27,487 nt of DNA from a virus. Position 1 is the stretch's first letter. The number at the start of each line of letters is the position of its first letter. The stretch lies in the IMG/VR virus record IMGVR_UViG_3300042398_000629, positions 1 to 27,487 of that record. One strand, written 5' to 3'. The position numbers and the translations under genes are program-made. The notes under the pieces are model-generated. The model made no database searches, had not been told where the DNA came from, and saw only the letters and a program-made list of their open reading frames with translations. This document shows, in pieces, positions 1 through 27,487 of this stretch.

Positions 1-1
1 C

Positions 2-553
2 GACATGGGTTACGACGCTTTCTCAAGTTGGGTTTGGGATAATGCAATCGATAAAGATCATTGGAGAAGATGGTTAGATGAATTCCACACTGATGTGTAC
101 TATCAGGACCCAGAAGGACATGAAATTCCTTTAACTTTATCTACAACACAGAAAGCACAAGTAGACAAATTTCAAAAATCAATTAACGACCTTAAAACTA
201 AATTAACTACTGAAAACTTACCCGAAGACCAAAAAAATATAATCCTCAAAAAAATCGAAGGATTTGAAAATATAATTGAAGATATTGAAGAAGATCCTCA
301 AGGTGAATACGATGAAGATTATATCCAATCCATGGTTGATGAAAGAGTTGATGAATATGAGGATAATATTGAAACATTTATTAATGAATATGGTTTCGAT
401 AAAGATTTTATTATGGATTTTGTTGATGTAGATAAAGTTACTCAAGAAGTGGTGGATGCGGATGGTTATGGTAATTTATTAAACTCATATGATGGTGATG
501 CCGATCTTGCTCAAGTAGATGGAGAAGACTATTATGTGATGAGAGTAAGTTAG
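2..553 (+). CDS. Acidic conserved phage hypothetical protein, probably 5'-truncated
   Basis: The reading frame is open to the left edge of the window. An ATG at position 5 exists, but the residues after it (GYDAFSSWVW) look like the inside of a domain, so the true start is probably outside. The visible 180 or so residues are strongly acidic. The middle (about residues 45-95) is predicted helical and charged. The last 60 residues, with DxDGYG, a YDGD turn and YYVMRVS at the end, look like a compact C-terminal domain of a kind I associate with phage hypothetical proteins, but I cannot name a family. No membrane segment, signal peptide or catalytic motif is visible. It is followed by a 43-base gap before the next gene. 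Confidence 0.75.
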   Translation, partial: DMGYDAFSSWVWDNAIDKDHWRRWLDEFHTDVYYQDPEGHEIPLTLSTTQKAQVDKFQKSINDLKTKLTTENLPEDQKNIILKKIEGFENIIEDIEEDPQGEYDEDYIQSMVDERVDEYEDNIETFINEYGFDKDFIMDFVDVDKVTQEVVDADGYGNLLNSYDGDADLAQVDGEDYYVMRVS

Positions 554-596
554 GTCTTTATTTGTTAACATCTTTGACTTACTTTTTTATTATATA

Positions 597-1364
597 ATGA
601 CAAAGAAAAAGAAAATAGAATTTTTAATGAACACCGATTGGATGTTTGAAAAACCAATCGATCGAGAGTATAAAGAATACAAACTCCTTTCATATTTTCA
701 AAAAATGGGAGAAAAACTGGATAAGTTAGAATTATATCCAGGGTTCATTGAATTATCATTACACCTCATGAATGTCCAAGCCTTGATGAGAGATGGTAAA
801 ATTGTTTACACCGAAAAGAAATTAAATAATATCGACGACGAGATCATGGTTAAAGATTTGAAAGTCAAATCAATACCTGAAATGACTCGAGATGAAATGA
901 CTGAGTTCAGAGACATATTATCATTCTCAGCACCAAGAATAATGGAATACTTCAACGTCGCAAAATCAGTTTGGACTATTGTATTTGATTCTTTGGATAT
1001 GAAAATTAAAAGAAATAAAAAGAATATTTTACACCCAAAGGGTTATTTCTTTTATACCGAATCCACAACTAAAAAAACATACGTTTGGGAATATCTTATT
1101 AAAAAAGAAACAAGAACAAACCCACAAAGAATGACAAATATTAATTTAATTTATTCTGATGAGTTGGAAGAGTTGACCATACCAAAAATTATTACTAATT
1201 TTTCTACGTATGATAGTAAAGATAAGCGAATGGGACCTGTGTTTCAAATGTCATCAAACGGAATTTTTCCAATAGACGAAACACTTTTACCTTTATTCAA
1301 ACGACGAATCGCTGGTCTTATCTCTCAAACAAAAATCCAAGAAGAAAACCAAGAAACAGAATAA
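597..1364 (+). CDS. Conserved phage hypothetical protein, 255 aa
   Basis: A 255-residue soluble protein with no signal peptide or membrane segment. It begins with a lysine-rich stretch (TKKKKIEF), then aromatic and charged segments such as YKLLSYFQK and YPGFIELSLH, and ends in a Gln/Glu-rich tail. I recognise the general pattern as one seen in T4-like environmental phages but know no function. It is the first complete gene of a + strand run; the next gene starts one base after its stop, so the two are probably co-transcribed and co-translated. Start chosen at the first in-frame ATG; a TTTG-containing sequence lies upstream (569-576) but does not match TAnnTTTG fully. Confidence 0.85.
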   Translation: MTKKKKIEFLMNTDWMFEKPIDREYKEYKLLSYFQKMGEKLDKLELYPGFIELSLHLMNVQALMRDGKIVYTEKKLNNIDDEIMVKDLKVKSIPEMTRDEMTEFRDILSFSAPRIMEYFNVAKSVWTIVFDSLDMKIKRNKKNILHPKGYFFYTESTTKKTYVWEYLIKKETRTNPQRMTNINLIYSDELEELTIPKIITNFSTYDSKDKRMGPVFQMSSNGIFPIDETLLPLFKRRIAGLISQTKIQEENQETE

Positions 1365-1365
1365 A

Positions 1366-1548
1366 ATGAGTTTTAATAAAAGATTCCTTAAGAAAGAAAA
1401 CATTTTACTTAATCTTAATAATCTTTTCTCCTATTTAGACGCCGATGCGATTATTTGCACCGACGATTTTTCACGCAAAGTTTATAGGATGTATATTGAA
1501 GGTTTCACCAAAGAAGAAATAATAACCATAATAAATAAAATGAAATGA
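1366..1548 (+). CDS. Small hypothetical protein, 60 aa
   Basis: A 60-residue protein, basic at the N-terminus (MSFNKRFLKKE) and predicted largely helical, with no cysteine cluster, signal peptide or membrane segment. The C-terminal half (YRMYIEGFTKEEIITIINKMK is split by a turn at Gly) resembles a small helix-turn-helix-like arrangement, but that is weak. It sits between the preceding hypothetical (1-base gap) and the glutamine synthetase gene, whose ATG overlaps this stop codon. The tight coupling on both sides is the main support that it is a real gene. Confidence 0.7.
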   Translation: MSFNKRFLKKENILLNLNNLFSYLDADAIICTDDFSRKVYRMYIEGFTKEEIITIINKMK

Positions 1549-2663
1549 AAATTAAGTTAGAATATGTATGGCTTGATGGGTATAAGCCAGAACCAAATCT
1601 TAGAAGTAAGGTAAAAATTGTTGAATATGAGTCAGTTAAAAATGCATTCCTTGACGGACAATTCCCGATGTGGAACTTTGATGGATCATCCACAAATCAA
1701 GCGGTAACAGGAAACTCTGATCGTTTATTGAAACCTGTTAGACATTATGTTTCTGAGATCTTATCCACGGTATATGTGTTGTGTGAAGTATTGAATCCTG
1801 ATGGAACACCACACGAATCAAACAAACGATCACAAATTGGTGAAGGGTTTGAGGACTTATGGTTTGGTTTTGAACAAGAATATTTCATTCGTGAGGAAAT
1901 TAATGGTAATGTGTTAGGACACAAGAGACATAACCTATTTCAAGGTGAATACTACTGTGGGGTAGGGCATAATGTTGTTGGTCGTGAGTTTGTTGAGGAA
2001 CACACAGATATGTGTTTAAGACACGGAATTGATATTACTGGAACAAATGCTGAGGTTGCCTTGGGTCAGTGGGAATATCAGGTATTCTCAAAAGGTAAAC
2101 TTAAAGGTGGTGATGACCTTTGGATGACCCGATACTTCCTATTTAAGACAGCGGAAAAATATGGATACCATATTGACATTCACCCTAAACCATTACAACA
2201 TGGTGAGTGGAATGGATCAGGACTCCACACAAACTTTTCAACGGACACGATGAGACTTGACGGTGGCGAAGAATATTTTATGGCGTTGTTTAATGCATTT
2301 GAATCAAGACATCAAGACCATATCAAGGCTTACGGATCTAACAACAACCTTCGTTTGACTGGTGAATATGAAACTCAATCGATAGATAAGTTCAGTTGGG
2401 GGGTATCAGATCGTGGAGCGTCAATTCGTGTTCCTCAAGAAACGGCAAAAGAATGGAAAGGTTATGTTGAAGATCGTAGACCAGGATCAAATGCCGATCC
2501 ATATAAAATAATTAGAGAAATTGTTAAGTCTTTAGATACCACTCAACAGATCTATGAGATGAAAAATATGATGACTTCTTTTGTTGATATGGATGGTCTT
2601 AGTGGTAAATATGGTACTATAACTAACGATGAGTTATTAAGTGAATATAGAGAAGAGGAATAA
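1545..2663 (+). CDS. glnA: Glutamine synthetase, type II (eukaryotic-like)
   Basis: Predicted to join glutamate and ammonia to glutamine using ATP, in the cytoplasm. At 372 residues it matches GSII rather than the 450-470 residues of bacterial GSI. Motifs run in the family order: WNFDGSST (43-50), the metal-binding FEQEY (109-113), NAEVALGQWEYQV (168-180), the ATP-site HGEWNGSGLHTNFST (219-233), GVSDRGASIRVP (286-297) and YVEDRRP (307-313). The catalytic core therefore looks intact. Its ATG overlaps the stop of the previous gene by four bases, and its stop overlaps the next start (TAATG), so it lies inside a phage operon and is not an isolated insertion. An enzyme of this type in a phage is uncommon. 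It may maintain glutamine for nucleotide synthesis during infection; that role is inference. The family assignment is firm. Confidence 0.95.
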   Translation: MKIKLEYVWLDGYKPEPNLRSKVKIVEYESVKNAFLDGQFPMWNFDGSSTNQAVTGNSDRLLKPVRHYVSEILSTVYVLCEVLNPDGTPHESNKRSQIGEGFEDLWFGFEQEYFIREEINGNVLGHKRHNLFQGEYYCGVGHNVVGREFVEEHTDMCLRHGIDITGTNAEVALGQWEYQVFSKGKLKGGDDLWMTRYFLFKTAEKYGYHIDIHPKPLQHGEWNGSGLHTNFSTDTMRLDGGEEYFMALFNAFESRHQDHIKAYGSNNNLRLTGEYETQSIDKFSWGVSDRGASIRVPQETAKEWKGYVEDRRPGSNADPYKIIREIVKSLDTTQQIYEMKNMMTSFVDMDGLSGKYGTITNDELLSEYREEE

Positions 2664-2941
2664 TGGAACAAGTAAACAACATGCCGGGACATAGGAATCC
2701 ACCGCCACCACCTGAAAAAGAACAAGTAAATCACCCCCAACATTACGGAGGACAAAATAACCCATACGAAGCCATCAAAGTGATTGATGCTTGGGAATTG
2801 GGGTTTAGTTTAGGAAACACAGTAAAATATATAAGTCGTGCAGGAAAGAAAGGAAAAGACAAAGAACTTGAGGACCTCAGAAAAGCCCTCTGGTACCTCC
2901 AACACCACATCGAAACCCTTGAAGAAAACAGGTCTCGATAA
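2663..2941 (+). CDS. DUF3310 family protein
   Basis: A 92-residue protein with a Pro-rich N-terminus (a run of five prolines near residues 13-17) followed by a DUF3310 domain: VNHPQHYGG, YEAIKVIDAW, LGNTVKYISRAGKKG and LEDLRKALWYLQHHIE in order. This domain is common in tailed phages; in T7 the related gene 1.7 product has been described as a nucleotide kinase, but whether that activity applies here is not visible. No P-loop is present. Its start overlaps the glutamine synthetase stop (TAATG), and its 3' end overlaps the next reading frame by 23 bases or more. Confidence 0.9.
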   Translation: MEQVNNMPGHRNPPPPPEKEQVNHPQHYGGQNNPYEAIKVIDAWELGFSLGNTVKYISRAGKKGKDKELEDLRKALWYLQHHIETLEENRSR

Positions 2942-3230
2942 AGAGATCAGTGTCTTAGACGCGATCACTACACCGAATGAATTAATCCGTGAAACCCTCA
3001 TTAACTTTATGTGGGGGTTTCTTGGTAATTCCATTGTTGTGTTTGCGTCAAAAGAACTGGACTTTTTAGTTTTGGTAAACTATATTGTCTATTACATATT
3101 AATTTCATATATTGTAAACAGGAAGAAATATGAGACTATGTTAGGTAAATTCATAGTTCTTCCAGGTTCCGCGGCAATCGGAGCATTTACAGGGTATAAG
3201 TTGGCTCAAATAATCGCGAATATAATTTAA
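2919..3230 (+). CDS. Small multi-pass membrane protein
   Basis: The open frame extends back to a GTG at 2838, but that would overlap the DUF3310 gene by 104 bases and add a low-complexity Lys/Thr/Ser stretch. The TTG at 2919 (then KKTGLDKEISVLD) gives a 103-residue protein with a natural-looking N-terminus and only 23 bases of overlap; the first ATG, at 3009, would leave 73 residues. The C-terminal two thirds is hydrophobic with two or three membrane segments (FLGNSIVVFA, FLVLVNYIVYYILISYIV and the Gly/Ala-rich stretch near the end), separated by a basic loop NRKKYE. Function unknown. It is followed at once by another small membrane protein. Confidence 0.65.
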   Translation: MKKTGLDKEISVLDAITTPNELIRETLINFMWGFLGNSIVVFASKELDFLVLVNYIVYYILISYIVNRKKYETMLGKFIVLPGSAAIGAFTGYKLAQIIANII

Positions 3231-3232
3231 AC

Positions 3233-3385
3233 ATGGGAGAAGAATTTAAACCAGAAGAAAATCAAGGCAGATCAAAAGAACAAGTTGAGAGAACATACAT
3301 GGGGATGCGAATTGTTGCAGGATTCGCAGCCTTACTTATAATAATTTTGTTAACATATTCAATTGTAAAATTTATTGCTGAATGA
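3233..3385 (+). CDS. Small single-pass membrane protein, 50 aa
   Basis: A 50-residue protein. The first 22 residues are hydrophilic and charged (MGEEFKPEENQGRSKEQVER), followed by one membrane segment (about residues 27-47, IVAGFAALLIIILLTYSIV). Its ATG lies 2 bases after the previous stop and its TGA overlaps the next ATG (ATGA at 3382-3385), which argues that it is translated. With the preceding gene it makes a pair of small membrane proteins. No holin or other family is recognisable. Confidence 0.65.
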   Translation: MGEEFKPEENQGRSKEQVERTYMGMRIVAGFAALLIIILLTYSIVKFIAE

Positions 3386-3912
3386 GATACTATAAAATTA
3401 CCTTAGGGGGAAAAGGTGCTGAAGTCTACCCCTTCAAAATTAACGACGATCAATACGAGGTCTTTAGAGAAAAGGGTGTTGAACATGATGAGTTAGAACA
3501 CGATGAAGTTTGTGGAATATTGGATGCCGAAAGTTATTTTGATTGTCCAAACGAAAGTATGTTAGGACCATACTTTAATTCAATGTACGTCAAAGTGGAA
3601 GATGAGGAAGGTAATCTTGTTTATGAAACAGATAAGTTTGATCCAGAAAAATGTGATTTTGAGGAGATCTATTGTGATGAAGACAAATACCTTATCATTG
3701 AAGATTATGTGAAGGGTGATCACGTTGTATATGATATCCCACTTGAAGAAGATTTTGATATTGAAAAATTAAGATTTAAAAGTTTCGACATTGGATGTAG
3801 AGTTGAAATTGTCACAGATATTCTCTATGATGATAAAGAATATAATATCTATAAATCATTCGGAGATATGTCCAGTAAAGGATATTATTTCCATTTAACC
3901 GCAGGAGTATAA
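3382..3912 (+). CDS. Acidic hypothetical protein, 176 aa
   Basis: A 176-residue, very acidic soluble protein, predicted mostly beta (alternating hydrophobic patterns such as MYVKVEDEEGNLVYETD). It contains scattered cysteines but no paired zinc-binding motif. The start overlaps the stop of the small membrane protein (ATGA), which supports this ATG. The high Asp/Glu content could suit a DNA mimic or an inhibitor, but nothing in the sequence proves that. No family recognised. Confidence 0.8.
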   Translation: MRYYKITLGGKGAEVYPFKINDDQYEVFREKGVEHDELEHDEVCGILDAESYFDCPNESMLGPYFNSMYVKVEDEEGNLVYETDKFDPEKCDFEEIYCDEDKYLIIEDYVKGDHVVYDIPLEEDFDIEKLRFKSFDIGCRVEIVTDILYDDKEYNIYKSFGDMSSKGYYFHLTAGV

Positions 3913-3915
3913 ATT

Positions 3916-4131
3916 ATGGAATTAACAGAAAAACAAAAAAATCATATTCAAGAGAAGTATGGTGAATTAAAAAATGACGAACAAACACTTGGAGAATTAC
4001 ACGAAATAATTGTTGATAATTGTCTTGATGAATATGTGATTGATCTATCAGACGACGAAGATGGAGATCTCTACGAAGAGTTTTCAAATGAGGTTTGGGA
4101 TTTTTTAGAAAATTTAAATATAGAAAAATAA
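3916..4131 (+). CDS. Small acidic hypothetical protein, 71 aa
   Basis: A 71-residue acidic protein (LSDDEDGDLYEEFSNEVWDFLENL near the end, strongly negative). Predicted helical, soluble. It starts three bases after the preceding gene, which is also acidic, and its TAA overlaps the ATG of the DNA methyltransferase at 4131 (TAATG). The translational coupling suggests joint expression with the methyltransferase. Function unknown. Confidence 0.75.
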   Translation: MELTEKQKNHIQEKYGELKNDEQTLGELHEIIVDNCLDEYVIDLSDDEDGDLYEEFSNEVWDFLENLNIEK

Positions 4132-4982
4132 TGATAGAGACAGGGAAGATTATCAACGGAGATTGCGTTGAGGTGATGAAGACATTACCAGAAGGATCGG
4201 TAGATCTAATCGTTACATCACCTCCTTATGGGGTGGGTATTGCGTATGATGTTCACGAAGACGACGTGGAGTTCAATGAGTATAAAGAGTTCGCAAAAAA
4301 TTGGATGTCGGAGGCATATAGATTACTAAAGGACGATGGACGAATTGCGTTGAATATTCCTTATGAGATTAATCGTCAGAAAAAAGGTGGTCGTATATTC
4401 TTTGTTGCTGAGATGTGGAGAATCATGCAAGAGATTGGTTATGGGTTCTTTGGGATTGTTGATTTGGAAGAACAATCACCACATAGAAGTAAGACAACAG
4501 CTTGGGGTTCTTGGATGAGTCCGTCAAGTCCATACATCTACAACCCAAAAGAATGTGTTATTTTGGCATACAAAAAACACCACATTAAAAAGGTCAAAGG
4601 TCAACCTGAGTGGACTGGAGAATTAACTGAAATTGAAAATGAAGATGGTACGAAAAGAAATAAAATGGTATACAGTGAGAATAATAAAAAAGAGTTTATG
4701 GAACTTGTTTTTGGTCAGTGGAATTATTTCGCTGACACTAAATCTCTCACCAAGGCTACCTTCTCGATGGACATACCAACAAAGGCGATCAAGATATTAT
4801 CCTACAAGAACGATGTTGTATTAGATCCATTTGCAGGGTCAGGAACTAGTTTAGTTGCTGCTGAGATATTAGACCGTAGATGGTTAGGTATTGAGTTATC
4901 ACCAAACTACGCGGATATTGCAAGAGGCAGAGTTCAAGCGTTTGCGGATGAAAAACATAAGGTTAAGGTTGAAGATCAATAA
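4131..4982 (+). CDS. DNA methyltransferase, beta class (N4-cytosine or N6-adenine)
   Basis: Predicted to transfer a methyl group from S-adenosylmethionine to an exocyclic amino group in DNA. Motif IV SPPYGVG (30-36) comes before motif I DPFAGSGTS (232-240), the permuted order of beta-class amino-methyltransferases. SPPY is commoner in N4-cytosine enzymes than DPPY, but does not settle the base. The start at 4131 gives 283 residues; an upstream ATG at 4095 would overlap the previous gene by 37 bases and add a KFKYRK stretch not expected before MIETGKIINGD. No cognate restriction nuclease gene adjoins it, so it is probably an orphan enzyme protecting phage DNA. Its last 20 bases overlap the 3' end of the convergent DUF192 gene. 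Confidence 0.92.
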   Translation: MIETGKIINGDCVEVMKTLPEGSVDLIVTSPPYGVGIAYDVHEDDVEFNEYKEFAKNWMSEAYRLLKDDGRIALNIPYEINRQKKGGRIFFVAEMWRIMQEIGYGFFGIVDLEEQSPHRSKTTAWGSWMSPSSPYIYNPKECVILAYKKHHIKKVKGQPEWTGELTEIENEDGTKRNKMVYSENNKKEFMELVFGQWNYFADTKSLTKATFSMDIPTKAIKILSYKNDVVLDPFAGSGTSLVAAEILDRRWLGIELSPNYADIARGRVQAFADEKHKVKVEDQ

Positions 4983-5310
4983 GATCACCTTCTTTGATAT
5001 CGTATTTTTTACAATCGCCACCAGGTAATTCTAAAACAATATCACCATTACCTTTGTAAGTCTCACAATCTTCAGCATGACATGGTTTACAATTATGATG
5101 TATCTTGGTGATTTGGTTACCATCAATAAAAATAATGTCTAAATGGACTATACAATTTTTCATCCAAAATGAGTGTGGTCCATTTTCCATTAAAAATAAC
5201 ATACCATCAAAAGTTCCATCAAACTTTTTACCCATCATTCCATTTTGTATATCCTTAGATGTTAATACAGGTTTAACATTAAAAAGGTTATCATTTATTT
5301 TTACATCCAT
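4963..5310 (-). CDS. DUF192 family protein
   Basis: The only convincing - strand gene here. The 115-residue product matches the DUF192 (COG1430) pattern: TSKDIQNGMMGK near the start, FDGMLFLMENGPHSFWMKN in the middle (the family's F-x-F...H-x-F-W-M-K-N core), LDIIFIDGNQI and, at the C-terminus, VLELPGG followed by GDLIDL. The biochemical role of the family is not established. Unlike most members it has no signal peptide. Its 3' end overlaps the methyltransferase stop by 20 bases, and its ATG is only 14 bases from the divergent Nudix ATG, so its promoter must lie within the Nudix coding sequence or that gap. Confidence 0.9.
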   Translation of the reverse strand: MDVKINDNLFNVKPVLTSKDIQNGMMGKKFDGTFDGMLFLMENGPHSFWMKNCIVHLDIIFIDGNQITKIHHNCKPCHAEDCETYKGNGDIVLELPGGDCKKYDIKEGDLIDLQP

Positions 5311-5324
5311 ATTTATAAATATCT

Positions 5325-5741
5325 ATGAAGAAGTTTAGAAGAAGTGCTGGTGTTATTATTAAACATGGTGATGAGGTTTTACTTTGTAAACGATCACCAA
5401 AAGAGTCTTTACCTAACCATTGGTCAATACCGGGTGGTGGTATTGAAAATGGTGAATCACCAGGTCAAGCGGCAATCAGAGAAGTTCATGAAGAAACAAA
5501 TATTGAACTTACCACAGATCTTGATTTGGTTGGTATAATTGATACTAAAAATGAAGATGGTTTAAAAACGGGGATGATGTTCGTTTTTTTACAAGAAACA
5601 AAAGATAAAAAAAGTGCTGACTTGGAAACCGCAACCCACGGTAAAGAACACACGTCTTGTAAATATTTTAATAGAGAAGACATACCAAAACAAAAGAACA
5701 CAAAAGAATTATATGATATTTTGAAAAAAGTCCTCAAATAG
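5325..5741 (+). CDS. Nudix hydrolase
   Basis: A 138-residue protein with a Nudix box fitting GX5EX7REUXEEXGU at residues 38-60 (G38, E44, R52-E53-V54, E56-E57). The usual final Gly is Asn59. Such enzymes hydrolyse nucleoside diphosphates linked to another moiety; substrate cannot be read from the sequence. Candidates are oxidised dNTPs, NAD or ADP-ribose derivatives, or RNA 5' caps. The N-terminus RRSAGVIIKHGDEVLLCKRSP is typical of MutT-like members. It is divergent from the DUF192 gene across 14 bases and is followed by a promoter-containing gap. Confidence 0.92.
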   Translation: MKKFRRSAGVIIKHGDEVLLCKRSPKESLPNHWSIPGGGIENGESPGQAAIREVHEETNIELTTDLDLVGIIDTKNEDGLKTGMMFVFLQETKDKKSADLETATHGKEHTSCKYFNREDIPKQKNTKELYDILKKVLK

Positions 5742-5745
5742 TTTT

Positions 5746-5772
5746 TTGGAGTCAAAAGATTTACTATCTTTG
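5746..5772 (+). promoter_or_regulatory. Bacteroidota-type promoter upstream of 5789 gene
   Basis: TATCTTTG at 5765-5772 matches the -7 element TAnnTTTG, with TTG at 5746-5748 and 16 bases between. It ends 16 bases before the ATG at 5789, so unlike the other promoters here it would give a short leader. Confidence 0.6.
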
Positions 5773-5788
5773 TAGAAATAAATCACAG

Positions 5789-6064
5789 ATGATCAAGACA
5801 ACCTTCAACCACACCATTAGAATTATGAATGAGAAATTCGGTAACTTACTTACCGAGTCTTTTGTTGACCCAATCCAATTCAAGATCTTCTTGAAAATGG
5901 TTGACGGAGCTTTGAACGTTGGTGAGGACCTTTCTTACTTCGATGGTAATACCTTCTTGGTACACATTCCACATAAGATATTGAAAGAGTCTGTGGTCTT
6001 GACGAATGTCAGTGAGATTAGTGTTAGTGAACAAGTTAGAAACAAAATTGAAAGTTTAGTATGA
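5789..6064 (+). CDS. Hypothetical protein, 91 aa
   Basis: A 91-residue soluble protein without signal peptide, membrane segment or metal-binding motif. It is predicted mixed alpha/beta. The start at 5789 is preferred because it follows a promoter; a second Met at codon 13 (5825) is possible. The TGA overlaps the ATG of the lipoprotein gene at 6061, so the two are translationally coupled. No family recognised. Confidence 0.7.
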   Translation: MIKTTFNHTIRIMNEKFGNLLTESFVDPIQFKIFLKMVDGALNVGEDLSYFDGNTFLVHIPHKILKESVVLTNVSEISVSEQVRNKIESLV

Positions 6065-6498
6065 TGAAAGTATTTGTAAGTATTTTGATGAGTGTTCTTT
6101 TTTTGAGTTCTTGTGTAAAACAAGAGCCTAAACCACAACAACCAAATCCCTCAACACCGATAATTACCAATCCCACGTTGGTTGATAGTACACTATCCTT
6201 AGCGGGACAGACTTGGGTAATCACTAAAGTGTTAAACACTGACATGGTCTACGAGAACCGATCAGATACTTTAGTTTTCGTTGATTCCGACGACTACAAG
6301 TTCAATGGGTACCCAAGCAAGTATAACTTGGGTGTGACACCAACAACATATAAATTGAGTTTGTATGATACGGCTTGGGGTAATATTGGTGGAAGTTTAT
6401 TTAATTATAATATTGTTTCAGGAAAGGTTGACGGGTTAGATTTTTATGATATATTTAACTCAAGTCGAAAGGTTAAACTTTGGATTACAAAAATTTAG
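6061..6498 (+). CDS. Predicted lipoprotein, 145 aa
   Basis: The N-terminus MMKVFVSILMSVLFLSSC is a signal peptide ending in a lipobox (LSSC, Cys18), so the mature protein should be lipid-anchored in the cell envelope. A Pro/Gln linker follows the cysteine, then about 100 residues rich in beta strands, starting with LAGQTWVITKV, which is reminiscent of lipocalin-like folds; this is weak. The gene overlaps the upstream stop by 4 bases and is followed by a hairpin-rich noncoding stretch and a terminator. Phage lipoproteins such as T5 Llp block reinfection; a similar role is conceivable but unproven. Confidence 0.85.
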   Translation: MMKVFVSILMSVLFLSSCVKQEPKPQQPNPSTPIITNPTLVDSTLSLAGQTWVITKVLNTDMVYENRSDTLVFVDSDDYKFNGYPSKYNLGVTPTTYKLSLYDTAWGNIGGSLFNYNIVSGKVDGLDFYDIFNSSRKVKLWITKI

Positions 6499-6561
6499 TT
6501 TCTTTGTTCTATCAAAACAAAGTGGTGGAGTAGACGACATTCAATGTCGGGCCTAAAATTA
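6499..6561 (+). other. Noncoding segment with two stem-loops
   Basis: Directly after the lipoprotein stop, CTTTGTT (6502-6508) can pair with AACAAAG (6516-6522), and CGACATT (6535-6541) pairs with AATGTCG (6543-6549) around a single base. The second is better seen as a DNA inverted repeat, since a one-base loop cannot form in RNA without losing inner pairs. With the terminator that follows, this gives roughly 90 structured, noncoding bases. It may be a structured 3' untranslated region or operator site. Confidence 0.4.
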
Positions 6562-6587
6562 AGGTGAGAGTTTTCTCACCTTTTTTT
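6562..6587 (+). terminator. Rho-independent terminator
   Basis: A perfect 8-bp stem AGGTGAGA / TCTCACCT (6562-6569 and 6574-6581) with loop GTTT is followed by a run of T. It ends the lipoprotein unit and separates it from the gene at 6620. Confidence 0.9.
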
Positions 6588-6619
6588 ATTTTTGACATAT
6601 TTATTAAGAAAAATATAAT

Positions 6620-7585
6620 ATGAAAAATAAATTTGTATTAACTGAAGAAGAATCTAAAAGGATTCTTTCACTACATAAGAAAAAAATTAATGAAGAAAGA
6701 CAAGAGGTAGATGAACTCGATACAGATCTTGGTGGTTGGACCGCTGCGGGTGCTGGTGGAGGTGCCGCTGCTGGTGCAGGAGTAGGGTTTATGGTTGGTG
6801 GACCTGCCGGTGCTGCGATTGGTGCTGTGATAGGTGCTGTTGGTGGTAGTATTGTTGGTTATGTTGCGAACGCAGATGGAAATCCTCAACAAATTGTTAA
6901 GAAAACACTTGTAAAATGTCGTACCGATAAGAAAATGTTTACAAAACCAACAAAATCAAAGGCAAGATTACAAGCGATTGCTGGTGATATTAGAAAAGCA
7001 CTTTCAGGGTGGGGATGGACAAATTTAGAGGACCTACAACGAGCGATTTCTAGTTGTGATACACTTGTGGATTTTTGTAATGTTTCATACATATATTACA
7101 ACATTAATGGTGAAACATTATTTACCGCTTTAGACGGTGATTTAGATGCGAATGAAGAGTGGACAAAATATGTTTTAGTACCATTAAAAAGATTAGCTAA
7201 AAATACTAAAGTAATACCACCAACACCGGTAAAAACTGATTGTAAAGATATTATTAAAAGTTTCACTGATGATGGGTATACACAAATTACTCTTGAGAGA
7301 TATCGTGAATTAGAAGGTGACAAAACTAGAATTAGAAAATACAAATATTGTCCGGCAACTAATAAAAATTTACATTTCGCAAAACTTACAGGAACTCAAA
7401 CAGGACCACCTAAACCAACACCTATTGTTACTGGTGGTGGAGGCGGTGATAACAACAACAACAATAACAATACCAACCAACAAGATGTACCTCAAGATGT
7501 TGACGTTATTAATCCATTTGGACAAGGTGGTGAACAAGAAGTACAAAGAATTACTGTAGATGATAAAATTTATTCTGAATTGTAA
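6620..7585 (+). CDS. Glycine-zipper protein with capsid-targeting-like N-terminus
   Basis: A 321-residue protein in four parts. (1) Residues 1-26: MKNKFVLTEEESKRILSLHK then KKINEE. This motif recurs in three nearby genes and contains an I-N-E tripeptide, the kind of site cut by T4-type prohead protease. (2) Residues 38-80: a long Gly/Ala-rich hydrophobic region (GAGGGAAAGAGVGFMVGG and following), a glycine zipper expected to insert in membranes. (3) A body of about 170 residues with several cysteines (CRTDKK, SSCDTLVDFC, YKYCPAT). (4) A GGGGGD and Asn-rich linker, then a C-terminal tail VINPFGQGGE...YSEL shared with the next gene. I infer an internal, possibly injected, virion protein. It follows a terminator and starts a three-gene unit. 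Exact function unknown. Confidence 0.85.
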   Translation: MKNKFVLTEEESKRILSLHKKKINEERQEVDELDTDLGGWTAAGAGGGAAAGAGVGFMVGGPAGAAIGAVIGAVGGSIVGYVANADGNPQQIVKKTLVKCRTDKKMFTKPTKSKARLQAIAGDIRKALSGWGWTNLEDLQRAISSCDTLVDFCNVSYIYYNINGETLFTALDGDLDANEEWTKYVLVPLKRLAKNTKVIPPTPVKTDCKDIIKSFTDDGYTQITLERYRELEGDKTRIRKYKYCPATNKNLHFAKLTGTQTGPPKPTPIVTGGGGGDNNNNNNNTNQQDVPQDVDVINPFGQGGEQEVQRITVDDKIYSEL

Positions 7586-7588
7586 TAA

Positions 7589-8572
7589 ATGATGCGAAAG
7601 TTAAATTTGATAGAAGGGGAAACCCAAAGAATATTGTCACTACATAAATCGGCAGTATTAAAAGAGAGTAGAAACTTAATCAATGAAGAGTCTTATAAAC
7701 TAACTTTAATAAAAAGAGACGGATATAATTCTGGAGTCCTTAAAAAAAACCTTAATACTAGTTCCTTCAAGGTTACGCAAAGTAATAAATATTATGTTGA
7801 AGGTGAAGTTAAAGTAAAAGAAGGGGGTGGTAGTAATTTTAGATTTGATTGTAAACGACCTCAAATAATGACCTTAACAACTGATCAAGTTAATGGTTCG
7901 GAATATGAGGTGAATGACAAACTCACAAGTGTTATAAAATGGTATTGTGCTGGAAAACCAAGTAAGAATAACGCAGGTGGAGGAAAAGGAACATCTGATA
8001 ACAACACCCCAAACAGTACTAAATATACTTTAGGAAGTGAACATAAGTTGTATGCTAGTAACAACAAAGCGGTTTTGAAGGTGTTGAAACAATCAACGAT
8101 GAACTTTTATCCTGAAAAAAACGGCGCAACACTGAAGGCTACGTTCTTGAGTGATAATAAAACTGATTTAAATGTTTGGTATAATTGCGGAACTGGTAAA
8201 TTTTCAGCAAAAAACATATTACCTGTAATTGATCCCACAACAAATCAAACCATACCTGCTGGTCAGAAAACATTCACTTATTATACCGACAAACCATTCA
8301 GAGAGTTCCTACAGAAAAAATGTGAAATATTGAAAAAAGGATCGAAAACAGAAACATCACCTGATGGTACTGATTCAGAAAGTTCTGATGGCACTGTTTA
8401 TACCGGTGGTGGAGGTGGTAATGGGCAAACATACCCATTTGACTACCAAACCGTAGCGAATGCAATCCAACAGAAGTTCCCTGATGATGATGTGGTAAAT
8501 CCATTTGGTCAGGGTAATGAAGCAGAAACCCAATTAGTTAATGTAACTGCCGATATGTATAGTGGATTATAA
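7589..8572 (+). CDS. Paralogue of the 6620 protein, same N- and C-terminal modules
   Basis: A 327-residue protein three bases downstream of the previous gene. Its start, MMRKLNLIEGETQRILSLHK, shares RILSLHK with its neighbour and is followed by two possible L/I-x-E sites (VLKE and LINE, before residue 35). Its end, VVNPFGQGNEAETQ...YSGL, matches the neighbour's tail, again after a Gly-rich linker (GGGGGNG). The middle is different: no glycine zipper, mainly predicted beta strands, with pairs of cysteines (FDCKRPQ, WYCAGK, YNCGTG, KKCEIL). The common ends with different middles suggest that the ends are targeting or assembly tags. I infer a packaged or structural virion protein. ATG at 7592 is an alternative start. 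Confidence 0.85.
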   Translation: MMRKLNLIEGETQRILSLHKSAVLKESRNLINEESYKLTLIKRDGYNSGVLKKNLNTSSFKVTQSNKYYVEGEVKVKEGGGSNFRFDCKRPQIMTLTTDQVNGSEYEVNDKLTSVIKWYCAGKPSKNNAGGGKGTSDNNTPNSTKYTLGSEHKLYASNNKAVLKVLKQSTMNFYPEKNGATLKATFLSDNKTDLNVWYNCGTGKFSAKNILPVIDPTTNQTIPAGQKTFTYYTDKPFREFLQKKCEILKKGSKTETSPDGTDSESSDGTVYTGGGGGNGQTYPFDYQTVANAIQQKFPDDDVVNPFGQGNEAETQLVNVTADMYSGL

Positions 8573-8591
8573 AATTTTAAAAAACAAAAAA

Positions 8592-8801
8592 ATGAAAAAA
8601 ATACAGATAACTGAAGACCAATATAGAAAGATAAAAGATTATATGATTGAAAGTGCGATCTTGAATGAACAAAGTAAACAAGAGGTTACGGACATCCAAA
8701 ACAGATTGAACAAACACTTTAATGCCGGGCTTAAGGTTGATGGTATATCCGGCCCAAAAACAATACAGGCGATTAAACAACATTTAGGTCTTGATGTATA
8801 A
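8592..8801 (+). CDS. Mini peptidoglycan-binding protein with capsid-targeting-like N-terminus
   Basis: A 69-residue protein. The N-terminus MKKIQITEDQYRKIKDYMIE plus SAILNEQ carries the same kind of motif as the two upstream genes and ends in L-N-E. The remaining 45 residues match a peptidoglycan-binding domain of the PG_binding_1 type: EVTDIQNRLNKHF, then LKVDGISGPKTIQAIKQHLG, with the family's hallmark V-D-G-x-x-G-P-x-T. A GTG at 8562 would extend it by 10 residues into the previous gene; ATG at 8592 after an A-rich stretch is preferred. If cut after LNE, the product is almost exactly the wall-binding domain. It is the last gene before a terminator. Confidence 0.85.
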   Translation: MKKIQITEDQYRKIKDYMIESAILNEQSKQEVTDIQNRLNKHFNAGLKVDGISGPKTIQAIKQHLGLDV

Positions 8802-8822
8802 TCAAATTGAAAAAAAAAACAT

Positions 8823-8847
8823 AAGGGAGAATTATCTCCCTTTTTTT
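8823..8847 (+). terminator. Rho-independent terminator
   Basis: Stem AAGGGAGA / TCTCCCTT (8823-8830 and 8835-8842), loop ATTA, then seven T. It closes the 6620-8801 unit. Confidence 0.92.
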
Positions 8848-8863
8848 ATGCCGTTTTTTTTCT

Positions 8864-8871
8864 TACCTTTG
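8864..8871 (+). promoter_or_regulatory. TACCTTTG -7 element, 4 nt before ATG
   Basis: TACCTTTG fits TAnnTTTG and ends exactly 4 bases before the ATG at 8876. No TTG is seen at the expected -33 distance, where the terminator T-run and a second T-run lie. The predicted transcript is nearly leaderless. Confidence 0.65.
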
Positions 8872-8875
8872 TGGT

Positions 8876-9274
8876 ATGAAAACATTATACATAGTTCGTG
8901 GTATACCTGGTAGTGGTAAATCAACATTCGCAAAATCTTTAGGTGGAACACATTTTGAGGCCGACATGTTTTTTATGAAAGACGGCGAGTACAAATATGA
9001 TATGTTTAAAATCAAAGAAGCTCATAAGTGGTGTCAAGATAGTGTGAACACTGCGATGATCATGAACAACACTGCGGGTCTGAATGAGACTATTGTTGTG
9101 TCAAACACATTCACACAGGAGTGGGAAATGGAACCATACTTCAAAATGGCAGAACTAAACGAGTACAGAGTATTTTCAATCATAGTGGAAAATAGACACG
9201 GTGGAGTGAATGAACACAATGTTCCTGAAGAAGTATTAACTAAAATGCGTGAGCGTTTTGAAATAAAATTATGA
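8876..9274 (+). CDS. P-loop kinase (polynucleotide-kinase-like AAA_33 type)
   Basis: A 132-residue nucleotide-binding protein. MKTLYIVRGIPGSGKSTFAK has a Walker A motif GIPGSGKS at 9-16, and FEADMFFM near residue 32 fits the Asp region of zeta-toxin and polynucleotide-kinase-like P-loop kinases. VVSNTFTQEWEM is the typical strand after the kinase helix. It is shorter than full T4 Pnk and has no phosphatase domain, but its stop overlaps the start of a calcineurin-like phosphoesterase, so kinase and phosphatase could act together on RNA or DNA ends. The substrate is inference. Transcription probably starts at the adjacent TACCTTTG promoter. Confidence 0.88.
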   Translation: MKTLYIVRGIPGSGKSTFAKSLGGTHFEADMFFMKDGEYKYDMFKIKEAHKWCQDSVNTAMIMNNTAGLNETIVVSNTFTQEWEMEPYFKMAELNEYRVFSIIVENRHGGVNEHNVPEEVLTKMRERFEIKL

Positions 9275-9927
9275 TGAAATTTGATAAATTAATGACAAGT
9301 GGTATTGTGTGGATCACATCTGATACTCACTACCATCACAAAAATATTTGTCGTGGAGTTACAAACTGGCGTACACAAGACGGTAAAATACCGGTAAGTT
9401 CAACACGAGATTTCCAAGACCTTGATGAAATGGATGCTGCGATCATAAACAACATCAACTCAAAGGTTGGTCAGGACGATACCTTAATTCACTTGGGTGA
9501 TGTTGCTTTTGGTGGGTTTGATAAATTAGAGCAGTTTTTAGATCGTTTGATCTGTAAAAACATCTACTTGGTTTTAGGTAACCATGATCACCACATTAAA
9601 AATGACAGATCATTTATTAAAGACCGATTCATGTCAGTCCAAAATTATTTGGAGGTAAACATAGATGATGAAAACTTTGTCTTATGTCATTACCCATTAC
9701 AGAGTTGGCATGGTCTTAATAAAGGTGTCATCCATCTTCACGGACATGTTCACTTATCCGCTCAGAATAAGTGGGGTAATGGAAAACGATTAGATGTTGG
9801 TATGGATGGTAATAATATGCAACCATATAAAATTACGGAGATTGTTCATATGATGGATCGTCGTGAGATTGGTTCAGATATGAGTAATGATCACCACATG
9901 GATGATTTAGTTGGGGTTGTAGGTTAA
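9271..9927 (+). CDS. Calcineurin-like metallophosphoesterase
   Basis: All metallophosphoesterase motifs are present in order: SDTHYHH (17-23), HLGDVAFGG (74-82), LGNHDH (102-107), CHYP (139-142) and HLHGHVH (155-161), giving the ligands for a two-metal centre. At 218 residues it is a single-domain enzyme with an acidic, His-rich tail. It overlaps the kinase gene (ATGA at 9271-9274); ATG at 9274 is an equal alternative. Kinase and phosphoesterase together recall the two end-healing domains of bacterial Pnkp, but general nucleotide phosphoesterase activity is also possible. A 12-bp near-perfect inverted repeat (9910-9921 with 9930-9941) spans the stop codon. Confidence 0.93.
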   Translation: MMKFDKLMTSGIVWITSDTHYHHKNICRGVTNWRTQDGKIPVSSTRDFQDLDEMDAAIINNINSKVGQDDTLIHLGDVAFGGFDKLEQFLDRLICKNIYLVLGNHDHHIKNDRSFIKDRFMSVQNYLEVNIDDENFVLCHYPLQSWHGLNKGVIHLHGHVHLSAQNKWGNGKRLDVGMDGNNMQPYKITEIVHMMDRREIGSDMSNDHHMDDLVGVVG

Positions 9928-9941
9928 ATTACAACTCCAAC
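9910..9941 (+). terminator. Stem-loop at the 3' end of the phosphoesterase gene
   Basis: GTTGGGGTTGTA (9910-9921) pairs with TACAACTCCAAC (9930-9941) with one G-T wobble and an 8-base loop. No T-run follows, so this may be a 3' stabilising hairpin or weak terminator. Confidence 0.5.
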
Positions 9942-9953
9942 ATATTTATTAGT

Positions 9954-11183
9954 ATGAAAAACATTCTTATTACTGAAAATCAATTACGATTAATTACTGA
10001 GGCTTTAGGTGTTCCTGACTCAATTCTTAATATTGCTGAAGAGGTTTTTGTTATGATTTCTCTACACCTTAAATCAATTACTGAAAAGGAAGATGAATAT
10101 GTATTTCACAATTATCCTAATTACGAAATAGGTGGTAAGAAAAAAATCAAAATTGAAGAAATTGAAACAACAATAAATATTGAGCACTTCCCACAACACA
10201 CCGGAAAACCTGAGATTTTATCAATGGGAATGGGGCAGAGTTTCCATTTTGATAGAGATGTGAAATTGAAAAAAATTGTACCATCGGTAATTGCTGAATT
10301 AGAAGTTACTTTTGTTGTTGGTGATGAGTGGGAACCTGAGGATCTATATTGGGTATATGTTAAGGGAAAAGACAAACACTTACCTGCTATTGCTCACGAA
10401 CTAAAACACAAGTATGACAAACAAGTTAAAGAGTTAGATTTAATAGGTCGTGATGCTGAATATCAAACTACACAACGATATGGTAATTTTGGTATACCTG
10501 CGATAGATCATAAATTTATGAGGTATTTGTATTATGCTCACATGACGGAAAACTTGGTTAGACCGGTTGAAATTGCTTCTGAAATGAGACTTAATAATGT
10601 AACCAAGTCACAATTTTATAAGTTCTTAACTAACAACAGAGTTTACCAAGAATTACAAGAGATTAAAAACTTTACCTTTGAAGACTTCGTACGAATGATC
10701 GGAGAAAGTATGGGTAGAGTAGATGCTCTTTTAGATCATTTCGGTGACGATACGTCAAATATGACTGATGACGAAAAAATCAAAAGAGTCTTAGAGTTGG
10801 TGTACATCAACTTAGTTAACAACAAGATGGAGATTTTTATGGATATGACTACTAATCGTAGAGAAGAATTAGAAAACCAATTAAGACAAATGATGGGACA
10901 ACCCGTTGACCCCATGAAAGGTGACATAGGTGACGTTAGAAAGAAGTTCTTCAACTACATTACTAAATTCAGAGACAAACCGATAGAGTTCTTCAAATCT
11001 GAAATCGAGAATTTAAATTACACCGCAAACAAAATATTGAAACGAATTTCTAAATTATATGCTATGGCTCAAGACGATGTACAAGTATCGGAATCAATTA
11101 TTAATTGGGAACTTCACCAACAATTAATGGAGAAAAAATACGGTAAAAGAAAAATAGAGACTGAGATAAGGTATAAGCGTTAA
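9954..11183 (+). CDS. HExxH zinc-metallopeptidase-like protein with capsid-targeting-like N-terminus
   Basis: A 409-residue protein. It starts MKNILITENQLRLITEALG, the same kind of motif as the genes at 6620-8801, with a possible cleavage site after L-I-T-E (residue 16). AIAHELKHKYDK contains HELKH (148-152), the HExxH zinc-peptidase signature. About 55 residues later ENLVRPVEIASEMR (199-212) resembles the segment that supplies a third Glu ligand in such enzymes (E206 is the candidate). The C-terminal half is helical and charged and may bind a partner. No signal peptide. I infer a packaged protease that is delivered into the host, or that acts during assembly. The metallopeptidase call rests on the motif and its setting. 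Confidence 0.75.
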   Translation: MKNILITENQLRLITEALGVPDSILNIAEEVFVMISLHLKSITEKEDEYVFHNYPNYEIGGKKKIKIEEIETTINIEHFPQHTGKPEILSMGMGQSFHFDRDVKLKKIVPSVIAELEVTFVVGDEWEPEDLYWVYVKGKDKHLPAIAHELKHKYDKQVKELDLIGRDAEYQTTQRYGNFGIPAIDHKFMRYLYYAHMTENLVRPVEIASEMRLNNVTKSQFYKFLTNNRVYQELQEIKNFTFEDFVRMIGESMGRVDALLDHFGDDTSNMTDDEKIKRVLELVYINLVNNKMEIFMDMTTNRREELENQLRQMMGQPVDPMKGDIGDVRKKFFNYITKFRDKPIEFFKSEIENLNYTANKILKRISKLYAMAQDDVQVSESIINWELHQQLMEKKYGKRKIETEIRYKR

Positions 11184-11220
11184 CCTTTATTTAGTTGTTA
11201 TTTTTCTCTATATTATTGAT

Positions 11221-11586
11221 ATGAGAAAAATAATATTACTAATAACATTAATCATAATGTTCTCATTCACTCAAAGTGAAAGTCAAAAAGGTACGGCATC
11301 TTACTACGGTCAAAACTATACAGGTAGATTAACTGCGTCAGGAGAACGATTCCACAGAGATAGTTTATTTGCAGCTCACAAGACTTATAAGTTTGGTTCA
11401 TTAGTTAGGGTTACAAACCTTAAGAACGACTCTGTTAGGTATGTTAAAATTAACGATAGATTACCTAAATCCTCAAGACATATCATTGATCTCTCCTATG
11501 GTACCGCAAAACAACTCAACTTTATTAAATCTGGTATTACCACGGTAACGATAGAGGTTGTAGGATCATTACCAATTAAAAAATAA
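11221..11586 (+). CDS. RlpA-like double-psi beta-barrel protein, secreted
   Basis: MRKIILLITLIIMFSFTQSESQ is a signal peptide without a lipobox, so the protein should be exported. The mature part, about 100 residues, is an RlpA-type double-psi beta-barrel: KGTASYYG, TASGERF, AAHKTYKFGSLVRVTNL, INDRLP and IIDLSYGTAKQL in order. The acidic and His residues tied to lytic transglycosylase activity in RlpA (Glu in SGE, His in AAH, Asp in NDR) are all present; NDRGP is changed to NDRLP. It has no SPOR domain. It probably cleaves or remodels peptidoglycan in the periplasm, at lysis or entry. The upstream TATATTAT is only a poor promoter match. Confidence 0.9.
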   Translation: MRKIILLITLIIMFSFTQSESQKGTASYYGQNYTGRLTASGERFHRDSLFAAHKTYKFGSLVRVTNLKNDSVRYVKINDRLPKSSRHIIDLSYGTAKQLNFIKSGITTVTIEVVGSLPIKK

Positions 11587-11588
11587 TT

Positions 11589-11619
11589 TTGTTTTAATAG
11601 AAAAGTTTTCTTATATTTG
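11589..11619 (+). promoter_or_regulatory. Bacteroidota-type promoter, 4 nt before ATG
   Basis: TTG (11589-11591), 20 bases, then TATATTTG (11612-11619), ending exactly 4 bases before the ATG at 11624. Both elements match, so this is one of the three best promoters here, and it predicts a nearly leaderless mRNA. Confidence 0.75.
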
Positions 11620-11623
11620 TTCC

Positions 11624-11851
11624 ATGTGGACAACTAAAGAAACTAAAAGAGAATATCGTGGTGTTGAGATCGTCAAGTATGAAGGATCCAAGATGAAGGA
11701 TTTTTTCCGAAAAAAAGACCCAAGAACATTCCAAAGTGGAGATAGTAAGTTCACTAAATGGCATTCCTACGAAGTAAACATCGAGGGGGTAAAATACCAA
11801 TTTGATAAATTGAAAGATGCTAAGGAACTTATAGACCTCAAGTTGAAATGA
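11624..11851 (+). CDS. Small basic hypothetical protein, 75 aa
   Basis: A 75-residue Lys/Arg-rich protein with no signal peptide or membrane segment. It has a short beta-rich core (YRGVEIVKYEG, WHSYEVNIEGVKYQFD) and a helical end. A clear promoter lies 4 bases before the ATG, and the TGA overlaps the next ATG at 11848, so it leads a run of small genes. No family recognised. Confidence 0.75.
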   Translation: MWTTKETKREYRGVEIVKYEGSKMKDFFRKKDPRTFQSGDSKFTKWHSYEVNIEGVKYQFDKLKDAKELIDLKLK

Positions 11852-12039
11852 AGAAACCCTGTAAGGAATGTCCACACTCCATTCGTAATCGTCACAATGA
11901 TATGATTGTTGATTTCGGTCGTAGGACTGGTAAAAAACATAATTGTCATATGACAGAAGGTGTGAAGGATTTATGGAATGTTACAGATAAAAAATTAGAA
12001 TGTTATGGTTCAAAGAGAGATAATTTACGGAGTGTGTGA
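11848..12039 (+). CDS. Small Cys-rich protein, DUF6283-like
   Basis: A 63-residue protein with a likely zinc site: PCKECPHS (Cys5, Cys8), HNCHMT in the middle and ECYGSK near the end. The C-x2-C-P start and later H-x-C-H and C resemble DUF6283-type phage and bacterial proteins; the assignment is tentative and no activity is known. It overlaps the upstream stop by 4 bases. The next reading frame begins inside its last 35 bases. Confidence 0.7.
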   Translation: MKKPCKECPHSIRNRHNDMIVDFGRRTGKKHNCHMTEGVKDLWNVTDKKLECYGSKRDNLRSV

Positions 12040-12226
12040 TAAGACAGGGTCTTGTGATTCATATTTTGGGTTCTTCAAAACCAAAGAAGATGCTGAACAC
12101 GAAGTCCAAGTACAAGCAAATAGACTCAAAGAAGACTTGGGTTGGTTAGATATACAAATACAATCTGATAGAGCCTTGATGAACGGTAAATCAGTGGTAG
12201 TAATTCATTCATACGTATTAAGATGA
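12005..12226 (+). CDS. Hypothetical protein, paralogue of the 15455 protein
   Basis: A 73-residue protein. Its core IYGVCDKTGSCDSYFGFFK, followed by DAEHE, closely matches IYGVYDRT...CDDYFGYFK and DARTE in the 15455 product, and both end in IH followed by a few residues and R (VIHSYVLR, IIHPILVR). The two are full-length paralogues. The start at 12005 overlaps the Cys-rich gene by 35 bases; no other ATG precedes the conserved core. The TGA overlaps the next ATG at 12223. Function unknown. Confidence 0.75.
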   Translation: MVQREIIYGVCDKTGSCDSYFGFFKTKEDAEHEVQVQANRLKEDLGWLDIQIQSDRALMNGKSVVVIHSYVLR

Positions 12227-12585
12227 AAAAAATAGAAACAAAATTTGGAACCTATATGGAAAGAGAAAATGATCCTACAAAATTGACGGGTGATAAGATC
12301 AAGGTATTTGTAGAAAGACTAAAAAAACTTGGAATTGAAATTAAACTTCAGGGTAACTTCCCTTGGGTTTATATTGATGAAATTTGTGGTATCAAAGTGA
12401 AAGAGAAATTATACGGAAATCACGGATTTACTTTGATATTTCTACCTGGTAGACTCGATAGCCCACCATCAGAGTTTACCGATATTACAGAGACCTTCAA
12501 ACTAATACGAAAGTATAATAGAGAAGCATTATTAATTCAGATGATGAGGGATTCTGAAAGAGACGGATTGTATGACATTGAATGA
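12223..12585 (+). CDS. Conserved phage hypothetical protein, 120 aa
   Basis: A 120-residue soluble protein. The centre, LQGNFPWVYIDEICGIKVKEK then GNHGFTLIFLPGR, is a pattern I associate with phage hypotheticals in Bacteroidota. The C-terminus is helical and charged. It overlaps both neighbours, by 4 bases upstream and 14 bases downstream. No catalytic motif seen. Confidence 0.8.
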   Translation: MKKIETKFGTYMERENDPTKLTGDKIKVFVERLKKLGIEIKLQGNFPWVYIDEICGIKVKEKLYGNHGFTLIFLPGRLDSPPSEFTDITETFKLIRKYNREALLIQMMRDSERDGLYDIE

Positions 12586-12961
12586 GTTAAGGGTGGGTAG
12601 TATTGTGACCCACCCACTTTTCGGAACACCAACTAATGTTAAAGCGATTGCCTTTAACGGACTTTATATTGGAACCAAAGATGGTTTACCTCTTCACATT
12701 GACGACTTCAAACCGGTTGAAATAACGGATGAGGTTTTGGAATTACTTCATTTTATTAAGATGAAAGACGCCGCACCTGGTATTGGTGAGTTTGATTGGT
12801 GGGAGACGGATGACATATCGTTAACTCATATACATAAAGGTTTGTATGGTATTGAGGGGTTAAGTGGTATTAAACCAATGAAATATGTTCACGAATTACA
12901 AAATGTGTATTTTGTGATAACAGGAAAAGAATTAAATACAAAAAAAATATTATATTTGTAA
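12572..12961 (+). CDS. Conserved Bacteroidota/phage hypothetical protein, 129 aa
   Basis: A 129-residue protein. The N-terminal half, LRVGSIVTHPLFG then a beta-rich stretch to DDFKPVEIT, is followed by ITDEVLELLHFIKMK. The C-terminal KYVHELQNVYFVITGKEL matches a tail (VHxLQNxYFxLTGxEL) that recurs in proteins of Bacteroidota genomes and their mobile elements. This supports the host assignment, but no function is known. The last codons contain the TATATTTG element of the next gene. Confidence 0.8.
   Translation: MTLNELRVGSIVTHPLFGTPTNVKAIAFNGLYIGTKDGLPLHIDDFKPVEITDEVLELLHFIKMKDAAPGIGEFDWWETDDISLTHIHKGLYGIEGLSGIKPMKYVHELQNVYFVITGKELNTKKILYL
12951..12958 (+). promoter_or_regulatory. TATATTTG -7 element, 5 nt before ATG
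   Basis: TATATTTG matches the consensus and lies inside the 3' end of the preceding gene, ending 5 bases before the ATG at 12964. No TTG is seen 17-23 bases upstream. It could give the receiver-like gene its own start, but the coding constraint makes chance possible. Confidence 0.5.
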
Positions 12962-12963
12962 AA

Positions 12964-13374
12964 ATGGAAAAAGTAAAAATTTATTTAGATGATGTAAGAA
13001 CACCCGTTGATCCAAGTTGGATAGTTGTTCGTTCTTACGATGAGTTCGTGAGTAAGGTAAATGAAATTGGTTTAGAAAATATTGAACTAATTTCTTTTGA
13101 CCACGACTTGGGTGATAGTGCTATGAAAGAATGGTTACATGGTGTTGTTAGAAACTATGAAATCAACTATGATAACATCACCGAAAAGACTGGTATGGAT
13201 TGTACCAAGTGGTTGGTAAATCAGTGGATGGATGGTAAACCTATTGTTAGAGTTGTTGTTCACTCAGCAAACGCTATCGGATCGGCTAACATGATGGGTT
13301 ACATTAACAACTATAAACACATAAACCGTTTACCTCAAGATTGTGATAGAATATTTTGGGAACACACCGTATAA
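12964..13374 (+). CDS. Cyclic-phosphate-processing receiver-like (cREC) protein
   Basis: A 136-residue receiver-like protein. KIYLDDVRTPVDPSWIVVRS (5-24), SFDHDLGDS (44-52) and VVVHSANAIGSANMMGYI (97-114) are the hallmarks of the cREC domain, which is predicted from gene neighbourhoods to process 2',3'-cyclic phosphates at RNA ends. It lacks any output domain and is not a normal response regulator. An RNA ligase lies 640 bases downstream, which fits a role in RNA repair. The catalytic residues of the family are not proven; the acidic LDD and HDLG and the HSAN histidine are the candidates. Confidence 0.82.
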   Translation: MEKVKIYLDDVRTPVDPSWIVVRSYDEFVSKVNEIGLENIELISFDHDLGDSAMKEWLHGVVRNYEINYDNITEKTGMDCTKWLVNQWMDGKPIVRVVVHSANAIGSANMMGYINNYKHINRLPQDCDRIFWEHTV

Positions 13375-13385
13375 AAAAAATAGTT

Positions 13386-13649
13386 ATGGAATTAGAAAAA
13401 TTTGAACAAGCAAAAAAAGTTAAAGAAAACCTTGATAGATTGGAAAGACAGAAGAGTAAATTGGAAACCGCTTTAGAATCTTGTTCTTTAAATGTGACGA
13501 TTGAGTTTAACCCATCAAAGGTATTTCTCACAAGGAAAGATGAGGTTAGTGTTTATGGTAAAGACGCCATTAAAGAAATGATTTCAAAAGAACTTGACAG
13601 GTTGAATAGTGAAATAGAGTTAGTAAAAGAAGAATTTGAAAAAGTATAA
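13386..13649 (+). CDS. Coiled-coil hypothetical protein, 87 aa
   Basis: An 87-residue protein with two helical, charged coiled-coil segments (LEKFEQAKKVKENLDRLER and ISKELDRLNSEIELVKEE) around a short beta segment (NVTIEFNPSKVFLT). This architecture suggests a small dimer. ATG at 13386 is preferred over the GTG-type start at 13356, which would overlap the previous gene. No family recognised. Confidence 0.75.
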   Translation: MELEKFEQAKKVKENLDRLERQKSKLETALESCSLNVTIEFNPSKVFLTRKDEVSVYGKDAIKEMISKELDRLNSEIELVKEEFEKV

Positions 13650-13668
13650 AAACCAAACAACCTAAACT

Positions 13669-13998
13669 ATGAAAATATATAAGGGAAAAGAAGTTCAGGT
13701 TAGGGTGGAACCATTTTCATCAAGAAATTACTGTATATATTACAGAGAAAAGAAGTGGTTTAATCTGTTTAATTTTTGGGAAAGGTATTGTTATACTTGG
13801 AGTTTTTCGTTTAAAGGTTCATCGTTTGATCCTAACCAACCATACCTATTCGACACATTTGACAAGGCTTTGGAAGAGGCTAAAAGATTAAAGAGTAATC
13901 CCGAACTGATTGATAAGAATAATGAGAAGAGGTGGAAGAAATATAATGAATTACTCAACCAAGATAGAGAAGAAAGAAATCGTAGTATAACTTTATAA
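13669..13998 (+). CDS. Hypothetical protein, 109 aa
   Basis: A 109-residue protein, rich in aromatic residues in the first half (YCIYYREKKWFNLFNFWERY) and helical and Arg/Lys/Glu-rich in the second. No signal peptide, membrane segment or catalytic motif. It lies between the coiled-coil protein and the RNA ligase, with 13 bases before the ligase ATG, so it is likely co-transcribed with it. Confidence 0.75.
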   Translation: MKIYKGKEVQVRVEPFSSRNYCIYYREKKWFNLFNFWERYCYTWSFSFKGSSFDPNQPYLFDTFDKALEEAKRLKSNPELIDKNNEKRWKKYNELLNQDREERNRSITL

Positions 13999-14011
13999 AA
14001 GAATATAAGAA

Positions 14012-15145
14012 ATGGAAAATTTAAATAGTGTATGTTATGTTGGTGTGATCGGTGAGATCCGACCAATAGAAGGGGCAGATAACATCGAACTTGCTATGGT
14101 TGGTGGTTGGCAAGCAATCACCAAGAAAGGTGAATATAGTGTAGGTGATAAAGTTGTTGTTGCCACTACCGATGCGGTAATCCCTGTCGAGTTATCTGAC
14201 TTGATTGGAGTAACTAATTACCTTCGTAAAGGTCAGAGAGTTAGAACCGTGAAACTTCGTGGAGTATATTCTGAATGTTTAATCATGAGTAAGAATACTA
14301 TTCCTGCTTTAAGAAAATACCCCACTCTTACAGAAGGAGAAGATTTAATGGAACTTTTAGGTATCGTTAAATACGAACCACCAGTTAAAATGGTTGAGAT
14401 GAGTGTTGGAGGTAGAAAATTCAAATACCACCAAAATCCTAACTTCCATGTTTACTACAAGTTCCCTAACATGAAGAATGTTCCTGATTTATTTACAGAA
14501 GTAGACCAAGTGGTTATTACTCGTAAACTTCACGGAACCAACGCTCGTTATGGTATTGTAAGAAAGAAAAAACTTTCTTTGTTGGATCGTGTTAAAAAAT
14601 TCTTTGGTAACAAATGGGTTGAATTCGAATGGGTCTACGGATCTCACAATGTGGAGAAAGGTTCTGACTCTCAAGGTTTCTATTCTACTGATGTTTGGAG
14701 AACTATTGGTGACGAATACAAGATCAAAGAGAAGTTATGGGAGTATGTGAAAGGATACTTCATTCCTCAACATTTGGGTAGTGGTATTGTTATTTATGGT
14801 GAGATCTACGGACACGGAATCCAAAAGAACTATGAGTATGGTTTACAGGATATGAAGTTTGCGGGATTTGATGTTGAGATCGACGGAACTTACCAACCAT
14901 TCTCCAACGAAAGAGTGATATTTGAAACTCTTGGTTTACCAACTGTAGAAGTATTGTACTATGGTAACTGGTCTAAAGAAGATCAAGACAAACATGTATT
15001 TAACAACTTCATTGAAGGTACCAAAGTTCCTCACGAAGGTGTTGTTGTTAAGTCTGTTACCGGTGATCGTCACAAAGTTGGAAAGGTTATCAACCCGGAC
15101 TACCTCATCTACGGGGAGAAAAATAATGTTGGTGACTCCCATTGA
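14012..15145 (+). CDS. RNA ligase, Rnl5 (DraRnl)-like
   Basis: Predicted ATP-dependent nucleotidyltransferase that seals RNA ends. The first 120 residues (EIRPIEGADNIELAMVGGW, then YSVGDKVVV) resemble an OB-fold domain that comes before the catalytic domain in the Deinococcus Rnl5 type. The ligase motifs follow: motif I K172-L-H-G (ITRKLHGTNARYG), IYGEIYG (261-267), motif IV HEGVVVKS (341-348) and motif V around GKVINPDYL (357-365). At 377 residues it is of the size expected. Rnl5 enzymes seal 3'-OH/5'-phosphate nicks, which fits the kinase and phosphatase genes nearby. The stop codon lies in the loop of a terminator hairpin. Confidence 0.9.
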   Translation: MENLNSVCYVGVIGEIRPIEGADNIELAMVGGWQAITKKGEYSVGDKVVVATTDAVIPVELSDLIGVTNYLRKGQRVRTVKLRGVYSECLIMSKNTIPALRKYPTLTEGEDLMELLGIVKYEPPVKMVEMSVGGRKFKYHQNPNFHVYYKFPNMKNVPDLFTEVDQVVITRKLHGTNARYGIVRKKKLSLLDRVKKFFGNKWVEFEWVYGSHNVEKGSDSQGFYSTDVWRTIGDEYKIKEKLWEYVKGYFIPQHLGSGIVIYGEIYGHGIQKNYEYGLQDMKFAGFDVEIDGTYQPFSNERVIFETLGLPTVEVLYYGNWSKEDQDKHVFNNFIEGTKVPHEGVVVKSVTGDRHKVGKVINPDYLIYGEKNNVGDSH

Positions 15146-15161
15146 TGGAGTCACCTTTTTT
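15131..15161 (+). terminator. Rho-independent terminator overlapping the RNA ligase stop
   Basis: Perfect 9-bp stem GGTGACTCC / GGAGTCACC (15131-15139 and 15147-15155), loop of 7 bases containing the TGA stop, then a run of six T. The final ligase codons therefore form the left arm. Confidence 0.93.
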
Positions 15162-15188
15162 ACTTATCATTAGAAAAAAGAATAAATT

Positions 15189-15455
15189 ATGCCTTACGTT
15201 AATATTCACATAGATTTAGATGACTTCTACGATGACATGGATAGAAGTGACAAGAGACAAATGGCGGAATGGTTACATGATGATGGTATTTTACATACAC
15301 ACCAAAACCATGAAATCAGAAGACTTGTAAGAGGGGATGATGAATCAACAGGGGAGTTTGATTTCAGAAACGATTTAACAAAACTTTGGGATGGTCATTA
15401 CCAATTATCAAATGAAGACCAAGAGATCATTAAACAAATTGCCAATAAGTTATAA
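15189..15455 (+). CDS. Acidic hypothetical protein, 88 aa
   Basis: An 88-residue acidic protein (HIDLDDFYDDMDRSDKRQ at the start) with several His/Asp pairs and no membrane segment. The TAA overlaps the next ATG (TAATG at 15453-15457). It is the first gene after the ligase terminator; no convincing promoter is seen in the 27 bases before it. Function unknown. Confidence 0.75.
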   Translation: MPYVNIHIDLDDFYDDMDRSDKRQMAEWLHDDGILHTHQNHEIRRLVRGDDESTGEFDFRNDLTKLWDGHYQLSNEDQEIIKQIANKL

Positions 15456-15700
15456 TGGATAGAGAAAACAACCTGATCTATGGGGTATACGATAGAACAA
15501 GAGGAGCGGGTGGTTGTGATGACTACTTCGGGTACTTCAAGAAAGAATCAGATGCGAGAACAGAAATGAAATCTCAGTTTGAACATTTGAAAGTTAAAAA
15601 CCAAAAAGAAACTCTGAAACTTCATAAAGACAGAGTTGTAAGAATAAGAGAAAAAAAAGAAGAAATATTGATAATTATACACCCAATTTTAGTACGATGA
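15455..15700 (+). CDS. Hypothetical protein, paralogue of the 12005 protein
   Basis: An 81-residue basic protein. LIYGVYDRTRGAGGCDDYFG then YFKKESDARTE aligns with the 12005 product, with four extra residues before the shared Cys-Asp. The helical centre is longer and more basic, and both end in IIHP/VIHS then R. Its start overlaps the stop of 15189 (TAATG) and its TGA overlaps the AAA+ ATPase ATG. The duplicate lies 3.4 kb from its partner. Function unknown. Confidence 0.78.
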   Translation: MDRENNLIYGVYDRTRGAGGCDDYFGYFKKESDARTEMKSQFEHLKVKNQKETLKLHKDRVVRIREKKEEILIIIHPILVR

Positions 15701-16692
15701 GTGATACACAAAAAAGAATGCAAGAACTGATAGAAGAAATTGAAAGAATCGAGGAAGTAGAATATAAATCAGGTATTCCTATGAACGAATACATATATGA
15801 TGAAAAATCTGAAAGTACTAATTCGGCAACACCAACATGTTGGGGAACATTACCTGATGAGGAGTTTACCCCGGCATTTAAATCGGTAGATAAGGTACCT
15901 GCCGGTATTTATGAGATAGTTTGGAATAGATCATTATCTCAACACACAATAAAAAAACAACCATTCAAGACAGATGAATTATATCAACTCCCTTCTTACG
16001 AGATTCAGGACATTCTTAAAGACATCCAAAATTTTTGGGATCGTAGAGACAAATATCGAGAATATAATTTTGTTCATAAGCGTGGGATTCTGATGTATGG
16101 TGAGCCAGGTTGTGGTAAGTCAGGTATCATTCAGTTAATATCCAAACAATTAATTGAAAATGATGGTATCATCTTAAACATTAAAGATGGTGAGGATGTT
16201 GAATACTTTATTGACTTTATTGCGACCTTCAGAAAGATTGAAAAAACAAGACCTTTGATTGTATTGTTGGAGGACATCGACTCAATTGCTGGTGAGAATA
16301 ACCATTCGACAAGTAAGCTGTTAAACATCTTGGACGGGGTTAAACAGATTGAGGATGTTGTTTACATCGCAACTACCAACTACCCTGAGAAACTCCAGGA
16401 ACGAATTACAAACCGACCATCTCGTTTTGACAGACGATATAAAGTCGAACTTCCAAACGATGAGATCAGACGAGCATACATCCTTCACAAATTAACAGAG
16501 AATGACCTTAAAAATATCGATATTGATATGTGGGTTGATAGAACTGAAGGAATGTCACTTTCACACTTGAAAGAAGTAATTATTTCAACTATCGTTATGG
16601 GTAGAGACTATGAGGAAGTGATGGATAACCTCGAAGGATTGAAGAAAGCACCATCAATTAAAGGATCAGGAAAAGTAGGATTTGGACGATGA
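15697..16692 (+). CDS. AAA+ ATPase
   Basis: A 331-residue single-AAA protein. Walker A GEPGCGKS (135-142), Walker B IVLLEDID (188-195), sensor I ATTN (225-228) and the arginine-finger region NRPSRFDRR (239-247) are all intact, and the lid follows. The pattern is of the classical AAA clade (BCS1/FtsH/Rvb-like), used to unfold or remodel proteins or complexes. The N-terminal 120 residues are a charged, helical domain without a protease or membrane segment. It overlaps the preceding paralogue gene by 4 bases and a small membrane protein gene downstream by 4. Target unknown. Confidence 0.93.
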   Translation: MSDTQKRMQELIEEIERIEEVEYKSGIPMNEYIYDEKSESTNSATPTCWGTLPDEEFTPAFKSVDKVPAGIYEIVWNRSLSQHTIKKQPFKTDELYQLPSYEIQDILKDIQNFWDRRDKYREYNFVHKRGILMYGEPGCGKSGIIQLISKQLIENDGIILNIKDGEDVEYFIDFIATFRKIEKTRPLIVLLEDIDSIAGENNHSTSKLLNILDGVKQIEDVVYIATTNYPEKLQERITNRPSRFDRRYKVELPNDEIRRAYILHKLTENDLKNIDIDMWVDRTEGMSLSHLKEVIISTIVMGRDYEEVMDNLEGLKKAPSIKGSGKVGFGR

Positions 16693-16841
16693 AAAAAGGA
16701 ATTTATTATTTACCGTTATTTTTAATTTTATTATTTGTAATGGCAGGAACATTTTATGTGAGTGATTATTTAGGGTTTGCAATGTCGTCACTAGCAATGT
16801 TATTATTAGGTGAAGTTTATTATTTAAGATTTATTAAATGA
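16689..16841 (+). CDS. Small membrane protein, 50 aa
   Basis: A 50-residue protein with two hydrophobic stretches, LPLFLILLFVMAGTFYV and AMSSLAMLLLGEVYYL, and a positive N-terminus. Its ATG overlaps the AAA+ stop and its TGA overlaps the ATG of the next small gene, which supports translation. No family recognised. Confidence 0.6.
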   Translation: MKKGIYYLPLFLILLFVMAGTFYVSDYLGFAMSSLAMLLLGEVYYLRFIK

Positions 16842-17002
16842 AAAAATTAATTTTAATTGTAGGACTTACTCTACTAACAGGATGTAAAACATCAAAAACG
16901 AATTGCGACGCATATTCTTATGAGATCAAAGTAGAACATTGTCATATTGATGAAGAATCATATTGTTATTATTCTATTGATACAATTCGCTTGACGAAGT
17001 AA
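16838..17002 (+). CDS. Small predicted lipoprotein, 54 aa
   Basis: MKKLILIVGLTLLTGC is a signal peptide ending in a lipobox (LTGC, Cys16). The remaining 38 residues are Cys/Tyr/Glu-rich (three further cysteines) and could form a small disulphide-bonded domain in the envelope. Its ATG overlaps the previous stop (ATGA at 16838-16841). Confidence 0.65.
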   Translation: MKKLILIVGLTLLTGCKTSKTNCDAYSYEIKVEHCHIDEESYCYYSIDTIRLTK

Positions 17003-17040
17003 AAAAGATTACTTATAGTTTTACACACAAAAGATTTATT

Positions 17041-17475
17041 ATGAATATTAAACAAGCACTTAAGTTAAAAAACAAATTGATCAAATCAATTTCGGAGAAT
17101 ACAAAATTACTTCAACAATATAATACGGTTGAGGTTGGTAACCCAAGACCATACTCATCAACAGTATTGATGGTTGAGATCAGTAAAGCGACAGATGAAT
17201 TGATTGCTTTGAAATCTAAAATTCATAGAGCAAACGCTCCGATGTTTGAAAAGATTTTTGAAATGTCTGAGTTGAAATCGACAATCAAAGGACTTCAAAA
17301 GTTGGATTGTACTGAAGGTAAATCAAACAGAGATCGTTACCGAATGGAAAGTGAATTAGTTTTAACTTCTGAAATTTCATTGGTTGTTAGAAATAATAAG
17401 ATCAAAAACTTAGAAGAAAGGATTGAATACCTCCAAGACGAAATGGATGTGTTCAACGCAACAACAGAAATATAA
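17041..17475 (+). CDS. DIP1984-like hypothetical protein, 144 aa
   Basis: A 144-residue helical protein. ALKLKNKLIKSISENTKLL, then VLMVEISKATDELIALKSKIHRAN and SELKSTIKGLQKL, broadly follow the DIP1984 (septicolysin-related) pattern of long helices with conserved Leu and Asn; the match is weak. The C-terminal part is a coiled coil. It ends the block before the 390-base noncoding stretch and is 38 bases from the previous small gene. No promoter was recognised in that gap. Confidence 0.75.
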   Translation: MNIKQALKLKNKLIKSISENTKLLQQYNTVEVGNPRPYSSTVLMVEISKATDELIALKSKIHRANAPMFEKIFEMSELKSTIKGLQKLDCTEGKSNRDRYRMESELVLTSEISLVVRNNKIKNLEERIEYLQDEMDVFNATTEI

Positions 17476-17646
17476 TTTGAGGATAGGGTTAGACTTATAT
17501 CGTTTTACTCAGAAACCATATGGTTAGGTGAATGATTCTGATAATGTAATGGTCCCAAACTCAATGTTCAACTTTTGAAACTTCATTACACTTAAACTTT
17601 AAACTTCTTTTTTGCGATGTTTAATCTTTGAATCAAATTATATGAG
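17476..17646 (+). other. Noncoding stretch with palindrome and long hairpin
   Basis: No open frame of note. AACCATATGGTT (17514-17525) is a perfect 12-bp palindrome. TGTAATG (17545-17551) can pair with CATTACA (17584-17590); the loop contains the weaker TTCAA/TTGAA stem. AATCTTTG (17623-17630) is one base off the TAnnTTTG promoter consensus. Purpose unknown. Confidence 0.5.
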
Positions 17647-17674
17647 ACCCCCACGATCAATGTGGGGGTTTTTT
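17647..17674 (+). terminator. Rho-independent terminator
   Basis: Stem ACCCCCAC / GTGGGGGT (17647-17654 and 17662-17669), 7-base loop, six T. Confidence 0.9.
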
Positions 17675-17762
17675 ACGAGACCCCACTTTTAGGAGTGGGA
17701 CTTAGGGCCGTTATCCGTTAGGGTAACGATTGAAAGGGGGAATTCGCTACTCCCCCTTTTTT
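17675..17762 (+). ncRNA. Candidate structured small RNA, three stem-loops ending in a terminator
   Basis: Three hairpins follow each other: CCCACT/AGTGGG (17682-17687, 17694-17699), CGTTATCC/GGGTAACG (17709-17716, 17721-17728, loop GTTA) and AAAGGGGGA/TCCCCCTTT (17733-17741, 17751-17759) with a T-run. The last is a standard terminator. No coding frame crosses the segment, and it is bounded by two terminators. Whether it is made as a separate RNA is unproven: no full promoter match lies just upstream, and the near match at 17623-17630 would read through the first terminator. Confidence 0.35.
17733..17762 (+). terminator. Rho-independent terminator
   Basis: AAAGGGGGA/TCCCCCTTT stem of 9 bp with a 9-base loop (17742-17750) and a run of six T. 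It is the second terminator in 100 bases. Confidence 0.9.
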
Positions 17763-17790
17763 ATTTAAAAAACATGACTATTATTTGATT

Positions 17791-17868
17791 ATGATGGTTG
17801 GAATTATATATATTATTCTTATCTTAGCGATCGGATATTTTTTTAAACACAGAAAATTTATAAAATGA
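17791..17868 (+). CDS. Very small membrane peptide, 25 aa
   Basis: A 25-residue peptide, almost all hydrophobic for the first 18 residues (MMVGIIYIILILAIGYFF) and basic at the end (KHRKFIK). The TGA overlaps the ATG of the HAD gene (ATGA at 17865-17868), the same arrangement as the other small membrane genes here. That is the only support; it may also act as a leader for translation of the HAD gene. Confidence 0.4.
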   Translation: MMVGIIYIILILAIGYFFKHRKFIK

Positions 17869-18488
17869 AAGTTTTATTTTTAGATAACGACGGAGTAATT
17901 TGCCTCTCAAACAATTGGGGTGAACGAGCAAAGAAATGGGCAAATTTCAAAAGAGATAACCCTGATGTTGAATTCACTAACAGACCAGTTCAATGTCGAT
18001 TTGATGACTTTGACAATAAGGCGGTTAAGGTGTTAAATGAGATACTTGAAGAAACGGGTGCTGAGATCGTTGTAAGTTCTGATTGGAGACTACATGCGAA
18101 CTTGGAGGAACTTGGGGTTTACTACGAGAGCCAGGGGATCATCAAACGACCAATCGCAGTTACAGACCAATTCAAAGACGTATTCCCTAAGGAATGGAAC
18201 GCATTTAGATTTCGTGCTGAGTTAGAGTTAGAAAGAAGTATGGAGATAGGACATTGGTTAGAAAATCATCCTGAGGTAACTCATTGGGTTGCGGTTGATG
18301 ACTTGAATATGAGTCCTGAGTTTTTATCCAAGTACTTCTCACATAGTGAAGATGATGCTAAAAATCCTGGTCTAACCAATTTCGTATTGACACCAAGATC
18401 AAGAGAAGGAATCAAACAAAGTGGAGTTAAAGAAAAGATTATCAAATTTTTAACAAATGAAGAGCATAAACCAGATATTCAGGACTAA
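17865..18488 (+). CDS. HAD phosphatase, HAD_SAK_2-like (RNA-repair type)
   Basis: A 207-residue HAD-superfamily protein. Motif I LFLDNDGVI (4-12) has the nucleophile Asp7 and Asp9. EETGAEIVVSSDWRLH (62-77) holds motif II, MEIGHWLENHP (126-136) and WVAVDDLN (141-148) the later motifs with the metal-binding Asp pair. The T-G-A-x-I-V-x-S-S-x-W-R pattern and EI-x-x-WL fit the HAD_SAK_2 family, named from RNA-repair proteins of the Swiss Army Knife type. It probably removes phosphates from nucleic acid ends or nucleotides. Another HAD phosphatase function is possible. The end overlaps the next reading frame by 32 bases if that begins at 18457. Confidence 0.85.
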   Translation: MKVLFLDNDGVICLSNNWGERAKKWANFKRDNPDVEFTNRPVQCRFDDFDNKAVKVLNEILEETGAEIVVSSDWRLHANLEELGVYYESQGIIKRPIAVTDQFKDVFPKEWNAFRFRAELELERSMEIGHWLENHPEVTHWVAVDDLNMSPEFLSKYFSHSEDDAKNPGLTNFVLTPRSREGIKQSGVKEKIIKFLTNEEHKPDIQD

Positions 18489-18768
18489 CACATCCTTAAT
18501 GGATCATCCTGAGGTTGAGGAACTGATTGAGTATTGTCGCGATCTTGAGGGTGAAGTAACCCAAAAGAAAATTAATGATACTTATGATAAAGAGGAGATT
18601 TATCTTCAAATCTTGAAGGACATCTACGAGAGTTGTGGTCAAACTTTGGAGGATCAGAAGACAAGTGATCGGTTCAGAGAGATACCACCAGTAGACTTCA
18701 AGATGACAATCATAAATCTCAAAAAATACTTGGAGTCCGTACAAAGATTATACGGGTTTGACCTATGA
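18457..18768 (+). CDS. Helical acidic hypothetical protein, 103 aa
   Basis: A 103-residue helical protein (VEELIEYCRDLEGEVTQKK is a coiled-coil segment). Two starts are possible: ATG at 18457, overlapping the HAD gene by 32 bases, or ATG at 18499, 10 bases after it, giving MDHPEVEELIEY and 89 residues. The second avoids the overlap. The TGA overlaps the next ATG at 18765. Function unknown. Confidence 0.7.
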   Translation: MKSINQIFRTNTSLMDHPEVEELIEYCRDLEGEVTQKKINDTYDKEEIYLQILKDIYESCGQTLEDQKTSDRFREIPPVDFKMTIINLKKYLESVQRLYGFDL

Positions 18769-19079
18769 AAAAAATTGAATTAGTTGAAGATTGTTTTGGT
18801 CCTGATGTAAGGATAGATGGTGAGAGTTTATTTATTCACGAATACGACAATCGTAACACAGAAGAAATTCAAAAACTACAAGAAAGCGTTATTAACGAAC
18901 TTAAACTTAATTTAAGTAAATTGGATATGGAAGATTGGAAAACAATCTCCCATATCCTTGCTATGCGTTCTTCGGATTTTGAATATGATAATGAAAACTC
19001 ACATAGCGGTGGATGTAACACCTGTGGGAATTACAATAGTTTATTGATATATGGAAGAAAAAATGAAACAAAAAGTTAA
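18765..19079 (+). CDS. Hypothetical protein, 104 aa
   Basis: A 104-residue protein, acidic, ending in GGCNTCGNYN, a C-x2-C pair that might bind metal with other residues. The N-terminal half is short strands, the middle helical. It overlaps both neighbours by a few bases. No family recognised. Confidence 0.72.
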   Translation: MKKIELVEDCFGPDVRIDGESLFIHEYDNRNTEEIQKLQESVINELKLNLSKLDMEDWKTISHILAMRSSDFEYDNENSHSGGCNTCGNYNSLLIYGRKNETKS

Positions 19080-19368
19080 ATTGATTATGGTTGATGAGAA
19101 ACCATACGTTGTCTCTTTAGATAAGATAGAGATTGGAGATAAAGTTATTGTTACCGTTGGAGGTCAATACCCATCTATATTAGAATGTAATAACGAGTTG
19201 ATATATAACATCGTGGTTGAGAATAAATTATCCTCAAACCAAGCGTTTAAGGTTTTCATGGAACCTGATAACATAAAGTTTAACCCTGAACAAATTGAAA
19301 AGATCCTTGAGAACGATGGTTTGATGGATGTTGAACTTGATGAGGGTGTTTATAAGTATAGCCTATGA
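19063..19368 (+). CDS. Conserved phage hypothetical protein, 101 aa
   Basis: A 101-residue protein starting MKQKVKLIMVDEKPYVVSLD. The in-frame ATG at 19051 would add four residues; 19063 is preferred because a GGAAG stretch lies just before it. The core EIGDKVIVTVGGQYPSI and the acidic helical C-terminus give no recognised family. It overlaps the preceding gene by 17 bases and the next small gene by 4. Confidence 0.72.
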   Translation: MKQKVKLIMVDEKPYVVSLDKIEIGDKVIVTVGGQYPSILECNNELIYNIVVENKLSSNQAFKVFMEPDNIKFNPEQIEKILENDGLMDVELDEGVYKYSL

Positions 19369-19475
19369 TGATGTTAATTGAAGAATACGTTCACTTTTGG
19401 GGTTTAATAATCACAAGTGTGTTACTATCAGGATATATTACTTACAGATATATAGAAAGAAGAAATAAAAAATAA
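19365..19475 (+). CDS. Small single-pass membrane protein, 36 aa
   Basis: A 36-residue peptide starting with three Met codons (MMMLIEEYVHFWG), then a hydrophobic segment (LIITSVLLSGYITY) and a basic tail (RYIERRNKK). Its ATG overlaps the upstream TGA, and its TAA overlaps the next ATG (TAATG). The fit between the neighbours supports it; function unknown. Confidence 0.55.
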   Translation: MMMLIEEYVHFWGLIITSVLLSGYITYRYIERRNKK

Positions 19476-20107
19476 TGGCACACATAGAACACAACTTCTT
19501 CCCATTAAAAGTATGGGTTAGAAACGAATACTTTTATCAAAATAAAAAAGGACATGGAGATCTTACTGAGGGAGTTATCATATCGGTTAGGTGTATGCCA
19601 GGACAAGCGGCATTGTTCCAAGTACTATTGAATAATGGGGTGATGAGGGATAAATTACCCGCACACGCTTTGTTAACTGAACCTAAAATACCAAATCCTG
19701 ATTTACCATTCCATTACTTACAACTTTGGAATTGTTTCTCTTATAACTTTACATTGCTTCATTTGTCTTACGTGTACGACACACCTGTAGAAGTGTTTAT
19801 GAAGGATAAGAAATGGTATAGCGGTCGTTACTATGGTACGATAAACTGGGGTTCAAATGACGTGAATACAGATCTAACATTAGCCGAAGATCCGATGGAG
19901 CACAAGTCACACCACATTATCCTACTTGATAACGGACAAATTGCATTACAACCAAACAACAGAATTAAGTGGTCGGAACCATCATTTGTGACCAAACCAT
20001 TCCCTGATAGACCGGACTTTTTGGTGAATAAAGACTGGTTTAATTGTGAAGGTCATGAAAAATGGGCGACTGAAGATAGTGAGAGAATGTTTTACGATAC
20101 AGAGTAG
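19475..20107 (+). CDS. Conserved T4-like-phage hypothetical protein, 210 aa
   Basis: A 210-residue soluble protein. PDLPFHYLQLWNCFSYNFTL, WYSGRYYGTINWGSND, and MEHKSHHIILLDNGQIALQPN followed by NRIKW form a pattern that I associate with T4-like marine phage hypotheticals; this supports a myovirus-type genome. No catalytic residues are known; the aromatic- and His-rich regions suggest a beta-rich fold. Its ATG overlaps the stop of the small membrane gene. Downstream are 47 noncoding bases with a small GGC-GAAA-GCC hairpin. Confidence 0.85.
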   Translation: MAHIEHNFFPLKVWVRNEYFYQNKKGHGDLTEGVIISVRCMPGQAALFQVLLNNGVMRDKLPAHALLTEPKIPNPDLPFHYLQLWNCFSYNFTLLHLSYVYDTPVEVFMKDKKWYSGRYYGTINWGSNDVNTDLTLAEDPMEHKSHHIILLDNGQIALQPNNRIKWSEPSFVTKPFPDRPDFLVNKDWFNCEGHEKWATEDSERMFYDTE

Positions 20108-20154
20108 AACATCTCTAACTTCGGCGAAAGCCATAATATCTTAAATTCATTTTT

Positions 20155-20376
20155 ATGAAAACGCTTGATTTACACGGAGTTAGACATGCAGATGTTCCTA
20201 AACTTTTAGATCAGTTCCTTTGGGAACAGATACAAAAAAAGAGGAGGGAGGCTGAAATAATCACAGGAATGAGTAATACAATGCTCGAGGTTGTGATTAA
20301 AAATCTTAAAGATTATGATTTCACCTACAACGAAGTGTGGAATAACCCAGGTAAGCTAATAGTTAAGTTGACGTAA
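20155..20376 (+). CDS. Smr-domain protein
   Basis: A 73-residue minimal Smr domain: LDLHGVRHADVPKLLDQFL (4-22) with the DLHG motif, then EAEIITGMSNTMLEVVIKNL and a closing NPGKLIVKL. Smr domains, also found at the end of MutS2, bind or cut nucleic acids, including RNA near stalled ribosomes. The usual HGxG is TGMS here, so catalytic activity is uncertain. A terminator follows. Confidence 0.85.
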   Translation: MKTLDLHGVRHADVPKLLDQFLWEQIQKKRREAEIITGMSNTMLEVVIKNLKDYDFTYNEVWNNPGKLIVKLT

Positions 20377-20396
20377 ATTTTATTGAAAAAAGATGT

Positions 20397-20427
20397 AGCC
20401 CCCGGTTGAATAAGTCGGGGGTTTTTT
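20397..20427 (+). terminator. Rho-independent terminator
   Basis: CCCCCG (20399-20404) and CGGGGG (20416-20421) form the stem core, extended by G-U and A-T outer pairs, then six T. It ends the Smr unit. Confidence 0.9.
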
Positions 20428-20428
20428 A

Positions 20429-20436
20429 TATCTTTA
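20429..20436 (+). promoter_or_regulatory. TATCTTTA -7-like element, 4 nt before ATG
   Basis: One mismatch to TAnnTTTG (last G is A). It ends 4 bases before the ATG at 20441, the spacing seen at the stronger sites, and directly follows a terminator. Confidence 0.45.
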
Positions 20437-20440
20437 TTCT

Positions 20441-22198
20441 ATGTTAGAAGTAGAAGGTAAAACATTTCATAAGTTTGTTGAGATTAAGAACTATAGAACT
20501 AGTTTATATCTTAATTATTGCGATATAAATCAAAAAGATAGACATATCTTAGGCTTGTATGTTGAAACAAAAAATAAAGGTAAGTTCTTTTCTGATGCTC
20601 AATTCCACACTGAAGATGCCTTTGTTGAGCATTTTGGAAATCCATTTGCATCAGTCCATTTTGATAGACAAAGATTGTTTATAGAAGAGGGTGATGATAA
20701 AATATCAATTAAGTTCCAATTTCACCAAAAAAATAGAAAAGTAGGAGGTAGGTACTTTACAGAAAGAAAGAATACACAGTATTTCACATTCAATTTCAAA
20801 AAGAAAATGTTTTATTCAGGAACATTTTCAACCAAAAAGAAACAAGTTATTGGAAGAAGTATGAAAGTGAATCCAACATATTTCACTATAGAAGCTTTTT
20901 TAAGAAACATTAGAATTGAAAATAGTGTTGCTGTGGACCAGTATCTTTATTTTTTCTTGGAAAAGATTTGGGATAGAATGGGGATTGAAAACCCACAAAA
21001 CTTTCAGTGGGATTGTATGAGGTCTTTTTATAGTTTAACTTACTATTTGGTTAATGGTATTAAAATCCCAAACAATTGGAGAAAATTCACAGGCACATTC
21101 TTTTCTAAAAAAGAATTAAAAAAGTTTGATATGAACTTGGTTGATACCGCGATGGGTAAACTAAAACTCAAAGGTTCCAAAGTTAAACAGATTTTCAATG
21201 AAATGGAATGGATTGATTTTGATAGATTGTATATGGTTTATAACATTTTAGGTATAGACAGGTTTAATAAAATTGAAAACAAAGTATTTGACCCATACTA
21301 TGGTGATGAAACAATGCCAATGGAAATGAATCAAATGGGTGGGTCTTATGAATGTTTTTATTCAGATAAAGAACAATTTAATCAATATTTCTTGGGTAGA
21401 ACATTAGTCCCTTTAACTCCAAAAGAAAAAGATAGAATTTTGGATTTAATGCCATATTTTGACCATTATAAATGGAGAACTTTAATTGACCATTTAGAGA
21501 TGAAAAAAGATTTAATGAATCTTGGTGAAGATGTTAAATTTAAATTCACAAACATTAGTAGTTTTAATTTAGAACACGAGGAGTTTAGTCGTCTTTTACA
21601 ATCATATAGAAAAGGTGAGGTTGAAAGATTTTACGGTGATGTAGATAGTTTAGAAACACCAATCGAACACGAAGGTGAAACATATTACCCGGTTCTTCTT
21701 CGTAAAACTGCGGACTATGAAAAAGAATCCCAACACCAAAGAAATTGTGTTCGTGGGTATTCAGAAAGACCTGATTGTTTAATCTTTTCAATTCGTAAAG
21801 GTTCAACGGATGGTGATGAAAGAATTACCGTTGAATACCAGTTCAGACAAAATGAGATATTGAATGTCCAAGAAAGAGCAAAGTTTAATGAATTACCTTC
21901 GGCAGATTTTTCACAAGTTGCAAGAATCCAACTTGCCAATATCAACCTTATGTATAAACTTGGAACTTTAAAATTACCAAAGTTGATTAAAAAATACCGT
22001 AGTGGTAAAGTTATTGAACAACAGGCGACATTTGATGAAATGAGTGTGAGTGAGAAAAGATATGAATCAAGAATTATAAATATGACACCAAAATGGGACA
22101 CATACACACCTGAACTTTCATATTGGCAAAATGAAATTTTGGATTATAATGAAGTACCTGTTAGAGATTTTAATGAATGGATTGATGATTTACCATAA
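20441..22198 (+). CDS. PcfJ-like protein, 585 aa
   Basis: The largest gene here. The N-terminal 380 residues are aromatic- and Lys-rich and not recognised. The C-terminal part (about 420-510) contains YPVLLRKTADYEKESQHQRN followed by CVRGYSERPDCLIFSIRKG, then ITVEYQF and NVQERAKFNELP. The NC-V-x-G-Y, the IFSIR strand and the closing Gln and Asn resemble PcfJ-family proteins, first named from a conjugative plasmid of enterococci and common in phages. Function of the family is not settled. A 4-nt-spaced promoter-like element lies at the start, and the product stands alone between a terminator and the next promoter. Confidence 0.72.
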   Translation: MLEVEGKTFHKFVEIKNYRTSLYLNYCDINQKDRHILGLYVETKNKGKFFSDAQFHTEDAFVEHFGNPFASVHFDRQRLFIEEGDDKISIKFQFHQKNRKVGGRYFTERKNTQYFTFNFKKKMFYSGTFSTKKKQVIGRSMKVNPTYFTIEAFLRNIRIENSVAVDQYLYFFLEKIWDRMGIENPQNFQWDCMRSFYSLTYYLVNGIKIPNNWRKFTGTFFSKKELKKFDMNLVDTAMGKLKLKGSKVKQIFNEMEWIDFDRLYMVYNILGIDRFNKIENKVFDPYYGDETMPMEMNQMGGSYECFYSDKEQFNQYFLGRTLVPLTPKEKDRILDLMPYFDHYKWRTLIDHLEMKKDLMNLGEDVKFKFTNISSFNLEHEEFSRLLQSYRKGEVERFYGDVDSLETPIEHEGETYYPVLLRKTADYEKESQHQRNCVRGYSERPDCLIFSIRKGSTDGDERITVEYQFRQNEILNVQERAKFNELPSADFSQVARIQLANINLMYKLGTLKLPKLIKKYRSGKVIEQQATFDEMSVSEKRYESRIINMTPKWDTYTPELSYWQNEILDYNEVPVRDFNEWIDDLP

Positions 22199-22212
22199 TT
22201 TTATTATATTTG
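22182..22212 (+). promoter_or_regulatory. Bacteroidota-type promoter, 4 nt before ATG
   Basis: TTG (22182-22184), 20 bases, TATATTTG (22205-22212), ending 4 bases before the ATG at 22217. The TTG lies within the last codons of the PcfJ-like gene. Both elements match. Confidence 0.75.
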
Positions 22213-22216
22213 TACT

Positions 22217-22483
22217 ATGAACGATTATCAACAACGACTACTTAATGAAATGATATCCAAATTGGATGAGGCAACAACTTATAATAGAATATCTGGCTTT
22301 TTGACTTTCTTATGGTTATTTGAAGTGATATATTTTATTTTTTGGGATCAGATGTATAATATAAATTTATATTTTATTATCTGGTTAGTTTGTATAGTTG
22401 GGTGGACCCACATGAGTCGTAAGTTCAAAACTTGCATGAAAGAATATGAAGAATTAAAAGAAGAATATGAAAACACTATTTAG
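22217..22483 (+). CDS. Small membrane protein with two helices and a coiled-coil end
   Basis: An 88-residue protein. Residues 25-45 (ISGFLTFLWLFEVIYFIF) and 50-67 (INLYFIIWLVCIVGWTHM) are membrane segments; the ends are charged, the C-terminal one helical (EYEELKEEYEN). A full promoter precedes it. It overlaps the next lipoprotein gene by 17 bases. No family recognised. Confidence 0.78.
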   Translation: MNDYQQRLLNEMISKLDEATTYNRISGFLTFLWLFEVIYFIFWDQMYNINLYFIIWLVCIVGWTHMSRKFKTCMKEYEELKEEYENTI

Positions 22484-22703
22484 TTTATTAATTTTACTGG
22501 TAATCACATCTTGTGAGAGTCATGATTACAAATACCGAATTAGCGGTAGAGTAATTATGCCTGACTCAACACCGGTTAAATTACACAATGCGGTTTGGTT
22601 TACCGACACCATTAATTTTAATGCCGACACACTTTACTACTTCAATAGTAACGGTAGTAGAGTTGATATTTATCCACCTTTTGATATAGACACACTACGA
22701 TGA
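22467..22703 (+). CDS. Predicted lipoprotein, 78 aa
   Basis: MKTLFSLLILLVITSC is a signal peptide ending in a lipobox (ITSC, Cys16). After the cysteine comes ESHDYKYRISG, which resembles the start of the 26748 lipoprotein (ITSC, then DYKY and a hydrophobic residue pair). The rest is short and beta-like. It overlaps both neighbours by 4-17 bases. Envelope location is inferred from the lipobox. Confidence 0.78.
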   Translation: MKTLFSLLILLVITSCESHDYKYRISGRVIMPDSTPVKLHNAVWFTDTINFNADTLYYFNSNGSRVDIYPPFDIDTLR

Positions 22704-23281
22704 AAACATACAAACAACTACCAATTCCTGAAGACACTGCTTGGGAAAGAAAAACATTATTCGGAATGTTACACTGGAGAATTAGAAATTTTCTAACCAG
22801 TTGTAATAACCTCATCAAATGGTTTCCTACTATTTGGTACGACAGAGATTGGGACGGACACTTCATCTTAAAGATCTTACAAAAGAAAATTGAGTTCCAA
22901 AGAAAAGAACTTGTTAATGCGAACCGACACACAAGAATCGAATCGGACAATCGTGATATGACGTTAGCACTTAATTTACTTGAAAGAGTAAAAGAAGAAT
23001 ATTACAATTTGGAATGTATGGATTATTGGGATAATGATATGATATTCAACGATGTTCCTGATAACCCTAAATTAAAATCAATTGATTTTGAAGAAAAGTG
23101 GGAAAAATACGATGAGTTCCTAACAAAATATCCGTCCTCAGTTCGTGCGGTTGTTAAAGAACATGGTGAGCAAGATGATAAAAAGCGTTTATGTTTATTA
23201 GTTTCACACTATAATCATAATAAAGCAAATAAACTTCTTTTCCGAATTTTAGGGGAAAGATTAGCCTATTGGTGGGATTAA
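22700..23281 (+). CDS. Conserved phage hypothetical protein, 193 aa
   Basis: A 193-residue protein. The N-terminal half WRIRNFLTSCNNLIKWFPTI followed by WYDRDWDGHFILKILQKKI is a sequence pattern frequent among phage hypotheticals; a helical middle (MTLALNLLERVKEEYYNLE) and a His-rich end follow. No catalytic motif is assigned. Its ATG overlaps the lipoprotein TGA. Confidence 0.83.
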   Translation: MKTYKQLPIPEDTAWERKTLFGMLHWRIRNFLTSCNNLIKWFPTIWYDRDWDGHFILKILQKKIEFQRKELVNANRHTRIESDNRDMTLALNLLERVKEEYYNLECMDYWDNDMIFNDVPDNPKLKSIDFEEKWEKYDEFLTKYPSSVRAVVKEHGEQDDKKRLCLLVSHYNHNKANKLLFRILGERLAYWWD

Positions 23282-23282
23282 T

Positions 23283-24212
23283 ATGAGAGTAGTAGTTACA
23301 GGGGGTGCGGGTTTTATAGGTTCCGCGTTTATAAATTACCTATTAGATAACTTTGAATGTGATGTTCTTTGTGTTGATAAACTGACTTATGCCGGTAGAA
23401 GAGAAAATATCAAACATGATGTTTCTTTTTTACACAAAGACATTTGTGATGTAACAGAAGATGACCTTGGTGAGTTTGATTACCTCGTTCACTTCGCGGC
23501 AGAATCACACGTAGATAATTCAATATCAAACGGGTTACCATTTGTTAAAACAAATGTTGAGGGAACATTCAACTTGTTGGAGATTGCAAGAAAAAATAAG
23601 AAACTAAAGAAGTTCATTCACATTTCAACTGACGAGGTCTATGGTGATATGGCGGAACACTTCGCAATCAACCATATAGCAACTGAAAAAGACGAACTAA
23701 AAGCAAGTTCTTACTATTCGGCAACAAAGGCGGCATCCGACATGTTGGTGTTATCGGCAAATAGAACCTACGGATTACCTTACTTAATTACAAGAACCTG
23801 TAATAACTTTGGTGAACATCAGTTTGACGAAAAGTTTTTACCGACAATTGCAAGATCAATCAAGGAGGACAAACCGATTCCTGTTTATGGTGATGGGTTA
23901 CAAGTTAGAGAGTGGATGTATGTTTACGATAATGTAAGAGTGATCTGTGATCTAATGTTTGATGATGAGGTGGTTAACCAAGTTATGAATATAGGGACTG
24001 GTGTTAGGTTGACTAATTTGAAAATTATAACTAAGATTGGAGAAATCTTAAACAAAGAAGTTCAGTTTAACTATGTTGAAGATCGATTGGGTCATGATAG
24101 AAAGTATGGTTTAAATAGCGCAAAGTTAAGGGGTTATTATCAAAAACACGTAGGTAAGAGTTGGGAGTTCATGAACCTTGATGATTACTTGATTAAACAA
24201 TATAAAAGTTAA
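23283..24212 (+). CDS. rfbB: dTDP-glucose 4,6-dehydratase-like enzyme
   Basis: A 309-residue short-chain-dehydrogenase-fold sugar-nucleotide enzyme. VVTGGAGFIGSAFINYLL (4-21) is the NAD-binding site; LVHFAAESHVDNSI, HISTDEVYGDM (the S-T-D-E active-site set), and SYYSATKAASDML (the Tyr-x3-Lys pair) follow, then RTCNNFGEHQF and the substrate region REWMYVYDN. All are typical of RfbB/RmlB, which makes the 4-keto-6-deoxy sugar from dTDP-glucose; an exact sugar substrate cannot be read. It is slightly short for the family. No RmlA, C or D gene is nearby, so it may rely on host enzymes to alter a surface sugar or glycan. Start one base after the previous stop. Confidence 0.92.
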   Translation: MRVVVTGGAGFIGSAFINYLLDNFECDVLCVDKLTYAGRRENIKHDVSFLHKDICDVTEDDLGEFDYLVHFAAESHVDNSISNGLPFVKTNVEGTFNLLEIARKNKKLKKFIHISTDEVYGDMAEHFAINHIATEKDELKASSYYSATKAASDMLVLSANRTYGLPYLITRTCNNFGEHQFDEKFLPTIARSIKEDKPIPVYGDGLQVREWMYVYDNVRVICDLMFDDEVVNQVMNIGTGVRLTNLKIITKIGEILNKEVQFNYVEDRLGHDRKYGLNSAKLRGYYQKHVGKSWEFMNLDDYLIKQYKS

Positions 24213-24216
24213 TATT

Positions 24217-24435
24217 ATGATTAAAAGTTTAACAACAAAATGGTGGGGAGTCACCATCCTGTCACTTATCAATCTTTATCTCATAGGCTTATTCTCAGAA
24301 TATATCTTTAGTAGAGAGGTTGCGAAAGAAGTTCAAATTGTCCTAACGTTGGGAGTTTTGGTTAGTACAATTTATATTATAAAACTCGTAGTTAACTTTA
24401 TTTACAATTATTTAAAAAGAGAGAAAAATGATTAG
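24217..24435 (+). CDS. Small two-helix membrane protein, 72 aa
   Basis: A 72-residue protein with two membrane segments (VTILSLINLYLIGLFSEYIF and IVLTLGVLVSTIYIIKLVV) joined by a short charged loop, ending LKREKND. It overlaps the SPFH gene start by 8 bases, so it may partner the SPFH protein in the membrane. No family recognised. Confidence 0.75.
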   Translation: MIKSLTTKWWGVTILSLINLYLIGLFSEYIFSREVAKEVQIVLTLGVLVSTIYIIKLVVNFIYNYLKREKND

Positions 24436-25378
24436 TACATTAATTTTTTTAGGATTTACAATCGCGGCTGGTCTCATCGCATTAAAAACACGAGACAAAA
24501 TGTATGTTGAAACAACTAACCGATGGAATGACACGGTACAAAAGTTCCAAGTATCATGGCTTATGAAACCATTAATTCTTTTCATTACAGGTTTGATTCT
24601 ATCTGCAATGCAACCTTACGCAATTGAGAAGATTGATGCAGGACACAAAGGTTTAAAGATTAACTTAATTGGTAATCAGCGTGGTGTGTCAAGTTACCAG
24701 TATAAAACAGGATGGGTTTTATTTAACACTTGGACGGAACAAGTATTGGAGTTCCCAACTTACCAACAACACATTGAGTATGAAGATCAAGGTGTGATCC
24801 TTAAAGGCGGATTCTCCGCAACGATCAAACCAACATTCAACTACTCTTTACGAGAAGATGCGATTGGGGATATGTTCGTTAATTTAAGAAAACCAATTCA
24901 AGAAGTGGAACAAGGATGGTTGAAAAACGCAATCATCGGAGCGGTAAATGACGTAGCAAACACTTGGGAAGTAGATAGTATATTTAATCACCGACAAGCA
25001 TTTGAAAACGCAATCGTTATTGAGTGTAATAATCGTTTATCTAAGTGGTTTAATGTATCTCAACTACGAACTAATATCGTACCACCAGACGCATTACAAG
25101 AATCAATTATCAATAAGACAAAGGCGATCCAACAAGCTGAAGCATCCGAACAACAAGCGTTGGCGGCAATTGCAGAAGGTAAACGAAAAGTTGCGGTGGC
25201 ACGAGCTGACTCAGCGGAAACGATCATCAACGCACAGGCAGCGGCACTTGCAATCAAGATCAAACAGACTCAGTTATCACCTCTGTACATTGAATATATA
25301 AAAGCCCAAGCTTGGAATGGGGAACTTCCTAAAACTGTGGCGGGAGGATCAGGAACCTTCCTTAACATAAAGAACTAA
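24428..25378 (+). CDS. SPFH/band-7 (prohibitin-like) membrane protein
   Basis: A 316-residue protein. Two hydrophobic segments lie near the N-terminus (about 3-18 and 47-63), followed by an SPFH domain: IDAGHKGLKINLIGNQRGVS, ILKGGFSATIKPTFNYSL, and ALQESIINKTKAIQQAEAS. The C-terminal part is an Ala/Gln-rich coiled coil (AALAIKIKQTQLSPLYIEYI). This order is that of band-7/prohibitin proteins, which form large membrane-bound rings and scaffolds. Its role in a phage is unknown; host counterparts keep membrane proteases in check. A terminator follows the stop. Confidence 0.88.
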   Translation: MISTLIFLGFTIAAGLIALKTRDKMYVETTNRWNDTVQKFQVSWLMKPLILFITGLILSAMQPYAIEKIDAGHKGLKINLIGNQRGVSSYQYKTGWVLFNTWTEQVLEFPTYQQHIEYEDQGVILKGGFSATIKPTFNYSLREDAIGDMFVNLRKPIQEVEQGWLKNAIIGAVNDVANTWEVDSIFNHRQAFENAIVIECNNRLSKWFNVSQLRTNIVPPDALQESIINKTKAIQQAEASEQQALAAIAEGKRKVAVARADSAETIINAQAAALAIKIKQTQLSPLYIEYIKAQAWNGELPKTVAGGSGTFLNIKN

Positions 25379-25384
25379 AAAAAT

Positions 25385-25412
25385 AACCCCTTCTTAATCG
25401 GAGGGGTTTTTT
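25385..25412 (+). terminator. Rho-independent terminator
   Basis: AACCCCTTC/GGAGGGGTT stem (25385-25393, 25400-25408) with one G-T pair and a 6-base loop, then a run of T to 25412. It ends the SPFH unit. Confidence 0.92.
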
Positions 25413-25429
25413 ATTTAATATAGTTTTAT

Positions 25430-25437
25430 TATATTTG
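25430..25437 (+). promoter_or_regulatory. TATATTTG -7 element, 4 nt before ATG
   Basis: Matches TAnnTTTG and ends exactly 4 bases before the ATG at 25442. No TTG is visible at the -33 distance, since the terminator T-run is there. It directly follows a terminator, as expected for a new unit. Confidence 0.7.
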
Positions 25438-25441
25438 AGTT

Positions 25442-25675
25442 ATGGAAAAAAGAAGCACACACTACGGAGACGTTCAAAAATGGATTGAGAAAGTTATTGA
25501 CTCTTGTGAGACATATGAACAAATTCGTTCTGTAAGAGTTTTAGTTTGGAATTTTGAAAAACAAATGGTTAGAAATAAAGTAGATAGTGGTATTCTTTAT
25601 ACTATTGGACATCATTTACGTGACGTGATTAGTTACAAGAATAAAGAAATAAGAGAAAAATATTTAGAGTCATGA
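25442..25675 (+). CDS. Hypothetical protein, 77 aa
   Basis: A 77-residue helical basic protein (VQKWIEKVIDSCETYEQIRS), no membrane segment or catalytic motif. It starts 4 bases after a -7 element and its TGA overlaps the next ATG at 25672. First of a run of co-translated small genes to 26700. Confidence 0.75.
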   Translation: MEKRSTHYGDVQKWIEKVIDSCETYEQIRSVRVLVWNFEKQMVRNKVDSGILYTIGHHLRDVISYKNKEIREKYLES

Positions 25676-25923
25676 CAGGATATTTAACACAAACACTTGG
25701 TGAATGGATGGTGAAGAATGAAAAAGATGAAAAACTTTACCCGCTTTGTCCTGAAACTCAAAAATGGTCTAAAAAAACCGAAACTCAAAACTTCCTCAAA
25801 GAAGGTATTGAGGTGGTATTTGACTTTGTAATTAAAGGAGAATATTGTGAGACTAAAGAGGAGATTACTAAAAACTACTTCGCCAAAATTAAACAAGTTG
25901 AGCATTCAAGTATTACAAAATGA
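25672..25923 (+). CDS. Hypothetical protein, 83 aa
   Basis: An 83-residue Lys/Glu-rich protein, mostly helical, with two cysteines (LCPET, YCET) but no metal motif. The start overlaps the previous TGA and the end overlaps the ATG at 25920. No family recognised. Confidence 0.72.
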   Translation: MTGYLTQTLGEWMVKNEKDEKLYPLCPETQKWSKKTETQNFLKEGIEVVFDFVIKGEYCETKEEITKNYFAKIKQVEHSSITK

Positions 25924-26348
25924 TAGACTTAAAAAAATACAAAATACTTCGTTACACATACCCCTTCAAAACAGAAGAACTTGCCGTAAGGATATGGGAT
26001 AAAATGGATGAGAATGAAAGAAGATGGGCAATCAAACTTACATTAGATGGTGTGAATGATTCTGATGATCTTGAAGACGGATCTTATGATACATTCTTCT
26101 TTGAGGATAAATTAAAACAACGGGTGGATGACGTGTTAGTTAAGTATGAAATTCCATTTGAAATTACAGATCAGACACATCACTTATTGGAGGACAAGAC
26201 GGCACTTTCAGAGGAATTAATTTTTAAGTTGAATAAATTCTTAAATGAGGAATTAAGTGTTGATGATGTATTGGATCATATATTAGAGGTAGGTATGGAA
26301 AACATTAGTATCTTTGAAAGATATTATTTGGATAATGAAAATCAATAG
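25920..26348 (+). CDS. Acidic helical hypothetical protein, 142 aa
   Basis: A 142-residue acidic protein, mostly helical, with several Leu-rich helices (LSEELIFKLNKFLNEELS). No membrane or catalytic motif. It overlaps the upstream gene by 4 bases and the HNH gene by 14 bases. Function unknown. Confidence 0.75.
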   Translation: MIDLKKYKILRYTYPFKTEELAVRIWDKMDENERRWAIKLTLDGVNDSDDLEDGSYDTFFFEDKLKQRVDDVLVKYEIPFEITDQTHHLLEDKTALSEELIFKLNKFLNEELSVDDVLDHILEVGMENISIFERYYLDNENQ

Positions 26349-26700
26349 ACATGAGGTTTACGATAAGTGTGGTGGACATTGTGCTTATTGTGGTGATGAG
26401 ATTAGTATTAAACAAATGCAAGTGGATCACATTAAACCATTATACCGAAATGATGACGACACAACACTTCAAGGATGGGGAGTTGAGAGGGGAACCGATG
26501 ACATGAATAACCTACTTCCTTCTTGTTCTCGTTGTAATAAGTGGAAAAGTACATATACATTAGAGAAGTTCAGACAAATCGTACAAACTTCAATAGATAG
26601 ATTGGAGAGAGACACACCAAACTTCAGGTTAGCCAAAGATTATGGGTTAATTGAAGTCAAACAAAATCCTGTGGTTTTTTACTTTGAACAAAAGAATTAG
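26335..26700 (+). CDS. HNH endonuclease
   Basis: A 121-residue HNH nuclease. CGGHCAYCGD holds a C-x2-C pair (16 and 19), MQVDHIKPL (28-36) the first catalytic His, DMNNLLPSCSRCNKWK (56-71) the Asn and the second C-x2-C. All zinc and catalytic residues expected of the fold are in place. ATG at 26335 is chosen over 26314, which adds seven residues inside the previous gene. It may be a homing-type or packaging-related nuclease; no intron or terminase was seen near it, so the role is open. Confidence 0.9.
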   Translation: MKINRHEVYDKCGGHCAYCGDEISIKQMQVDHIKPLYRNDDDTTLQGWGVERGTDDMNNLLPSCSRCNKWKSTYTLEKFRQIVQTSIDRLERDTPNFRLAKDYGLIEVKQNPVVFYFEQKN

Positions 26701-26712
26701 TATAAATACCCA

Positions 26713-26743
26713 TTGTTCAAACAGAATATTATTTATATCTTTG
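26713..26743 (+). promoter_or_regulatory. Bacteroidota-type promoter, 4 nt before ATG
   Basis: TTG (26713-26715), 20 bases, TATCTTTG (26736-26743), ending 4 bases before the ATG at 26748. Both elements and the spacing equal those of the 22182 and 11589 promoters. Confidence 0.78.
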
Positions 26744-26747
26744 TGTT

Positions 26748-26978
26748 ATGAAAAAACTAATTTTACTCTTAGTGGTAGTTACGATAATCACATCTTGTTC
26801 TTGTGATTGTGATTACAAATACCTCATCATGGATAATAGTGGTGTGGCTCACTACGCAAATTTTTATACCAAAACGGGTGATGGTTGTATTATGTTTAAC
26901 AACCGACCTGGTATTGATAATACACCAGGAGTACCAACAATTATCTGTGGAAATTACACAATCAAAAAATTGAAATAA
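26748..26978 (+). CDS. Predicted lipoprotein, 76 aa
   Basis: MKKLILLLVVVTIITSC is a signal peptide ending in a lipobox (ITSC, Cys17). The following SCDCDYKYLI has two more cysteines. ITSC with DYKY recalls the 22467 lipoprotein. The rest, with GDGCIMFNN and IICGNYTIKK, is beta-like and Cys-containing. It has its own full promoter and probably a nearly leaderless mRNA. Confidence 0.78.
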   Translation: MKKLILLLVVVTIITSCSCDCDYKYLIMDNSGVAHYANFYTKTGDGCIMFNNRPGIDNTPGVPTIICGNYTIKKLK

Positions 26979-26979
26979 A

Positions 26980-27297
26980 ATGGAAAAAGTTATTATTGAA
27001 AACGGCAGAGTTAACAAATGTATCATCTTAGAAAAAGATGGTGAGTTTGTATTTCGTTCAGGACCGGGAGAGTTCCACGAAGATGTTAGAAATAAATTCA
27101 GAGAAAAGGAACCTGAGTTAAAGGAATGGAAAGTTCGTGGTGGCGGACGAGTTATATGGTCTGACGATGAAATTAGAGTATACGGTCGATCAATTGACTA
27201 CGGATATATGGATCAAGATGTTGTTGAAGAACTTGTTTCAGAGTTTGCAAAAGAAAATGGTGTAGAATTTACTAACGATACAGGGGTAGGATATTAA
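26980..27297 (+). CDS. Hypothetical protein, 105 aa
   Basis: A 105-residue protein with a beta-rich N-terminal half (IENGRVNKCIILEKDGEFVF) and a Gly/Arg-containing centre (VRGGGRVIWSDDEIRVYG). Soluble. It starts one base after the lipoprotein gene and is followed one base later by the last gene. No family recognised. Confidence 0.75.
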   Translation: MEKVIIENGRVNKCIILEKDGEFVFRSGPGEFHEDVRNKFREKEPELKEWKVRGGGRVIWSDDEIRVYGRSIDYGYMDQDVVEELVSEFAKENGVEFTNDTGVGY

Positions 27298-27298
27298 A

Positions 27299-27487
27299 AT
27301 GAAAAATCCATCAGGAAAAAAATTAGATAAACTTATCTTTGGGATGTTTGACCAAATGATTGAAGGTGTTGACCAATACAATCATAGTGGTAGTTTATGG
27401 CTCATTTTTACCGATGAAAAACAATGGGTTGTTGAATATACTGTAGGGGGAACTCTATGGTATAATTACAAACTATTCAAAAATGAA
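27299..27487 (+). CDS. Conserved phage hypothetical protein, 3'-truncated by the window
   Basis: The ATG at 27299 opens a frame that runs to the window edge without a stop (63 codons). The visible part, MKNPSGKKLDKLIFGMFDQ at the start, later LWLIFTDEKQWVVEYTV and LWYNYKLFKN, is aromatic-rich and beta-like. It follows the previous gene by one base. Function unknown. Confidence 0.7.
   Translation, partial: MKNPSGKKLDKLIFGMFDQMIEGVDQYNHSGSLWLIFTDEKQWVVEYTVGGTLWYNYKLFKNE

Follow-up and report, generated by a model that had tools for sequence, protein, structure and literature searches.

The N-termini of four proteins encoded in a 27.5-kb virus record (the window, meaning the whole stretch of DNA analysed) are probably capsid-targeting propeptides of the T4 type, part of a greatly expanded system, that would be cut by a prohead protease. 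They would act like the capsid-targeting sequence (CTS) of T4 internal proteins. From patterns in the sequence we infer that the tagged proteins would be made late, alongside the head proteins, and that the tag, some 16-33 residues long, would attach its protein to the prohead core. Cleavage after (I/L)-x-E by a gp21-like prohead protease would follow, and the mature body would remain within the head of the virion, to be ejected with the DNA and, for some carriers, perhaps to act on wall or membrane. The device appears to have expanded in this phage group, with several interchangeable tag classes and dozens of unrelated carriers per genome. The phages are T4-like, some of them giant, and probably infect Bacteroidota. 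The first-pass annotation had interpreted the four N-termini in a similar way, as marking a possible set of injected proteins, and its interpretation is partly supported.

Tagged genes of the window

The window is extended upstream by a near-identical 77.8-kb contig (G001). The open reading frames at 6620, 7589, 8592 and 9954 have the coordinates and N-termini first annotated, and each product bears (I/L)-x-E within its first 35 residues. The tripeptide is INE at residues 23-25 of the 6620 product, LKE at 24-26 and INE at 31-33 of the 7589 product, LNE at 24-26 of the 8592 product and ITE at 14-16 of the 9954 product. The first three genes do form one unit between terminators, as had been proposed, with hairpins at 6561-6582 and 8823-8842 flanking 6620-8801. 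The features of the region are listed here.

6561..6582, + strand: hairpin terminator 5' of the first tagged unit
6598..6605, + strand: TATTTATT, late-promoter-like motif 22 nt 5' of the 6620 start, one of five TATTTATW on the + strand of the window
6620..6694, + strand: N-terminal tag of the glycine-zipper protein (MKNKFVLTEEESKRILSLHKKKINE), predicted cut after INE25
6695..7582, + strand: predicted mature glycine-zipper protein (Gly-zipper_Omp, E=2.3e-4, under the Pfam cut-off)
7469..7582, + strand: 38-residue C-terminal peptide of the 6620 product, common to the 7589 product (BLASTP)
7589..7666, + strand: N-terminal tag of the second protein (MMRKLNLIEGETQRILSLHKSAVLKE), predicted cut after LKE26 or INE33
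8459..8569, + strand: C-terminal peptide of the 7589 product, common to the 6620 product (BLASTP)
8592..8669, + strand: N-terminal tag of the small peptidoglycan-binding protein (MKKIQITEDQYRKIKDYMIESAILNE), predicted cut after LNE26
8670..8798, + strand: predicted mature body of the 8592 product, PG_binding_1 at residues 29-63 (E=4.1e-5, over the Pfam cut-off)
8823..8842, + strand: hairpin terminator 3' of the first tagged unit
9910-9941: hairpin directly 5' of the 9943..9950 motif
9943..9950, + strand: TATTTATT, late-promoter-like motif 11 nt 5' of the 9954 start
9954..10001, + strand: N-terminal tag of the 9954 product (MKNILITENQLRLITE), predicted cut after E16, before ALGVP ([IL]-x-E16 in 26/26 orthologues)
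10002..11180, + strand: putative metallopeptidase body of the 9954 product
10395..10409, + strand: HELKH (HExxH), putative zinc site (H148, E149 and H152 invariant)
11091..11180, + strand: highly conserved C-terminal peptide (ESIINWELHQQLMEKKYGKRKIET...) of the 9954 product (low pLDDT)

The bodies behind the tags were only partly as first described. The 7589 product had been called a paralogue of the 6620 product, a description that does not hold: BLASTP finds similarity at the two ends only, over the 33-aa tag and over the final 38 aa (53% identity), and the middles are unrelated. The peptidoglycan-binding domain stands, and it starts three residues past the predicted cut in the 8592 product. 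The glycine-zipper match is weak, and the metallopeptidase is named from its HExxH motif.

Recurrence of the tags on unrelated proteins

An unbiased test compared residues 2-20 between proteins with dissimilar bodies, using internal segments as controls. High-scoring N-terminal pairs numbered 58 in a 272-kb relative (G013) against 0-1 for internal segments, 36 against 0 in G018, and 10 against 0-1 in G010. As a positive control, the same test recovers the capsid-targeting sequence of T4 IPII/IPIII. At a strict threshold, Mel-JY01, PTm1 and S-PM2 showed no N-terminal excess. S-PM2 and Mel-JY01 bear gp21 yet lack the tag expansion, which counts against the preferred explanation. Signal peptides make up part of the excess in the cultured Flavobacterium phage vB_FspM_immuto_2-6A (immuto). 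These comparisons confirm, at the level of protein sequence, that the shared N-termini are real and beyond chance.

By one rule, 46 of the 323 ORFs in G013 are tagged and nine in G001, the window's included. The tag classes are MKIIITExQ.., MKRIVRLTESDLxRIVRRVINE, MNLQEQIRKVLKEE / MNLQEQISRIQSMMGVIKE, MKELIRHILKEE and MKxxFxLTEEESKRILSLHK. By inspection the tags are rich in K/R/E and do not show the hydrophobic core after a basic N-terminus that marks Sec signal peptides; true signal peptides fall into clusters of their own. Searches of the carriers against Pfam and PHROGs returned no family for most. The remaining matches were PG-binding, VanY carboxypeptidase, GDSL/PG-binding/SLT enzyme, DHH (weak) and glycine-zipper (weak) proteins. 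The N-termini recur on unrelated proteins in related genomes, some of them adjoining gp23, as the earlier proposal had anticipated. Its set of four is too narrow, with up to 46 very diverse carriers per contig, and its picture of wall and membrane crossing fits some carriers and not others.

The system may extend further. In the uncultured 642-kb phage LR756502, 128 ORFs start with an MK(H/Y)LKxYxxFE(S)-like sequence and their bodies fall into 108 BLAST families; a shared C-terminal motif is found on 82 other ORFs. The prohead protease match in this phage is weak, and the extension is therefore tentative.

The tag-body junction

The tag ends in what resembles a site of cleavage. The motif [IL]xE occurs within residues 10-34 of 112/124 tagged proteins (90%) against 255/895 untagged proteins (28%), an enrichment that is in part circular, similarity having been the basis on which tags were picked. 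Its depletion in residues 35-59 of tagged proteins (15% versus 32% untagged, p=4e-5) is not circular. Neither [IL]xD nor [IL]xQ is enriched in residues 10-34 of tagged proteins. An independent scan with a DNA pattern that constrains the first ~15 codons only yielded 131 distinct class A ORFs, of which 130 have [ILV]xE at residues 16-30 and 115 have E at exactly residue 22.

Tags have also been swapped with the junction kept. The DHH protein occurs as ...KLLNE|SGIRG, MNKKLITE|SGIRN and MKMLIKE|TGIRD. The 'QDD' family occurs as MKNFIKNFLLE|QDDN, MSIKNLLSNLLIE|QDDS and MKKVLRINEGDLISLIKNIIIE|QDDN, with the junctions FLLE|QDDN, LLIE|QDDS and IIIE|QDDN. A protein encoded near gp23 carries KKVLGE|DKDMRSNRYMFF in one version and KKVIKE|TSEEHSSRYMFF in another. 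Some ITE-Q proteins (e.g. MKIIITESQKKKLLNDF) are without a clear second [IL]xE, which counts against the preferred explanation. Avoidance of [IL]xE in whole mature bodies is mild (O/E 0.97 vs 1.15) and not decisive.

The junction can be followed most closely in the 9954 product, which has relatives at 66 IMG/VR loci, eight of them matching its C-terminal end alone. [IL]-x-E16 is invariant before [A/V/I/K]LGVP in all 26 orthologues, two of which have longer tags, and the HExxH (AHELKH) is also invariant. The product has no Pfam family match and no tblastn match in cultured phages. An AlphaFold2 model (pTM 0.61) places residues 1-14 (pLDDT<50) and the C-terminal peptide outside the confident fold, and so predicts a tag that is not part of the folded body. 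The model had no PDB match with E<0.1, and the protein is therefore kept as a putative metallopeptidase. In other phages this locus encodes an unrelated HExxH protein of 172 aa, which also carries the C-terminal peptide ESIINWELHQQLMEKKYGKRKIET.... This replacement has no tag, yet shares the locus and promoter, which also counts against the preferred explanation.

Head genes in relatives

Among 35 contigs searched, four reach head genes, with lengths of up to 272 kb, and all four encode a gp21-type protease (PF03420) and gp23 (PF07068). Where read, the gp23 propeptides of these relatives end in FLINE|A and YLINE|A; the end LINE|A is the same (I/L)-x-E motif as in the tags. The window's own contig and its 77.8-kb twin stop short of the head genes and contain neither gp21 nor gp23, so the protease expected from the earlier proposal is inferred for the window from the four relatives that carry it, whose versions of the 9954 product are 46-49% identical to the window's. 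A gp21 match above cut-off was found in 13/16 large contigs with the class A tag against 1/12 large control contigs picked by tRNA pattern (one-sided hypergeometric ~2e-4), a comparison somewhat confounded by the greater average length of the tagged contigs.

Tagged genes adjoin gp23 in G013 and G019, and in immuto a gene for a tagged 73-aa protein lies between portal and protease. These positions, and the trimming of core proteins by gp21 in T4 (PMC9026906), are what would be expected if the tagged proteins were gp21-processed core or structural parts of the head, which stay in it or are lost from it and are not injected. The targeting part of our reading would still hold in that case, to which we assign a modest chance. 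The carriers, however, number dozens, are highly variable and lineage-specific, include enzyme domains (PG-binding, VanY, GDSL/SLT, DHH), and resemble the variable internal proteins of T4 rather than a conserved scaffold.

It is more doubtful that the tags address some other phage-made place, such as a membrane site, a replication compartment or the tail or baseplate, with (I/L)-x-E as part of an amphipathic helix and not a cut site. The tags do look amphipathic, and their carriers include wall-active enzymes and a glycine-zipper membrane protein. Such an address would fit poorly with (I/L)-x-E being kept at the junction while the length and class of the tag vary, with its depletion just past the tag, with the match of the junction to the end of these phages' own gp23 propeptides, and with the association of the class A tag with gp21-bearing contigs. 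Targeting to the head with cleavage by the prohead protease is preferred.

A late-promoter-like motif

The sequence TATTTAT(A/T) is strongly over-represented 5' of genes. It precedes the portal, gp21, gp22 and putative sheath and tube genes in G013, and the portal, terminase, sheath, tube and tape-measure genes in immuto, where it is found at 9/20 structural genes versus 2/17 replication or metabolic genes. In G013, TATTTATW lies 5' of 26/46 tagged genes against 57/277 others (p=1.6e-6). It precedes 6/7 tagged genes in G027 and 6/7 in G023, and the enrichment is weaker or not significant in other genomes taken singly, which counts against the preferred explanation. Of only five + strand copies in the window, two lie 5' of the tagged units, one before 6620 and one before 9954. 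The intervening gene at 8876 has in its place TAnnTTTG, the host-type, Bacteroidota promoter form. As judged by this promoter motif, the tagged genes would be expressed late with the head genes.

A perfect TTGACA-16-TATAAT at 6592-6619 was rejected as a promoter, since its transcripts would begin within the gene, and promoter-like matches in this AT-rich region are no more frequent than in shuffles. A sigma factor is encoded on G001.

Selection on the tags

The larger tag sets are under purifying selection, with pN/pS of 0.34-0.5 over codons 2-17 and values >1 downstream of the tags. Synonymous differences within the tags reach ~0.5-0.6 per site, near saturation. It is therefore highly improbable that the N-termini are alike through recent DNA duplication or recombination at gene starts (a shared promoter or leader), with a functionless peptide, and recent copying is excluded as the whole cause: tagged genes are often clustered and a few neighbouring tags are near-identical in DNA and upstream (20 nt upstream are 70% identical in the RLTESDL set), but amino acids are kept at near-saturated synonymous sites, upstream identity is just 28-57% in other tag sets, and the same tag classes occur across many different contigs.

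Implications

Because address tags on dozens of proteins end at a T4-type cut site, the head would probably hold a large cargo for delivery. We see roughly even chances that a modular code of exchangeable N-terminal tags, possibly with separate C-terminal ones, loads tens of proteins into the head (~14% of genes in the 272-kb relative and possibly >120 proteins in the 642-kb phage), and that the virion serves to deliver proteins in bulk, with a cargo that the genome sequence reveals. Should the tags prove to be capsid-targeting propeptides, the injected cargo of a widespread, mostly uncultured phage group could be predicted from sequence alone. Dozens of small hypothetical proteins per genome would become proteins delivered at the moment of infection, in the class of T4 anti-restriction IPI and Alt. 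It would also show a scaling-up of T4-type head packaging and offer new short tags with which proteins of choice could be loaded into phage heads.

Comparison with known systems

In the open-access literature, we found no published virion proteomics or N-terminal data for these phages, immuto included, and no report of such tags outside T4 and phiKZ-like phages. The cultured phage immuto (NC_055915) is T4-like, with gp21, gp23 and TATTTATA 5' of structural genes. Its recurring N-termini are MENFDLKKFLVEN, MKKSQLRQIIKE and MKKQILSEQFRRMQKLAGIITE, and the propeptide of its major capsid protein seems to end IVSE|A. It differs in having only about ten such proteins and other tag types.

The closest parallel is T4, where gp21 recognises (I/L)-x-E and IPI/IPII/IPIII and Alt likewise have a short N-terminal peptide on otherwise unrelated proteins, ending in this motif (PMC9026906). 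A gp21-type protease (here in relatives), variable cargo and late expression (here predicted from the promoter motif) are further likenesses. In contrast to T4, there are at least four interchangeable tag classes (16-33 aa in the window) and up to 46 carriers per contig against about four, several carriers look wall-active, and packaging is here predicted. The tags have no sequence homology to the T4 CTS, MKTYQEFIAEA, which counts against the preferred explanation; such homology is typical of T4 members and unneeded for the mechanism. No T4 ORF scored as tagged, and only the tag of the 642-kb phage (MKHLKxYKIFES) resembles the T4 CTS.

The phiKZ and SPN3US ejection proteins are also similar, in that these giant phages process many head proteins after x-x-E motifs, and SPN3US gp53 and gp54 have an identical 15-residue N-terminus (PMC5694885). 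Those propeptides are mostly >100 residues and are not common to dozens of proteins, whereas the tags of the window are short (16-33 aa) and shared, and its relatives have T4-type gp23 and gp21.

Shared termini in the window

The ORF at window positions 5-553 corresponds to the 3' portion of a gene from a tagged family, found at 63019-64233 of G001, the near-identical contig that extends the window upstream. The tag of this gene, with its predicted cut between MSIKNLLSNLLIE and QDDS, falls outside the window. Two adjacent, unrelated window proteins are 53% identical over their last 38 residues (7469-7582 and 8459-8569), and they have the tag in common as well. A C-terminal peptide, ESIINWELHQQLMEKKYGKRKIET (window 11091-11180; loci L066-L070), occurs both on the 409-aa HExxH protein and on a 172-aa HExxH protein unrelated to it. 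The latter is without the tag. In the locus where it occurs it takes the place of the 409-aa protein, and TATTTATT precedes it there too. The window also encodes:

1545-2663, a protein resembling glutamine synthetase (match to Gln-synt_C at E=1.6e-18)
24428-25378, a membrane protein of the SPFH/Band 7 family (match to PF01145 at E=1.2e-13)

Terminal motifs in other phages

Across the whole LR756502.1 record (L201-L233), 82 of 923 ORFs end in the motif R(D/E/N)x(K/N)(I/L)xx(I/V)L, as against 9 of 4596 internal control windows. This motif and the N-terminal MKHLKxY tag almost never occur on the same ORF (1 versus 126).

In Microcystis phage Mel-JY01 (PP395634), three proteins encoded at 60276-62718 have an MIKL(K/M)SLL(Q/K)E-like start, followed by a similar SDRVWH(L/V)T motif. 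At a guess, these may be candidate ADP-ribosyltransferase-like proteins comparable to T4 Alt. In Flavobacterium phage vB_FspM_immuto_2-6A (NC_055915), the gene at 123578-124660 adjoins that of the prohead protease, and its product carries FIAEAR near the N-terminus, like T4 IPII and IPIII.
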